Origin: Prevotella sp.
GTDB taxonomy: Bacteria; Bacteroidota; Bacteroidia; Bacteroidales; Bacteroidaceae
Reading direction: 5' to 3'
DNA: 56,495 nucleotides
NCBI GenBank assembly: GCA_017395215.1
Contig: JAFPVW010000145.1
Location: forward strand, 1 to 56,495
Below the pieces are notes generated by a model. That model saw only the letters and a program-made list of their open reading frames with translations. It was not told the DNA's origin and did no database searches. Shown one piece after another: positions 1-56,495 of the stretch (position 1 is the stretch's first letter; each line of letters starts with the position of its first letter). Both the position numbers and the translations under genes were made by a program.

Positions 1-585
1 AAGCCCTCTACCTTCGTCGAGTGCTTCAAGCTGCTCGGCACGCCCATCGTCCTGCTGTCGTTCCTCGGCATCATGTGCCATGTGGGCATCGACGTGGGCA
101 CCAACACCACGGCTCCGAAAATCCTGATGGAGCGGTTGGGCATGACGCTCAACGAGGCTGCCTTCGCCACCTCGCTCTACTTCATCTTCCGTACCATCGG
201 CTGCCTGACCGGATCGTTCTTCCTGCGCGTGCTGAAGATGCGCACCTTCTTCATCATCAGCGTGGTGATGATGGCCCTGTCGATGTGCGGACTGTTCGTC
301 GGCACCGAGAAGTGGCTGCTCTACGCCGCCATCGCCCTCGTGGGCTACGGCAACTCCAACGTCTTCTCCATGTGCTTCGCCACAGCCCTCGAGTCGATGC
401 CCGAGAAGCAGAACGAGGTGTCGGGCCTGATGATCATGGGCCTCTTTGGCGGCACCATCTTCCCCCTGCTGATGGGCTTCATGAGCGACGCTATGGGCCA
501 GGCCGGTGCCGTATTGGTCATGGCCGTCGGCGTGATTTACCTGTTTACCTATATAAGAAGACTCTCCCCCAACCCCTCCCTGTGA
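1..585 (+). CDS. MFS sugar permease, FucP/GluP-like, 5' end outside window
   Basis: Inner-membrane sugar:H+ symporter of the major facilitator superfamily. The reading frame is open from base 1, so only the last 194 codons are present. The visible part has about five hydrophobic helices (for example LGTPIVLLSFLGIMCHVGID and FFIISVVMMALSMCGLFVG) and the helix pattern of the FucP/glucose-galactose transporter group that Bacteroidetes often pair with a sugar kinase; here a fructokinase starts 40 bp downstream, so fructose or another ketose is the likely substrate (inference). The last residues (RRLSPNPSL) are encoded by the left arm of a GC-rich palindromic repeat, and the stop codon lies in that hairpin, so the native C-terminus has probably been replaced. 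Family assignment is from motif memory, without alignment. Confidence 0.8.
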   Translation, partial: KPSTFVECFKLLGTPIVLLSFLGIMCHVGIDVGTNTTAPKILMERLGMTLNEAAFATSLYFIFRTIGCLTGSFFLRVLKMRTFFIISVVMMALSMCGLFVGTEKWLLYAAIALVGYGNSNVFSMCFATALESMPEKQNEVSGLMIMGLFGGTIFPLLMGFMSDAMGQAGAVLVMAVGVIYLFTYIRRLSPNPSL

Positions 586-714
586 GGGAGGGGAGTAATC
601 ACCATTCCTCAATTCAAAAGAACAATGAATAACTATAATATTAATACTGAAACTATGGAACAGCAAAATGTAACTACTCCCCGCCCTAACAGGGAGGGGC
701 AGGGGGAGGGTCCC
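560..714. repeat. Palindromic repeat doublet, family A, copy 1
   Basis: Two arms, 560-600 and 672-714, are inverted copies of each other (about 34 of 40 bases match). Each arm is itself a hairpin built on CCCCTCCCTGTGAGGGAGGGG-like sequence next to a CCCCC-rich head. The left arm supplies the last codons and stop of the permease; the right arm lies in frame inside the N-terminus of the fructokinase. A second doublet of the same design is at 3679-3797. This is the layout of REP doublets (BIME-like). Confidence 0.85.
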
Positions 715-1587
715 CGCTATGTAGTAGGACTCGGAGAAGTCCTGTGGGATGTACTTCCCGAAGGTAAGAAACTGGGTGGCGCACCCGCCAACTTTGCCTA
801 TCACGCCGGACAGTTCCTCGGCATGGACAACACCATCGCCGTCAGCGCACTGGGCGAGGACAAACTGGCCGACGAGACCATCGAGGCCCTGCGCGAGCAC
901 GGTCTGAACGACCTGCTGCCCCGCGTGCCCTACCCCACTGGCACCGTGCAGGTGCAGCTCGACGAGCAGGGCATCCCCACGTACGACATCAAGGAGAACG
1001 TGGCCTGGGACAACATACCCTTCGACGACGACATCGCACAGATTGCCGCTAACTGCCGCGCCGTCTGCTTCGGCTCGCTCGCACAGCGCAACGTGGTCAG
1101 CCGCACCACCATTCAGAAGTTCCTCGACGCCACGCCCGCCGACTGCCTGAAGATCTTCGACATCAACCTGCGCCAGCAGTTCTACACCAAGGAGGTCATA
1201 CGCGAGTCGCTGCAGCGCTGCAACATCCTGAAGATCAACGACGAGGAACTGGTGCTCATCGGCCGTATGTTCGGCTACCCCGGCCTCGACATCGAGAACA
1301 AGTGCTGGCTCATACTCGGCAAGTACAACCTCGACATGCTGGTGCTCACCTGCGGCACTAACGGCTCCTATGTCTTCACGCCCGGTCAGATGTCGTTCCA
1401 GGAGACGCCGAAGGTGAAGGTGGCCGACACCGTCGGCGCCGGCGACTCGTTCACCGGCTCGTTCGTAGGCAGCATCCTCAACGGCAAGTCGGTGGCCGAC
1501 GCTCACCGCACGGCTGTTCAGGTGTCGGCCTTCGTCTGCACCCAGAACGGCGCCATGCCCACGCTCCCGGCTGAGCTGCTGAAATAA
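625..1587 (+). CDS. Fructokinase, PfkB family
   Basis: Cytoplasmic kinase that phosphorylates fructose (or a related sugar) with ATP. The core from YVVGLGEVLWDVLPEG onward matches PfkB/ribokinase fructokinases: the GGAPANFAYH substrate-binding segment near residue 51 and the C-terminal signature DTVGAGDSFTG near residue 268, with the catalytic Asp in GAGD. The 320-aa length exceeds the usual ~295 because about 30 residues precede the core; residues about 16-30 (TTPRPNREGQGEGPR) come from the right arm of the family A repeat doublet. The true start may be 625 or the in-frame ATG at 655; before the insertion it was probably close to the YVVGLGE segment. It follows the permease by 40 bp and is probably co-transcribed with it. 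Confidence 0.9.
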   Translation: MNNYNINTETMEQQNVTTPRPNREGQGEGPRYVVGLGEVLWDVLPEGKKLGGAPANFAYHAGQFLGMDNTIAVSALGEDKLADETIEALREHGLNDLLPRVPYPTGTVQVQLDEQGIPTYDIKENVAWDNIPFDDDIAQIAANCRAVCFGSLAQRNVVSRTTIQKFLDATPADCLKIFDINLRQQFYTKEVIRESLQRCNILKINDEELVLIGRMFGYPGLDIENKCWLILGKYNLDMLVLTCGTNGSYVFTPGQMSFQETPKVKVADTVGAGDSFTGSFVGSILNGKSVADAHRTAVQVSAFVCTQNGAMPTLPAELLK

Positions 1588-1619
1588 GCCGACCTTGTTT
1601 CATTATTACATATCAAGTA

Positions 1620-1656
1620 GAGGCGGTACGTCTGCGAGAGCACGGCGTACCGCCTC
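1620..1656 (+). terminator. Hairpin after fructokinase
   Basis: GAGGCGGTACG (1620-1630) pairs perfectly with CGTACCGCCTC (1646-1656) over a 15-base loop. No strong T-run follows, so it is either a weak or factor-assisted terminator or an mRNA 3' stabiliser. Confidence 0.55.
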
Positions 1657-1714
1657 AAGCGTTAAAGATTATTATAAGGCTGCCGCGAAAGAGGGCTGAA
1701 CGGAAAGATTTGCG

Positions 1715-1722
1715 TAACTTTG
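1715..1722 (+). promoter_or_regulatory. Bacteroidetes -7 element for the GH43 gene
   Basis: TAACTTTG fits TAnnTTTG, 28 bp upstream of the start codon at 1750. No clear -33 TTTG is visible. Confidence 0.6.
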
Positions 1723-1749
1723 CAGAACAACAAACCAACAGTACTAACT

Positions 1750-2766
1750 ATGAACAAGAAAACAAGACTCCTGCTGACAGTCATCCTGACCCTGGCCGTC
1801 GCTACCACCATCAACGCCCAGCCGCGACGCGGCCAGCGCACAGCATTCAAGACCGATACCGTCATGGCCCACGACCCCGTCATGGCCTACGAAGACGGCA
1901 AATACTACCTCCTGGCCACGGGCATGGGCATCAGCTGGGCCACCTCAACCGACCGCAAAACATGGGAGGTGCAGCCCACACCATTTCTGAAAGACATACC
2001 GGGGTGGACGCGCGACAGCGTTCCCGGCTTCCGCAACCACGTCTGGGCACCCGACATTATCCAGAAGGACGGCACGTGGTGGCTGGCCTACTCGTGCTCG
2101 ACATTCGGCAAGAACACCAGCGCCATCGGACTGATGGCCAGCGAGCGGCTCAGCGGACCGTGGCGCGACTGCGGCCCCATCGTCTGCTCACGCGAGGGGC
2201 GCGACCAGTGGAACGCCATCGACCCGAACTTCGTCGTCGACGACAAGGGCACGCCCTGGCTCACCTGGGGCTCGTTCTGGGACGGCATACAGCTGGCCCG
2301 CCTCGACCACTCGATGCACCTCGCCACAAAGCCCGTGACCATTGCCCGACGCGTTGCCCTGCGCGACACGTCGAAAGCGGAGCCTAACCCGACGTCGAGG
2401 TTTGCCGGCCGCAACGCCATCGAGGCGCCCTTTATCTTCAAGCACGACGGCTGGTACTACCTTTTCGTCTCCTGGGACTACTGCTGCCGGGGTGCGAAGT
2501 CGAACTACCGCGTGGCCGTTGGCCGCTCCAAGACGGTCAGCGGTCCTTACCTCGACCGCAGCGGCAAGGACATGGCCCAGGGCGGCGGCACCATCATCCT
2601 CGAGGGTGACAAGAAGGAATACGAAGCCGCCGGTCACTGCGCCGCCTACAACATGAACGGCGAGGACATCTTCATCTGCCACGGTTACGCCACGAAGCAA
2701 AACGGCGCCGCCCTGTTGGTGCAGCGCCGCATCGAGTGGACCGCCGACGGCTGGCCGAAGCTGTAG
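1750..2766 (+). CDS. Secreted GH43 arabinanase-like glycosidase
   Basis: Exported five-bladed beta-propeller glycosidase, most similar in motifs to GH43 endo-alpha-1,5-L-arabinanases. The start at 1750 gives a clean signal peptide (MNKKTRLLLTVILTLAVATTINAQ), whereas the longer frame starting at 1720 would begin at the promoter. The three acidic residues expected for GH43 are visible: Asp in VMAHDPVMAYEDGKYY, Asp in WNAIDPNFVVDDKG and Glu in NAIEAPFIFKHDGWYY. HVWAPDI and the YCCRGAKSNYRVAVGRS block are typical of arabinanases. At 338 aa it is a single-domain enzyme with no binding module. It has its own promoter and terminator. Arabinan or arabinoxylan side chains are the likely substrate; exact specificity cannot be read from the sequence. 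Confidence 0.88.
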   Translation: MNKKTRLLLTVILTLAVATTINAQPRRGQRTAFKTDTVMAHDPVMAYEDGKYYLLATGMGISWATSTDRKTWEVQPTPFLKDIPGWTRDSVPGFRNHVWAPDIIQKDGTWWLAYSCSTFGKNTSAIGLMASERLSGPWRDCGPIVCSREGRDQWNAIDPNFVVDDKGTPWLTWGSFWDGIQLARLDHSMHLATKPVTIARRVALRDTSKAEPNPTSRFAGRNAIEAPFIFKHDGWYYLFVSWDYCCRGAKSNYRVAVGRSKTVSGPYLDRSGKDMAQGGGTIILEGDKKEYEAAGHCAAYNMNGEDIFICHGYATKQNGAALLVQRRIEWTADGWPKL

Positions 2767-2788
2767 ATCTTCCTGCCAGCAGCCCCAT

Positions 2789-2825
2789 AGCCCCTAATCG
2801 GACTCGACCGATTGGGGGCTTTTTG
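2789..2825 (+). terminator. Rho-independent terminator of the GH43 gene
   Basis: AGCCCCTAATCGG pairs with CCGATTGGGGGCT (one G-T pair) over a 6-base loop and is followed by TTTTT. Confidence 0.9.
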
Positions 2826-2862
2826 TCATTACGATAGGAAAAACGTAAAAAACGTTAAGCCA

Positions 2863-2894
2863 TGTAATGTTGGGCGGGAAACGCCGTATATAGA
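2863..2894 (+). promoter_or_regulatory. Putative autoregulated ECF promoter, module 1
   Basis: TGTAAT (2863-2868), 17 bases, then GTATATAGA (2886-2894). The same pair of blocks with the same 17-base gap precedes the second sigma gene (5376-5409). The first block begins 37 bp before the ATG, so transcription would begin at or very near the start codon. Sharing between two sigma genes suggests recognition by an ECF sigma factor; inferred from two sites only. Confidence 0.55.
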
Positions 2895-2899
2895 AGTGT

Positions 2900-3469
2900 A
2901 TGGAGCAGCAAAACGAGACAGACCAGCAAATCATTGACCGCGTGCTACGCGACGGTCGCAGGGCAGACTATGCCAGGCTGGTCGACCGCTACGGGCAGCG
3001 CCTCTTTGCCTTCGTCGCCACGATGGTGACGCGACGCGAGGATGCCGAGGAACTGGCGCAGGACTGTTTTGTCAAGGCTTTCCGTCAGCTGTCGCAGTAC
3101 GACGCCCGCCGCAGCTCGTTCTACACCTGGCTACGCTGCATCGCCTACCGGCTCTGTCTCGACCGCGTGCGCCAAGACACCGTGGTCTGGCTCGAAACCG
3201 ACGAGCAGACACTTCAGGCCATACCCGACGACGAGGCTGACAGCGTGATGGACACCGACGACGACCGGCGCATCAGACTGCTGACAGAGGCCATCTGCCG
3301 ACTGCCGCCCACGGAGCGCCTGCTCGTGCAGCAGCACTACTTCGAGCAGCAGCCGCTCGCCGACATCGCCGAAGTCACCGATACCGACGCCGGCACGCTG
3401 GCCACCCACCTGCACCGCATCCGTAAGAAACTCTATCAATATATCAAACTGAAGGAACATGGAAGATAA
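2900..3469 (+). CDS. ECF RNA polymerase sigma factor, module 1
   Basis: Alternative sigma factor of the RpoE/ECF class (189 aa). Region sigma2 spans about residues 24-91 with the diagnostic REDAEELAQDCFVKAFRQL core (region 2.2-2.3) and YTWLRCIAYRLCLDRVR; region sigma4 spans about 124-180 with CRLPPTERLLVQQHYFEQ and the helix-turn-helix PLADIAEVTDTDAGTLATHL. The start at 2900 is only 6 bp after the putative -10 block. It overlaps the downstream membrane anti-sigma gene by 11 bp, a standard ECF operon design in which the anti-sigma holds the sigma factor until a signal arrives. The signal is unknown; no SusC with an STN domain is adjacent, so this is not the usual trans-envelope glycan-sensing arrangement. 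Confidence 0.93.
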   Translation: MEQQNETDQQIIDRVLRDGRRADYARLVDRYGQRLFAFVATMVTRREDAEELAQDCFVKAFRQLSQYDARRSSFYTWLRCIAYRLCLDRVRQDTVVWLETDEQTLQAIPDDEADSVMDTDDDRRIRLLTEAICRLPPTERLLVQQHYFEQQPLADIAEVTDTDAGTLATHLHRIRKKLYQYIKLKEHGR

Positions 3470-4094
3470 ACGATACGACAGACTCCGGGCCTCGTTCGAG
3501 GCCAAGCAGCCGCAAATGCCCGCCGACTTCACCGAGCGGGTGATGGAGCGGATAGAAGCCAGACCGGCCAAGAGCTATTGGCGGTGGGCAGCCGCTGCAG
3601 CTTGCCTATTAATTATAATAGGTACAGGAATAGCACTATGGCCAACAGGAGATGCTGATGAGCCGGAACTACTGGCGCAGCCCTTCCCCTCCCTTCAAGG
3701 GGAGGGGCCAGGGGTGGGGTCTGTAACATCAACACCCCAAAAAGGAAAGATACTGACCCCACCCCTACCCCCTCCCCTACAAGGGAGGGGAAGGGCTACG
3801 TGTAGGCGACCAAAGGTCGGGAATGAGGCTGCGCACTCTGAACCGCAGGAAAACGTTTCGACTCCTGTACTAACGGCCGAGGCTACTCACGCTTTAACGC
3901 CGACGAACCAGGAAGCGAGCGAAGCTGCGGACATCGTACCACCCGACCGCCAGGCCCTCGCCGACATCTATCTGGCTGAAGCGGCCTTACAGGTGGCCTA
4001 CCGCCGACAGGCACAAGCCGAGGCGCTGCGGGCATACGCCATCAGCTTCGAGGAGGAAGAAGCGGCACCGGCGCAACCCATCATCGCATTCTAA
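3459..4094 (+). CDS. Single-pass anti-sigma factor, module 1, with repeat insertion
   Basis: 211-aa membrane protein: a cytoplasmic N-terminus of about 40 residues, a transmembrane helix at about 42-61 (WRWAAAAACLLIIIGTGIAL), then a periplasmic tail. It starts inside the sigma gene (11-bp overlap). The N-terminal segment PADFTERVMERIEA recurs in the second module's anti-sigma (SADFCDSVMQRIGQ), marking a shared sigma-binding region. Residues about 74-114 (rich in P, G, Q and L) are encoded by a family A palindromic doublet, so the periplasmic linker was lengthened in frame. The tail ends in an Ala/Glu-rich helix (ALADIYLAEAALQVAYRRQA). Role is inferred from gene order and topology; it has no zinc-binding HxxxCxxC motif. 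Confidence 0.8.
   Translation: MEDKRYDRLRASFEAKQPQMPADFTERVMERIEARPAKSYWRWAAAAACLLIIIGTGIALWPTGDADEPELLAQPFPSLQGEGPGVGSVTSTPQKGKILTPPLPPPLQGRGRATCRRPKVGNEAAHSEPQENVSTPVLTAEATHALTPTNQEASEAADIVPPDRQALADIYLAEAALQVAYRRQAQAEALRAYAISFEEEEAAPAQPIIAF
3679..3797. repeat. Palindromic repeat doublet, family A, copy 2 (inside anti-sigma gene)
   Basis: Arms 3679-3724 and 3752-3797 are inverted copies with about 41 of 46 bases matching. Each carries an internal hairpin (CCCCTCCC...GGGAGGGG) plus a head GACCCCACCCC. It lies entirely within the open reading frame of the anti-sigma factor and is translated without a stop. Same family as 560-714. Confidence 0.88.
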
Positions 4095-4113
4095 CCAAAA
4101 CACCAATACGACT

Positions 4114-5265
4114 ATGAAAGAAATCATGAAAACCGTCATGACGGCGAGCCTGCTACTCGTCACGCTGACAGCCACGGCCCAGTCCGTAAAGGAAATTGAA
4201 AAGCAGATGGGCTTTAAGATGACCGTTGCCAACGACCACGGAGTGGAAGTAACCAAGAGCCTCGGCCAGGAGCGCAACATCCAGAAAGAGGGAAAGCCAC
4301 TGAAATGGCGCTGCGACATCTACTCGTTCACGCTCCCCAAGAAACAACGCTACCTGCTTGACGAGATGATTGAAGAGTTCGAGACCAACGGCCGCGAGAA
4401 CCCCAACTGCTATGGCATCAACAGCATGAGCGAATCGAAAGACGGCAACCGCGTGGGCCATGAGCGCAATTTGATGGTTGGCGACGACCCAAACCGCTTT
4501 GTCGCCATCGGCAAGGACTACACCAACTTCATCAACATCAACATCCTCGACGACGCCGACACCACCAAGACCCACCGCTATGCCTACGCCCTGGAATGGC
4601 GGGGCGGTAACAAGGGAGCGACCGACGTGCGCTACATCGTCACCTATGCCAAGATTCCCTCGGCCACCACAACCATCACCGACCAGAACTGGCCGTTCCT
4701 CAATCTTGGCCAGTCGAAGGTGCGAAAGGGCAGCCCCATCCTGTTCAAGGGCGATGCCCGCGTCGAGTGGGACGGCAAGGACTACCCCGTTCTGTCCCTC
4801 GACAGCCTCATCCGCGATGCCCAGCAGAAGGCGAAGGATGCCAAGAAGCGCATAGAAGGGCTCCGCCATAAGTTCCAGACCAAAGATGCCCTTGTACTTT
4901 GGAACGACACCCTGGAACACGACACCGACCCCGTGACTGACGTTGTCATCCGCCTGCATCAGGGCCAGCCCGTCACGGCCGACGACCTTCTTTGCAACGA
5001 CAACATCCTCCTTATCTTCTCGCTGCTCAAGCAGCAGTTCCTTGCCGGACAGAACACCGAGTTCAACGCCATCTCCGTCTACACCCTCTGCAAGCGGGCC
5101 CGCGAGTATGGCTTCTTCTCGTCGGACTTCCCCGATGTCCCCAACGGCAAGGCCGAACTGGAACAGCTCAAGCGCGACATTGCCCAGATGAAAGCCAACG
5201 CCGCTACCGACACCATCCGCAACTACCTGCAAATGGCCATTGCGGAACTCGATAAGATTAAGTAA
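4114..5265 (+). CDS. Secreted protein of unknown function, module 1
   Basis: 383 aa with a signal peptide (MKEIMKTVMTASLLLVTLTATAQ; a start at 4126 is also possible). I do not recognise a characterised family. The N-terminal half (about 25-210) looks like an alpha/beta domain with YSFTLPKKQRYLLDEMIEEFE, FVAIGKDYTNFININILDD and RYAYALEWRG segments; about 225-260 is a charged helix (SLIRDAQQKAKDAKKRIEGL), and the C-terminus is helical with a final coiled-coil-like stretch. It follows the anti-sigma by 19 bp, so it is probably part of the sigma operon and a target or effector of that system. The equivalent position in module 2 holds another secreted protein of similar size with no obvious sequence similarity. 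Confidence 0.8.
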   Translation: MKEIMKTVMTASLLLVTLTATAQSVKEIEKQMGFKMTVANDHGVEVTKSLGQERNIQKEGKPLKWRCDIYSFTLPKKQRYLLDEMIEEFETNGRENPNCYGINSMSESKDGNRVGHERNLMVGDDPNRFVAIGKDYTNFININILDDADTTKTHRYAYALEWRGGNKGATDVRYIVTYAKIPSATTTITDQNWPFLNLGQSKVRKGSPILFKGDARVEWDGKDYPVLSLDSLIRDAQQKAKDAKKRIEGLRHKFQTKDALVLWNDTLEHDTDPVTDVVIRLHQGQPVTADDLLCNDNILLIFSLLKQQFLAGQNTEFNAISVYTLCKRAREYGFFSSDFPDVPNGKAELEQLKRDIAQMKANAATDTIRNYLQMAIAELDKIK

Positions 5266-5297
5266 AGTTAGTAAAGAGTAGTATAAACCCGGGAGAT

Positions 5298-5332
5298 GGT
5301 ATGGGTCGCAGCGATTGCGCCCCATACCTTTT
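5298..5332 (+). terminator. Terminator of sigma module 1
   Basis: GGTATGGGTCGCA pairs with TGCGCCCCATACC over a 5-base loop, followed by TTTT. It separates the two sigma modules, so they are independent transcription units. Confidence 0.85.
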
Positions 5333-5375
5333 GGGCTATCTTCAAAGCAGAATAACAATCTTTAACGCCCACCCG

Positions 5376-5409
5376 TGTAATATTTTCGCGGGTGGGCTGT
5401 CTATATAGA
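5376..5409 (+). promoter_or_regulatory. Putative autoregulated ECF promoter, module 2, over a hairpin
   Basis: TGTAAT (5376-5381), 17 bases, then GTCTATATAGA (5399-5409), 4 bp before the ATG at 5414: same design as 2863-2894. The spacer overlaps an inverted repeat (GCCCACCCG at 5367-5375 with CGGGTGGGC at 5389-5397), which could be an operator-like site. Confidence 0.55.
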
Positions 5410-5413
5410 TAGA

Positions 5414-5989
5414 ATGAACAAGAACCACGACACGGAAGAGAGGCAGCGCATCAGGCGGATACTCGACGGCAGGAGCGACGAGTACGGCTACTTCGTCAAG
5501 ACCTACTCGGCGCAGGTGCTCGACTTCGTCAGCCGCATGGTCAGCGACGCGGGCGATGCCGAAGAGCTGGCGCAGGATGCCTTTGTGCGTGCCTTCCGCT
5601 CCCTGGGGCAGTTCGACGGGCGCTCGTCGTGGCTCACGTGGGTGCTGCGCATCGCCTACCACACGGCGCTGAACCACCTGAAGCGGCAGCGGCTGCAATG
5701 GCTGAGCATCGACGACCTGCCTCTGTCACGTATGCTGCGATATTATCGCAGCGAACCCACGACCGACGACGACCTGAGCACCGACCGCGAGGAGCGCATA
5801 CAACAGTTAGACGCCGCCATCGACCGGCTGCCGGCTGACGAGCAACTGCTGCTCCACCTCTACTACTACGATGACCGCCCACTGCGCGACATCGCCTATA
5901 TCATGGACGCGGAGCCCGGCCTGCTGGCCACAAGGCTGCACCGCATACGCAAGAAACTATTACTAATGATGAAGGAGAACGAACAATGA
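5414..5989 (+). CDS. ECF RNA polymerase sigma factor, module 2
   Basis: 191 aa, second RpoE-class sigma factor. Sigma2 spans about residues 25-97, with GDAEELAQDAFVRAFRSL and LTWVLRIAYHTALNHLKR; sigma4 spans about 130-185, with DRLPADEQLLLHLYYYDD and RPLRDIAYIMDAEPGLLATRL as the helix-turn-helix. It is clearly paralogous to the sigma factor at 2900-3469 (same EELAQD core, same ...ATRLHRIRKKL ending). The start codon lies just after the putative -10 block, giving almost no 5' leader. Its stop overlaps the next start by 4 bp (ATGA), indicating translational coupling to its anti-sigma factor. Confidence 0.93.
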   Translation: MNKNHDTEERQRIRRILDGRSDEYGYFVKTYSAQVLDFVSRMVSDAGDAEELAQDAFVRAFRSLGQFDGRSSWLTWVLRIAYHTALNHLKRQRLQWLSIDDLPLSRMLRYYRSEPTTDDDLSTDREERIQQLDAAIDRLPADEQLLLHLYYYDDRPLRDIAYIMDAEPGLLATRLHRIRKKLLLMMKENEQ

Positions 5990-6582
5990 ACGAACAACAG
6001 AACGACAAAGACTTACGCGAAGCCCTGCGCCGACGGGAAGCCCGACGGCAGGAGCCCCAGCCGTCGGCTGATTTCTGCGACAGCGTGATGCAGCGCATCG
6101 GTCAGCAGAACCAGCAACCCAAGCGCCGCCACTTGTGGCTCTACCCGGCCTTCGGTGCAGCTGCCGCTATTGCTGTGCTATTATACATCGGTATCAAACC
6201 CATCGATCAACAGCCCGAAACACCCAGCCTTATCGTGCAGACAGACACCGTGCAGGCCGTGCCACACACAAACACAAACGTGGAAACGGCCGACTCGGTG
6301 AAAGCGATGAAAGAGATACTGCAGATGGCTCGCCCGCCCAAGCACTATATGGCAAAACGAGAAAAACAGGCAGAAACCATCATAGATTCTGAAGTCATCG
6401 ACGCGACAGACCTCGCGGAGCAAGCCATCGCTGAGGAAGAGCAGCGGATTGCCATGCAGATGATGCAGCAGATGAACACCAGCCTGCAAGACGACTACCT
6501 GAAGATGACGAGGGAAATCAGAGAACGGGGCAACAGCATGACCCAACAAGCGGAAATGGCCATTAATGACGACTCATATTAA
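5986..6582 (+). CDS. Single-pass anti-sigma factor, module 2
   Basis: 198-aa membrane protein with a cytoplasmic segment (1-48), one transmembrane helix at about 50-70 (LWLYPAFGAAAAIAVLLYIG) and a periplasmic helical tail (residues 100-198, rich in E, Q, M). The cytoplasmic motif SADFCDSVMQRIG matches PADFTERVMERIE of the module 1 protein, so both are probably anti-sigma factors of one family. This copy lacks the repeat-derived linker of module 1 and is a natural reference for what that protein looked like before the insertion. Role inferred from 4-bp overlap with the sigma gene and topology. Confidence 0.8.
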   Translation: MNEQQNDKDLREALRRREARRQEPQPSADFCDSVMQRIGQQNQQPKRRHLWLYPAFGAAAAIAVLLYIGIKPIDQQPETPSLIVQTDTVQAVPHTNTNVETADSVKAMKEILQMARPPKHYMAKREKQAETIIDSEVIDATDLAEQAIAEEEQRIAMQMMQQMNTSLQDDYLKMTREIRERGNSMTQQAEMAINDDSY

Positions 6583-6609
6583 CCATCAGCAACCAAAAGA
6601 CAAGAAGAT

Positions 6610-7851
6610 ATGAAAAGAACAGTATTTGCACTTTGTGCCACCATCGTCTCCCTCTGCACCACGGCTCAGGGAACGATACAGCAACGCCTGCAAGGCCACC
6701 CGAAGATTGACAGTCTCGTGAGCGAGATGGAGGCGTTGGGAAGAAGCGTTCGCCTTACTTACTATTACGACGGTAGGCTCCATAAGACCATCATGATAGG
6801 CAGCGGCTTGATGAAAGACTACCAGCCTACGCCTCCGACAGGTGACCCTAAACAGGACTCACAGGCGCAGAAGCTGGACAGCGTGCGACAGATGGAGACC
6901 CTGCGGTTGAAACGGGCGTATGACGCCATGCGCCGCACCTGCCAGCAGCTCACCGACGAGGCCAAGGAGAGCTACAGCTGGGAGTACCACCGGGGCGGGG
7001 TGGACAGCGTCCGCTATACCATTGCCTTGGGAGAATACGCTAACGGCGACACCATGACGACCTATCAGCGAAACAGGGATGTGTATTACTATAACGCCCC
7101 CGAAATCATCACCTTCGGCTATGACCCTTGGCCGGGAAGTGACGTGAGTCCGTGGCGACTAAAGGGATACGCCACGTTCAGATATGAGTACACCCCTGAC
7201 AGCGTGAGCAAAATGCCGAAAGAGCGCGCTCCGTTTGACAAGGAAGCATACAAGCGGCTGCTTCAGTCCATCCTGAAACAAAAAGGCATCACCACCCGCC
7301 AGTTCTACGTCTATTACGACAGCACCTTTACCATTGAGAAGAAGGACTGGAATAACGAGGAGTTTGTCATTCGCTCGAACACGATTTCGCCCCGCCAGCT
7401 GAAGAGCGAGACATGGGGAACCGTCTACACGCTGGGCTCCAGCGCACAGGCCGACACGGTGCTGAACCAGATCAAGCAGACCACATGGGCTTTCCTGAAC
7501 GAGCATCCCGACATGGATTTCTCCTTCAATCCCACTTCCGAGTACCATTCAAGGGCACTGGAAGACATGTTCCATACATTCGACTCCAAGAGAGTGCCTT
7601 CTTCTTTCTACATCTATGTTCACCGCAACCCAATACCCGGCAGCACGACAGACTCCGAACATCACATCGTCATCATCGAAAGCAAGGGCGACATGATGGT
7701 GCCCATGGAATGGCAAATCATGAAGAGCTGGAAGAACGGCCAGGTAGTCTACGACAAGAAGGCCGCCAAGAACCTGACGCCCAAGCAGGCACGGGACAAC
7801 ACCTCCGCCTCACGCTCCACTATAACACGGGGCTACGAGCCGATAGACTGA
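6610..7851 (+). CDS. Secreted protein of unknown function, module 2
   Basis: 413 aa with a short signal peptide (MKRTVFALCATIVSLCTTAQ). No recognised family. It is rich in Tyr and charged residues (LTYYYDGRLHKTIMIG, RDVYYYNAPEIITFGYDPWPG, RQFYVYYDSTFTIEKKDW); a helical stretch lies around 80-125 and a basic, Ser/Thr-rich tail at the end. It lies 27 bp after the anti-sigma gene and so closes the second sigma operon, in the same place as the secreted protein of module 1. A periplasmic or surface stress-response product of the sigma factor is a reasonable guess only. Confidence 0.75.
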   Translation: MKRTVFALCATIVSLCTTAQGTIQQRLQGHPKIDSLVSEMEALGRSVRLTYYYDGRLHKTIMIGSGLMKDYQPTPPTGDPKQDSQAQKLDSVRQMETLRLKRAYDAMRRTCQQLTDEAKESYSWEYHRGGVDSVRYTIALGEYANGDTMTTYQRNRDVYYYNAPEIITFGYDPWPGSDVSPWRLKGYATFRYEYTPDSVSKMPKERAPFDKEAYKRLLQSILKQKGITTRQFYVYYDSTFTIEKKDWNNEEFVIRSNTISPRQLKSETWGTVYTLGSSAQADTVLNQIKQTTWAFLNEHPDMDFSFNPTSEYHSRALEDMFHTFDSKRVPSSFYIYVHRNPIPGSTTDSEHHIVIIESKGDMMVPMEWQIMKSWKNGQVVYDKKAAKNLTPKQARDNTSASRSTITRGYEPID

Positions 7852-7863
7852 CGTGTAGCTCTC

Positions 7864-7943
7864 AAAACGTGGCGGTTTACGGCCAAAACCCGGCGCCTTT
7901 TGGACAAAACCCGGCGCCTTTTGCCCGTAAACCGCCGCCTTTT
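7864..7943. repeat. Composite element D, copy 1: 21-bp tandem units
   Basis: Three direct units of form GnCCAAAACCCGGCGCCTTTT at 7881-7901, 7902-7922 and 7923-7943, preceded by an inverted, diverged unit at 7864-7882 that pairs with the third. GTGTCGGTTCAGGTGTCGG (7950-7968) follows, exactly as in copy 3. With the spacer and the hairpin below it fills the 309-bp gap between the convergent genes ending at 7851 and 8161. No promoter is evident here. Confidence 0.85.
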
Positions 7944-8032
7944 GGCTGGGTGTCGGTTCAGGTGTCGGTTCCCTCTCTCGAATAGTGATTTATAGCCCCA
8001 GTTTCAGCCCATGACATCTGGCTTTTTACTAT

Positions 8033-8149
8033 ACTAATTGTCATTCGCACTTTATAACTTACACTCCCTACACTTCTGACACCTAAAAAAGTTCAACAGG
8101 TGTAGGAAGTGCAGGGAGTGTAGGTTGTTTTCTGCGATTAGCAATTATA
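8033..8149. repeat. Composite element D, copy 1: long hairpin
   Basis: 117-bp imperfect palindrome: outer arms TAATTGTCATTCGCA and GCGATTAGCAATTA, inner arms CACTCCCTACACTT...ACACCT and AGGTGT...AAGTGCAGGGAGTG, loop around 8088-8096. It ends 11 bp from the SusD stop codon and could act as a transcription terminator or 3' mRNA cap for the minus-strand operon. Related hairpins: 30034-30143 and 54614-54730. Confidence 0.85.
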
Positions 8150-8160
8150 CGTGAAATGCC

Positions 8161-10089
8161 TTACTTTCCGATCTTGCCCCTCCAATGGAGGAACCAGTTA
8201 CGCTGGTCGGTCAGCTTGGCAGCGATGGCAGCCATAGAGCCGCGGTTGGCCTCGCCGAGGCGTGCACCAATGATATTGGCCATGGCCTGACCGGGATTGG
8301 GCTGATGGTAGGCATAGCGCATGATGTCGTAATAGCGCGTTCCCTCGAAGGCGAACTCCAGGGCACTCTCGTTCAGGATGAGGCTGTCGACGAATGCCTG
8401 CTGCTTTGCAATGAGTTCTGGCGTGTCCCTGATGTCGGGAATGATGTAGGTTGTCGTTCCTTCTATGGAATCATAAACCTCCTCAATCTCAAACTCAACC
8501 TCGGGCAGCTTGTAGAACTCGTTCAGCGGAGTCCAGCCCGAACCGCGTGTGTGAATACCCATCATGTTGTGGTTGTTCGTGCCGCCTACGCCGGTTCCGC
8601 GATAGTCGTCGATGGTAATCAGCTGGTATCGCACGGGATTAAAGTCGAACTGGCTCAGGAAGATGGAGTCTGACTTAGAATCGTCGTCGTAATAAGGCAG
8701 CACATCGTTCTGAATGACCGTATTGTTCAGACCCTCAGCAAGAATCTTGAAAGCCATGCGCGGATAGCCCGCCATATTGAGGGCTTCGGCCAGACGAAGA
8801 TAAACCATGGTGCGGCGATAGATGTGGATGTGGCTTGCGCTACGCTCGCTACGACCGCCATACTTCGTAATATACTGTGTCTCGGTCATCTCCTGCGTAT
8901 AGCGGTCGTGCTCAAAGTCTTCTGTCCACGAGTCGGCCAGTCGCAAGTCGCCGGTCATGTGATCAGGCAGATCCTGATTGAGATAGAAGACGCTGGTGCC
9001 CGTCTCAGGAACCATGCAGTAGACCTGTGCACTGGAGATTTCGTCGACCCGTTCAGACGGCGAGATGCTGAACTTGCGCTGGTTGTCATCGGTCGAGCAG
9101 AAAAGGTCGCGCAACTCGCTGTAGTTACCCTCTGAGCGCATATTGTCGGAGGCAATAATGGTGATGAGCTCTGGGTCGCTGCCCGATACAGACTCGCTGA
9201 TGGGGAAGATGCCGCCAGAATAGCTCTGGAAACTCGTGGACATCGGACTGAAGTACACCTTATCGTTCACGCGAAGCGGATAGATGGAGTTCATGCCGTT
9301 GCGCTCACTAATGAACTTGAAGTAGCAGAGTGCAGCCTGACGGTAGTCCTCCTTATTGCCCGTAACGGTGGCCCGCCAGAGATAGAGGTCGCCACGTACA
9401 AGACTCAGCGGGAAGAACAACAGGCTCGACTGGGTGCCACCGATTTCGCCATAGCCGGGGTACTCGTTGTTGTAGCGCTCGGGAATATTGGCAAGGTCAT
9501 TGATGAAGTAGGAGCACACGGTCTGTATGTCGGCCTTGGTTCCCTTCTCGGCAGCCTCAGCCTCCTCCTTGGAGAGCAGCGGCTCGGTGACGAAGGGCAC
9601 CTCGCCGTAGTTGATCACCAACTGCAGGTAGGTCCAGGCGCGTATAGCCTTCACAGCAGCGTACTCCTTCATGAACACGGCCTCGTTGCGGTTGCTTCGC
9701 AGAGCCGTGTCGGCATGAGTGACGAAGTAGTTGCAGTTATTGATGACGGCATAGTAGTCGCTGGGGACGTTGTAGCGGTTGTCGTCGCCGACCTCGAAGT
9801 CAGCCAGCTGGCGGAGGTCGCTGTTGGCGTTTGCGGTGAGCTTCACCAGGTCGCCGCGCACCTCGCCAAAGAGGATGGTGCGGTCGCCGAGGGCCTGCAG
9901 CTTCTTTACGATGCCTGTTACAGACCAGACCGTATCGACGGCGTTGTCCAGATGTTCCTTATCGGCATAGAGCACGTCGTCGGACTCCTGCTTGAAGAAT
10001 TCGTCGCAGGACGTGAGGGCTGCAACGATGTTGCAGCACAGGAAACAGGCGGCGAGGAATTTAATTATATTTTTGCTATTCATAATCAT
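8161..10089 (-). CDS. SusD/RagB-family surface lipoprotein, FAS1 locus, second copy
   Basis: 642-aa outer-membrane lipoprotein that would cap its SusC partner and bind the glycan. The signal peptide ends in lipobox LTSC followed by DEFF (start at 10089 or ATG 10083). The SusD hallmark helices are visible: NRYNVPSDYYAVINNCNYFVTHAD and EYAAVKAIRAWTYLQLVINYGEVPFVTEPL, and the C-terminal ALEFAFEGTRYYDIMRYA motif. It lies 7 bp after susC (10097-13369) and ends the seven-gene operon. It is longer than typical SusD (about 540 aa). It shows only general SusD similarity to the first copy at 17458-19221. The ligand is not readable from the sequence. Confidence 0.93.
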   Translation of the reverse strand: MIMNSKNIIKFLAACFLCCNIVAALTSCDEFFKQESDDVLYADKEHLDNAVDTVWSVTGIVKKLQALGDRTILFGEVRGDLVKLTANANSDLRQLADFEVGDDNRYNVPSDYYAVINNCNYFVTHADTALRSNRNEAVFMKEYAAVKAIRAWTYLQLVINYGEVPFVTEPLLSKEEAEAAEKGTKADIQTVCSYFINDLANIPERYNNEYPGYGEIGGTQSSLLFFPLSLVRGDLYLWRATVTGNKEDYRQAALCYFKFISERNGMNSIYPLRVNDKVYFSPMSTSFQSYSGGIFPISESVSGSDPELITIIASDNMRSEGNYSELRDLFCSTDDNQRKFSISPSERVDEISSAQVYCMVPETGTSVFYLNQDLPDHMTGDLRLADSWTEDFEHDRYTQEMTETQYITKYGGRSERSASHIHIYRRTMVYLRLAEALNMAGYPRMAFKILAEGLNNTVIQNDVLPYYDDDSKSDSIFLSQFDFNPVRYQLITIDDYRGTGVGGTNNHNMMGIHTRGSGWTPLNEFYKLPEVEFEIEEVYDSIEGTTTYIIPDIRDTPELIAKQQAFVDSLILNESALEFAFEGTRYYDIMRYAYHQPNPGQAMANIIGARLGEANRGSMAAIAAKLTDQRNWFLHWRGKIGK

Positions 10090-10096
10090 ACGGAAA

Positions 10097-13000
10097 TTAG
10101 AGGTTAATTTTTACGCCGGCAACTATCGAACGGCACTGTCCGAGACATCCCAGGTCAATACCCTGTCCGATAACGTTGGAAGTCATTGAGAACTCGGGGT
10201 CGCTGCCCAGGTACTTGGTAAAGGTGAGCAGGTTGTTGCCCTGAATCCAGAACTGGAAGCCCTGGATGTATTCAGAATTCAACGGCAGGTCGTAACTCAG
10301 CGTGGCGGTCTTCAGACGGAGATAGCTGCCATCCTCAATCCAGCGGTCGCTGAAGCGCGAGTTGCCCATGGGGTCCTGGAAGGTGATGCGCGGCACGTCG
10401 GTCTGCTGTCCCTCAGCCTGCCAGCGACGGTTCAGGGCCGTTGTCTGGTTCATGAAGCGGCTGCCGCCCTCCAACTGCGAACGCATGTAGTTATACGCGT
10501 CGTTGCCTAACGAGTAGTTGAAGCGCACGTCGAGCTTAAGGCGCTTCCAGGCTACGGTCGTGAAGATATTTCCATAGATGTCGGGATTGGGGTCGCCGAT
10601 GATGGTGCGGTCGGCCTCGGTAATCATGCCGTCGCCGTTGGCGTCGGCAAAGTGGACGTCACCAGCTTGGAAATAGTTCCTGTCGACACCATTGTCGGCC
10701 AGGAAGTAAAGTCCGTCAGTGCCAGGCTTGCCTGCAGCCTTTGCCTCCTCAGTCGTAGAGAAGACGCCAAGCGTCTTGTAGCCATAGAAGATATTGGCGG
10801 CCTGACCTACCTGCGTGCGGATGGTTGCACCGTAGAGTTCGTGGTCAACCTTCTGTGCGCCGTCGGGCAGCTCGGTAATCTTGTTCTTGTAGTGGCCCAT
10901 GCTGGCTCCCAGCTGCCACTGCCAGTCCTTGAGGGCAAGCACCTTGGCATTGAAGCTGACGTCGAAGCCTTCGTTCTCGAGCTTACCGCCGTTCGACCAG
11001 TTCTCGCTTAGGCCGGAGAGGAATCCCAGAATCTGGCGTGTGAGCAGGTTGTTGGTCTTTGAGCGGAAATAGTTGATGCCGACGTTCAGGCGGTTGTCGA
11101 TGAAGCTGCCCTCAAGACCGACGTTCAGGCGTGTGGTTGTCTCCCACTGCACGCTATTGTTACCGATGCCCTCGAAAGCCAGTCCAGAAACGCTCTGGAG
11201 GAACTTGGATGCCCGGAAGTAGCTGCGCGAGGCATAATAGTCGATGTCGTCGTTACCCGTCATGTCGATACCGGCTGACAGGCGCAGGTAGTCGATGCCC
11301 TTGACACCTGCCATCCAAGGCTCGTTGGTAATAACCCACGAGGCCTGCAGTCCCGGGAAGATGGCCCAGGGAGCCTTGAGCACCTTGATGTCGCCCGACT
11401 CGCTGCCGAAGCGCGACGAACCGTCGACGGTGAGGTTGGCCTGCAGGTAATAGCGGCTCAGGTAGTTGTACTCGCCCTGAAGATACCAGGAGAGCGAGTT
11501 CCAGTTCTCGCTGACACCATCGACGCTCCTGTCGTTTGACGTATGGAACGGAGTCTTGTCGCTACCGGTGTTATAGCTCAGCAACGCGTTGCTGGTGAAG
11601 CTCTCCCAGTTGATGCGGGCACCGGCAAAGGCGTGTATGAAGTGAGCACCGAAACGCTGGTTCCAGTCGATGCGGGTGTCGCTCTGCACGGAGTTCTGCT
11701 TCGAGGCCAGCGAACGCACCTCATTCTCGCGATAGCCGCCGAGAGCGGTAACGTAGTAATCGGGGGTGCCATTGAAGGGAATGTAGAACTGCTCGTTGGT
11801 GTTGACCAGATTGTAGCTGAAGTGCTCGCTCACGAAGAGGTGTGAGTTGATCTCATACTTCGGCGTGATGGTGAGGTTCAGCATAGAGTTCTCGAAACGG
11901 TTCTTCACTTCGGCGTCGCCATACTCATTGATGGCTGCGGGGTTGCCCAGTTGCCAGTTGTAATTATTATAATTGGTCATGGCCTCCGTCAGATACGATT
12001 CCTTTTCAAGGTCGTAGTGGCTGTCGGAAAAGCGACCCTTACCCATCTCATCGTGACCGTAGCTGTAAGGGCTCATGAACGGGCTCTTGACGTAGGCAAG
12101 GAAAGCCGGAGCCGTCGGCGTGCCAGCATCGTAGCCTTCGGGAGCACCGTCGTTGCGGATGTTACGCGTCTGGTTGGCAAACGAAGCATCGAACCGCACC
12201 GAGAGATCACGCAGCAGCGAGATGTCGGTGTTGAAGCGCACGTTCAGACGATCCATGTCGTTGTACTTCAGCGTGCTTTGTGCCGACGTATAACCCACCG
12301 AGAGGTTGTAGTTGGCCACGGCGTCACCACCCTCGACGTTGATGCCATAGTTCTGAGTCATGGCCGTATGATAGACGAGGTCCGTCCAGTCGGTGTTCTG
12401 GTGATACTGGTCGTAATAATAGTAGTCCTTGTCCTCAATCAGGAACTTGAACTTGCGGTTATTGGTATTGGTGGTCTTCAGCATCTCCGACGCATAGCTG
12501 CGATACTGGTTGGCATCCATGATGGAGACGAGTTTCGGCTCAAGTACGACGCCAGCCGAGACATTGGCCGTGATGCGCGTGGCCATCGACTTGTTGCGGC
12601 GCGTCTGAATCAGAACGACACCATTGGAACCTTTGGAGCCGTAGAGGGCGGTACCGTTGCGCAGCACGGTCACCTTCTCGATGTCGGCGGGGTTCAGGTT
12701 TGAGAGGATGTCGTTGTTGAATCCGTCGTGAAGCATGGTACGGCCATACTGCTGGTCGACAACGACACCGTCGATGACAACCAGAGGCTGCGCGTTGACG
12801 TTGAGGGAGTTAAGGCCCTGGATAAACATGGTACTGCCAACGCCGGGAACGCCGTTGCGCGAGATGGTGAGCACCTGCCCGCCCAACTGCTTCTGGATCT
12901 CATCCTTGATGTTGATGGCATTGGTGTACTTGAAGTCGGTAGCCGTATTCTCACTCAGCACGTTAGTCGTCGCACCGTATTCAGCCAAGAAGGTGGAAGG

Positions 13001-13369
13001 ATAAAGCTTCACCTCGCGCTGCTGCTCGCCCTTGGCCAGACCCATGCGCACGGGATTGTGGTCGGGTGTGGTGATGAAGAGTGCGCTCGAGAAAGTGGGA
13101 ACATTCAACTCGTAGGTTCCGTCGTCATCGGTGAGTACGCTATAGCCGTCGAAGTCGGCGGCACGGACGATAGCACCGGCAATGGGCTGCTTGGTGGCAC
13201 CGTCGATGACGAGACCCTTGACGGGACGTGTCTCGTATTTCTTCACGGTCAAGGTGCGCTTGGGCTTCAGGAAATCAAAGTTCTCATCGTCTTCCTCGTC
13301 GTCCTGTGCAAACACGGCCAAAGGGAAAGCCACCAACAGCGAAAATCCAAATAAGATATATCGTTTCAT
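10097..13369 (-). CDS. SusC/RagA-family TonB-dependent transporter, FAS1 locus, second copy
   Basis: 1090-aa outer-membrane barrel. A signal peptide (to about 21) is followed by a very acidic stretch (DDEEDDENFDF), a carboxypeptidase-regulatory-like domain (about 49-122, RPVKGLVIDGATKQPIAGAIVRA), the plug (about 145-260: VLTISRNGVPGVGSTMFIQG, QPLVVIDGVVVD, IEKVTVLRNGTALYGSKGSNG) and the barrel, which ends in an aromatic-poor IVAGVKINL. The TonB box normally seen as DVVVIGYG between the regulatory domain and the plug is not recognisable here, unlike the other two SusC proteins in the window. Pairs with the SusD 7 bp downstream. Confidence 0.93.
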   Translation of the reverse strand: MKRYILFGFSLLVAFPLAVFAQDDEEDDENFDFLKPKRTLTVKKYETRPVKGLVIDGATKQPIAGAIVRAADFDGYSVLTDDDGTYELNVPTFSSALFITTPDHNPVRMGLAKGEQQREVKLYPSTFLAEYGATTNVLSENTATDFKYTNAINIKDEIQKQLGGQVLTISRNGVPGVGSTMFIQGLNSLNVNAQPLVVIDGVVVDQQYGRTMLHDGFNNDILSNLNPADIEKVTVLRNGTALYGSKGSNGVVLIQTRRNKSMATRITANVSAGVVLEPKLVSIMDANQYRSYASEMLKTTNTNNRKFKFLIEDKDYYYYDQYHQNTDWTDLVYHTAMTQNYGINVEGGDAVANYNLSVGYTSAQSTLKYNDMDRLNVRFNTDISLLRDLSVRFDASFANQTRNIRNDGAPEGYDAGTPTAPAFLAYVKSPFMSPYSYGHDEMGKGRFSDSHYDLEKESYLTEAMTNYNNYNWQLGNPAAINEYGDAEVKNRFENSMLNLTITPKYEINSHLFVSEHFSYNLVNTNEQFYIPFNGTPDYYVTALGGYRENEVRSLASKQNSVQSDTRIDWNQRFGAHFIHAFAGARINWESFTSNALLSYNTGSDKTPFHTSNDRSVDGVSENWNSLSWYLQGEYNYLSRYYLQANLTVDGSSRFGSESGDIKVLKAPWAIFPGLQASWVITNEPWMAGVKGIDYLRLSAGIDMTGNDDIDYYASRSYFRASKFLQSVSGLAFEGIGNNSVQWETTTRLNVGLEGSFIDNRLNVGINYFRSKTNNLLTRQILGFLSGLSENWSNGGKLENEGFDVSFNAKVLALKDWQWQLGASMGHYKNKITELPDGAQKVDHELYGATIRTQVGQAANIFYGYKTLGVFSTTEEAKAAGKPGTDGLYFLADNGVDRNYFQAGDVHFADANGDGMITEADRTIIGDPNPDIYGNIFTTVAWKRLKLDVRFNYSLGNDAYNYMRSQLEGGSRFMNQTTALNRRWQAEGQQTDVPRITFQDPMGNSRFSDRWIEDGSYLRLKTATLSYDLPLNSEYIQGFQFWIQGNNLLTFTKYLGSDPEFSMTSNVIGQGIDLGCLGQCRSIVAGVKINL

Positions 13370-13399
13370 AAATCCTTCTTTATTTAGTCATGTGAAACA

Positions 13400-15244
13400 T
13401 TAACGTTGCATATACCACCACTTAATGGGTCTGTCAGTGAAGGTGCCGTGGGGGAACATCATGATGCCGGGACGGCCAGCATAGGGTGTACCCTCAGGCA
13501 GCTCGTCGACAATCTGCAAGGTGCCGTGAGGCACGAGCAGCACACAGTCAAGTCGCATGGTTCGCGTATAGGTGTTGTTACGCAACTGTGAGTTGGACAC
13601 GCGGGTCTCCACCTTCAGTGTCACCTGCATGTTCTCATCGTTGACATCGTATGTGCAGACATCGAACTTATAGTCCTCAGCTAACAACAGGTAATCAACA
13701 GCATCGGGAGTCGTCTTGAAGTCCTTGGACTTACCGTCTTCTCCCACGATGGGGACATCACCCTTACCGGGAACATTGAGGGTGCAACGCATGATAGTCG
13801 GAACGCGCACCTCGGCAACAGCATTGCTATCGCTGGCCAAAGCGGGAGCCGTCACCAGGTAGATGTCGTAGCCAATGTTCGACAGAACGTTAGACAACGT
13901 GAAAGTCACGGAGTGGTTGAGCGTACCGAAGTTAGGCTGGAACTCAACGAAGCGGTTGTCCCACACCTTGTTGTAGTAACGGCTGTCGGCACTTACCTGG
14001 CGGGTGAACGGCGTCACCGTGTTGACAGAGTCGCCGCGGCTGTCTTTTGTACGGCTCATCTCCTTAAGGCTACGGCCTTCAGCCTCGTAGATAAGGAATT
14101 TGTTGAAGGTCATCAGCTTGTCGATGTTCCACTCAGAAGATTTATACACTTCGCCGTTGCTACACTTCACAATGTCGTCAGCGTCCTGGCTGAGCACGCC
14201 GAAAGGCTTCAGCCTGGGCTTGTAATACTGGTAGTACTCAAACGGGGCACCCCAGCGTGCCTTACGCATGCTCGCTCCCTTAATGCTGCTCACTGAAAAG
14301 GCAGAGTCGCTGAGCACCTTGTCGGGATTAAAGGTGCGGCTGAAGGTTGTACCGTTGACAATGGCCAGGCGCGTGCTGGTGTAGACCATGGAGTCGCGGT
14401 TGGTCAGGCTTGCGGGGTAGTTGAAGTACTGCTCGTACTCCTCGACCAGGTTTTTCCACACGTCGTTGGTGGGCGCTATCATCATATAGGTACTGTCCTC
14501 GAGGTTCAGCTGGCCAAGATAGCCAAACAAGTCGTTGCGCTGCATGAACACAGAGTCGAGATACTGCGTCCTACCGTCGACGATACTGCCGGCGACACTG
14601 CGCTCGGGCAGGAACTCGCGGTAGTAGAACTTCGAATTGTAAAGGAAACTGCGCAGGCTGTCGAGCTCGGGGTCCTTGGCAACATACTCAAACACATTGG
14701 AGAGGAACTTCACCTTATTGCTCAGCGTATAGAGAACGCCGTTGCCGTAGAGCTGGTTCTTGGAGAGCATCTGGACGCCGTCGATGTCGGTGCTGGTCAG
14801 CACGGCATACTTGCCGTTCATCAGCAGGATGGAGTCGTGGCTCTCCGAGGACACGGAATGGTTATAGAGGGCCACGTGGTTCTGGACAAACTCCTTCAGC
14901 ACGGTGTTGTCGTCCTCAAGTACGTTCGCATTCTTCTGGGCCTTGTAGTCGTTGATCAGGGCATCGGCCTCCCCCTTGCTGAAATTGCTGTTGGTAGGCG
15001 CAAAGACCGTGAACACCTGACTGCCGTCAAGCGACTTGGCAAAGTCGCAGGCCTCGACGACGCTGGCGAAGTTGCTCAAGTCAGGATTGCTCTTGATGGC
15101 CTGCCACAAGGAGCCCTCGTGAATACTACCACTGCCCATGCTGTCATAATGGTCGTCCCATGTGTCGGAGCAGGCAGCGAGGGCGACTGCGACGCCGCAG
15201 TACAGCAGGCCTCTGCTTATTACATTATATATCTTGGTAATCAT
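13400..15244 (-). CDS. Fasciclin (FAS1) domain surface lipoprotein, two FAS1 domains
   Basis: About 614 aa from the ATG at 15244 (an upstream TTG at 15253 is possible but not needed). Lipobox VALAAC followed by SDTWDD. FAS1 H1-type motifs occur twice: VFTVFAPTNSNFSKGEADAL (about residue 70) and TYMMIAPTNDVWKNLVEEY (about 250). The last 200 residues form a beta-rich domain (VTFTLSNVLSNIGYDIYLVTAP and a repeated T/V pattern). FAS1 domains bind polysaccharide or protein partners at surfaces; with SusC/SusD on both sides this protein takes the SusE/F position and is probably a surface glycan-binding component (inference). Spacing to the next gene is 30 bp. Confidence 0.85.
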   Translation of the reverse strand: MITKIYNVISRGLLYCGVAVALAACSDTWDDHYDSMGSGSIHEGSLWQAIKSNPDLSNFASVVEACDFAKSLDGSQVFTVFAPTNSNFSKGEADALINDYKAQKNANVLEDDNTVLKEFVQNHVALYNHSVSSESHDSILLMNGKYAVLTSTDIDGVQMLSKNQLYGNGVLYTLSNKVKFLSNVFEYVAKDPELDSLRSFLYNSKFYYREFLPERSVAGSIVDGRTQYLDSVFMQRNDLFGYLGQLNLEDSTYMMIAPTNDVWKNLVEEYEQYFNYPASLTNRDSMVYTSTRLAIVNGTTFSRTFNPDKVLSDSAFSVSSIKGASMRKARWGAPFEYYQYYKPRLKPFGVLSQDADDIVKCSNGEVYKSSEWNIDKLMTFNKFLIYEAEGRSLKEMSRTKDSRGDSVNTVTPFTRQVSADSRYYNKVWDNRFVEFQPNFGTLNHSVTFTLSNVLSNIGYDIYLVTAPALASDSNAVAEVRVPTIMRCTLNVPGKGDVPIVGEDGKSKDFKTTPDAVDYLLLAEDYKFDVCTYDVNDENMQVTLKVETRVSNSQLRNNTYTRTMRLDCVLLVPHGTLQIVDELPEGTPYAGRPGIMMFPHGTFTDRPIKWWYMQR

Positions 15245-15275
15245 AACTGTCAATTTTCGGTTTACATTTTACTGT

Positions 15276-17432
15276 TTACAGGTCGTCTTCCATTTCACCG
15301 TCGCCATCGACACCGTAGACGCTCTTGGGAACCATCTCGAAGAAATCGAGCATGAACTCATTGTCGTTACCCTGCTTACCGTCGGAGGCCACGCGGAATC
15401 TCAGGAAGTGATCCTTGGTGGCGTCGATATAGGTCTGGCAGAGCACACGGCGCATCATGTGAGAGATGCCCCACGAATAGTTCTTCTGCGTACCGTTGTT
15501 GCCGATGTTATAGCAGGAGCGCGGTCCGCGATAGGCGTTCAGGTTCTTCAGCAGCTTCTGCTCCTCGGCCAGGTCTTCCTTGGCCGTATTCTTATACTCT
15601 GACAGCTGCGGGTCTTCCGTGAAACGGTCGCCGAGATACATCTCGCTGGTCAGAATCTGCGTCATGTCCAAGGGAATGCCCTGAGGCACACCGTCGAAGT
15701 AGACCTGCATCACACCACGGGTCTCCAGCGGGGCAAAGCCTAAGCGCAGCTGCCACTCGCCGCTGTAGGGCACGGGCGGAATGCGGAAGGTGAAGTCGTA
15801 GTCGCCGAAGAGGTTCCACTCGTCACCCTGCCACGACCAGAACTCCCAGTGGGGACGGCGGTAGATAAAGGTGCAGTTGGAGTTGAAGGTGACACCGTCG
15901 AGATAGCCCAAGGGGAAATAGTGGTTCTTACCATTCTTTGGCTCGGGGGAGTCGTCGGCCGGCGTGCCGTTACCGTCGTCGGCACGGTAGTTACCCTTCA
16001 GGCGCATGTCGTTGGTCATCACCTCGGGGAACACTGTCGAGAAGTCCATGCGGATACGCATGTTCTGCACGCGGTCGCGCACGTCCTTGCTGAACACCAC
16101 CAGGTCGTCGACGTAGAAGTAGTGGCCGTTGAGGGCATCGTGTACGGGCTTGGTCTCAACCGTGTTGTCGACGCAGGCACCGCGGAACTCATACTCAGGA
16201 GCCTCATAGCGCCGGTTGACGAAGTGGCGCTCCTTCTTGTCGCCGTCGATGCCGATGCAGTCGTTCTTCGTGTCCTCGCGCTTGTTGCGGCTAAGCTGCT
16301 CAATCTTCAGCATGGTGTGGGGCAGCAGGGTCTCGTACCAGTCGACGGGGTTTACCCATTTCGTCTCAAAGCCGAAGGCCTCCTTCATCTCAGGGACGAT
16401 GAGCGCTGTTAAGTCGCTGGTACCCGGCACGTAGCGGGTCATGATGTGGTATTGCACAAAGCGGTGCAACGGGTTGACGCTGTCGGTCAGGTTCTCAAAC
16501 TTATGTCCCTCAGCAGACACGTCGTTCGGATAGACGGGGTCGTAGATCTGGCAGGCCAGATCGTAGAGAGCCCGCGTGCTTCCGTTGTCTGTCGAGATGC
16601 CATACTCCTGGAACTTGGCCTCGTAGACGGAGTCGGGCTCGACGAACACGGTGAAGCCGAACTTCTTCGTGTCGGGCACCCAAGCCACCTCGTTTCTGAT
16701 ATGCGACTTGTAGCGATAGAGCGGATAGTCGCGCTTGTTGTAAGTCGGGTCGTCGACAAGGAGGATTTGCTCCCTGACACCCGTAGCCACCAAGGCACCG
16801 TAGAAGATGCTGATCTTGGGATTGTTGCGCAGGATGTCGGCAATATAGCTGTTAGACTTCTCAATGACCATGTCGATGGGCTGCACGATACCATTCTCCA
16901 CAGAGTCGTTCTGATGGACGACAGTACCATCGGCCAGCGTCTTCTCAAAGTAGATATGGGCAGTGCCCTCAAGGTAGACGACGGCATTGCTGTCTTTGTC
17001 GACACCCTGCGAGGTGGCGAGGTAGCGTCCAAGCAGGTTGGCGGTTGACAGGCGGTCCTGCGTCATCTCAAACGTAGAGTACATGTTGGCCACCAGGTGA
17101 GTACGGGCAATGGTGTCGCAGTCAGCGTCCGACAGCTGAGAGAGGCTCGAGAGTCCGCGGTCCTTCAGGAAATTCTGCACAGCCTCGTTGGAAGGCAGGA
17201 AGCAGGTGTACTGTCCGTAAGTGGCGAGCAGGTCCATCAGCTTGGCGCGCTCGCAAATAGTCTTGAAATCACTATACTCGGCACGGTTGTTCAGATAGTC
17301 GCTTAGCATCTCGCCCGTGAAGGTGTAGTAGTTCTCCGCGTCGGGCTCGTCAGTGCAACTGGCCATCGGTGCCACAAAGACAAGGGCGGCCAGCCCCATC
17401 AGTGCTATTCGTATATTCTTCTTGATATTCAT
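15276..17432 (-). CDS. Fasciclin (FAS1) domain surface lipoprotein with C-terminal beta domain
   Basis: 718 aa; lipobox APMASC followed by TDEPDAE. FAS1 signatures YTCFLPSNEAVQNFLKDRG (about 75-93) and FGFTVFVEPDSVYEAKF (about 256-272) mark two diverged FAS1 domains. The C-terminal 270 residues contain a beta-sandwich-like region (YLDGVTFNSNCTFIYRRP, DYDFTFRIPPVPYSGEWQLRLGF, GVMQVYFDGVPQGIPLD) that resembles a carbohydrate-binding fold in outline; I cannot name it. Its acidic end (DGDGEMEDDL) is unusual. It lies 25 bp after SusD (17458-19221) and 31 bp before the next FAS1 gene, in one operon. Confidence 0.82.
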   Translation of the reverse strand: MNIKKNIRIALMGLAALVFVAPMASCTDEPDAENYYTFTGEMLSDYLNNRAEYSDFKTICERAKLMDLLATYGQYTCFLPSNEAVQNFLKDRGLSSLSQLSDADCDTIARTHLVANMYSTFEMTQDRLSTANLLGRYLATSQGVDKDSNAVVYLEGTAHIYFEKTLADGTVVHQNDSVENGIVQPIDMVIEKSNSYIADILRNNPKISIFYGALVATGVREQILLVDDPTYNKRDYPLYRYKSHIRNEVAWVPDTKKFGFTVFVEPDSVYEAKFQEYGISTDNGSTRALYDLACQIYDPVYPNDVSAEGHKFENLTDSVNPLHRFVQYHIMTRYVPGTSDLTALIVPEMKEAFGFETKWVNPVDWYETLLPHTMLKIEQLSRNKREDTKNDCIGIDGDKKERHFVNRRYEAPEYEFRGACVDNTVETKPVHDALNGHYFYVDDLVVFSKDVRDRVQNMRIRMDFSTVFPEVMTNDMRLKGNYRADDGNGTPADDSPEPKNGKNHYFPLGYLDGVTFNSNCTFIYRRPHWEFWSWQGDEWNLFGDYDFTFRIPPVPYSGEWQLRLGFAPLETRGVMQVYFDGVPQGIPLDMTQILTSEMYLGDRFTEDPQLSEYKNTAKEDLAEEQKLLKNLNAYRGPRSCYNIGNNGTQKNYSWGISHMMRRVLCQTYIDATKDHFLRFRVASDGKQGNDNEFMLDFFEMVPKSVYGVDGDGEMEDDL

Positions 17433-17457
17433 AATCTTCAGTGTTCAAGTTTCGTTG

Positions 17458-19221
17458 TTATTTCGTTTTCTCATAGCTGGTATTCTCACCCGTGCCATAG
17501 ACAGGGTTGGGCACCAGGTTGCGGTTCACCTTCATCTCCTCGATGTTGTAGGGCCAGAAGATAGCGTCCATCTTCTTGAAGAAGTTCTGGGCAAACTGGC
17601 TGTTCACGTCGTCACGCTTCGTAACGGCTGAGATGACGGGGTCGGTATTGCCATTGCGCAAACTGTAGCGCACAAGGTCGTACCAGCGCTTCCCCTCAAA
17701 CATCAGCTCGCGCTGGCGCTCGCGCCTAACCAAGTCCTCCATCAGGCTCTTCGTGTTATATTCGCTGGCTTTCAGCGTGTCCTTGTCTGTCAGGATGTCC
17801 TTACAGATGGAGCGCTTGTTGATGGCATTGACCAAGTTGAAGGCCTTGTCGAGTTTCGGCTTGTTCTGGGCAATTACTATCGAGTCGTTCCCTTCGCCCA
17901 TTTGCTGGCAGAGAGCCTCAGCCTCAAGCAGCATGATGTCAGGAATGCGGTAGATAATCCACTTGCTGCCGTTGTTGTCCGACGCAAAGCGCTCGCGGTA
18001 AGTGGCTTTCGCCGGGGTGTTTCTGGCATCCACATTGACGCCCCTGACGACATACTTCACGATAGCCTCGTCGTCGACACTGGCGTTCTGGAACAGGCGG
18101 ACGTCGTTATAGTTCGTCTTATCCTTTGTCTCGAAGACCATTGTTCCGCTTGGCTCCTGCATGTCACCCTTCACCACTGACGAGACCGTCAGAAGTCCCT
18201 TCCTGGAATTGTCGTTGCCATACAGCGAACCGATGGCCGAATTAGCCTTGTAGTCGCTTCCTCTGGGGGAGTCGTCAAAGCTAAGCTCGAAGATGGTTTC
18301 CTTGCTTGCGCCCTGTATGAAGATTTCCTCATAGGCCGTGCCGAAATCTTTTCCCTGAATCTCGTCGTTCACAAGGGGGAACCCGTTGAGGCGGGCCTCG
18401 ATGGTTGCCAGATTCGAACTGTTGGCACTCATTCGGCCATTGCGGTTGCGCAAATCTACTTCGTACTGCTTCTTTGACTGGATAACCATGTCGGCATACT
18501 TGATACAGTTGTCATAGTCCTTCTTCCAGAGATACATCTCAGCCAGCATAGCGTAGATGGCATCCTTAGTGATGCGCCCGGTCTGATAGCGGGGCTTGTT
18601 CTCGGGATAGCGGTTCACGGCATCGTCCTTCACCTTCTCAAGGTCGGCAATCAGATTGTCGAGAATGGTCTCAAAGGGCGTTGCTGGCACGTCCATCTTC
18701 TGATCGTCGTCAGTATAAGCCTCCTCGGTGTAGGGCACGTCGCGGAACGTGCGGATGAGGTAGAAGTAGCATAGGTCACGCAGTGCCGACACCTCGGCTA
18801 TCGTAGCCTTCAGGTCGCCCTGGGTGTAGCTCGGGTCTATCTCGGCCACGCCAGGTGCATACTTTATCACGGTGTTGCAACGGTTGATGACCTCATAGAA
18901 GTTATTGAACGTCGTGTACTTGTTGTTGGCAGTCAGGTTCTCCTTCAGGATGTTATACAGGTCGATATCATTGTTGATATTCTCGCCCGACTGCATATTG
19001 TCGCTTCTGGCCTCGCCCCAGATAATCATCCGCTTGATTACGTCCTCCGACTGAAGAGCCGAATAGCAACTGATGACGATGTTGTCGACATCGGCCTTCT
19101 CACCCCAGAAGTCCTCCAGGATGATCTCGTTCTGCGGCTTGATTTCCAGAAAATCAGCACAGGAAACCATTCCGAAAGCCATGCAGACTACACCTATTAT
19201 TTTATAATATGTCTTTCTCAT
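17458..19221 (-). CDS. SusD/RagB-family surface lipoprotein, FAS1 locus, first copy
   Basis: 587 aa; signal peptide with lipobox GMVSC and ADFLEIKPQNEI, the classic SusD beginning. Key helices: TTFNNFYEVINRCNTVIKYA, EVSALRDLCYFYLIRTFRDVPY, and the C-terminal signature ELMFEGKRWYDLVRYSLRNG. Usual length for the family. It follows SusC by 34 bp and should form the lid of that transporter. In the family SusD recognises the oligosaccharide; here the substrate is unknown because no polysaccharide-degrading enzyme lies in the operon. Confidence 0.95.
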   Translation of the reverse strand: MRKTYYKIIGVVCMAFGMVSCADFLEIKPQNEIILEDFWGEKADVDNIVISCYSALQSEDVIKRMIIWGEARSDNMQSGENINNDIDLYNILKENLTANNKYTTFNNFYEVINRCNTVIKYAPGVAEIDPSYTQGDLKATIAEVSALRDLCYFYLIRTFRDVPYTEEAYTDDDQKMDVPATPFETILDNLIADLEKVKDDAVNRYPENKPRYQTGRITKDAIYAMLAEMYLWKKDYDNCIKYADMVIQSKKQYEVDLRNRNGRMSANSSNLATIEARLNGFPLVNDEIQGKDFGTAYEEIFIQGASKETIFELSFDDSPRGSDYKANSAIGSLYGNDNSRKGLLTVSSVVKGDMQEPSGTMVFETKDKTNYNDVRLFQNASVDDEAIVKYVVRGVNVDARNTPAKATYRERFASDNNGSKWIIYRIPDIMLLEAEALCQQMGEGNDSIVIAQNKPKLDKAFNLVNAINKRSICKDILTDKDTLKASEYNTKSLMEDLVRRERQRELMFEGKRWYDLVRYSLRNGNTDPVISAVTKRDDVNSQFAQNFFKKMDAIFWPYNIEEMKVNRNLVPNPVYGTGENTSYEKTK

Positions 19222-19255
19222 AATCTTCTTTTTTCAATCTACGTTTTTCTTTCAG

Positions 19256-22200
19256 TTAGAAACCAATATCAATGGTAAAGGTGTACTGGCGGGAACGCGG
19301 CGTCGGGTTGTTGTCCGTTGCAGGCTCCTCACCGCCGAAAGCGATTTCCGGGTCAACACCCGTGTACTTGGTCAGCACGAAGGGATTGTTGACACTGGCA
19401 TGGAACGACAGACGGTTCAGGCCTATCCACGTCAGATACTTCTTCCTGATGGTATACGACAGCTGGGCGTAGTTCATACGCAGATATGAGCCGTCCTCGA
19501 CGAAGCGGTCGCTGATCAGCGTGTTGTAGTTGCTGGTAGAACCGAACATAGCACGCGGGATAGAGGTGCGGTCGCCCTCCTTGCGCCAGCGGTAGTTCAC
19601 GGCCTGGCTCTGGTTGTCGTTGCCGGTCATGGCCTCAGCGTTCAGGCGGGCCTTGTTGATGATCTTGTAACCGGTACGATAGGTGAACTGAGTCGTGAAG
19701 CGCCAGTCGCCATAGTTCATCGAGAAGCCGAAGCCACCGGTCAGTGCGGGCAGCGACGAGCCCAAGTAGACGATGTCGAGGGCATTGATCTGTCCGTCAT
19801 GGTTGACATCCTCGTAGATGGCGTCACCACCGTTGAAGCCGGGGAAGCTCTGGTCGTGACCAGTACCGTCGACGCGGTAGTCGTACTTCATGCGCAGTGG
19901 CACGTTGTCGGCATTGAGGATAATCTGTCCCTCGGCGTTGGTTGCCACGGGAGCGGTTTTACCCTCAGCCTTGAACTTCTCCCAGTAGTCGTAGATTTGC
20001 TCCTTGGTCATACCGGCCACGGCATTCTTGAACGTGCTGTAGTTATACTGGTAGACGCCGAGGCACTTGAAGCCGTAGACTGCACCGAACGGGTTGTTCA
20101 GCTGCACGCGGCGCAGGGTCTCACCGTTGGCATAGCCGTAGATGGAGTTCTTCTGGTTCAGGATGTACTCGTCGAGTTCGAGGATTTCGTTGCGGTTGTT
20201 ACCGAAATTGACGTTGACGTCCATCGAGAACTTACCCTTTTGGATGACGCGGTTAGAATTGATGTGGAACTCCCAACCAACGTTGCGCATCTTACCGTTG
20301 TTATGATAGGGAACGGTCGTGAAACCGGCATTCGAGGGAATGCGGAAACTGCTCATCAGCATGTCCCTTCTCGTTCTGCTATAGGCATCGAGACCTATGT
20401 TCAGGCGATTGTCAAAGAAGCTGAGGTCGACACCGATATTGAACTCATCCTGCAGCTCCCACTTCAGGTCTGTCAGACGGATGTTCAAGGGCTTCATTGA
20501 CGACTGGTCGATATAGGGGTCGGCCTTGCCATACTTCGACGTATAGAGATAGTTCTGACCAGGCTCGTTACCTGTACGGCCCCATCCCGGACGGAGGGCG
20601 AACATCGACAGGAACGGCTTCAGCTTCTGCATCCAAGGCTCGTCACTGACAATCCACTTCAGCGAGACGGCGGGGAAATATCCCCATCGGCTGCCGGGTC
20701 CGAACTTCGTCGTTCCGCTGATGTTCAGCGTGGTCAGGAAGACGTAGCGACCCTTGTACGAATAGTTGGCCTGGAAGGCGTAGCGCATGGAGCGCCACTG
20801 GTTGAAGCTTGAGCTCATGCTGTTGATGATGCCTCCGGCCCAAGGGCTGTCGATGGCCTGATCGGTAGACGGCAGACCATAGACAGAGGTAGACTGTCCG
20901 CTCGAAGTGCCGGAATTCAGCTCGAAGCGGCCCATCAGCATCAGCGAATGGTCCTTGTTGGTAAAGGCGGGCGTCAGCACCAGTCGCTGCTGGGTGTTGA
21001 ACGTCACGCTCTTCGACGAGTTCGTCGACGAGGTGTTCACACCTGTGTCGTTATACAGAAGGCTCTTCAGCTCCCAAGGATAGAAGGAGTCATTATAGCC
21101 GTTACTGATGTTCATGTAGACAGAGCCGCGGTACTCCAGACGCCAGTGGTCATCGTCAAGTCCTAACAGGTTGTAGTTGATGACCAGCTCAGGGTTCATG
21201 TCGTAGTTGCGCTGCTGGTTCTTGGCCAGGTTGGCCGAAGCGACCGGGTTGACCATACCCTTCTGGTTGCTGTTGAACACCGACGAGCCTTGATACGGTC
21301 CGGTCTGAATCATGTTATAGTACTTATCCGTGTTCTCACCAGTGACAGGATCCTTCTCGTAGATGCTCATGTTAGGCATCTTGCGACGGGCGATGTCGAG
21401 CAAACCGTCAGAGTTGCGGTCGTTCTTGGTGTAGGTCATCGAGAAGTTGGTCTGCACGCGGATACGTTCGGAGACGTTATAGTCGAGGGCTACACGGGTA
21501 GACAGACGGTTCAGCACCTGCTTGATCATCGTACCCGTCTCGTGGTCGTAACCGCCACCGATACGGAAGGTAGCCTTCTCACCACCACCCTGGATGGTAA
21601 CGTAATGGTTCTGGCGAATACCGGTCTGGGTGACGGCCTCACGCCAGTCGGTGTTGTCACGATACTGTCGCCACTCCGAGAATCCGCCCGTCTCGTCCAG
21701 ATAGTTGATTTCGGGAATGCGGTTCTGGCTGGCGGCGTTGTCGTCCTGTCGGGGATTGAAGTACGACTCCTTCAGCATCATCGTGTAGTCGTCACCGTTC
21801 AGCAGGTCGTAGCCCTTAGGCTGTTGGGTGGCGGTGAGCTTCAGCGAGTAGGTCACGCGGGGCTTACCGCGGACACCGCGCTTGGTGGTAATCTCAATGA
21901 CACCGTTACCACCCTGCGAACCGTAGATAGCCGTGGCGGCAGCATCCTTCTTCACCGTAATCGAGGCGATGTCCTCAGGGTTGATGTTCAGCAGCTCGGC
22001 AAACTTCTCGTTGTTGGCACCGGCCAGGTCGAAGTTGCTCATATCCACGTTGCGGATGTTACCGTCGATCACAATCAGCGGGTTCGAGTCGGTCAGGTTC
22101 GACAGCGAACCGGCACCACGCAGGCGCATGGTAGAACCGGAACCCAGGTCACCAGAGTTACCGACAATGTCAAGACCGGCCACACGTCCCTGCAGGGCTT

Positions 22201-22645
22201 CGTCGACCGACGTGAACGACAGGCCTTCGAACTCCTTCATATTGACGGTCTGAGTGGCGTATGAGATTTCGCGCTCGGGGATGGGCAGGCCAGGACCCGT
22301 TGCACGTCTCTTCGACTGCACGACGACCTCCTTAATCTGAGTCTTCGAGGTCATCTTCAGGTTATACGTTGTCTTGTTGATAGGCTGGGTCACCGTGTTC
22401 AGACCCACATAGCTGAAGCGGATCTTGTCCTTCGGGTTCTTAATCTTCATGGTGAAGTTACCGTTCAGGTCGGTGATGGCCGAGTTGATGATACGCCCGG
22501 TACCGTCAATCTCGCATACCGTGGCACCCATCAGCGGTCCCATGTCGTCGCTCAGCGTACCGTGGACCGATGTTATCGTCTGCGCACCGACTGTCGTCGT
22601 TACCAACAGCGCCAGTGCCATCATGATGGTTTTCAGTATTTTCAT
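19256..22645 (-). CDS. SusC/RagA-family TonB-dependent transporter, FAS1 locus, first copy
   Basis: 1129-aa outer-membrane transporter. Signal peptide (1-21), regulatory-like beta domain (about 25-100), TonB-box-like segment IKEVVVQSKRR (about 104-114), plug (SVDEALQGRVAGLDIVGNSG, GSTMRLRGAGSL, NPLIVIDGNIRN, ASITVKKDAAATAIYGSQGG) and a barrel that ends in SRQYTFTIDIGF with the terminal Phe expected of an outer-membrane barrel. No STN domain, so it is a transporter and not a sigma-linked sensor. It is second in the operon, 17 bp after the four-domain FAS1 lipoprotein. Confidence 0.95.
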   Translation of the reverse strand: MKILKTIMMALALLVTTTVGAQTITSVHGTLSDDMGPLMGATVCEIDGTGRIINSAITDLNGNFTMKIKNPKDKIRFSYVGLNTVTQPINKTTYNLKMTSKTQIKEVVVQSKRRATGPGLPIPEREISYATQTVNMKEFEGLSFTSVDEALQGRVAGLDIVGNSGDLGSGSTMRLRGAGSLSNLTDSNPLIVIDGNIRNVDMSNFDLAGANNEKFAELLNINPEDIASITVKKDAAATAIYGSQGGNGVIEITTKRGVRGKPRVTYSLKLTATQQPKGYDLLNGDDYTMMLKESYFNPRQDDNAASQNRIPEINYLDETGGFSEWRQYRDNTDWREAVTQTGIRQNHYVTIQGGGEKATFRIGGGYDHETGTMIKQVLNRLSTRVALDYNVSERIRVQTNFSMTYTKNDRNSDGLLDIARRKMPNMSIYEKDPVTGENTDKYYNMIQTGPYQGSSVFNSNQKGMVNPVASANLAKNQQRNYDMNPELVINYNLLGLDDDHWRLEYRGSVYMNISNGYNDSFYPWELKSLLYNDTGVNTSSTNSSKSVTFNTQQRLVLTPAFTNKDHSLMLMGRFELNSGTSSGQSTSVYGLPSTDQAIDSPWAGGIINSMSSSFNQWRSMRYAFQANYSYKGRYVFLTTLNISGTTKFGPGSRWGYFPAVSLKWIVSDEPWMQKLKPFLSMFALRPGWGRTGNEPGQNYLYTSKYGKADPYIDQSSMKPLNIRLTDLKWELQDEFNIGVDLSFFDNRLNIGLDAYSRTRRDMLMSSFRIPSNAGFTTVPYHNNGKMRNVGWEFHINSNRVIQKGKFSMDVNVNFGNNRNEILELDEYILNQKNSIYGYANGETLRRVQLNNPFGAVYGFKCLGVYQYNYSTFKNAVAGMTKEQIYDYWEKFKAEGKTAPVATNAEGQIILNADNVPLRMKYDYRVDGTGHDQSFPGFNGGDAIYEDVNHDGQINALDIVYLGSSLPALTGGFGFSMNYGDWRFTTQFTYRTGYKIINKARLNAEAMTGNDNQSQAVNYRWRKEGDRTSIPRAMFGSTSNYNTLISDRFVEDGSYLRMNYAQLSYTIRKKYLTWIGLNRLSFHASVNNPFVLTKYTGVDPEIAFGGEEPATDNNPTPRSRQYTFTIDIGF

Positions 22646-22662
22646 GCGATAGTCCTCCTCTC

Positions 22663-25437
22663 TTATAATTTAAGCGATTCTTTCACTATTTCACGCCAGG
22701 GCTTCAGGTTCTCGTAGAACAGCGGACCGTCAATCAGGTGAACGACGACGTCGCTGGCCATGAACTGGCGGGTTCCGTCGAACCAGTACTCGCGGCAGAG
22801 GTTGTTGTAGAGTCCCTCAGTCGTGACTACGTTACGGGTATTGCCTACCTCGTCGGTAATCGTCATCTGGGTCGGCGTACTGACAACCGTCAGCGGGGTG
22901 AATCGGCCCGTGGCCAGGTTGCGCTTCATACTCTCGTACTTGTTGTCGCCGTCAGTGGCCATGGCCATGCCAAGTGCCACGGAGTTATCATGGATATGAT
23001 AGCGGATAAAGTCGGTAACGATGCCCTTGACGATGGTCTTCACTTCCTCGCGTCTGGCCGTCAGGTCCTTTTCGGTGGTAAGTTCGCCGTACCAGCCCTC
23101 AGCGCGGCAGATGCTGTCGAGTATCTCGTCGTTCTCGTCGCCCATCTCCAGCTCGTCGGCCGTCGGCAGGATCTTGTCTCCCTGCAGCTTAGCGATCGAG
23201 GCGTTCGTCGGGACGTAGGCCGTATAGTTGTAGTTGTCGAAGAGGCGCAGGTTCTTGTTGCGCTCACCGAGACCGGCCTTGTATTTACCGTTCTTGCCCA
23301 GAGTCGGCGACAGCAGGTCGCAGTAGTCGTTCTCCAGGAGTTCGAGGAACGACGTGTACTCCTCATGCTGCTTCAGAGTCATATAGAACGACATCTCGCT
23401 GGGCATCGGTACCATCTCCTCCAACTGATAGCTCACGCCGTTGACCTTGTTGTAGGCCTCAACGACGGGAATTAAGCGGTGGTTGTGCTGTATCTGCCAG
23501 CCACCCTCGAAGCACAGCTTGCCGTCGGCTCCCTTTGTGGCGCGAACCAGGCTGCCACCCTTGGTCTTGAAGTACTGGTAGCCCTCGCCCACGTAGTTCT
23601 CTACGGTCTTGCTCTTGTCGGGCATGACGATAATCATACCGTCGATCATGCTCTCCATCAGCGGGTTAGTGATGTTCTGTGCCACCGTTCCAGGGTAGAG
23701 TTCGTCCTTCGTGATATTACCGTCTTTGTCGACCGTGCCCCTGTAGCGTCTGGTCTGTACGCGCTGGTTCGGCCTCTTGGTCAGGTCATAGTAGTACTCA
23801 AGCACATCGACATTGTCCACCAGTGTGCTGTCGGTTCCATCCTCGTTCATCACATACTTGTTGCCGGTACCGAAGCTCTTCGGGTCGAGGTAGGTCAGCA
23901 AGGCATCGTTCGTAGGAAGCAGCACGCCATACTTGGAGTCCATCGAGAGCAGGTAAGGCTGGAAGTTGAAGGCCGTGAAGTCGGAGGCGTTCTCAGCACC
24001 CGTCAGCGCCCAGTAGATGACGCTCATCGACTGCTTGTGGGCCGTGGCGGGGAAGAGCACCGACTGGAACTCTGCCGGCGGGAACACCTTGTTGACCATG
24101 TAGACCACACCGTTACAGGCCATGAAGCAGGAGTCAACGTCGGCCATGGTGATGCCCAGCGGTTCCTTGGCGTCGTTCAGCACGTGTTCGAACTTCGTCG
24201 GCACCGTCTCGGTGAATGTCGACAGCATGTTGACGTTGATCAGTGTGGCCAGCGTGTTGTTGGGCAGCGAGTCGATGACGCCATACTCGTTCTTCAGCTC
24301 CAGGCCGCCAGTGTTCCACCACTCCTCAAGAGCCTTGTTGGTGGGCACAATCATGGCGCCGGCGTCATTGTGGACGTCGTTGCGCTGGTTGGCATCGATA
24401 TACTGGTTCCAGCCCGGGTCAAAGCGCAGCAGCGACTCTTTGACGGGGTCGCCATTGTCGTAGTGGTCGTTCACTTCGACGTTACCGGTAATCACGTCGT
24501 ATGCGCGCTGGCTGAAATAGCGCAACACGTAGACGGAGTCCTCGTTATTATAGATACGGTTATACTCTCTCGTTCCTACTGGATAGTAATAAGGGGCCGA
24601 GAATTGGTCGAGCAGCTCACCCCACTTCGACATGCTGGGATGCTGGTGGATAACCTCGGCCATGTTGGGACTCGACTCGATGACGCCCGACACCTTCTGG
24701 ATGTAGCCGTTCTTACAGGTGATGTCGCGCTCAATCACTTTCTTGCCGTTCACCCAGGCATCGGCAATGTTGTCCGAACCATGGTTCGACAGGATGGCCA
24801 GGTCCTCGTTGCTGATCTTGTTGTACTCCATGTAAGTCGGCAGGAAGTGAATCATCGGCGCCGTGGTGGCATCCTTGAAGATGGGGATGCTCTTGCCGCT
24901 CGCCTTGAGCGCTGCCCAGGCCGGCGTGTTCGGCATGGCCGACGGCTTCATGATGTAGACGGAGTCATAGAGGCTCAGCGCCGTCTCGCGACGCATGGTA
25001 CGACCCAGCTCGGGTGCGCCGGCGTCACCTTCCGACTTGGCATTCGACATCAGCTCGATCAGGTAGGCATTGTTCACCATCGAGTTGTTCAGCAGAAGAC
25101 GCTTCTGGGCGGCCGACAGCTGCTCGTAGCTGCGAACACCCCAGGAGTTGTTCTTGAACCATTCCGCGTAAGCTGCATCGTCGGCAGCAAACAGAGTTTT
25201 CGAACCCGTGTGGCTCAGCACGTCCTTCTGTCCCAGCTCGTCGACAAGCCTTAGCACGACCGTGTAGTTTCCGTCTTCCTGCAACCGCTCATAGATTGAG
25301 TTGCCCAGCCACGAAGGCTGACCGGTTAGCAGAATGTCGTCGTCCTTACACGAGGTCAACGCCCAGACACTCATCAGCAAGCCGCAGGTGACCAGAGCCA
25401 CTCGTCGTCCTTGTCTTACGAATTGTCCTTGTTTCAT
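22663..25437 (-). CDS. Large fasciclin lipoprotein with four FAS1 domains
   Basis: First gene of the operon, 924 aa. Lipobox ALTSC with Cys30 then KDDD, a sequence context that favours surface export. Four FAS1 motifs are spaced along the protein: SKTLFAADDAAYAEWFK (about 79-95), AGAMIVPTNKALEEWWN (about 358), KYGVLLPTNDALLTYLD (about 500) and YTAYVPTNASIAKLQGD (about 740). The last domain reaches the C-terminus (FMASDVVVHLIDGPLF is the usual closing strand, IHLIDxVL-like). Repeated FAS1 domains suggest a long surface adhesin or glycan-binding arm coupled to the SusCD pair. No catalytic motif seen. Confidence 0.88.
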   Translation of the reverse strand: MKQGQFVRQGRRVALVTCGLLMSVWALTSCKDDDILLTGQPSWLGNSIYERLQEDGNYTVVLRLVDELGQKDVLSHTGSKTLFAADDAAYAEWFKNNSWGVRSYEQLSAAQKRLLLNNSMVNNAYLIELMSNAKSEGDAGAPELGRTMRRETALSLYDSVYIMKPSAMPNTPAWAALKASGKSIPIFKDATTAPMIHFLPTYMEYNKISNEDLAILSNHGSDNIADAWVNGKKVIERDITCKNGYIQKVSGVIESSPNMAEVIHQHPSMSKWGELLDQFSAPYYYPVGTREYNRIYNNEDSVYVLRYFSQRAYDVITGNVEVNDHYDNGDPVKESLLRFDPGWNQYIDANQRNDVHNDAGAMIVPTNKALEEWWNTGGLELKNEYGVIDSLPNNTLATLINVNMLSTFTETVPTKFEHVLNDAKEPLGITMADVDSCFMACNGVVYMVNKVFPPAEFQSVLFPATAHKQSMSVIYWALTGAENASDFTAFNFQPYLLSMDSKYGVLLPTNDALLTYLDPKSFGTGNKYVMNEDGTDSTLVDNVDVLEYYYDLTKRPNQRVQTRRYRGTVDKDGNITKDELYPGTVAQNITNPLMESMIDGMIIVMPDKSKTVENYVGEGYQYFKTKGGSLVRATKGADGKLCFEGGWQIQHNHRLIPVVEAYNKVNGVSYQLEEMVPMPSEMSFYMTLKQHEEYTSFLELLENDYCDLLSPTLGKNGKYKAGLGERNKNLRLFDNYNYTAYVPTNASIAKLQGDKILPTADELEMGDENDEILDSICRAEGWYGELTTEKDLTARREEVKTIVKGIVTDFIRYHIHDNSVALGMAMATDGDNKYESMKRNLATGRFTPLTVVSTPTQMTITDEVGNTRNVVTTEGLYNNLCREYWFDGTRQFMASDVVVHLIDGPLFYENLKPWREIVKESLKL

Positions 25438-25680
25438 ACTTTTTTAGATTTTTAATATTGTTACTTATATATTGTTTTGTCGGTTTATTCTCTTTCAAGT
25501 GGTCAGACCGCTGGCGGTCCGGCTGGTTGTTCGTGTTCTCACAATATTATATATATAATAAGGTGTAAGGTATGGTTAATGAAAAACAAAGGAACCGGAG
25601 ACGGGTCTTAAGCCCGCCTCCAGCCCCTTTTCCGGCTGTCAGATTTTATCTATCTGCATTGAATGATCTTCAGTAATCAA
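25438..25680. other. Promoter region of FAS1 operon, no canonical -7
   Basis: 243-bp gap. Contains the hairpin listed below, a small inverted repeat GACCGCTGGCGGTC (25506-25519) and a perfect AT palindrome TATTATATATATAATA (25545-25560). I find no TAnnTTTG on the minus strand, so the operon start is probably read by another sigma factor or needs an activator. No coding capacity recognised. Confidence 0.4.
25597..25621 (-). terminator. Terminator-like hairpin of the giant secreted protein gene
   Basis: Inverted repeat GGAGACGGG...CCCGCCTCC; read on the minus strand it follows the stop codon at 25681 by about 60 bp and is followed by a T-rich stretch (TTCCTTTGTTTTTC). Confidence 0.6.
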
Positions 25681-28600
25681 TTACTTAACAGTAACTTTCT
25701 GCACCTTCACAGAACCGTCGCCAAGAATCTGCTTCTGGATGACAACACCCTTGACGGGCTTGCTGATGCGTGCACCGCTCAGGCTGAAGAACTCTACCTT
25801 CACAGGAGCAGTAGCTACAGCATTGACAGAAGAAGCGTCGCCGCTGGGCTGCTTCGAACTACCGTCGCCATAGTAGTAAAGCTTGAAGTTATCGCAGACA
25901 ACCCAGCTGTTGGTCACGTTCTGGTCCTTCTTGATACCGATGGTGAGCAGACCGTCGTCGCCGACCTTACAGATGACAGAGTTGGTGTAGACGCCTTCGT
26001 TCGGAGCGTCCATGTAGCTGCGACCGCTTACCAGTGAACCAGGCATGTAGTAAGTCACGTCACCGACGGTGAACTCCTGCTCGCCATCATAGCCGTAAGA
26101 CTCGGTCATAGCGCCCTTCATCACGTTAGCAACAGGAGCAGAGTAGACAGTGCTGTCGCCGTCGACGGCATAGACGTAAGCCATAGTAGCAGCGTTGTCA
26201 GCCACCCAAGCGTCGTAGTTCTGCTGGTTGTCACCAACACGGCACCATGCGTCAACCGTCAGGAGGTAGGTTCCCTTAGGCAGACCCTTGATGGTCTGGT
26301 ACATGTCGAAGTTGGTCTGCCAGAACTCAATAGCGAGTACAGCCTTCTGAGTGTCGTCGTTACCAAGGTTACCAGGATTGGTCCAGCCTGCAGCGGAGTT
26401 GACGTAGTCGGCATCCTCGAAGCCAGGAGTCTTGATGACGCCTGTGCACTCCTTCGGATCGTTGTCGGTAGCCTGAGCCATGTCGTCAGGTATGTTCAGC
26501 TTGGTCAGCATCAGGTTAATCTGCTCAATCAGACCGTCAACCTCTGCATCCTCGATGCTGTGGTTCTCAATACCACTGTTGATATTGTTTACAAGAGTCT
26601 TGGCCTCGCCAACTGCAGCAGACTGAGAATCGAATGTAGCATTCTCAAGATCCAGGTTAGCAGCGCTCAGCTTGGCAAACTTGTCAACAGAAGATCTGAT
26701 GTCACCAGTGAGGTCATAGACCTGAGTCAGCACGTCGAACATGGCCTTGCCGTCGTTGCCGGCCAGAGCCTCAGCAGCCTTCGACTTAACCTCGTCAGCC
26801 TGAGCGAAGATGTCCTTACCCATAGCCTTGCTGGTGTCGATGCTCTTCAGAGCCTCTTCCAGTACGGGCTTCACGATGTCAGCCTTCGGCTCGCGGTAGG
26901 TCAGCTTGAAGTTATCCCAAATGCACCACCAATCCTGGTTGGCATCCATCTTCACACCGATGCGGAAGGTGTCACCCTCCTTGGCAATCAGACCGTAGGC
27001 TGTGGTCTTGTACATGCCGTCGAGACCAGCCTCCTTGTCAATGTGGAAGCACTGTGCAGCACCACCCATCGAGTTGGGGAACCAGCTGCCATTAATTTCT
27101 TCCTGGGTCCAGTCCTCAACTATCTGGAACTCAGTAATACCGTTCTCAGCGGGAATCTCAGAGTAGACGCTGGGGAACTGGCTCATAGCATTGTTCATAT
27201 AGAGGTACACGGGTGAAGGATAGTCCTCGCCAAGCTCGTCGCCCTTGACGTAGCCACCAACCTCGCAGCGGACATAGCCCTGAACCTCAAGCTCATACAT
27301 ACCGACGGGCAGACCGGTAATCTCCTGCCAGACGTCCCACTTGTGGCAGTGCCACGACTCGAAGCAGCCATTGTAATAACCGCACTTATCAAGGAACTTG
27401 TCACCATCGGCATTGATCGGGCCGGGAGTCACGTTACCACCATCGATGCGGTCAACTGTCCAACCCTGGCTGGTACCAGTGTTCTTGGTAGTGCTTGTCT
27501 CGAAGGTGGGGTTCGTAATGTAGCTGGTCATGTTCTTACCATCCCAAACATCCTTCTTCGACTTTTCAACAAGACTGTTAACCCACTCGTTAACCTTATC
27601 CATCTCAGCCTGCAGCTCCTCGTTGGTCCAAGCTCTCTCATCGAGAATCTCCTCTACAGTCCATTCGTCAACATAGTCGGCAAGGTCGTCGATCTCAGGC
27701 TCAATACCCATATACTGGTCGTCGATGACATACTTGACCTTAACCTGGTCAACCAGATCCTTCCAGTCCTGCCAGAGCTGGATGTTCTTATCAATAGCCT
27801 TGTTAGCAGCATCGATGCCACTCAGTGCAGTAGCCACCTCTTCGAACGAATTGACACTGATTTCTGCCTTCAGAGCCTCGTTATAAGCCGTCAGGTAAGA
27901 CTCGGTATAGATAGTTCCCTCTTCGATGGTCTTCTCGCTGTAGTTCTTGATGGTCTCATCCAGATACAGCTTGGCAGCATCGGCAGCTGAACCGTAGTAG
28001 GTCAGCGTGAAGGTGTCGTAGCAACTCCAGTTGTCCCAAGTACCCTTCATGGCCGGGTTCTTCACACCAATGCGAAGGGTGTCACCCTCTGATACACCAA
28101 CCAGAAGCTTGGTGTCGTAGTAACCCAGTTCTGCGAAGATACGGAATGCAGAAGGATCGTTAGGAATGTAGTAAACGTTACCTGTCTCATCATCAGTGGT
28201 GGTTGTGAAACCAGCACCAACACCCCAAGACGTGTTCGAGCCGTCCGGGGCCTCAGTAACCAGGGGTGCAAAAGCGTAGTTGAAGGGGACCTGTGTCTCC
28301 TTACCAGCTACCACAGCATAAAGCTTAGCGGCAGGGGCGATACCATTAACCATATCAACATAGTTGCAACGCCACATGGTCTGGGCACCCAGTGCATATA
28401 CACCTGCGGGCAGACCTACGATGTCCTGATACATGTCGAACGTAGCATTCCAGGTCTCGGCAACGTTGGCAGGACCGTGAGAACCGCTACCAACCATGTT
28501 AGGAGTAGAACCACTCCAACCTGAAGAGCTGGCATTGTCGAAGTTCGGGTTCACAATCTTGGAGCTCATGTCGGCAGGCTTCTCCACAGAAGCGTGGCTC

Positions 28601-29679
28601 TTACCCCACTCTGCGTAAGCAGCAGCAAGATCGCTCTCAGCCTTCTCAACTTCAGCCTTTGTAGCAGCGGTATTCTGCAGCACAGCCTCAGCAGCAGCAG
28701 TCTCTGTATAGCCCTTTGACTTGCAGTCATCGATAAGGTTCTTCAGCTTCTGCTTGGCAGCTGTGATCTCCTTCAGACCGTCAGAGCACTTGTTGACATC
28801 GGCGAGAGCTGTTGACTCGTCAGCGAGGACAGCCTCTGCAGCAGCAACGTCAACATAGAGAGCCTTGGCAGCCTCAATGGAATTCTTCAGAGCGATGCGA
28901 GCGTTGGTAAGATTCTTTGCCTCCCTCAGCTCATCGATAGTGCTGGCATTATTAGAATAGACAGCAAGAGAAGCAGCGCAAGTCAAGCCGGCAGCCTCAG
29001 CATCCTCAAGAGCCTTCTTCAGACCGAGAGATGCAATGTAAGCCTTAACGCCATTGCAATAGGCTTCATAGTCATCGCCATATCTGAAGGCCTCATACGA
29101 TTCCTCTGTAACGGCTTTCCAGTCTACGCATACGCCCTCAGCAGCGGGGTCCAGATTTTTCAGCACGCTACTGCAGGTAGCGCCCTCGTCGTCGCTGTCA
29201 ATGTAAGTACCGTCCCAACCCATGAACATACCTGGTTTTGTAACGACACCTAAGCGGACGAAATCACCTTCAATGGTATAATTCCAGCTGTAACCAGCCT
29301 GACTGGCGTGGTCTACAAAGAATGAACCGCCATCGAAGAATACGTTGTGGTTGCCGGTGACATCCGTGCGCTGAGGATTATCAACATAGTTCCACAACTC
29401 GTAAGAACCATCAGGTGCACCCTCTTCAGTAGCAACCTCCAGCCAAACGGGATAACCATACACTCTGACGCTTGCCTGAGTGTTCCATGAGTTACCGCTG
29501 GCGAAGAACAACTTGGCACCAGGATTGTAGAGGTAGAAACGAGTTCCGTCGTCGGTAAACGTCGTAAACTCCAACCCCTGCGGTTCTGGCATCGTCCAGA
29601 CGCCTTCGGGCACCGCAGCCCAAGCATTTGCCCCCATAAGAGACATCATGCTCAAAACGAGTAGTTTTTTGAATTTCAT
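25681..29679 (-). CDS. Giant secreted protein with three carbohydrate-binding-like modules and sorting tail
   Basis: About 1332 aa from the ATG at 29679, which gives a signal peptide (MKFKKLLVLSMMSLMGANAWA); the longer frame to 29730 adds 17 residues and is unlikely. A repeated beta-sandwich-like module occurs three times, recognised by an opening V/I-x-N/T-P-x-F and a central D-x-Y/W-Q-x-I-x-G-L-P-x-G-x-Y: about 370-560 (KIVNPNFDNA, MYQDIVGLPAGVYAL), 716-890 (YITNPTFE, VWQEITGLPVGMYEL) and 1078-1245 (VIKTPGFED, MYQTIKGLPKGTYLL). Between them are Ala/Lys/Glu-rich helical spacers of FIVAR-like character. The C-terminus (about 1286-1332) ends in FFSLSGARISKPVKG...VKVQKVTVK, a Por/T9SS-type sorting tail. 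No catalytic residues identified. Probably a secreted, glycan-attached binding or cell-wall protein; codon usage looks less GC-rich than its neighbours. Confidence 0.82.
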   Translation of the reverse strand: MKFKKLLVLSMMSLMGANAWAAVPEGVWTMPEPQGLEFTTFTDDGTRFYLYNPGAKLFFASGNSWNTQASVRVYGYPVWLEVATEEGAPDGSYELWNYVDNPQRTDVTGNHNVFFDGGSFFVDHASQAGYSWNYTIEGDFVRLGVVTKPGMFMGWDGTYIDSDDEGATCSSVLKNLDPAAEGVCVDWKAVTEESYEAFRYGDDYEAYCNGVKAYIASLGLKKALEDAEAAGLTCAASLAVYSNNASTIDELREAKNLTNARIALKNSIEAAKALYVDVAAAEAVLADESTALADVNKCSDGLKEITAAKQKLKNLIDDCKSKGYTETAAAEAVLQNTAATKAEVEKAESDLAAAYAEWGKSHASVEKPADMSSKIVNPNFDNASSSGWSGSTPNMVGSGSHGPANVAETWNATFDMYQDIVGLPAGVYALGAQTMWRCNYVDMVNGIAPAAKLYAVVAGKETQVPFNYAFAPLVTEAPDGSNTSWGVGAGFTTTTDDETGNVYYIPNDPSAFRIFAELGYYDTKLLVGVSEGDTLRIGVKNPAMKGTWDNWSCYDTFTLTYYGSAADAAKLYLDETIKNYSEKTIEEGTIYTESYLTAYNEALKAEISVNSFEEVATALSGIDAANKAIDKNIQLWQDWKDLVDQVKVKYVIDDQYMGIEPEIDDLADYVDEWTVEEILDERAWTNEELQAEMDKVNEWVNSLVEKSKKDVWDGKNMTSYITNPTFETSTTKNTGTSQGWTVDRIDGGNVTPGPINADGDKFLDKCGYYNGCFESWHCHKWDVWQEITGLPVGMYELEVQGYVRCEVGGYVKGDELGEDYPSPVYLYMNNAMSQFPSVYSEIPAENGITEFQIVEDWTQEEINGSWFPNSMGGAAQCFHIDKEAGLDGMYKTTAYGLIAKEGDTFRIGVKMDANQDWWCIWDNFKLTYREPKADIVKPVLEEALKSIDTSKAMGKDIFAQADEVKSKAAEALAGNDGKAMFDVLTQVYDLTGDIRSSVDKFAKLSAANLDLENATFDSQSAAVGEAKTLVNNINSGIENHSIEDAEVDGLIEQINLMLTKLNIPDDMAQATDNDPKECTGVIKTPGFEDADYVNSAAGWTNPGNLGNDDTQKAVLAIEFWQTNFDMYQTIKGLPKGTYLLTVDAWCRVGDNQQNYDAWVADNAATMAYVYAVDGDSTVYSAPVANVMKGAMTESYGYDGEQEFTVGDVTYYMPGSLVSGRSYMDAPNEGVYTNSVICKVGDDGLLTIGIKKDQNVTNSWVVCDNFKLYYYGDGSSKQPSGDASSVNAVATAPVKVEFFSLSGARISKPVKGVVIQKQILGDGSVKVQKVTVK

Positions 29680-29774
29680 AAGCTTTAAGTTTTTAATAAA
29701 AAAAGTAGTATAAAAAATAACGTTATTCACACTTCCATCTGTAGTTTTTGCTACGCAGACTTCAGATTATGGCG

Positions 29775-29782
29775 CAAAGTTA
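29775..29782 (-). promoter_or_regulatory. -7 element for the giant secreted protein
   Basis: Minus-strand TAACTTTG, about 95 bp upstream of the ATG at 29679. Confidence 0.6.
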
Positions 29783-29853
29783 ATAATTTTTTTTATAACT
29801 AACGAAAAAAAACACAAAAAAATTTTTGTTAAGTGTCGATTTAACAATTAAAC

Positions 29854-29867
29854 CGTAATCGTTTGCG
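29854..29867. promoter_or_regulatory. Possible weak LacI-family operator
   Basis: CGTAATCGTTTGCG differs from the palindrome CGCAAACGTTTGCG in one half-site. Its centre is 82 bp from the -7 at 29775-29782, farther than the other sites. It abuts the 21-bp repeats of element D. Confidence 0.4.
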
Positions 29868-29870
29868 TGA

Positions 29871-29948
29871 AAAGCGCCGCTTTTTGTCCAAAACCCGGTG
29901 CCTTTTGTCCAAAACCCGCCGCCTTTTGTGCAAAACCCGCCGCCTTTT
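29871..29948. repeat. Composite element D, copy 2: 21-bp tandem units
   Basis: Three full units GTCCAAAACCCGGTGCCTTTT-like at 29886-29906, 29907-29927 and 29928-29948 after a partial unit at 29871-29885. A further half unit (AAAACCGCC) follows at 29954-29962. The rest of the 467-bp gap between 29679 and 30147 holds the -7 and operator above, a spacer without recognised content (29963-30033) and the hairpin below. Confidence 0.85.
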
Positions 29949-30033
29949 TAGAGAAAACCGCCAGTTCCCAAAAATTCAACAGCCCTGAATATTTAGCACC
30001 CCCTAACGCGAGCGCGCACACACGCGCTTGTGA

Positions 30034-30143
30034 AGCGTATCATACTTTTTATCCTACACTTCCTACACTTGCGACACCCCCGTTTAGGTGTAGGAAGTGT
30101 TGGAAGTGTAGGATAAAAAGTGCGATTGACAATCATATACGCT
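30034..30143. repeat. Composite element D, copy 2: long hairpin
   Basis: AGCGTAT (30034-30040) pairs with ATACGCT (30137-30143); ACTTTTTATCCTACACTTCC pairs almost perfectly with its inverse on the right arm. One inner position is TTCC/GGAA where copy 1 has CCC/GGG, a compensatory change. The hairpin ends 3 bp from the stop codon of the GH13 gene and could terminate it. Confidence 0.88.
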
Positions 30144-30146
30144 CAA

Positions 30147-32108
30147 TCAGAACTCCAGCACCAGCGACTGGCGCGGTTTCAGCTCCACGTCGCTGCTCAG
30201 GTCGTAGTAGCGGCCGGTCAGCACGTCGCGTGCCCGCGTAGCCTGCCCGATGACTTCCTGATAGCGCTTCACCTGCATCATGGCCGGCTTTGTCGTGCCG
30301 TTAAGGACAGTGAGCACAGTGCGCGTCACTACATGATTCGGCTGGTCGAGCGCACGGTCTTCCAGTATCCGCGCTATGACATAGACGCCCTCGTAAGGAA
30401 TGAACTGCGTCTGCCGGCCACGGGTGATGACGGGATTGTTCTGCCGCCAGTGCAGCAGTCGGCTGAGCCACTGGAACATCGACTGCTCCTGCTTTGTGCG
30501 GCCCTCGCGGGTGAAGGCATTGTGGGTGTCGCCGGGGAATCCGCCGGGGAAGTCCTTGCGCACGTTGCCGTCGGTCACCTCCTTCGTGCCGTTCATCAGG
30601 ATTTCCGTGCCGTAGTAGAGCTGGGGTATGCGGTTGACCGTCAGCAGCAGGGCCAGGGCCTGCTTCAGCATCAGCGTGTCGCGGCCGTTCTTCAGGTAGC
30701 GGTCGGTATCGTGGTTGTCGATGAAGGCCATGACCGACGACGGGTTCGGATACAGATAGTCATAGACGAACGAGTTGTAGAGCAGGTTCAGGCCGGCAAA
30801 CCAGCCGTCGGTCTCCTCAGTGGCCGCACGGTTGATCTTGTCGTAGAACGAGAAGTCCATCACCGTCTTCAGGTAGCTGTTCTGCTCAGAGAGCTTGGAG
30901 CCCTTCTGCCAGGATGCGGTATAGGCCGGCTCGGTCACCCAGGTCTCGCCGACGGTGTTGAAGTTGGGGTATTCCTCGTCAAGCTCCTTCATCCAGTCAG
31001 CCATCGCGTCGGCATAGGCGTAGGGGTAGGTGTCCATGCGGATGCCGTCGATGCCGACGGTCTCTATCCACCACTTCGAGTTCTGGATGAGATAGCGCAT
31101 AAGGTGTGGGTTGTGCTGGTTCAGGTCGGGCATGGTGGGCACGAACCAGCCCTCCACGGTCTCCTTCAGGTCAACCTCGGAGGCGTATGGGTCCTTCACG
31201 GGCGTCAGCTTGTAGCTGGTCAGAATAAAAGCCCCCCCTACTGCCCCCGAGGGGGCTTCATTACCTTGCAGGCCAGGCTTGCCAGCATTTGTAGCCCCCT
31301 CGGGGGCGGAGGGGGGGGCAATGTTCAGCCAGTCCCTGCTCGGCATGTCGCTGATCCAGGGATGCTCTAGCCCTGAGTGGTTGAAGATCATGTCCATCAC
31401 CACCTTCAGCCCTTTGGCGTGGGCCTCGTCGCAGAGGCGGCGGTAGTCGTCGTTGGTGCCGAAGCGGGGGTCAACGCGATAGTAGTTGGTCGTGGCATAG
31501 CCGTGGTAGGTGGAGTAGCCCTGGGCGTTGTCAGGCGAGTCGTTCTCGAGGACGGGTGTCAGCCAGAGGGCGGTCACGCCGAGGTCGCAGAAGTAGTCCA
31601 GGTGCTCGCGGATGCCATTCAGGTCGCCGCCGTGGCGCAGCGAGGGCTGCGAGCGGTCTTCCTTATAGGCCCGCATGCCCTTCACCTGCGGGTTATGGCC
31701 CTGGCCCTGGGCGAAGCGGTCGGGCATGAGCATGTAGAGCACGTCGGCATTGGTAAAGCCCATGCGCTTGTCGCCGCTCATCTCGCGCTGCTTCAGCTGG
31801 TAATTTACCTTCAGCTTGTCGAACGTCAGCGTCATCGTGCCGGGCTGGGCGTTGCGCAGGTTCATGTAGATGAGCAGATAGTTGGGCGAATCGAGGCGCA
31901 CAAGGCTGTCGATGACCACGCCGGGATAGTCGGTGGTGACGTTCTGGACATTACGGATGCCCTGTCCGTAGACCATCAGCTGCACCGTCGGGTTCTTCAT
32001 GCCGACGAACCAGTCGGTAGGTTCGATACGGTCAATCTTAATCTTTGCTGCACTCATTGTTAGCATTGGCGCCACGAGGGCGGTTAATAGTAAAAGCTTC
32101 TTTTTCAT
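30147..32108 (-). CDS. susA: Periplasmic GH13 neopullulanase/cyclomaltodextrinase, SusA-like, with repeat-derived loop
   Basis: 653 aa from ATG 32108 (signal peptide MKKKLLLLTALVAPMLTMSA); the longer frame to 32159 overlaps the transposase gene and is unlikely. An N-terminal beta domain (about 22-105) precedes the GH13 barrel. Catalytic residues: nucleophile Asp359 in GIDGIRMDTYPYA, acid/base Glu388 in NTVGETWV, stabilising Asp467 in FIDNHDTDRYL; also MPDRFAQG and VVMDMIFNH. This is the SusA pattern: it would cleave imported maltooligosaccharides in the periplasm. Residues about 264-293 (APPSAPEGATNAGKP...) come from a palindromic repeat (31231-31319) placed in frame in the loop between WLNI and ILTSYKLTPVKDPYASE; the catalytic core is unbroken. 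It is the last gene of pulA-RAYT-susA. Confidence 0.93.
   Translation of the reverse strand: MKKKLLLLTALVAPMLTMSAAKIKIDRIEPTDWFVGMKNPTVQLMVYGQGIRNVQNVTTDYPGVVIDSLVRLDSPNYLLIYMNLRNAQPGTMTLTFDKLKVNYQLKQREMSGDKRMGFTNADVLYMLMPDRFAQGQGHNPQVKGMRAYKEDRSQPSLRHGGDLNGIREHLDYFCDLGVTALWLTPVLENDSPDNAQGYSTYHGYATTNYYRVDPRFGTNDDYRRLCDEAHAKGLKVVMDMIFNHSGLEHPWISDMPSRDWLNIAPPSAPEGATNAGKPGLQGNEAPSGAVGGAFILTSYKLTPVKDPYASEVDLKETVEGWFVPTMPDLNQHNPHLMRYLIQNSKWWIETVGIDGIRMDTYPYAYADAMADWMKELDEEYPNFNTVGETWVTEPAYTASWQKGSKLSEQNSYLKTVMDFSFYDKINRAATEETDGWFAGLNLLYNSFVYDYLYPNPSSVMAFIDNHDTDRYLKNGRDTLMLKQALALLLTVNRIPQLYYGTEILMNGTKEVTDGNVRKDFPGGFPGDTHNAFTREGRTKQEQSMFQWLSRLLHWRQNNPVITRGRQTQFIPYEGVYVIARILEDRALDQPNHVVTRTVLTVLNGTTKPAMMQVKRYQEVIGQATRARDVLTGRYYDLSSDVELKPRQSLVLEF
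31231..31319. repeat. Palindromic repeat doublet, family B (inside susA-like gene)
   Basis: Arms GCCCCCCCTACTGCCCCCGA... (31231-31269) and an inverted copy (31285-31319), each with hairpin core GCCCCCGAGGGGGC. About 26 of 30 core positions match. It is translated in frame. Different sequence from family A but same head-plus-hairpin, inverted-pair layout. Only copy seen in the window. Confidence 0.8.
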
Positions 32109-32130
32109 ATTCTCGGTTTGTTGGTTTGTT

Positions 32131-33417
32131 TCATTCTGACTGCGGCGGCGCCGCAGCACAGCCGACAGAAGGAGCGGGCGCGGAAAGGGCGGCGGCGGGC
32201 GCGGCTTGTTGGCTGTGCGGCGGCGGTGCCACGGCAGGCGCGGCTTGTTGGCTGTGCGGCGGCGGTGCCGCTGCCTCTGCGATAATGCGGGCCAGCTCGT
32301 TCATCTGCATACACATTTGGCGGGTAAGCTTCACCTTGCGGTTCGTATGCTCAAAAGGCGAGAGGATAAGCAGCCGTCCTTCGGCGCAGGCATCGAAGAA
32401 CGCCCCGCCGGGTTTGGAGTAAGAGCCGAGGCCGTCGGCCGTGATGAGAATCAGCGGCAGGCGGGCATCGAAAGCCGTGCGCATGGTGCGCTTCTCGCCC
32501 TCGCTGATGGCTGGCGATACCAAGACGGCACCGCCTCGGGCGGCTGCCATGTAGCCGGCAACGGCCTTTTGGATGTCCTCTTCGTAAAAATGGGTGGAGC
32601 ACTGCACCTGCTTCCGCTGCGGATAGTCGAGCAGGAAGCGGTTGCCGACGGCGGAACAACAGAAAGGGCCAATGCGCAGGCCGAAGCTGACGCGGAACAG
32701 GTCAGGGAACTGGCGGCGCAGGAAGAGTCGCCGCGGGTTATCGGCGAGGTAATGGCGCCAGCGGTCCAGTTCGCCTTGGTTGCTTAGGATGTGGTCGTTA
32801 TAACCAGGGCTCCAGAGCAGGCCGTGCTCCCGGCTCTCGTGGCTGCGGTCGCGCTTCCGCGGCGGCACCGCCGCAGCACAGCCACCAGAAGCGGCGGGCG
32901 CGGAAGGGGAAGCGGCGGGCGCGGAAGGGGAAGCGGCGGGCGCGGAAAAAGCTGCGGCGGGCGCGGCTTGTTGGCTGTGCGGCGGCGGTGCCGCAGCCTC
33001 TGCCTCCTGGCCCAGCACCAGCTGCCGGTAGGCCTTGTTAGTGCTGGTCTTAAAACCGCGGATGATGGCGCCGAGGTGCTCCTGCATAGCCTGCTCGACA
33101 AAGAGGATGCCATGCAGATGGTCGGGCATCAGCTGTAGCGAGACGGCGGTGACCTCAGGATGATGGGCCGTGACGGCAAACCACTCCTCCTGCACCCGCT
33201 GCCCCAACGGCGTCAGCTCCACCCGGGCCTCGGCAGCCTCGGGCGCACCGGCAGCCTCTCCTACCAACCGCCCGAACAGCGGGCGGCGCCCCTCGACGGT
33301 CATGGTAATCATATACAGGCGCCGCTCCCGGTAGTCATGCCCTACCCGCCGTCGGTTCATCGACGGCTTCGCCTCACCGGCATAGCGCTTATGCTTCGCA
33401 TACTCCTCCTCGGTCAT
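32131..33417 (-). CDS. REP-associated tyrosine transposase (RAYT) with extra Rossmann-like C-terminal domain
   Basis: 428 aa, Y1-transposase (IS200-like) fold. HUH motif His100-Leu-His102 in LMPDHLHGILFV, helix LGAIIRGFKTSTNKAYRQL, and the catalytic Tyr206 in LLWSPGYNDHILSNQGELDRWRHYLADNP, the standard RAYT ending. Residues about 142-185 (three near-identical SAPAASP units) and 382-428 are translated palindromic repeats (family C). Residues about 245-381 form an extra alpha/beta domain (GGAVLVSPAISEGEKRTM, PLILITADGLGSYSKPGGAF, EGRLLILSPFEH, LTRQMCMQMNELA) that recalls the DprA/SLOG Rossmann fold from memory only. The gene begins 3 bp after the pulA stop and ends 22 bp before the susA-like start, in the same direction, so it is carried inside a starch operon. 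It has no terminal inverted repeats of an IS. Start could also be the ATG at 33360. Confidence 0.88.
   Translation of the reverse strand: MTEEEYAKHKRYAGEAKPSMNRRRVGHDYRERRLYMITMTVEGRRPLFGRLVGEAAGAPEAAEARVELTPLGQRVQEEWFAVTAHHPEVTAVSLQLMPDHLHGILFVEQAMQEHLGAIIRGFKTSTNKAYRQLVLGQEAEAAAPPPHSQQAAPAAAFSAPAASPSAPAASPSAPAASGGCAAAVPPRKRDRSHESREHGLLWSPGYNDHILSNQGELDRWRHYLADNPRRLFLRRQFPDLFRVSFGLRIGPFCCSAVGNRFLLDYPQRKQVQCSTHFYEEDIQKAVAGYMAAARGGAVLVSPAISEGEKRTMRTAFDARLPLILITADGLGSYSKPGGAFFDACAEGRLLILSPFEHTNRKVKLTRQMCMQMNELARIIAEAAAPPPHSQQAAPAVAPPPHSQQAAPAAALSAPAPSVGCAAAPPQSE
32147..32269. repeat. Palindromic repeats, family C, at 3' end of RAYT gene
   Basis: Left arm GGCGCCGCAGCACAGCCGACA (32147-32167) and two direct copies of the right arm CTTGTTGGCTGTGCGGCGGC... 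at 32207-32230 and 32246-32269. All are read as protein (APPPHSQQ repeats). The RAYT stop codon lies 14 bp beyond. Confidence 0.82.
32864..32992. repeat. Palindromic repeat doublet, family C, in middle of RAYT gene, with 21-bp tandem filling
   Basis: Arms GGCACCGCCGCAGCACAGCC (32864-32883 on) and the inverse GCTTGTTGGCTGTGCGGCGG (32966 on to 32992). Between them are three and a half 21-bp units AGCGGCGGGCGCGGAAGGGG. The insert lies in frame between the HUH half and the catalytic-Tyr half of the transposase. Confidence 0.85.
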
Positions 33418-33420
33418 AGG

Positions 33421-35391
33421 CTAATCATGCAGGATAAGGGCCGACTGCGGACCGACGGTGGTGCGGCGGCCGAAAATCTTGCTGGTTGACTGCTCGTTGA
33501 TCTCCCCGTCCTTGCAGACCACGGTGTACATGGCCTTGGGGATGCTGACGGTGGCCGTCTCGCGGTTGGCATTGAGGATGACGATGATATTGCGCCAGTC
33601 GTCGCGGCCGGCATAGTCCTTCAGGCGGAAGGCGACAACCCCCTTCGGGGCATCGAGGAACTCCAGGTGCTTACGCACGAGGTGGGCATCGCCAAGTCGG
33701 AAGGCGGGATGGTTGCGGCGCAGGGCTATCAGGTCCTGATAGTACTTGAACACCTGCGGGTAGCGCTGCAGGTTCTGCCAGTCGAGCTGGTTGATGCTGT
33801 CGGGCGACTCGAAGGAGTTATGCACGCCCTGCTTCGTGCGCAGCAGCTCCTCGCCGCTGAGCATGAAGGGCACGCCCTGCGAGGTGAAGACGGCGGTCTG
33901 GGCCAGCAGGTCGAGGCGGATAAGCTCGGCATCGGCAGCGGCACCGCCGCTGCACAGCGAACTTTCGGATTGTTGGCTGTGCCGCGGCGTTGGTGCTGCG
34001 AGGGCGGGAACCGAGGCCTGCAGGCGGTCGACGAGGCACATATCGTCGTGACAGGAGACGTAGGCCATCATCTGCGTCGGCTCGGTGGCCCAAGGCTGCT
34101 TGGAGTAGTTCACCTTCGCCATGTCCACCTGCGGATGGCTGATGCCGCCGACGATGCCGAACTTCAGGCTCTCCTCGCAGTCGGGAGCGCCGCCGAGCCA
34201 GCCGGTCTTCGTGTCGTCATCGAACGGGCCGCGCAGGCCATCGCGCAGCTCGTCGCTGAAGGCGGCGATGCGGGGCATCTGCGGAATGTTCGCCTTCACG
34301 CCAAGCTGCTCGGTAGGTAGGGCACACTGGCCAGCGCTCCAGCCCTCGCCGTAGATGAAGATGGAGGGATCGAGTTTATCGAGCTCCTGACGGATGAGGT
34401 TCATCGTCTCAATATCGTGGCAGCCCATGAGGTCGAAGCGGAAGCCGTCGATGCGGAACTCGTTGTACCAGTACTTCACCGACTCTATCATGAACTTGCG
34501 CATCATCGGCTTCTCAGAGGCCGTCTCATTGCCGCAGCCGCTGCCGTTGCTCCCTACGCGGTAATAGTAGTCAGGGAAGGTGCGCTGGAAATTGGAGTGC
34601 TCGATGTCGTAGGTATGATTATAGACCACGTCGAGGATGACGGCGATGCCGGCATTGTGAAGGGCCTGCACCATCTGCTTGAACTCACGGATACGGCAGA
34701 CGGGGTCGTAAGGGTCGGTGGAGTAGCCGCCCTCGGGTACGTTGTAGTTCACAGGGTCGTAGCCCCAATTGTACTGCGGCTCATTCAGGCGCGTCTCGTC
34801 CACAGAACCGTAGTCATAGCTGGGCAGGATATGCACGGCATTGACACCCAATTGCTTCAGGTGGTCGATGGCCCACGGCTCGGTCAGCGCCAGGAACTTG
34901 CCGGGGTACTTGGCATCGGGGCGCGCCACGGAGAAGTCGCGGTGGTGAAGCTCATAGACGACGAGGTCGGCAGGCGACTTGACGACGGGGTGCTGGTCGC
35001 AGCACCAGTCGTCGGGCCACGTGTTCATCGTGTTGATGATGGCGCCGCGCCGCCCGTTCACACCGACGGCCTTGGCAAAGACGCCGGGCGTCTCGCCGTG
35101 GCCAGTGTCGAAGGTATAGAAGCGGCCCATGAGGTCGCCCTTGACGGTAGCAGTCCATACTGCCCCCTCCTGTCCCGAAGAGGATACCTTCATCGTGACG
35201 GACTTCAGCGGTTTGCCGCCCTGCCCGTCCTTATAGATACGCACCTTTACGCCCTTGGCCTTTGCCGGGGCAAAGAGCTTAAATGTCGTCACCTCCGGGG
35301 TGTACGTCATCTCGTCGAAGTCAAATTCCTGCGACATGGCGGGCTTTGCCGCCAGCACTGTCAGTAGTCCAGCTAATAACAATTTCTTCAT
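33421..35391 (-). CDS. pulA: Type I pullulanase, GH13, with repeat-derived loop
   Basis: 656 aa, signal peptide MKKLLLAGLLTVLAAKPAMS, so periplasmic (or exported). N-terminal CBM48-like beta domain (about 28-120), then the GH13 barrel. Type I pullulanase signature YNWGYDP (207-213); catalytic Asp320 in FRIDGFRFDLMG, Glu349 in FIYGEGWSAG, Asp449 in SCHDD; also VILDVVYNH. It would debranch alpha-1,6 links of imported starch oligosaccharides. Residues about 462-489 (ALAAPTPRHSQQSESSLCSG...) are the translated family C palindrome (33940-33996), placed in the variable loop between MCLVDRLQ and LIRLDLLAQTAVFTSQGVPF; the barrel core is intact. Its promoter is at 35413-35420, and RAYT and the susA-like gene follow in the same transcript. 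Confidence 0.93.
   Translation of the reverse strand: MKKLLLAGLLTVLAAKPAMSQEFDFDEMTYTPEVTTFKLFAPAKAKGVKVRIYKDGQGGKPLKSVTMKVSSSGQEGAVWTATVKGDLMGRFYTFDTGHGETPGVFAKAVGVNGRRGAIINTMNTWPDDWCCDQHPVVKSPADLVVYELHHRDFSVARPDAKYPGKFLALTEPWAIDHLKQLGVNAVHILPSYDYGSVDETRLNEPQYNWGYDPVNYNVPEGGYSTDPYDPVCRIREFKQMVQALHNAGIAVILDVVYNHTYDIEHSNFQRTFPDYYYRVGSNGSGCGNETASEKPMMRKFMIESVKYWYNEFRIDGFRFDLMGCHDIETMNLIRQELDKLDPSIFIYGEGWSAGQCALPTEQLGVKANIPQMPRIAAFSDELRDGLRGPFDDDTKTGWLGGAPDCEESLKFGIVGGISHPQVDMAKVNYSKQPWATEPTQMMAYVSCHDDMCLVDRLQASVPALAAPTPRHSQQSESSLCSGGAAADAELIRLDLLAQTAVFTSQGVPFMLSGEELLRTKQGVHNSFESPDSINQLDWQNLQRYPQVFKYYQDLIALRRNHPAFRLGDAHLVRKHLEFLDAPKGVVAFRLKDYAGRDDWRNIIVILNANRETATVSIPKAMYTVVCKDGEINEQSTSKIFGRRTTVGPQSALILHD
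33940..33996. repeat. Palindromic repeat, family C, inside pulA
   Basis: GGCACCGCCGCTGCACAGCG (33940-33959) is inverted, with a short loop, against TGGCTGTGCCGCGGCGTTGG (33974-33993). Same arms as the RAYT-internal repeats 1 kb away, and translated in frame. Confidence 0.85.
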
Positions 35392-35412
35392 AGTTTAGGT
35401 ATTATCACGGCG

Positions 35413-35420
35413 CAAAGATA
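35413..35420 (-). promoter_or_regulatory. -7 element for pulA-RAYT-susA
   Basis: Minus-strand TATCTTTG, 22 bp upstream of the pulA ATG. No LacI-type palindrome is found upstream. Confidence 0.6.
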
Positions 35421-35434
35421 CACAAAAAAAAGAA

Positions 35435-35470
35435 GAACCCCAAAAGTTCTTGAAAAAACTTTCGGGGTTC
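35435..35470 (-). terminator. Rho-independent terminator upstream of pulA
   Basis: Minus-strand GAACCCCGAAAGTT pairs with AACTTTTGGGGTTC over a short loop and is followed by TTCTTTTTTTTT. Terminates the gene ending at 35492; the T-run abuts the pulA promoter. Confidence 0.92.
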
Positions 35471-35491
35471 ATCCTTTTATTATAAGGAATC

Positions 35492-37330
35492 TTACTTCAC
35501 GAAGAACTTCTTACCATCCTTGATGTAGAGACCCTTAGCGGCCTTGACCACGCGGCGACCAGAGAGGTCGTAGATGGCACCGCTCTTCTTGCTGACAGTC
35601 TTCAGGTCCTTAACGGCCAGAACCTCTTCACCCTGAATCATGATGTTGAGCTCATAGTCCCAACCACGCTTGACATGCCCTTCAGCAGGCTCAGCATCCT
35701 CATCCTTGATGAAGTAAATCTTGGTAGCTAAGTTTGTATTAGCATCGGTATCGATGGCTGAATTGTAGAGGACAAACGGAACGGTATTGCCCTCAATAGC
35801 GTCGACGTCGCAGAAGATATTGATACCATCATCGGCATAGAGACCAGCAGCATCGATGAAATAGTCGAGCTCGGAAATCTCGAAGGGAACAGCAGCATCT
35901 TCATCGCCCTTGGCAAGAACCTTGAAGCGGGCACCTTCAAACAACTCTTCAGCTGAAGCAAAGCCCAGAGCCTGGATGGCATTAGACAGGTCAACCTCCA
36001 CCTTTGTACCTGCTGTTGGGTCTGCAGACTTGGCAGGAGCTGCCCAAGCCACGGTATCGCTGGCAAGCACACGGTCAGACTCGGACACCTCGGCTGAGTT
36101 GACGCAGTACTCGATATTGCGGAAATAATAGGTGATGGGCTGATCGTTCTCGGGAGCATTGAAGTTCCATTCGTTCAGGTTGAAGGCAATACTCGTGGTA
36201 CCAGCCTGGTCACTGCTGATTTCGCCTTCGTACTCATAGGTCTGCCATTCCTCGTTGGGGGTAATGCTTCCGCTCAACATCTGCCAGTGCTTGTAGTCGC
36301 CAGGAGAGTAGTGAGCCTGTGCAGAAGCAGAGGTCTCCTGAGTGGCACGCATATCCATCTTGAAGTGATACTTCTCACCCTTCTTAAACACGTGGCAACC
36401 GCCAATGAAGAGCTGCGTGGTATAACCCTTCAGAATTTCGAGGGTATCCTCACCCTCAGCAACTTTTCTGAGGAAATAAGGCACAGGCGACTTGTCTGTA
36501 CCGTCAATATTGATAGTGGTGTCTCTCCACTCAACAGCTACGGTAGTGGTCAACGTGTATGCGGGCTGGCCGTCAACGGGGTCGTTCACAATGGGGCATG
36601 GAACAGTACCATTGCCATCGTTCTGGATACCAGAGACCGTGAAGAATGGATTGGTGCTACGGTCAATCTTCCCACGCAGGTTCCAGGTCCACTGGTATAC
36701 ATCCTCACCAACCTTGCCACCGCTCTTCAGCACATCGAACCAGCCTTCCAGTTCCTTGGGAGGTATGCCGTCCTTGATTTCCATAACGACATCGTCGATA
36801 TAGAACTCCTTGCCGAGGTTACGGCCATTGGTATCCATGAGGTCAAGGACAAAAGAACCGAAATTCTCAGGCATCTCGCCCTCCCATTCAAAGTTAGTCC
36901 ACTCAGTGGGTACTTCGAACTCGCCCCAAGTATTGTAACCGACATAGCCTCGGCTAATGTTGTGACACTGTGTGCCCCAATAGCCGGCTTCCTCAGCTGC
37001 AGTCTTGTACCTAAAGCTGATTCTCAGCATCTTATTCGGCTCGATTTCCTCATTGGCCACAATCCAGAACTGGCAGTCATAGCGATAGGTGAGCTGCTCA
37101 TTTCCGACACGAAGCACGAGAACGTGGTTGCTCTCGTTTCCCGGCTCTTCAATGACGCGACTGGGGCCTTCCTCCACGGCATCTTCCTCAGGACAGTCCT
37201 TTGACCAGTAGTTTGTCATGTCCTCTCCTTCGAAGTCGCCGTTGTTAATGACACTCGTCCATTTTGCCTGGCCGAATGCAGCGCCGCTTGTTAACAGCAA
37301 GCCTGCGATGAGCGTAAATAATTTCTTCAT
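35492..37330 (-). CDS. Secreted multidomain carbohydrate-binding-like protein with sorting tail
   Basis: 612 aa, signal peptide MKKLFTLIAGLLLTSGAAFG. The N-terminal module (about 25-190: VINNGDFEGEDMTNYWSK, LRISFRYKT, EFYIDDVVMEIKDG) and a second (about 320-425: YHFKMDMRATQ, WQTYEYEGEISS, ITYYFRNIEY) have the strand pattern of CBM4/9-like galactose-binding beta-sandwiches. The C-terminus IYDLSGRRVVKAAKGLYIKD + GKKFFVK is a Por/T9SS-type sorting tail. No catalytic motif. Located between GH97 and pulA, with its own promoter and terminator; a role in binding starch at the cell surface is plausible from context only. Confidence 0.8.
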   Translation of the reverse strand: MKKLFTLIAGLLLTSGAAFGQAKWTSVINNGDFEGEDMTNYWSKDCPEEDAVEEGPSRVIEEPGNESNHVLVLRVGNEQLTYRYDCQFWIVANEEIEPNKMLRISFRYKTAAEEAGYWGTQCHNISRGYVGYNTWGEFEVPTEWTNFEWEGEMPENFGSFVLDLMDTNGRNLGKEFYIDDVVMEIKDGIPPKELEGWFDVLKSGGKVGEDVYQWTWNLRGKIDRSTNPFFTVSGIQNDGNGTVPCPIVNDPVDGQPAYTLTTTVAVEWRDTTINIDGTDKSPVPYFLRKVAEGEDTLEILKGYTTQLFIGGCHVFKKGEKYHFKMDMRATQETSASAQAHYSPGDYKHWQMLSGSITPNEEWQTYEYEGEISSDQAGTTSIAFNLNEWNFNAPENDQPITYYFRNIEYCVNSAEVSESDRVLASDTVAWAAPAKSADPTAGTKVEVDLSNAIQALGFASAEELFEGARFKVLAKGDEDAAVPFEISELDYFIDAAGLYADDGINIFCDVDAIEGNTVPFVLYNSAIDTDANTNLATKIYFIKDEDAEPAEGHVKRGWDYELNIMIQGEEVLAVKDLKTVSKKSGAIYDLSGRRVVKAAKGLYIKDGKKFFVK

Positions 37331-37391
37331 AAGCTAATTGTTTTTAATTGGTTAAATAATAATGTATATGATATTAGTTAGAATCACGGTG

Positions 37392-37399
37392 CAAAGTTA
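37392..37399 (-). promoter_or_regulatory. -7 element for the carbohydrate-binding-like protein
   Basis: Minus-strand TAACTTTG, about 62 bp upstream of the ATG at 37330. Confidence 0.6.
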
Positions 37400-37465
37400 T
37401 AGGTTTTCGGAGAAAGCCGCGTTTCGTTTTGTTGCTTTTGTTTTTCTGTATGTCTCAAAAACGAA

Positions 37466-37487
37466 AAAGAGGGCCAAAGCCCCCTTT
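37466..37487 (-). terminator. Terminator of malQ-GH97 unit
   Basis: Minus-strand AAAGGGGGC/GCCCTCTTT stem (one wobble pair) with a 4-base loop, immediately after the GH97 stop and followed by TTCGTTTTTG. Confidence 0.75.
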
Positions 37488-39794
<2,307 letters not shown>

Positions 39795-42242
39795 CTATTT
39801 CCGCCCACTCTGCACTATCAGGGTCTGTATCTCGTAGTTAAGCTCATCGGCCTGCAGCAGCTGCTCGATTGTCAGGTGCATACGGTAGCGCCAGTAATGG
39901 CGCGGATTGGCCGGGATGTTGATTCGCTCAGCGTTCGCGTCGGGCAGACGCAGCTTCTCGTCGATGCTGAGCCAGTCCTGCAGCGACAGCAGACAGAGCA
40001 TGGAGGGCGACGTCAGATGGCGGCTGATGATGTCCTTGGCCAACCAGCCCGGCAGGGGGTGCGGGGCCTCGCCGCTGCGATGGAGCGTCGATGCACCGAA
40101 ATAATCCTGTGTGCGCTCCGGATCCTCATCCCACCACTGGCGGAGCGTCGGCATGTCGTGGGTGGAGATGGTGCAGACGGAACGGTACGGATTATGGCTC
40201 AAGCGCCCGAAGCGGTATTTCGACTCCTTCGGCATCGACTGTATCTCGAGTGAGAGGATGCGCAACTCGTTCATCACCCAGGGCACGCAGTCGGGCACCA
40301 TGCCAAGGTCCTCGGCACAGACGAGCATGCGCGTGGCCTGCGTCAGCCGCGGCAGTTTCTTCATAGCCTCCTGATACCAGAACTGGTTGTTGCGACGGTA
40401 GAAGTAGTCGTTGTAGAGGCGGTTGAAGCTGGCCTTCTGCTGATCGGAGAGCTGCGTGTAGGCCTCCTGATATTGCACGGCAATGCGCGGATGCCAGCGG
40501 TCGCTGCGCTTGTGGTCGACAAGAAACAGACCATCGTTAAACTCAACGCCATAGCCCTCTATCTCCTCACGGCTCATGCCGAGGGCTGGGCTGAACTGTC
40601 CCATCAGCCCCGACTTCTCGGGCACGGGAATTTCCCAGATGCGGAAGAAACCTAAGACGTGGTCGATGCGGTATGCATCGAAATACTCAGCCATCTTTCG
40701 GAAGCGGCGCACCCACCAGGCACAGTCGTCCTTGAGCATCTCGTCCCAGTTGTAGGTGGGGAATCCCCAGTTCTGGCCGTCGGCCGAGAACGGGTCGGGC
40801 GGTGCTCCGGCCTGGCCGTTCAGGTTGAAGTAGCGCGGCTCCACCCAGGCCTCCACGCCGTCGCGCGAGATACCGATGGGGATGTCACCTTTCAGAACTA
40901 CGCGGTGTGCGCGCGCATAGGCGTGAGCAGCCCGCATCTGGCAGTCCAGGTGGTACTGCACGAAATACCAGAACTGCAGCGCCTTCTTGTCCTTAAACGC
41001 AGACTTCTGCGTGTTCTCCACTGTTGCCTCTGCCGGCCACTTGCCAAACTCAGCTGTACCATATAGGTCGCGGTAGTAGCAGAAGGCGGCATAGGGCACC
41101 AGCCACTCTTGGTTCTGCTCGAAGAAGCGCTTGAAGTCGGCCGAACGGCTCAGCTTGGCCCATTCCTGTCCGAAGATAATGCGCAGGTAGTCCATCTTGG
41201 CCTTGAACATGCGCTCGTAGTCAATCTGCGGCAGTGCGTTCAGCTCCTGACGCAGCTGTTCAAACGCCTGGCGCTTCTCCTCGGCCTTGACGGGCGGCAG
41301 CTGGCGCAGATCGCAATACTGCGGGTGGAGGGCATAGATGCTGATGGAGTTATAAGGGTAAGAGTCCTGCCATGAGCCTGTCATGTTGGTGTCGGTGATG
41401 GGCAGTACCTGCAGCACGCGCTGGCGGGTCTTGTCGCACCAGTCAATCATCAGCTTCAGGTCGCCGAAGTCGCCCACGCCGAAACTGCCCTCCGAACGGA
41501 GCGAGAACACGGGAATTACCGTGCCGGCGCCCTTCCACGGATAGACGGGGAAGTTAGCCTGCTGCAGTTCGTAGACCACGACATCGCCCTTCTCCATCAG
41601 CGGCAACGTGACTGTGCGGTTCATGCCCGTTTCCCAAAGCGGCGTGACATCAATCTCGTCATCGAGGGCCACGAACTTGAACTCGAACGTGCGGGGCAGT
41701 TGGTCTGCATCGAGCGAGATGACCCATTCGTTACACTCATGCTCGGCCATGTCCAAGGCCCGCTTGGCCTCCCAGTTGCCCAAGGTCTCGCCACCTCCGA
41801 TAACGGCCAGCCGCTCGTCGGCGCGAAGCTGCGGGGCTCGTACCTTCAGGCGAACGGTGCGTTCGAACGACTCATCAGAACTCATCCGCCGCTCACGGGC
41901 AAAGACGCACTCAGTAAAGGCCGACGAATAAAGATAGCTGTCATCGGGAATGTCGAGCCAGTGGTCGTAGACCATATAGCGCGACGCCTTCGTAGCAGGG
42001 AACTCCAAACGATGAGGCTCCACCAGCCACTCGTGGCGATACACACTCTCGCCCCGGCGTACCGAGTAAAAATAGTCCATGTAGGTACCTGCCTGCACTG
42101 CCCGCGACAGCTCATACGTCCAGTGCAGCCCGTCGAGGGTACCCATCTTGTACAGTTCAGTACTTCCGTTCTCTCCCATGATGTTCAGCGCCAGCTCTTC
42201 GCCAAACGTCGTCTGATACTCTAAGTTAAATAGGATTTTCAT
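39795..42242 (-). CDS. malQ: 4-alpha-glucanotransferase, GH77, DPE2-like, with two N-terminal CBM20 domains
   Basis: 815 aa from ATG 42242 (MKILFNLEYQTTFGEELALN); the longer frame reaching 42299 would start upstream of the -7 element. Two CBM20-like modules: about 1-115 and 128-225 (VRLKVRAPQLRADERLAVIG, LGNWEAKRALDM). The GH77 barrel follows: FSLRSEGSFGVGDFGDLKLM, nucleophile Asp in FDAYRIDHVLGFFRIWEIP, acid/base Glu in VCAEDLGMVPD, stabilising Asp in TISTHDMPTLRQWWDED. Length and CBM20 pair match the plant DPE2/bacterial long MalQ type. No signal peptide, so cytoplasmic: it disproportionates maltose/maltodextrin brought in by the MFS transporter. Regulated through the upstream palindrome. 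Confidence 0.95.
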   Translation of the reverse strand: MKILFNLEYQTTFGEELALNIMGENGSTELYKMGTLDGLHWTYELSRAVQAGTYMDYFYSVRRGESVYRHEWLVEPHRLEFPATKASRYMVYDHWLDIPDDSYLYSSAFTECVFARERRMSSDESFERTVRLKVRAPQLRADERLAVIGGGETLGNWEAKRALDMAEHECNEWVISLDADQLPRTFEFKFVALDDEIDVTPLWETGMNRTVTLPLMEKGDVVVYELQQANFPVYPWKGAGTVIPVFSLRSEGSFGVGDFGDLKLMIDWCDKTRQRVLQVLPITDTNMTGSWQDSYPYNSISIYALHPQYCDLRQLPPVKAEEKRQAFEQLRQELNALPQIDYERMFKAKMDYLRIIFGQEWAKLSRSADFKRFFEQNQEWLVPYAAFCYYRDLYGTAEFGKWPAEATVENTQKSAFKDKKALQFWYFVQYHLDCQMRAAHAYARAHRVVLKGDIPIGISRDGVEAWVEPRYFNLNGQAGAPPDPFSADGQNWGFPTYNWDEMLKDDCAWWVRRFRKMAEYFDAYRIDHVLGFFRIWEIPVPEKSGLMGQFSPALGMSREEIEGYGVEFNDGLFLVDHKRSDRWHPRIAVQYQEAYTQLSDQQKASFNRLYNDYFYRRNNQFWYQEAMKKLPRLTQATRMLVCAEDLGMVPDCVPWVMNELRILSLEIQSMPKESKYRFGRLSHNPYRSVCTISTHDMPTLRQWWDEDPERTQDYFGASTLHRSGEAPHPLPGWLAKDIISRHLTSPSMLCLLSLQDWLSIDEKLRLPDANAERINIPANPRHYWRYRMHLTIEQLLQADELNYEIQTLIVQSGRK

Positions 42243-42266
42243 ACTTTCAGTGTTTTTAGCTTGGTG

Positions 42267-42274
42267 CAAAAATA
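42267..42274 (-). promoter_or_regulatory. -7 element for malQ-susB
   Basis: Minus-strand TATTTTTG, 24 bp upstream of malQ. Its centre is 65 bp from the centre of the operator at 42328-42343. Confidence 0.65.
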
Positions 42275-42282
42275 CTAAAAAT

Positions 42283-42314
42283 AATAACCCGCCGTTCACC
42301 GACGGCGGGTTATT
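42283..42314 (-). terminator. Rho-independent terminator of lacI-type regulator/MFS unit
   Basis: Perfect 13-bp stem AATAACCCGCCGT/ACGGCGGGTTATT over 6 bases, followed on the minus strand by ATTTTTAGTATTTTT. It lies between the operator and the malQ -7 element. Confidence 0.92.
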
Positions 42315-42327
42315 GCGGCATTATGTT

Positions 42328-42343
42328 GTGCAAACGTTTGCAC
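42328..42343. promoter_or_regulatory. LacI-family operator upstream of malQ
   Basis: Perfect 16-bp palindrome GTGCAAACGTTTGCAC, identical to the site at 44765-44780. Confidence 0.88.
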
Positions 42344-42344
42344 C

Positions 42345-43649
42345 CTAACCTTTCTTGTCCTTGATGACGAAGACGCAGACAGAGCCAAGCAGGAACAGGA
42401 CACCGGCGACGATCATCATCGTCGACTGGTGGTGGCCGACGAGCGACAGGATGGTACCGCCGCAGATGGCAGCAACAATCTGGGGCACGCAGATGGTGCC
42501 GTTGAACAGTCCGAGGTAGGCTCCCATGTGACCATAGCCCTGCAGGGCGTTGGTGACGATGGTGAAGGGCATGGCGAGCATGGCGGCCCAGCCGCAGCCA
42601 ATAAGCAGGAAGGGAATAATCTGAAGATACTTGTCAGGACAGAAGGGGATGAGCAGGAAGCCCAGTCCGCCGAGCACGAGGCTGACGCTGTAGGCCATCT
42701 TCACATTCTTGAAGCGCGGCAGGAGCGTGGCCCAGACCACACTGCCCAAGGCCTGGATGGCATAGAGCACGCCCGTCCAGTTGGCGGCCTCCTGGTAGTC
42801 GCCGGTGGCCGGGTCGATGGTTCCCCAGACGGTCTCGGAGACGGCATCGACGACGTAGGTCCACATATAGAGCATACCCGCCCAGCAGAAGAACTGCACC
42901 AGGCCGACCTTCCAGAACGTCGAGGGGGCATTCTTCAGCAGGGTGATCCAGTTGGCGGACTCCTCCTTCTCCTCGGAGACAGGGTTATATTCACGGTATT
43001 CCTGCGGGTTCCACTCCTTTACCTTCAACGTCGTATAGATGACACAGATAATCAGGATGGCTGCGCCGATATAGAACGACCAGATGACCGTGTCGGGTAC
43101 GACGCCCTCGGCAGCTACGTTGCTCAGGCCGATGGCAGCGAAGATGTAAGGGAAGAGGAAGCCCACGACAGAGCCAGCGTTGCAGAGGAACGACTGGATG
43201 CTGTAGGCCTTGGCTTTCTGCTTCTCGTTGACCATATCGCCGACAAGCATTTTGAACGGCTGCATCGCCATATTAATAGATGTGTCGAGCAGCATCAGGG
43301 CAAAGAGTCCGAAGATGAGCGCCGTGCCGACGGCCATGCCGAACGAGCCGGCATTGGGCAGCAGGCACATCACGGCCACGGCGGCGGCAGCGCCCACAAA
43401 GAGGTAGGGAATACGGCGGCCGAAGCGCGTCCACGTGCGGTCGCTGAGTGTCCCGACAATCGGTTGCACAAGGATACCCATCAACGGCGGGAGTATCCAG
43501 AAGAACGACAGCGAATGCGGGTCGGCACCGAGGGTGCGGAAGATGCGCGAGATGTTTCCACTCTGGAGTGCATAGGCTATCTGCACTCCGAAAAATCCGA
43601 AGCTCAAGTTCCAGAGCTTCCAGAATGATAAGTCAGGTTTTTGTTTCAT
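42345..43649 (-). CDS. MFS maltose/oligosaccharide transporter (GPH/SLC45-like)
   Basis: 434 aa with about 12 membrane helices. Opening LSFWKLWNLSFGFFGVQIAYALQ and LPPLMGILVQPIVGTLSDRTWTRFGRRIPY (an expanded MFS loop 2-3 signature, D-R-x5-GRR-x-P) are typical of SLC45-like sucrose/maltose:H+ symporters found in Bacteroidetes starch loci. It should carry maltose or glucose oligomers across the inner membrane to MalQ. It starts 6 bp after the regulator's stop codon, so the two are co-transcribed, and the unit ends at the terminator 42283-42314. Confidence 0.92.
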   Translation of the reverse strand: MKQKPDLSFWKLWNLSFGFFGVQIAYALQSGNISRIFRTLGADPHSLSFFWILPPLMGILVQPIVGTLSDRTWTRFGRRIPYLFVGAAAAVAVMCLLPNAGSFGMAVGTALIFGLFALMLLDTSINMAMQPFKMLVGDMVNEKQKAKAYSIQSFLCNAGSVVGFLFPYIFAAIGLSNVAAEGVVPDTVIWSFYIGAAILIICVIYTTLKVKEWNPQEYREYNPVSEEKEESANWITLLKNAPSTFWKVGLVQFFCWAGMLYMWTYVVDAVSETVWGTIDPATGDYQEAANWTGVLYAIQALGSVVWATLLPRFKNVKMAYSVSLVLGGLGFLLIPFCPDKYLQIIPFLLIGCGWAAMLAMPFTIVTNALQGYGHMGAYLGLFNGTICVPQIVAAICGGTILSLVGHHQSTMMIVAGVLFLLGSVCVFVIKDKKG

Positions 43650-43655
43650 ATTATT

Positions 43656-44681
43656 TTATCTTGTTGTTCCTCTTATTATCAGTCGCGTACGCACGATACG
43701 CTTCTCAACCTTCTCGATAGGCGAGCGGCCCTCCACCTTGTCGATGAGTATTTCGGCGGCCTCCTCCCCCACCCGCTTGCCGCGCTGCTCGACTGTGGTC
43801 AGCATCGGGTCGCAGGCCACGGCACGCTGACCGTTGGTGAAGCCGCAGATAGAGATGTCCTCGGGCACCCGCAGCCCCATGCGCTTGACGGTGTAGAGGA
43901 TTCCGATGGCCGTGTCGTCGTTGACGGCGAAGAACGCATCGGGATAGCGGTCGCCGTCGAACATGTCGGGCGTTATCAGCTCCGCATCCTGACGGTTGTC
44001 GCAGATGCGCATCAGCTGCTCGTCGAAGGGCAGTCCGCGCTTCAGCAGCGCATCCTTGTAGCCGTTGAAACGGTTCTTCGAAATCTCCAGCTGCATCGGT
44101 GAACCATAGAAGGCAATGCGCCGACAACCCGTCTCGATGAGATAGGTCACGGCATTGAAGGCTCCCATATAGTCGTCGACGACAACGCGACTGGCGTTCA
44201 CGCCAGTACAGATGCGATCGTAGAAGACGATGGGAATCTGCGAATCCAGCAACTTCTGAAAATGGTCGTACTGGCGGGTGTCCTTAGCCTGCGACACGAT
44301 GACACCGCACACCTTCTGGCGGTGGAACATCTCACAGATGCGGGCCTCGCGCTCATACTGTTCATTGCTCAGCGCCACCATGATGTAATAGCCGTGGGCC
44401 ATCGCGGCCTCCTCGATGCCGGTCAGTATGCTGGAGAAGTAGTAGTGGGTGAACTCCGGCACGATAACACCAATAATCTTCGACGAAGCCACGCGGCTGT
44501 GGCGCAGAGCCTCGCCGATGACATTCGGATAGAAATTATGTTCGCGCGCAAACTGCTGAATCACCCTCCGCCGCTCCTCGCTGATGCGGGGCGAGTCCTT
44601 CAAGGCACGCGACACCGTTGCAACGGAGATTCCAAGCTCCCTTGCTATGTCCTTCATCGTCATTGGTGCGTTCTCTTTCAT
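43656..44681 (-). CDS. LacI-family transcription regulator of the starch locus
   Basis: 341 aa from ATG 44681; the extra 8 residues of the longer frame (44705) would be encoded on top of the -7 element, so the shorter start is preferred. Helix-turn-helix MTMKDIARELGISVATVSRAL (about 7-27), hinge region with EALRHSR (about 57-63), then a periplasmic-binding-protein-like effector domain (IIGVIVPEFTHYYFSSILTG, DRICTGVNASRVVVDDYMGA, AFFAVNDDTAIGILYTVKRMG). Effector is probably maltose or a maltooligosaccharide (context). Its own promoter region holds the same palindrome found upstream of malQ, susC, and in variant form the PL9-like and amylase genes, so it is the obvious candidate to bind them. 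Confidence 0.93.
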   Translation of the reverse strand: MKENAPMTMKDIARELGISVATVSRALKDSPRISEERRRVIQQFAREHNFYPNVIGEALRHSRVASSKIIGVIVPEFTHYYFSSILTGIEEAAMAHGYYIMVALSNEQYEREARICEMFHRQKVCGVIVSQAKDTRQYDHFQKLLDSQIPIVFYDRICTGVNASRVVVDDYMGAFNAVTYLIETGCRRIAFYGSPMQLEISKNRFNGYKDALLKRGLPFDEQLMRICDNRQDAELITPDMFDGDRYPDAFFAVNDDTAIGILYTVKRMGLRVPEDISICGFTNGQRAVACDPMLTTVEQRGKRVGEEAAEILIDKVEGRSPIEKVEKRIVRTRLIIRGTTR

Positions 44682-44702
44682 GCCGGTTTTTAGTTTGCAG
44701 TG

Positions 44703-44710
44703 CAAAGATA
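44703..44710 (-). promoter_or_regulatory. -7 element for regulator/MFS unit
   Basis: Minus-strand TATCTTTG, 22 bp before the ATG at 44681; centre 66 bp from the operator centre. Confidence 0.65.
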
Positions 44711-44764
44711 AGTATTTTAAGTATCCGTTGGTTTCACATTAACAAAGAATGCGCGCGAAGCGAC

Positions 44765-44780
44765 GTGCAAACGTTTGCAC
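44765..44780. promoter_or_regulatory. LacI-family operator in the divergent regulator/susC region
   Basis: Perfect palindrome GTGCAAACGTTTGCAC. Almost exactly midway between the two divergent -7 elements (66 bp to the regulator's, 65 bp to susC's). Confidence 0.9.
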
Positions 44781-44833
44781 TACCATAATAACGAATTTAA
44801 TCTTAAAAAAGTACATCGAAAGCAAAAGAAAAC

Positions 44834-44841
44834 TACCTTTG
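44834..44841 (+). promoter_or_regulatory. -7 element for susCDEF
   Basis: TACCTTTG, 46 bp upstream of the susC ATG. An ATGTAA start-stop overlaps the leader just before ATGATG at 44887. Confidence 0.65.
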
Positions 44842-44886
44842 CAGCAGAATTTTAGCTAAAACTATAATTAAACTAATTAAAATGTA

Positions 44887-47800
44887 ATGATGAAGCAGGT
44901 AAACATGAAGATTCCGTTCAGGATGCTGGCCTTGCTATTGGGCCTGTTTCTGTCGGTAGGAGCCTTTGCACAGCAGATTGCCGTGAAAGGCCATGTGAAA
45001 GATGCCAGTGGTGAGGACGTCATCGGCGCTACCGTGCGTGTAGCAGGTACGCAGACGGCCACCGTCACTGACTTCAATGGTGTTTTCACTCTCAGCGCCA
45101 ACCGGGGAGCCACCATCACCGTGAGCTACGTGGGCTACCAGACGGCCACCGTCGCCGCAGCCCCGACGCTGGAGATTACACTCGAGGAAGATGCCACGAC
45201 GCTGAACGACGTTGTGGTCATCGGTTACGGCGTTGCCAAGAAGAGCGACCTTACCGGTTCAGTGGCCGCCCTGAAGCCCGACACGAAGAACAAGGGTGTC
45301 GTTGTTAACGCACAGGACATGTTACAAGGTAAGGTTGCTGGTGTTAACATCACCTCGGACGACGGTACACCTGGCGGCAAGATGAATATCCGCATCCGCG
45401 GCGGCTCGTCGCTGAATGCCAACAACGACCCGCTGCTGGTCATTGATGGTGTGCCTATGGATAACAACGGAGTGAAGGGTGTTTCCAACCTTCTCGCAAC
45501 CATTAACCCGCAGGACATCGAGACCTTCAACGTGCTGAAGGATGCCTCGGCCACGGCCATCTACGGTAGCCGCGGTTCTAACGGTGTCATTATCATCACA
45601 ACGAAGAAAGGTCGCAGGGGTCAGAGCATGCAGGTGTCTTACGCCGGTAGCATGACCATCAGCACCAACAAGAACACGCTCGACGTGATGGATGCCACAC
45701 AGTATCGCAACTTCATCAAGGACATCTGGGGCCAGCAGAGCGATGCCTACCAGATGCTCGGTACTGCCGACACCGACTGGCAGAAGGAGATCTACCGCAC
45801 GGCCATCTCGCATGACCACAACGTCACGCTGTCGGGCTCGTTCAAGGAACTTCCCTACCGCGTCTCGTTGGGCTATACCGACCAGCAGGGTACGCTGAAA
45901 GGCTCCGACTTCAAGCGTGTGACGGCAGCCGTTAACCTGAACCCGTCGCTGCTCGACGACCATCTGACACTGAACCTCAACGGCAAGGGCATGTTTGCCC
46001 ACTCGCTGTTCGCCGACGGTGGTGCCGTGGGCGCTGCCTTCCGCTTCGACCCGACGCAGGACCCGCACGCCTACACCTCGCCGTATCATCTGAATATGAT
46101 GGGCGACAAGGTCACCCAAACATTGAACAACTTCGGCGGATTCTTCGAGTGGCCCACGGCCGGTGCCTACGGCGACGACTCATGGCCCTACACCTACGAG
46201 CGCAACGCCACGAGGAACCCGCTGGCTATGCTCGACCTCGTGAAGGAGTCGGCCTACAGCCGCGCCTTCATCGGCAGCGCCGACGTTGACTACAAGATTC
46301 ACGGTTTCGAGGACCTGCGCCTGCACCTGACGCTTGGTGCCGACATCTCGAAGGGCCGCCAGCACCGCATGGGCAGCCCCATGTCGCCCCAGTACACCTA
46401 CTACGGCAGCTACGGCGCCGAGGAGATTACGAAGCGTAACCTCTCGCTGTCGACGTATGCACAGTACTATAAGGACTTCGCCAAGGTTCACCACTTCGAC
46501 ATCATGGGTGGTTACGAGTGGCAGCGTTTCTGGCGCTCTCAGCACAACGACTACATCGGTTACTACCCCTCGACGGCAGGTGCCAATGCCGGCAAGGAGC
46601 GCGACCACACGCCCTACAACTTCAAGACTGAGAACTACCTCGTCTCGTTCTTCGGACGTATGAACTACATCTTCGACGAGAAGTACTACCTGACAGCCAC
46701 CATCCGCGACGACGGCTCCAGCCGCTTCGAGGACCACTGGTCGCTGTTCCCCTCTGTGGCACTGGCCTGGAGAGTCAAGAACGAGGACTTCCTTAAGGAT
46801 GTTGACGCCCTGAGCGACCTGAAGCTCCGCCTCGGCTGGGGTAAGACCGGACAGCAGGATGTGAACAACGACTACGCCTGGATTCCCACTTACTCGATGT
46901 CGACGGGCACCAACGGCTTCTATCCCATCACGGGCACCGGCGTGCTTTACCGTCCCGACAACTTCACGCCCGACCTGAAGTGGGAGACCACCACTACTTA
47001 TAATATAGGTCTTGATCTGGGCTTCCTCAACCAGCGCCTGACGGCCAGCGTCGACTGGTACTATCGCAAGACCACCGACCTGCTGAACTATGCGCCCACC
47101 GTGGCCATGTCGGCATTCCGCAACCAGGCCTGGCAGAACATCGGTTCACTGAAGAATACCGGTATCGAGGCCACCATCGGCATCAAGCCCATCCAGACCA
47201 AGGACTGGTTCTGGCAGATTGACTACAACTTTACTTATAACAAGAACGAGATTACCGACCTCTCAGGCGTCTCTACCGACGGTGCACCGGTGCCTAACAC
47301 GAATATCACTATTGGTACCGACAAGTACCTGCAGTACCACCAGGTTGGCAAGCCTATGAACTCGTTCTATGTTTTCCAGCAGGCTTACGACCAGAACGGC
47401 AAGGCCATTGAGAACGCCGTCGTCGACCGCAACAACGACGGACAGATTACCGACGACGACCGCTACTTCTACAAGAGTCCGGCAGCCCCCGTCACGATGG
47501 GTCTGGCTTCGCGCTTAGAGTATAAGAGCTGGGACTTCGGCTTCTCGCTCCGCGCCAGTTTCGACAACTACGTGTTCAACAACATCGAGTCGGGTCAGGC
47601 CAACGTGCAGCCCAACGAGGTGTGGGCCCTGTCCACCTATCTGGGCAACCGCCCCATCAAGGCAGTAGCTGAAGGCTGGCAGACCTACGATCCCACGGCT
47701 CTGCTCTCCGACCGCTATGTTCACAACGCCTCGTTCCTGAAGTGCGACAACATCACCTTGGGCTACTCGTTCAGCGACCTGCTCAAGTCGGGCAACTACC

Positions 47801-47952
47801 ACGGTCTTTCTGGCCGCGTCTATGCTACGGCCAGCAACGTGTTCACCATCACAAAGTACGACGGTCTCGACCCGGAGGTGTTCAGCGGCTACGACAACGA
47901 GATGTATCCGCGTCCGCTCTCCTTCATCGTCGGTCTTAACCTGAACTTCTAA
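44887..47952 (+). CDS. susC: SusC, TonB-dependent starch oligosaccharide transporter
   Basis: 1021 aa (ATG 44887; 44890 and 44905 are alternatives). Signal peptide to about residue 29 (LALLLGLFLSVGAFAQ), carboxypeptidase-regulatory-like domain 32-101 (VKGHVKDASGEDVIGATVRV), TonB box LNDVVVIGYG (106-115), plug 120-240 (DMLQGKVAGVNITSDDGTPG, NIRIRGGSSLNANNDPLLVIDGVPMD, FNVLKDASATAIYGSRGSNG), and the barrel ending in IVGLNLNF with terminal Phe. First gene of susC-D-E-F, driven by the promoter at 44834 and next to the LacI-type operator. Assigned to starch by the neighbouring SusE/F-like starch-binding proteins, GH13, GH97 and MalQ. Confidence 0.96.
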   Translation: MMKQVNMKIPFRMLALLLGLFLSVGAFAQQIAVKGHVKDASGEDVIGATVRVAGTQTATVTDFNGVFTLSANRGATITVSYVGYQTATVAAAPTLEITLEEDATTLNDVVVIGYGVAKKSDLTGSVAALKPDTKNKGVVVNAQDMLQGKVAGVNITSDDGTPGGKMNIRIRGGSSLNANNDPLLVIDGVPMDNNGVKGVSNLLATINPQDIETFNVLKDASATAIYGSRGSNGVIIITTKKGRRGQSMQVSYAGSMTISTNKNTLDVMDATQYRNFIKDIWGQQSDAYQMLGTADTDWQKEIYRTAISHDHNVTLSGSFKELPYRVSLGYTDQQGTLKGSDFKRVTAAVNLNPSLLDDHLTLNLNGKGMFAHSLFADGGAVGAAFRFDPTQDPHAYTSPYHLNMMGDKVTQTLNNFGGFFEWPTAGAYGDDSWPYTYERNATRNPLAMLDLVKESAYSRAFIGSADVDYKIHGFEDLRLHLTLGADISKGRQHRMGSPMSPQYTYYGSYGAEEITKRNLSLSTYAQYYKDFAKVHHFDIMGGYEWQRFWRSQHNDYIGYYPSTAGANAGKERDHTPYNFKTENYLVSFFGRMNYIFDEKYYLTATIRDDGSSRFEDHWSLFPSVALAWRVKNEDFLKDVDALSDLKLRLGWGKTGQQDVNNDYAWIPTYSMSTGTNGFYPITGTGVLYRPDNFTPDLKWETTTTYNIGLDLGFLNQRLTASVDWYYRKTTDLLNYAPTVAMSAFRNQAWQNIGSLKNTGIEATIGIKPIQTKDWFWQIDYNFTYNKNEITDLSGVSTDGAPVPNTNITIGTDKYLQYHQVGKPMNSFYVFQQAYDQNGKAIENAVVDRNNDGQITDDDRYFYKSPAAPVTMGLASRLEYKSWDFGFSLRASFDNYVFNNIESGQANVQPNEVWALSTYLGNRPIKAVAEGWQTYDPTALLSDRYVHNASFLKCDNITLGYSFSDLLKSGNYHGLSGRVYATASNVFTITKYDGLDPEVFSGYDNEMYPRPLSFIVGLNLNF

Positions 47953-47997
47953 GACAAAGCAAATCGAAAATCGAAAATAAGTAAATCGTAAATAATC

Positions 47998-49620
47998 ATG
48001 ATGAATATCAGATATTTCAAGACAATAGCCCCTGCAGCAGCCTTGCTGCTGACAGTAGGCCTGAGTTCGTGTACGGGCGACCTCGACGTCACACCCATCA
48101 ACCCGAACCTTGCGCTGGAATACGATGCCGACGGCCTGTTCAACAAGTGCTATGCCAACATAGCGCTGCAGGGCAACGGCGGCGCCAACGGCGACTGCGA
48201 CATCGACGGTCTCGACGGAGGTACGACAGGTTTTGTCCGCCAGATGTGGAACTCCAACGAACTGACCACCGACGAGGCCCTCTGCTCGTGGGGCGACAAC
48301 GGCATCCAGCAGTTCTGCTACAACACCTACGATGCCAGCCATCCGATGCTTAACGGCTACTACGCCCGACTGACCACTGGCATCTCCTACTGCAACCAGT
48401 ACCTGAAGGTGGCTGGCGGCCAGGATGCCACGAAGACGGCCGAGATACGCTTCATCCGCGCCTTCGAGTACTATCTGCTGATGGATGCTTTCGGAAACAT
48501 TCCGTTTGCCACCTCGCTGACAAATCCTGAGTACAAGACGCGCAAGGAAGCTTTCGACTGGATTGAGAGCGAAGTGCTCGAACTGGAGCCCGCCCTCGCC
48601 GACGCCAAAGCCAAGAAGTCGACCGACGCCACCTACGGCCGCGTCGACAAGGCTGCTGCCTGGGTGCTGCTCATGCGCCTCTACCTCAATGCCGAGGTCT
48701 ACACCGGCACGGCCCAGTGGCAGAAGGCTGCCGACTATGCCAAGAAGATTATGGACAGCGACTACCGTCTGCTCACCAAGGGACAGAACGGTTGGAGCGC
48801 CTACCAGATGCTCTTTATGGGCGACAATGGTGAGAGCGATGCTGCCTACGAGGGCATCTTCCCCATTCTCTGCGACGGTCTGAAGACCACCAGCTGGGGT
48901 ACCTCGCTCTTCCTTATTGCCTCGACCTTCGACGGCGGCATGCACGCCAACCCGAGGGACGACAACGAGGCTGCCACCAACGGCACGCAGGAGAAGTGGG
49001 GCGGCAACCGCGCCCGCATCGACCTGGTGAAGAAGTTCTTCCCCGCAGGTGACGCTCCTCAGGTAGCCTCATACGACATGACCGCTGCTGCCGGCGACGA
49101 CCGCGCCCTGTTTTGGGGTATCGACCACACGCTCGACAACGAGAAAGGCTTTGCCGGCGACTTCTCCGACGGCTATGGCGTGGCCAAGTTCATCAACTAC
49201 AAGTCAACGGGAGCAGTCGTGCTGGGTAGCGATGCTCAGTTCCCCGATGCCGACTTCTTTATGTTCCGCGTGGCCGAGGCCTACCTCAGCTATGCCGAGG
49301 CAACGGCCCGCCTGAACGGCGGCAACGCCACCAGCGAGGGTGTTAACGCCCTGAACGCCATCCGTGGCCGCGCCAACGCCTCGCACAAGTCGAGCTTCAC
49401 GATGGACGAGATTCTCGACGAGTGGAGCCGCGAGTTCTACTTCGAGGGCCGTCGCCGCGTCGACCTCATCCGCCACGGCAAGTTCGGCGGCGACAACAAC
49501 TACAATTGGACCTGGAAAGGCGGCGTGAAGAACGGTCGCAACTTCCGTGCCTCGCGCAACATCTTTGCCATCCCCGCCGCACAGGTGAAGGGTGCCATCA
49601 TCCAGAATCCAGAGTATTAA
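47998..49620 (+). CDS. susD: SusD, starch-binding lid lipoprotein
   Basis: 540 aa, the usual length for SusD. Signal peptide with lipobox VGLSSC and TGDLDVTPINPNL. Hallmark helices: NGYYARLTTGISYCNQYLKVA, EIRFIRAFEYYLLMDAFGNIPFATSL, and the C-terminal DEWSREFYFEGRRRVDLIRHGKF. Starts 45 bp after susC. In the family it forms the lid of the SusC barrel and binds helical amylose; the tandem position with SusE/F supports starch. Confidence 0.96.
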   Translation: MMNIRYFKTIAPAAALLLTVGLSSCTGDLDVTPINPNLALEYDADGLFNKCYANIALQGNGGANGDCDIDGLDGGTTGFVRQMWNSNELTTDEALCSWGDNGIQQFCYNTYDASHPMLNGYYARLTTGISYCNQYLKVAGGQDATKTAEIRFIRAFEYYLLMDAFGNIPFATSLTNPEYKTRKEAFDWIESEVLELEPALADAKAKKSTDATYGRVDKAAAWVLLMRLYLNAEVYTGTAQWQKAADYAKKIMDSDYRLLTKGQNGWSAYQMLFMGDNGESDAAYEGIFPILCDGLKTTSWGTSLFLIASTFDGGMHANPRDDNEAATNGTQEKWGGNRARIDLVKKFFPAGDAPQVASYDMTAAAGDDRALFWGIDHTLDNEKGFAGDFSDGYGVAKFINYKSTGAVVLGSDAQFPDADFFMFRVAEAYLSYAEATARLNGGNATSEGVNALNAIRGRANASHKSSFTMDEILDEWSREFYFEGRRRVDLIRHGKFGGDNNYNWTWKGGVKNGRNFRASRNIFAIPAAQVKGAIIQNPEY

Positions 49621-49642
49621 ACCATTTAAAAGACAAAGAAAG

Positions 49643-50722
49643 ATGAAAAATATATTCAAGTCAACACTGCTGCTGCTGAGCACCGTGTTCCTGTTCGCTG
49701 CCTGTGCAGACGACAACGACTCAAATCCGACTTTGCTGAAGCCCACGACCTTCGTGCTGAACGCGACGCCTTACGCCGCGTCGGTCATCGACCTGGCTAC
49801 ATCGACAGGCATACCCTTCACATGGAACCAGCCTGACTATGGATTCCCCATCGTCACGCAGTACCAGTTCCAGGTTGGTGTGGCAAAGGGCGACGCCCAG
49901 CAATTTGCTACCATCGACGACGTATTCACCACGGCCAGCGGCATTTTGAACGCCAACAAGGTTGCCAGCGCCATCAACGAGCTGATGGGATGGACTGAAC
50001 TGACCGAGGAAGAGGCTGCCAAACTGCCTGCCACTGTGAGCACGCTGGTGCGACTGGCCGCTCATACCGCCGGCACCGACACCATCTTCTCGAACACTGT
50101 CTCGCTGACGCTGGTGCCCAGCCTTGTTGTGGCTCCGTCGTTCCCCGAGTTCATCTATATGATGGGTAACTTCAACGGATGGACCGATCCCGTTGCCCTG
50201 CGCAGTCCCGCCCAGGATGGCATCTACAGCTGCTTCAACTGGCTCGACGGCGGTTTCAAGTTCCGCCCGAACGACAACAACTGGGACGGTGACTGGGGTC
50301 AGGATCCTGCTGGTGCATACGGCACCCTCATCGTCGACGGCGAGGAGGACTGCAACGACCCAGGCAAGAGCTTCCCCGACCAGGCTCAGCCCGCCGGTTT
50401 CTTCAAGATTGATGTCGACATGACTACTATGACGTGGAGCATTTCGCCCATTACGTCAGTCAGCATCATCGGTGGCTTCAACGGATGGGCCGACGACGTG
50501 GAGATGACCTACAATACCGACGGTGGCTACTGGGAGGTAACGACCAGTGAGGTGGAAGGCGAGTTCAAGTTCCGCGCCAACCACGACTGGGCCATCAACT
50601 GGGGCGGCACAGCCGACGCTCTGACGCAGGACGGTTCGAACCTGAGCCTCGATGCCGGAACCTACACGTTCAAACTCTATATCACTCACGAGGGCAACAG
50701 CCACGTTGAAATCACACAATAA
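49643..50722 (+). CDS. susE: SusE-like surface starch-binding lipoprotein, two CBM modules
   Basis: 359 aa from ATG 49643. Lipobox FLFAAC followed by ADDNDSNP. N-terminal SusE-type Ig-like domain (about 30-165: PTTFVLNATPYAASVIDLAT, GIPFTWNQPDYG), then two starch-binding modules that each start with a G-x-F-N-G-W motif: MMGNFNGWTD (about 171) with FKFRPNDNNWDGDWG, and IGGFNGWADDVEM (about 275) with FKFRANHDWAINWGG. Two modules plus one spacer domain is the SusE layout. Follows susD by 22 bp. Confidence 0.92.
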   Translation: MKNIFKSTLLLLSTVFLFAACADDNDSNPTLLKPTTFVLNATPYAASVIDLATSTGIPFTWNQPDYGFPIVTQYQFQVGVAKGDAQQFATIDDVFTTASGILNANKVASAINELMGWTELTEEEAAKLPATVSTLVRLAAHTAGTDTIFSNTVSLTLVPSLVVAPSFPEFIYMMGNFNGWTDPVALRSPAQDGIYSCFNWLDGGFKFRPNDNNWDGDWGQDPAGAYGTLIVDGEEDCNDPGKSFPDQAQPAGFFKIDVDMTTMTWSISPITSVSIIGGFNGWADDVEMTYNTDGGYWEVTTSEVEGEFKFRANHDWAINWGGTADALTQDGSNLSLDAGTYTFKLYITHEGNSHVEITQ

Positions 50723-50742
50723 CCAAAACACGTAGTAAGCAA

Positions 50743-52113
50743 ATGAAAAAGATATTGTTTTTTGCAGGCATTGCCCTCTTAGCGGCAAGCTGCACAGAAG
50801 ACTATGCCGACTGGGCCGACCTTCAGCGCAATGCCGCTGAAGAGGCCAAGACCGTGACTATGAAGGTAACGCCGACGGCCGGCGACATCAATCTGGCTGC
50901 TGCGGGTGATTCCGTACAGCTGTTCGCTCCATCTGTAGCCATCAGCGACGAGGCCACCACCACCTTCAACGTCAACCTGACCACTGGCGAGGAAGGCTCC
51001 AGCGTCGTTTCGCTGGTAGCCGACAATGCCGGACGGGTGCTGAAGAGCGAGCTGCAGGACGCCGTCGTGTCGTTCTACGGCGCACGCCCCGTGCCCCGCG
51101 CCATCAGCATGGCCATCGCTGCCTATACGATGGTCAACGGCCAGAGCATCAAGAATGTGGCTTCGGGTACCCTCAGCGTCATTCCCGAGGCTCCCGAGGT
51201 TGAGCAGGCCTATTACATCACTGGCAACATCAACAATTGGGAAAATGACGACAAGACCTACAAGCTGACCAACGACGGCAGCGACCCGTACGCCAACCCG
51301 ACCTACACGCTGCGCCTCGCCGCTCCTGAGAACGGTGGAAACATTGAGTTCAAGCTGACGCCGGAGTCAGGCCTCGGCGGCGACTGGAGCAAGTGCCTGG
51401 CCGCCGGCAGCGAGGAGGGCAAGTTCAACTACAACAACGATGGTGGCAACCTGGTCATCACCGCCGTTCCCGATGCTCTCTACTACGAACTCGTGTTCAA
51501 CATGCTCGACCAGACCTGGAGCGTCAACGCCGTCAACTTCAACCCGTTCATCTACTTCATCGGTGCCACCGACGGTTGGGCCAACGCCGACCAGAAGCTG
51601 GCTCACCAGGGCGACGGCGTCTACACGGGCTACTGCTACGTGGCCGACCCGAACGGATGGGGGCTGGCCTTCAAGTTCCAGCGCGTGGCCGGCTCGTGGG
51701 ATAACGAGATCAACGCAGGCACCTTCACGACCAAGACGGGTGTCACCGGCGACAACAACATCGAAGTGGCAGAGGCTGGCGTCTACTACTTCACCGTCAA
51801 CCTCGCTGAGGGCAGCATCTCGGCCATGAAGGTCACCAACATGAACCTTGTGGGCGACTTCAACGGCTGGAACGCTGCTGACGATGCACAGCAGATGCAG
51901 TGGGATGCCGAGAACTTCTGCTATGTCATCACCGGTGCTGGTGTCACTGACAAGGGTTGGAAGTTCACCACTAACAACAGCTGGGACGTCAACCTCGGCG
52001 GCGACCTGGGCAACCTCGAAGGCAACGGCTCCAACATCTCGGCTGTGGGTACGACCATCAAGCTCTACCCCACCCGCAAGACTTCAGACAACATCTACTG
52101 CACGGTGGAATGA
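50743..52113 (+). CDS. susF: SusF-like surface starch-binding lipoprotein, three CBM modules
   Basis: 456 aa. Lipobox LLAASC followed by TEDYADW. An N-terminal Ig-like domain (about 30-150) is followed by three starch-binding modules: ITGNINNWENDD (about 165) ... WSKCLAAG, FIGATDGWANADQKL (about 268) ... SWDNEINAG, and LVGDFNGWNAADDAQ (about 369) ... WDVNLGGDLGN. Three CBMs is the SusF layout, one more than SusE. Ends the susCDEF operon 21 bp after susE; terminator at 52138-52175. Confidence 0.92.
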   Translation: MKKILFFAGIALLAASCTEDYADWADLQRNAAEEAKTVTMKVTPTAGDINLAAAGDSVQLFAPSVAISDEATTTFNVNLTTGEEGSSVVSLVADNAGRVLKSELQDAVVSFYGARPVPRAISMAIAAYTMVNGQSIKNVASGTLSVIPEAPEVEQAYYITGNINNWENDDKTYKLTNDGSDPYANPTYTLRLAAPENGGNIEFKLTPESGLGGDWSKCLAAGSEEGKFNYNNDGGNLVITAVPDALYYELVFNMLDQTWSVNAVNFNPFIYFIGATDGWANADQKLAHQGDGVYTGYCYVADPNGWGLAFKFQRVAGSWDNEINAGTFTTKTGVTGDNNIEVAEAGVYYFTVNLAEGSISAMKVTNMNLVGDFNGWNAADDAQQMQWDAENFCYVITGAGVTDKGWKFTTNNSWDVNLGGDLGNLEGNGSNISAVGTTIKLYPTRKTSDNIYCTVE

Positions 52114-52137
52114 ACTGACCGTCAACGGTCAAACACC

Positions 52138-52175
52138 AACTACGGACTTCACAGCCTTCTGTGGAGTCCGTAGTT
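52138..52175 (+). terminator. Terminator of susCDEF
   Basis: 17-bp stem AACTACGGACTTCACAG / CTGTGGAGTCCGTAGTT (one mismatch) with a 4-base loop, followed by CTTTGTTG. A second small hairpin TTATCAAAAGTTTGATAA lies at 52203-52220. Confidence 0.85.
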
Positions 52176-52244
52176 CTTTGTTGTCCAATTATCAAAAAAC
52201 AATTATCAAAAGTTTGATAATCATAAGTATGATATATGTATCGC

Positions 52245-52258
52245 CGCAAACGTTTGCG
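52245..52258. promoter_or_regulatory. LacI-family operator upstream of the PL9-like gene
   Basis: Perfect 14-bp palindrome CGCAAACGTTTGCG, same core as the malQ and susC sites; centre 56 bp upstream of the -7 centre. Confidence 0.8.
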
Positions 52259-52303
52259 TGAGATAGCAGCCACTACCTGATACGGCAAACAGCGAAAAAG
52301 CCA

Positions 52304-52311
52304 TATCTTTG
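52304..52311 (+). promoter_or_regulatory. -7 element for the PL9-like gene
   Basis: TATCTTTG, 26 bp upstream of the ATG at 52337. Confidence 0.65.
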
Positions 52312-52336
52312 CAAAGCAAAGAAAAAGACTACTGCT

Positions 52337-54409
52337 ATGACTATCAGATTCCTATTATGCCTGCTCACTGCAGGATTTCTGCCGACGGCGACCTACGCCG
52401 ACGACAAGCTGACGGAGCATTTTGAGACCGGACTGCCCACGACGGCACCGGCTACTGAGACCACCGCAACGCTGGCATCAGGCAACTGGCGGGTGAAAGG
52501 CGTGGCCGGCAAGAAAGACAACAACAGCCTGCGGGCCGCCATGAGCACCGACGGCTATATCGTCACGCCCCCACTCTGCCAGCCCGGCCGCATCACGTTC
52601 AGCCACCGTGCATCGGGCAACGGCAAGCAGCTTGTGGCCGAAAAGTCAACCGACAACGGCGCCACCTGGACCACGCTGGGCACGGCCACCGTCGCGTCGT
52701 CGACGCCCTACGGCACGAGCAGCTTCAAGTGCGACTCCCGCGAGGAGGACACACAGGTGCTCATACGCCTCACCTGCAAGAGCAGCACCATCTATGTTGA
52801 CGACGTCACCATTACGCTGAACGCCGCCAGTACGGCACCCGTCACCGAGCCCGACGACCCCACCTACGTCACCGAGGGCACGTGGGTGCCCACCAAGCCC
52901 TTCCCCACGGCCCTGAACACCATCTACATAGCGCCCGATGGCGACGACCTGACGGGCGACGGCACCATCAGTCGGCCCTGGGCCGGCCTGCAGCGAGCAG
53001 TCGATGCCGCCAAGCCCGGCACGCACATCGTCTGCCGGGGCGGAACCTACGTGCAGAAGCCACAGGCCGACGGCAAGTTCACCGTCCGCATCAAGAGCAG
53101 CGGCACTGCCGAGGCGCCCATCGTCATACGCTGCTACGACGGCGAGCAGCCCGTCTTCGACTTCCGCGACGGACTGACGGCCGAGCGCGTCGGCGAGCGC
53201 GGCATCCTGCTCACCGGCAACCACTGGTGGCTCTTCGGCCTGCACATCACCCACGCTGCCGACAACGGCATCAAGCTCGAAGGCTCCTACAACCGCATTG
53301 AGCGCTGCCAGTTCTCATACAACCTCGACACCGGCCTGCAACTGGGCTTCGGCCATAAGTTCAGCGACACCTTCCCCGGCCTGAGCAAGAACGACGGCAC
53401 CTACTGCGCCTACAACGACGTCGTCGACTGCGACTCGCACCACAACTGCGACTACGACGCCAACTACGGCTCCGACGCCGACGGCTTTGCCTGCAAGATG
53501 CACAACGGCCGCGGCAACCGCTTCATACGCTGCCGCGCCTGGCGCAACTCCGACGACGCCTGGGACCTCTACGAGACCGACTACGACGTGGTGCTGGCCG
53601 AGTGCTGGGCGTGGGAGTCGGGCAAGCCCGAGGACCATCTCTGGGTGAAGGACTTCATCAAGAAGAGCGGCAACATGTCGTTCTCGGGCAACGGCAACGG
53701 CATCAAGCTGGGCGGCAACGGCACCGGCGGCTCGTCGGCGGGCATACACTACGCCTACAACTGCATCGCCTTCGGCTGCAACAGGAGCGGCTCGGTGAAG
53801 GGCTTCGACTGCAACAGCCACAAGGACGGCCACGTGCTCGTAGGCTGCCTGGCCTTCGACAACGGCTACGACTATATGTTCGAGTCGGGCGGCTCGCAGG
53901 CCAACACGCGGTTCTACAACAACGTCTGCTTAGGAAGGCAGGAAATCTGCGTCGGCACCGACGACTACAACGCCATCAGCACGCCGATGTCGAAGAACGG
54001 CTGGACCAACCACCTCGTCACGGGCATTGGCCGCGACGACTTCGTGACACTCGACGAGGACGAAGCCCTGAAGCCCCGCGCCATCGACGGTTCGCTGCCC
54101 CGCCGCTTCGGCCGCCTGGCCGCCGACAGCAAGCTCGTTGACGCCGGCAGTGCCAAGTACGACGTGCCGGCAGCTCTGCTGGCCGACTTCCCGTTCCTCG
54201 AGCGCACCCTGACGGGTTCCGCCCGCGACCTGGGGCCCTACGAGCGGGCCAGCGTCCCGGCCACCGGTATCGTCACGCCGCCGTCGCCGCCTGCCGCCCA
54301 CGGCGAGCCCGTGAAGCGCATCGGCCCCGACCGTCGTCTCGTCATCGTCCGCAATGGCAACGTCTATCGCCTGACTGGACAGCAGGAGCCTAAGGTCTGC
54401 AGGCGATAA
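52337..54409 (+). CDS. Secreted right-handed beta-helix protein, PL9 pectate lyase-like
   Basis: 690 aa, signal peptide to about residue 21 (LLCLLTAGFLPTATYA). An N-terminal jelly-roll-like domain (about 25-160: LTEHFETGLPT, ITFSHRASGN, IYVDDVTITL) precedes a parallel beta-helix that opens with NTIYIAPDGDDLTGDGTISRPW. The Asp/Asn-rich GSDADGFACKMHNGRGNRFIRCRAWRNSDD stretch (shown here in part: GSDADGFACKMHNGRGNRF) and the following WDLYETDYDVVLAECWAWESG are typical of PL9 pectate/thiopeptidoglycan lyases with Ca2+ sites. Very GC-rich coding. It shares the operator type of the starch genes, although its family acts on uronic-acid polymers, so the substrate is open. C-terminal RLVIVRNGNVYRLTGQQ resembles a reduced sorting tail. 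Confidence 0.82.
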   Translation: MTIRFLLCLLTAGFLPTATYADDKLTEHFETGLPTTAPATETTATLASGNWRVKGVAGKKDNNSLRAAMSTDGYIVTPPLCQPGRITFSHRASGNGKQLVAEKSTDNGATWTTLGTATVASSTPYGTSSFKCDSREEDTQVLIRLTCKSSTIYVDDVTITLNAASTAPVTEPDDPTYVTEGTWVPTKPFPTALNTIYIAPDGDDLTGDGTISRPWAGLQRAVDAAKPGTHIVCRGGTYVQKPQADGKFTVRIKSSGTAEAPIVIRCYDGEQPVFDFRDGLTAERVGERGILLTGNHWWLFGLHITHAADNGIKLEGSYNRIERCQFSYNLDTGLQLGFGHKFSDTFPGLSKNDGTYCAYNDVVDCDSHHNCDYDANYGSDADGFACKMHNGRGNRFIRCRAWRNSDDAWDLYETDYDVVLAECWAWESGKPEDHLWVKDFIKKSGNMSFSGNGNGIKLGGNGTGGSSAGIHYAYNCIAFGCNRSGSVKGFDCNSHKDGHVLVGCLAFDNGYDYMFESGGSQANTRFYNNVCLGRQEICVGTDDYNAISTPMSKNGWTNHLVTGIGRDDFVTLDEDEALKPRAIDGSLPRRFGRLAADSKLVDAGSAKYDVPAALLADFPFLERTLTGSARDLGPYERASVPATGIVTPPSPPAAHGEPVKRIGPDRRLVIVRNGNVYRLTGQQEPKVCRR

Positions 54410-54421
54410 GAAAACACAGAG

Positions 54422-54525
54422 TCAGAAACCCGCCGCCTTTCGCCCAAAACCCGGCGCCTTTTGTCAAAAACCCGGCGCCTTTTGTCCAAAACCCGGCGCC
54501 TTTTGCTCGTAACCCGGCGCCTTTT
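54422..54525. repeat. Composite element D, copy 3: 21-bp tandem units
   Basis: Five units of AAAACCCGGCGCCTTTTG type: 54422-54440, 54441-54462, 54463-54483, 54484-54504 and 54505-54525. GTGTCGGTTCAGGTGTCGG (54532-54550) follows as in copy 1. Starts 13 bp after the stop codon at 54409. The remaining 448-bp gap contains an unassigned spacer (54557-54613), the hairpin, operator and promoter listed below. Confidence 0.88.
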
Positions 54526-54613
54526 GCCAAAGTGTCGGTTCAGGTGTCGGTTCCAGCCTCCGAAGGGCGAGGCAAGGCACTATTTTGCCGATGAAACCGA
54601 CCATTTTTGCTAT

Positions 54614-54730
54614 TATAGTTGTCATTCGCACTTTTTATCCCACACTCCCTACACTTCCTACACCTAAAAAAATAAGACAGGTGTAGGAAGTGTCGGTAGT
54701 GTAGGATAATTCCTGTGATTAACAACTATA
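54614..54730. repeat. Composite element D, copy 3: long hairpin
   Basis: 117 bp, TATAGTTG (54614-54621) pairs with CAACTATA (54723-54730); inner arm CACTTCCTACACCT pairs with AGGTGTAGGAAGTG around an A-rich loop. Same length as copy 1. Confidence 0.88.
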
Positions 54731-54755
54731 TAGGTAAATAAGGAAGTGCTGGTCT

Positions 54756-54769
54756 TGCAAACGATTGCA
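54756..54769. promoter_or_regulatory. LacI-family operator upstream of the surface amylase
   Basis: TGCAAACGATTGCA, one base off the perfect palindrome; centre 66 bp upstream of the -7 centre, same spacing as the malQ and susC sites. Confidence 0.78.
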
Positions 54770-54824
54770 CAACACTTATAATATAATTAGGTACGCGTTG
54801 GGAAGCTGCATATGCCTTTTTTAC

Positions 54825-54832
54825 TAACTTTG
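54825..54832 (+). promoter_or_regulatory. -7 element for the surface amylase
   Basis: TAACTTTG, 26 bp upstream of the ATG at 54858. Confidence 0.65.
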
Positions 54833-54857
54833 CAAGGCGTAACTAAAACTGACAAGA

Positions 54858-56495
54858 ATGAAGCGAAAGAACTTAAAACTGATGGCACTGCTGCTGACGG
54901 CTACACTCACCGTCGGACTGACGGTGGCACTGACAGCCTGCGGCGACGACGACCCGACGCCCGAGAAACCAACACCCGACACACCCATTGACAACCCCAA
55001 CGGCGAGGAGAAGCCCGACCCGACACCCACCGTACAGGCCTGCCAGGGCTGGCCCGCCAAGTATGACGGCGTCATGCTGCAAGGCTTTTACTGGGACTCC
55101 TTCGACGACTCGCAATGGACCGTTCTGGAGGCTCAGGCCGACCAGATGGCCGGCACCTTCGACCTCGTGTGGCTGCCCCAGAGCGGAAACTGCGGCGGAC
55201 TGTCTATGGGATACGACGACCTCTACTGGTTCAGCAACTACAACAGCTCGTTCGGCAATGAGCAGCAACTGCGCTCGCTCATCAGCACTTTCAAGTCGAA
55301 AGGCATCAAGACGATTGCCGACGTGGTCATCAACCACCGCCGCAATAGTTCAAACTGGGTTGACTTCCCCGCAGAGACTTATAATGGCGTGACCTACGAA
55401 ATGAAGTCGACCGACATCTGCGCCAACGACGACGGCGGCAAGACCAAATCATGGGCTACCCAGAACGGCTTCCAGCTGTCGACGAACAACGATACAGGCG
55501 AAGGCTGGGACGGCATGCGTGACATCGACCATAAGAGTGAGAACGTGCAGACCATCGTCAAAGCCTATCTTGACTTCCTGATAAACGACCTGGGCTATGC
55601 CGGCTTCCGCTATGACATGGTGAAGGGCTATTCGGCCAGCTACACGGGCATGTATAATGCCTCGGCACAGCCCGAGTTCAGCGTGGGCGAGTGCTGGGAC
55701 GGCACCAGCACCATCAAGAACTGGATAGAGGGGACGAAGCAGGGCGGCCAGATACAGAGTGCCGCCTTCGACTTCCAGTTCCGCTATACCGTGCGCAATG
55801 CCATGAACAACGGCGCCTACAGCTGGCTGGCATCGCAGAACGAGGGCAACTGGCCACTGGTAAGCAACAACCAGGACAACGGGAAATACCGCCGCTATGC
55901 CGTCACCTTTGTCGAGAACCACGACACGGAGAAGCGCTCGAACGCGGCGCAGGACCCGCTGAAGAAAGACACCCTGGCTGCCAACGCCTACATGATGGCC
56001 ATGCCGGGCACGCCCTGCGTGTTCCTGAAACACTGGCTGGCCTACCCCAGCCAAATCAAGGCTATGGTGGCTGCCCGCAAGCTGGCTGGCATCACCAACG
56101 AAAGTGCCTATACTCAGGCTTACTCACAGTCGACGGCCTATGCCTGCAACGTGGACAACCGGCTTGTCGTGGTCGTAGGCAACACCGACAGCTACGCGCC
56201 GAACTCATCTGAATGGACTAAGGTCGTGGCGGGCTACCACTACGCCTACTACTTCCCCGCCACGATGAACACAGCCTATGCTGACCTGCCTTCCGGCGTC
56301 TATGAGGGCACACAGCAGGTAAGGCTTAGTGCAGTCACGCAGACGGCTGATGCCCAAGTGGTCTACACCACCGACGGCTCTGCGCCTACAGCCACGAGCA
56401 ACCCCGTTCCAAACGGCTTCACGCTCACCCTGCCCGCAGGAACCTACACGCTGAAGGTCGGCATGCTTGTAGGCGGACAGGTGAACGAGGTCATT
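54858..56495 (+). CDS. Surface GH13 alpha-amylase lipoprotein, 3' end outside window
   Basis: 546 codons present, no stop reached. Signal peptide with lipobox ALTAC (Cys28) and GDDD, the acidic context of surface-exported lipoproteins, then a Pro/Asp/Thr linker (about 32-58). GH13 barrel: GVMLQGFYWDSF, IADVVINHR, nucleophile Asp253 in GYAGFRYDMVKGY, acid/base Glu278 in FSVGECWDG, stabilising Asp356 in FVENHDTEKR. From about residue 475 a chitobiase/beta-hexosaminidase C-terminal-like beta domain (VYTTDGSAPTATSNP, TYTLKVGM) begins and runs to the window edge. It takes the functional place of SusG (endo-cleavage of starch at the cell surface), although its barrel looks like the plant/GH13_5-6 type and not like B. 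thetaiotaomicron SusG. LacI-type operator 66 bp before its -7 element. Confidence 0.92.
   Translation, partial: MKRKNLKLMALLLTATLTVGLTVALTACGDDDPTPEKPTPDTPIDNPNGEEKPDPTPTVQACQGWPAKYDGVMLQGFYWDSFDDSQWTVLEAQADQMAGTFDLVWLPQSGNCGGLSMGYDDLYWFSNYNSSFGNEQQLRSLISTFKSKGIKTIADVVINHRRNSSNWVDFPAETYNGVTYEMKSTDICANDDGGKTKSWATQNGFQLSTNNDTGEGWDGMRDIDHKSENVQTIVKAYLDFLINDLGYAGFRYDMVKGYSASYTGMYNASAQPEFSVGECWDGTSTIKNWIEGTKQGGQIQSAAFDFQFRYTVRNAMNNGAYSWLASQNEGNWPLVSNNQDNGKYRRYAVTFVENHDTEKRSNAAQDPLKKDTLAANAYMMAMPGTPCVFLKHWLAYPSQIKAMVAARKLAGITNESAYTQAYSQSTAYACNVDNRLVVVVGNTDSYAPNSSEWTKVVAGYHYAYYFPATMNTAYADLPSGVYEGTQQVRLSAVTQTADAQVVYTTDGSAPTATSNPVPNGFTLTLPAGTYTLKVGMLVGGQVNEVI

Follow-up and report, generated by a model that had tools for sequence, protein, structure and literature searches.

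The window analysed here is a 56,495-nucleotide contig of a Prevotella sp. genome (JAFPVW010000145.1, assembly GCA_017395215.1), in which the open reading frame (ORF) of a REP-associated tyrosine transposase (RAYT) runs uninterrupted through clusters of palindromes. This raises the question of whether these palindromes are the enzyme's own targets and how they came to reside inside its gene. The reading that we favor, and consider probable from comparison of sequences, is that of a functional, vertically inherited RAYT located between two starch genes and containing its own cognate REP, of the BIME/REPIN-like kind, in several in-frame copies.

The RAYT gene and the REPs inside it

The ORF (32131..33417, minus strand) encodes a protein of 428 amino acids, consisting of an HUH/Y1 transposase and a C-terminal extension. 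The HUH motif MPDHLHG (residues 97-103; 33109..33129, minus) and the Tyr motif YLADNP (residues 223-228; 32734..32751, minus) include residues invariant in 46 RAYTs, namely, M97, P98, D99, H100 and H102 in the former and Y223, N227 and P228 in the latter; by its role in Y1 transposases, we take Y223 to be the catalytic tyrosine. The best family model is NF047646 (REP_Tyr_transpos; E 5.9e-10), for which the window protein scores 39.2 bits where the cut-off is 80 and which matches 46 of 46 RAYTs at E <= 0.01; Y1_Tnp matches the window protein at E 0.004, also under its cut-off, along with 27 of the 46 RAYTs at E <= 0.1. By these matches, and by the HUH and Y..NP motifs of a Y1 transposase, the ORF is classified as a RAYT. 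In 15 pairwise comparisons, dN/dS was 0.01-0.24, mostly 0.1-0.2, for both the catalytic and the C-terminal part, indicating purifying selection.

The C-terminal domain (residues 242-381; 32275..32694, minus) has no Pfam match. Its weak resemblance to DprA (E 0.2; hhalign P 0.015, Prob 2.9) is closely followed by that to ribosomal protein S3 (0.63), which scored better in another comparison; the domain might be a Rossmann/SLOG-like ssDNA domain. Two AlphaFold models derived from 7 close sequences had mean pLDDT of 34.7 and 36.6 and were unusable.

Upstream of the RAYT gene, across a 3-nt gap, lies a pullulanase-like gene (33421..35391, minus; PF00128, PF21653), and 22 nt past the RAYT stop lies an alpha-amylase/neopullulanase-like gene (30147..32108, minus; the ATG start was picked by eye, the ORF list having an earlier GTG). 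All 8 orthologous loci have the amylase-like neighbor, and 5 of them also have the pullulanase motif; two of the eight (L043 and L049) probably represent one genome. The arrangement recurs in separate MAG assemblies; the window genome itself (denoted G000) is a 3.6 Mb draft, 85% complete, with 5.9% contamination. Relatives found by name (n=7) come from uncultured Prevotellaceae (6) and a MAG named Paludibacteraceae (1), and the scan for RAYT relatives on viral contigs found none. In one MAG (L048:3170-3471), what is left of the RAYT is a REP together with the first ~60 and the last residues, and the amylase gene remains adjacent. Elsewhere in the window, an ORF beside the amylase gene includes a run of repeated AAFCPKP-like codons (29867-30000, plus), perhaps another short repeat.

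The initial annotation of this locus described two palindrome clusters translated in frame within the open RAYT ORF, one of them separating the HUH motif from the catalytic Tyr (residues 142-185). Both clusters are present, the first of them indeed between the two catalytic motifs, and a covariance model resolves them into five copies, all in frame, of a REP hairpin 34 nt long. Two copies (32965-32998, minus, and 32858-32891, plus) form an inverted pair in the linker between HUH and Y223 (32858..32998, residues 140-187 of the minus-strand gene), separated by a tandem Ala-Ser-Pro spacer, and the other three (32242-32275, minus; 32203-32236, minus; 32138-32171, plus) form a C-terminal cluster (32138..32275) that encodes the last 45 residues. 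Another copy, absent from the initial annotation, is located in frame in the pullulanase-like ORF (33934..33967, plus), next to an inverted partner (about 33970-33990) that has decayed. With up to 3 mismatches, GGCTGTGCGGCGGCGGTGCC occurs 6 times in the window, compared with 0.06 expected. The predicted RNA fold of the linker pair is strong (-74.7 kcal/mol, z -4.79); predicted folding of the C-terminal cluster and of 33934-33995 in the pullulanase-like ORF gave z of -2.18 and -2.9, respectively. The linker hairpins of the window RAYT are slightly decayed, with the longest perfect stem of 6 bp.

Six close orthologous loci have a readable linker or linker end (L042-L047; 65-94% identity to the window protein; only the second half of the linker in L046, and L047 interrupted by the end of the contig), and all six contain REP-type sequence at the linker. 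The C-terminal REP is present in L042-L046, in another reading frame in L043-L045, and absent in L047; L046 has a third REP pair, near the N-terminus. The linker spacer differs in length and sequence among the orthologues. The linker site common to the orthologues, the low dN/dS and the variable spacer and frame together suggest that the insertion is old and that the host protein was kept, and the same comparison points to an insert that is labile apart from its palindromes. The initial annotation had asked whether the inserted segments are missing from relatives. In the G000 paralogues readable at the linker (C39, C174 and C126), the linker is shorter or different; in the close orthologues, the linker insert is present. 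Its contrary case, of homologues sharing the segments as a normal domain, is half right: the DNA palindrome is conserved and a protein domain is not.

The REP family and the genomes that carry it

Across the whole genome, GGCTGTGCGGCGGCGGTGCC with up to 3 mismatches has 35 matches, compared with 1 for the reversed control. The REP consensus, GGCTGCGGCACCGCCGCAGCACAGCCAACAGGCG, is 34 nt long, forms a stem of 8 bp around a 3-nt loop, and has no stop codon in any of the six frames. It was derived from 29 copies of G000, drawn from 35 pattern matches of which five lacked a fetched locus and one (L027) was set aside because it probably matched by chance. In these 29 copies, 93% of the pair cells are in the paired state, and the pair at one stem position reads T-A in 14 copies, A-T in 9 and G-C in 1, with 5 copies unpaired there; none of 500 shuffles reached the covariation score. 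The REP palindrome is a real DNA hairpin family. Read on the strand that begins with the tail, the hairpin is mostly preceded by TGTYNGCTGT, the commonest 10-nt sequences at this position being TGTTGGCTGT (9) and TGTTCGCTGT (8). The palindrome that the initial annotation considered as a possible substrate is spread genome-wide, with 50 full-length copies in G000 detected by the covariance model at E < 0.005. GTAG, the foot known for RAYT substrates, occurs in none of these 50, with GTGG anywhere in 9, and CGTC is not a shared foot, occurring anywhere in 5 of the 50.

Nearly all copies (49 of 50, a second feature missing from the initial annotation) are in apparent coding sequence, C107:3865 being unclear. 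Apart from this copy and the five in the window RAYT, the REPs comprise 22 that are signal-peptide-like and 22 in other ORFs. Gene assignment relied on simple codon scoring combined with inspection of the ORFs, with C63:20944 placed by eye; a same-frame flag is attached to 29 of the 50 REPs, and C122:8100, C152:50154 and C25:4966 are among the 22 other sites without it. The signal-peptide-like copies are located about 7-14 codons past the start codon, all in one frame, and encode CxLCCGxAA, a sequence resembling the hydrophobic core of signal peptides of (lipo)proteins. Their genes, for example, those on C34, C152 and C23 (L198, L199 and L209), encode lipoprotein-like and unrelated proteins, some of the former presumably SusD-like; 11 of the 22 begin MITK-like and may be paralogues. 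The same N-terminal motif was found at 12 of 30 loci in other genomes (two duplicate pairs included). The remaining 22 copies are read in several frames, in hosts that include genes matching HisRS, MutY, PurL (two copies) and MurF. Compared with PDB relatives, the REP-encoded residues of these four proteins are at or near gaps, with 2 extra residues in HisRS, 5 in MutY, 7 in MurF and 11 in the first PurL copy relative to the PDB relative shown; these gap positions fall short of proving clean full-length REP insertions.

Among 100 genomes of the same genus, the REP was detected at E <= 0.001 in six: G000 (49 copies), G051 (17), G067 (11), G041 (3), G022 (1) and G028 (1). G000 and G051 are the two genomes with a close orthologue of the window RAYT; thus, just 4 of the 98 genomes without one contain the REP, and RAYT matches of any kind (E <= 1e-10) were found in 55 of the 100. 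The genomes behind five orthologue loci contain 74, 19, 19, 18 and 55 REPs at E <= 0.01; G101 has the same counts and coordinates as G051 and is therefore probably the same genome. In ten further genomes without a close orthologue, searched at E <= 0.01, there were 0 REPs in seven, four of which have other RAYTs, 12 in G067, and 1 each in G022 and G061. G067, a MAG 85% complete, is an exception, with 11-12 REPs, no close orthologue and a best RAYT match of 46%. REP presence thus largely follows the close orthologues of the window RAYT, as an association. For both hairpin models used in such searches (R1 and R2), the source copies are counted again among the matches. The claim that the gene was invaded by its own targets is upheld in so far as this association makes the REP the probable substrate; a singular, recent invasion is not borne out.

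The REP could instead be moved by another RAYT of G000 (for example, that on C174, C39, C126 or C47/C57), the window RAYT being only a host of the same sort as HisRS, MutY or PurL. Several RAYTs do exist in G000, and 22 REPs are located inside other ORFs, away from starts. However, the C174 and C39 RAYTs (L034 and L035) have palindromes of their own, different from this REP, both in the linker and at the stop codon or directly behind it, the REP is rare in genomes lacking an orthologue of the window RAYT, and 5 of the 50 copies are in the window RAYT gene with 1 more in its pullulanase-like neighbor. We therefore regard another RAYT as an unlikely source. The end of contig C47 and the start of C57 (L039 and L040) stop inside RAYT linkers with repeated motifs; these may be the halves of one RAYT gene, with the assembly broken by its own repeats.

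Hairpins in the linkers of related RAYTs

A set of 80 RAYTs, not independent of one another, was collected; genomes of the genus supplied 75, and the other 5 are named orthologues. A perfect hairpin with a 3-nt loop and a stem of at least 8 bp is present in the same linker in 38 of the 80 (33 of 74 when the window gene and its named orthologues are left out), whereas codon shuffles give an expectation of 0.3 and equal windows elsewhere in genes contain such a hairpin in 3 of 303 cases. Stems of at least 7 and 9 bp are present in 40 and 20 RAYTs, respectively, and allowing loops of 3-8 nt brings the number with stems of at least 7 bp to 56 of the 80. The linkers of 42 RAYTs are without a perfect 3-nt-loop stem of 8 bp; the window RAYT falls outside the 38 because its stems are slightly decayed. 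An in-gene hairpin at the linker is a general pattern, and the window RAYT is no one-off.

The hairpin families differ between RAYTs, including GCTGCGGC, GTTGCTGT, GTTGCGTT, GTTGCGAC, ACTGAGGC and others. A RAYT's own linker hairpin was found again in the fetched locus for 25 of 56 genes (none in 31 of 56), at a rate of 1.28 per 10 kb compared with 0.032 in swapped loci, and in 17 of 56 it lies in the interval from -60 to +200 nt around the stop. A model of the GTTGCTGT family (second family, R2) has matches in 35 of 100 genomes: in 27 of 55 with any RAYT match versus 8 of 45 without, and in 11 of 11 with that linker type, six of which supplied the model, versus 24 of 89 others. On a quick RAYT tree, hairpin presence requires 14 changes, at least 8 of them forced by starred branches, compared with a shuffled mean of 26; the labels were set by stem threshold, L033 was set to REP by hand, and several of the 'none' rows are decayed hairpins. 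From the order as a whole, 29 loci were fetched, yielding 22 readable RAYTs (8 loci gave none), of which 8 have a stem of at least 9 bp. No linker stem longer than 6 bp is present in L214-L217, which are four long RAYTs belonging to other families of this order.

The linkers are rich in Ala and Pro and in GC, and 47 of the 52 linker hairpins with stems of at least 7 bp share one codon phase (36 of 40 when each gene is counted once; 18 of 22 when each distinct arm is), as selection at the protein level would give. An ordinary low-complexity linker, with palindromes following from Ala/Pro/Gln/Ser codon usage, is nonetheless a very improbable explanation, given the excess of 38 of 80 over the 0.3 expected from codon shuffles, the presence of the same 34 nt in unrelated genes in several frames, and the compensated changes in the REP stem. 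The shuffles refute such a linker as the sole cause and leave room for protein selection on the phase, a bias that common ancestry fits equally well.

Across 40 RAYTs, linker hairpins are more alike the more identical the catalytic domains are, after correction for the C-terminal domain (partial r 0.50, permutation p 0.001); the reverse test, with correction for the catalytic domain, gave -0.08 (p 0.86). This suggests that REP specificity resides in the HUH-Tyr domain. By a nearest-relative rule, 7 of 78 RAYTs were flagged as having different nearest relatives for their N and C parts. In three chimeric RAYTs examined by sliding identity (L177 and L034 from the flagged seven, and L151, picked separately), the switch lies past the Tyr motif, and the linker REP was accordingly rejected as a module-swap point. 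AU tests, run for L177 alone, gave p of 1.5e-49 (C part) and 0.0007 (N part), values that are too small because the groups were named after the data had been seen. In the L151 hairpin, 17 of 18 arm bases agree with L050, a relative by catalytic domain (67%), compared with 13 and 12 for L156 and L158, relatives by C-terminal domain; yet L073 and L075, slightly nearer by catalytic domain (70%), also agree at only 13 of 18. The chimeric RAYTs thus fit the catalytic-domain rule only in part.

Under the favored reading, that of a vertically inherited RAYT with its cognate REP, the enzyme would bind the REP hairpin in single-stranded DNA and mobilize it. An ancestral REP insertion into the flexible HUH-Tyr linker would have been tolerated because the REP is open in six frames and its favored phase encodes a small, flexible Ala/Pro/Gln linker. 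Exchange with the genomic REP pool, or selection, would then hold the in-gene copy matched to the specificity of the enzyme.

Alternatively, the in-gene REP could be a maintained cis site, either one at which the RAYT binds the hairpin in its own mRNA or single-stranded gene and thereby limits its expression, or one used as the template copy of the REP family. The same site is occupied, mostly in the same phase, in many RAYTs, the hairpins change together with the catalytic domain, and the predicted RNA fold of the linker is strong; on the other side, 34 of the 80 RAYTs were scored as having no clear hairpin, and the linker copy of the window gene itself is decayed. We consider a cis function conceivable and rather doubtful. 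A broader proposal, conceivable but likewise doubtful, is that Prevotellaceae RAYTs possess, at a fixed position in the linker, a built-in, co-evolving recognition hairpin that is a working cis element (for autoregulation by self-binding or as a master template) and that their REPs, once extragenic, have turned into protein-coding modules providing many host genes with signal-peptide cores and surface loops. If each such RAYT carries its cognate hairpin, the enzyme-target pair could be read from a single gene, and dozens of natural RAYT-hairpin pairs would become available for studies of REP recognition. If intragenic REPs serve as signal peptides, they would be a rare case of a bacterial mobile repeat used as protein-coding material.

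Relation to known REP systems

RAYT genes that contain REPs have been described before, in a paper whose author we take to be Quentin. According to that paper (PMC6006769, 2018), TnpAREP subclass 2.4, corresponding to RAYT group 4 of Bertels, has REPs inside the tnpAREP genes, generally between HuH and Y and with the frame intact; its members have the motif NH[IFV]H, a tabulated length of 194 aa, no C-terminal extension, and GT[AG]G-footed or double-foot REPs. Because this case is published, self-inserted REPs are not a new kind of arrangement, and the initial annotation's view of an unusual self-insertion does not hold in its original form, given this precedent and the 38 of 80 related RAYTs with linker hairpins of at least 8 bp. 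The short RAYTs L225, L226, L230 and L236, all four found in other families of the order, have GTAG...CTAC hairpins before the GFK segment and resemble this published case. The window RAYT shares with subclass 2.4, as described there, the in-frame REPs between HuH and Y, the Bacteroidetes hosts and the REPs flanking the gene. It differs from that description in having DHLH, 428 aa and a C-terminal extension (conserved at residues 242-381), and in its REP, which has no GTAG foot, has a 3-nt loop and is inserted after the GFK segment. Because motif, length, extension, REP foot and insertion site differ, we do not assign the window RAYT to subclass 2.4. No published account of this RAYT/REP variant was recognized in the literature searched, most subscription journals being outside its scope.

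The system resembles REP/BIME and REPIN elements (PMC2817692, 2010) in its short palindromes, inverted pairs, REP-flanked RAYT and co-evolution, but differs in that 49 of 50 REPs are in apparent coding sequence and in the missing GTAG foot. With the intragenic GTAG/CGTC REPs and the Rickettsia RPEs (PMC3733652, 2013), it has in common in-frame palindromes in unrelated genes, with DNA-repair and other basic genes among the hosts. The same source reports that the E. coli RAYT acts on single-stranded REP hairpins. Unlike the repeats described there, the REP of the window has no GTAG/CGTC foot, has many copies at gene starts in a signal-peptide-like frame, and is borne by a matching RAYT itself. 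Compared with the published case of subclass 2.4, what differs here is the insertion site, the REP type and the mostly intragenic location of the copies.
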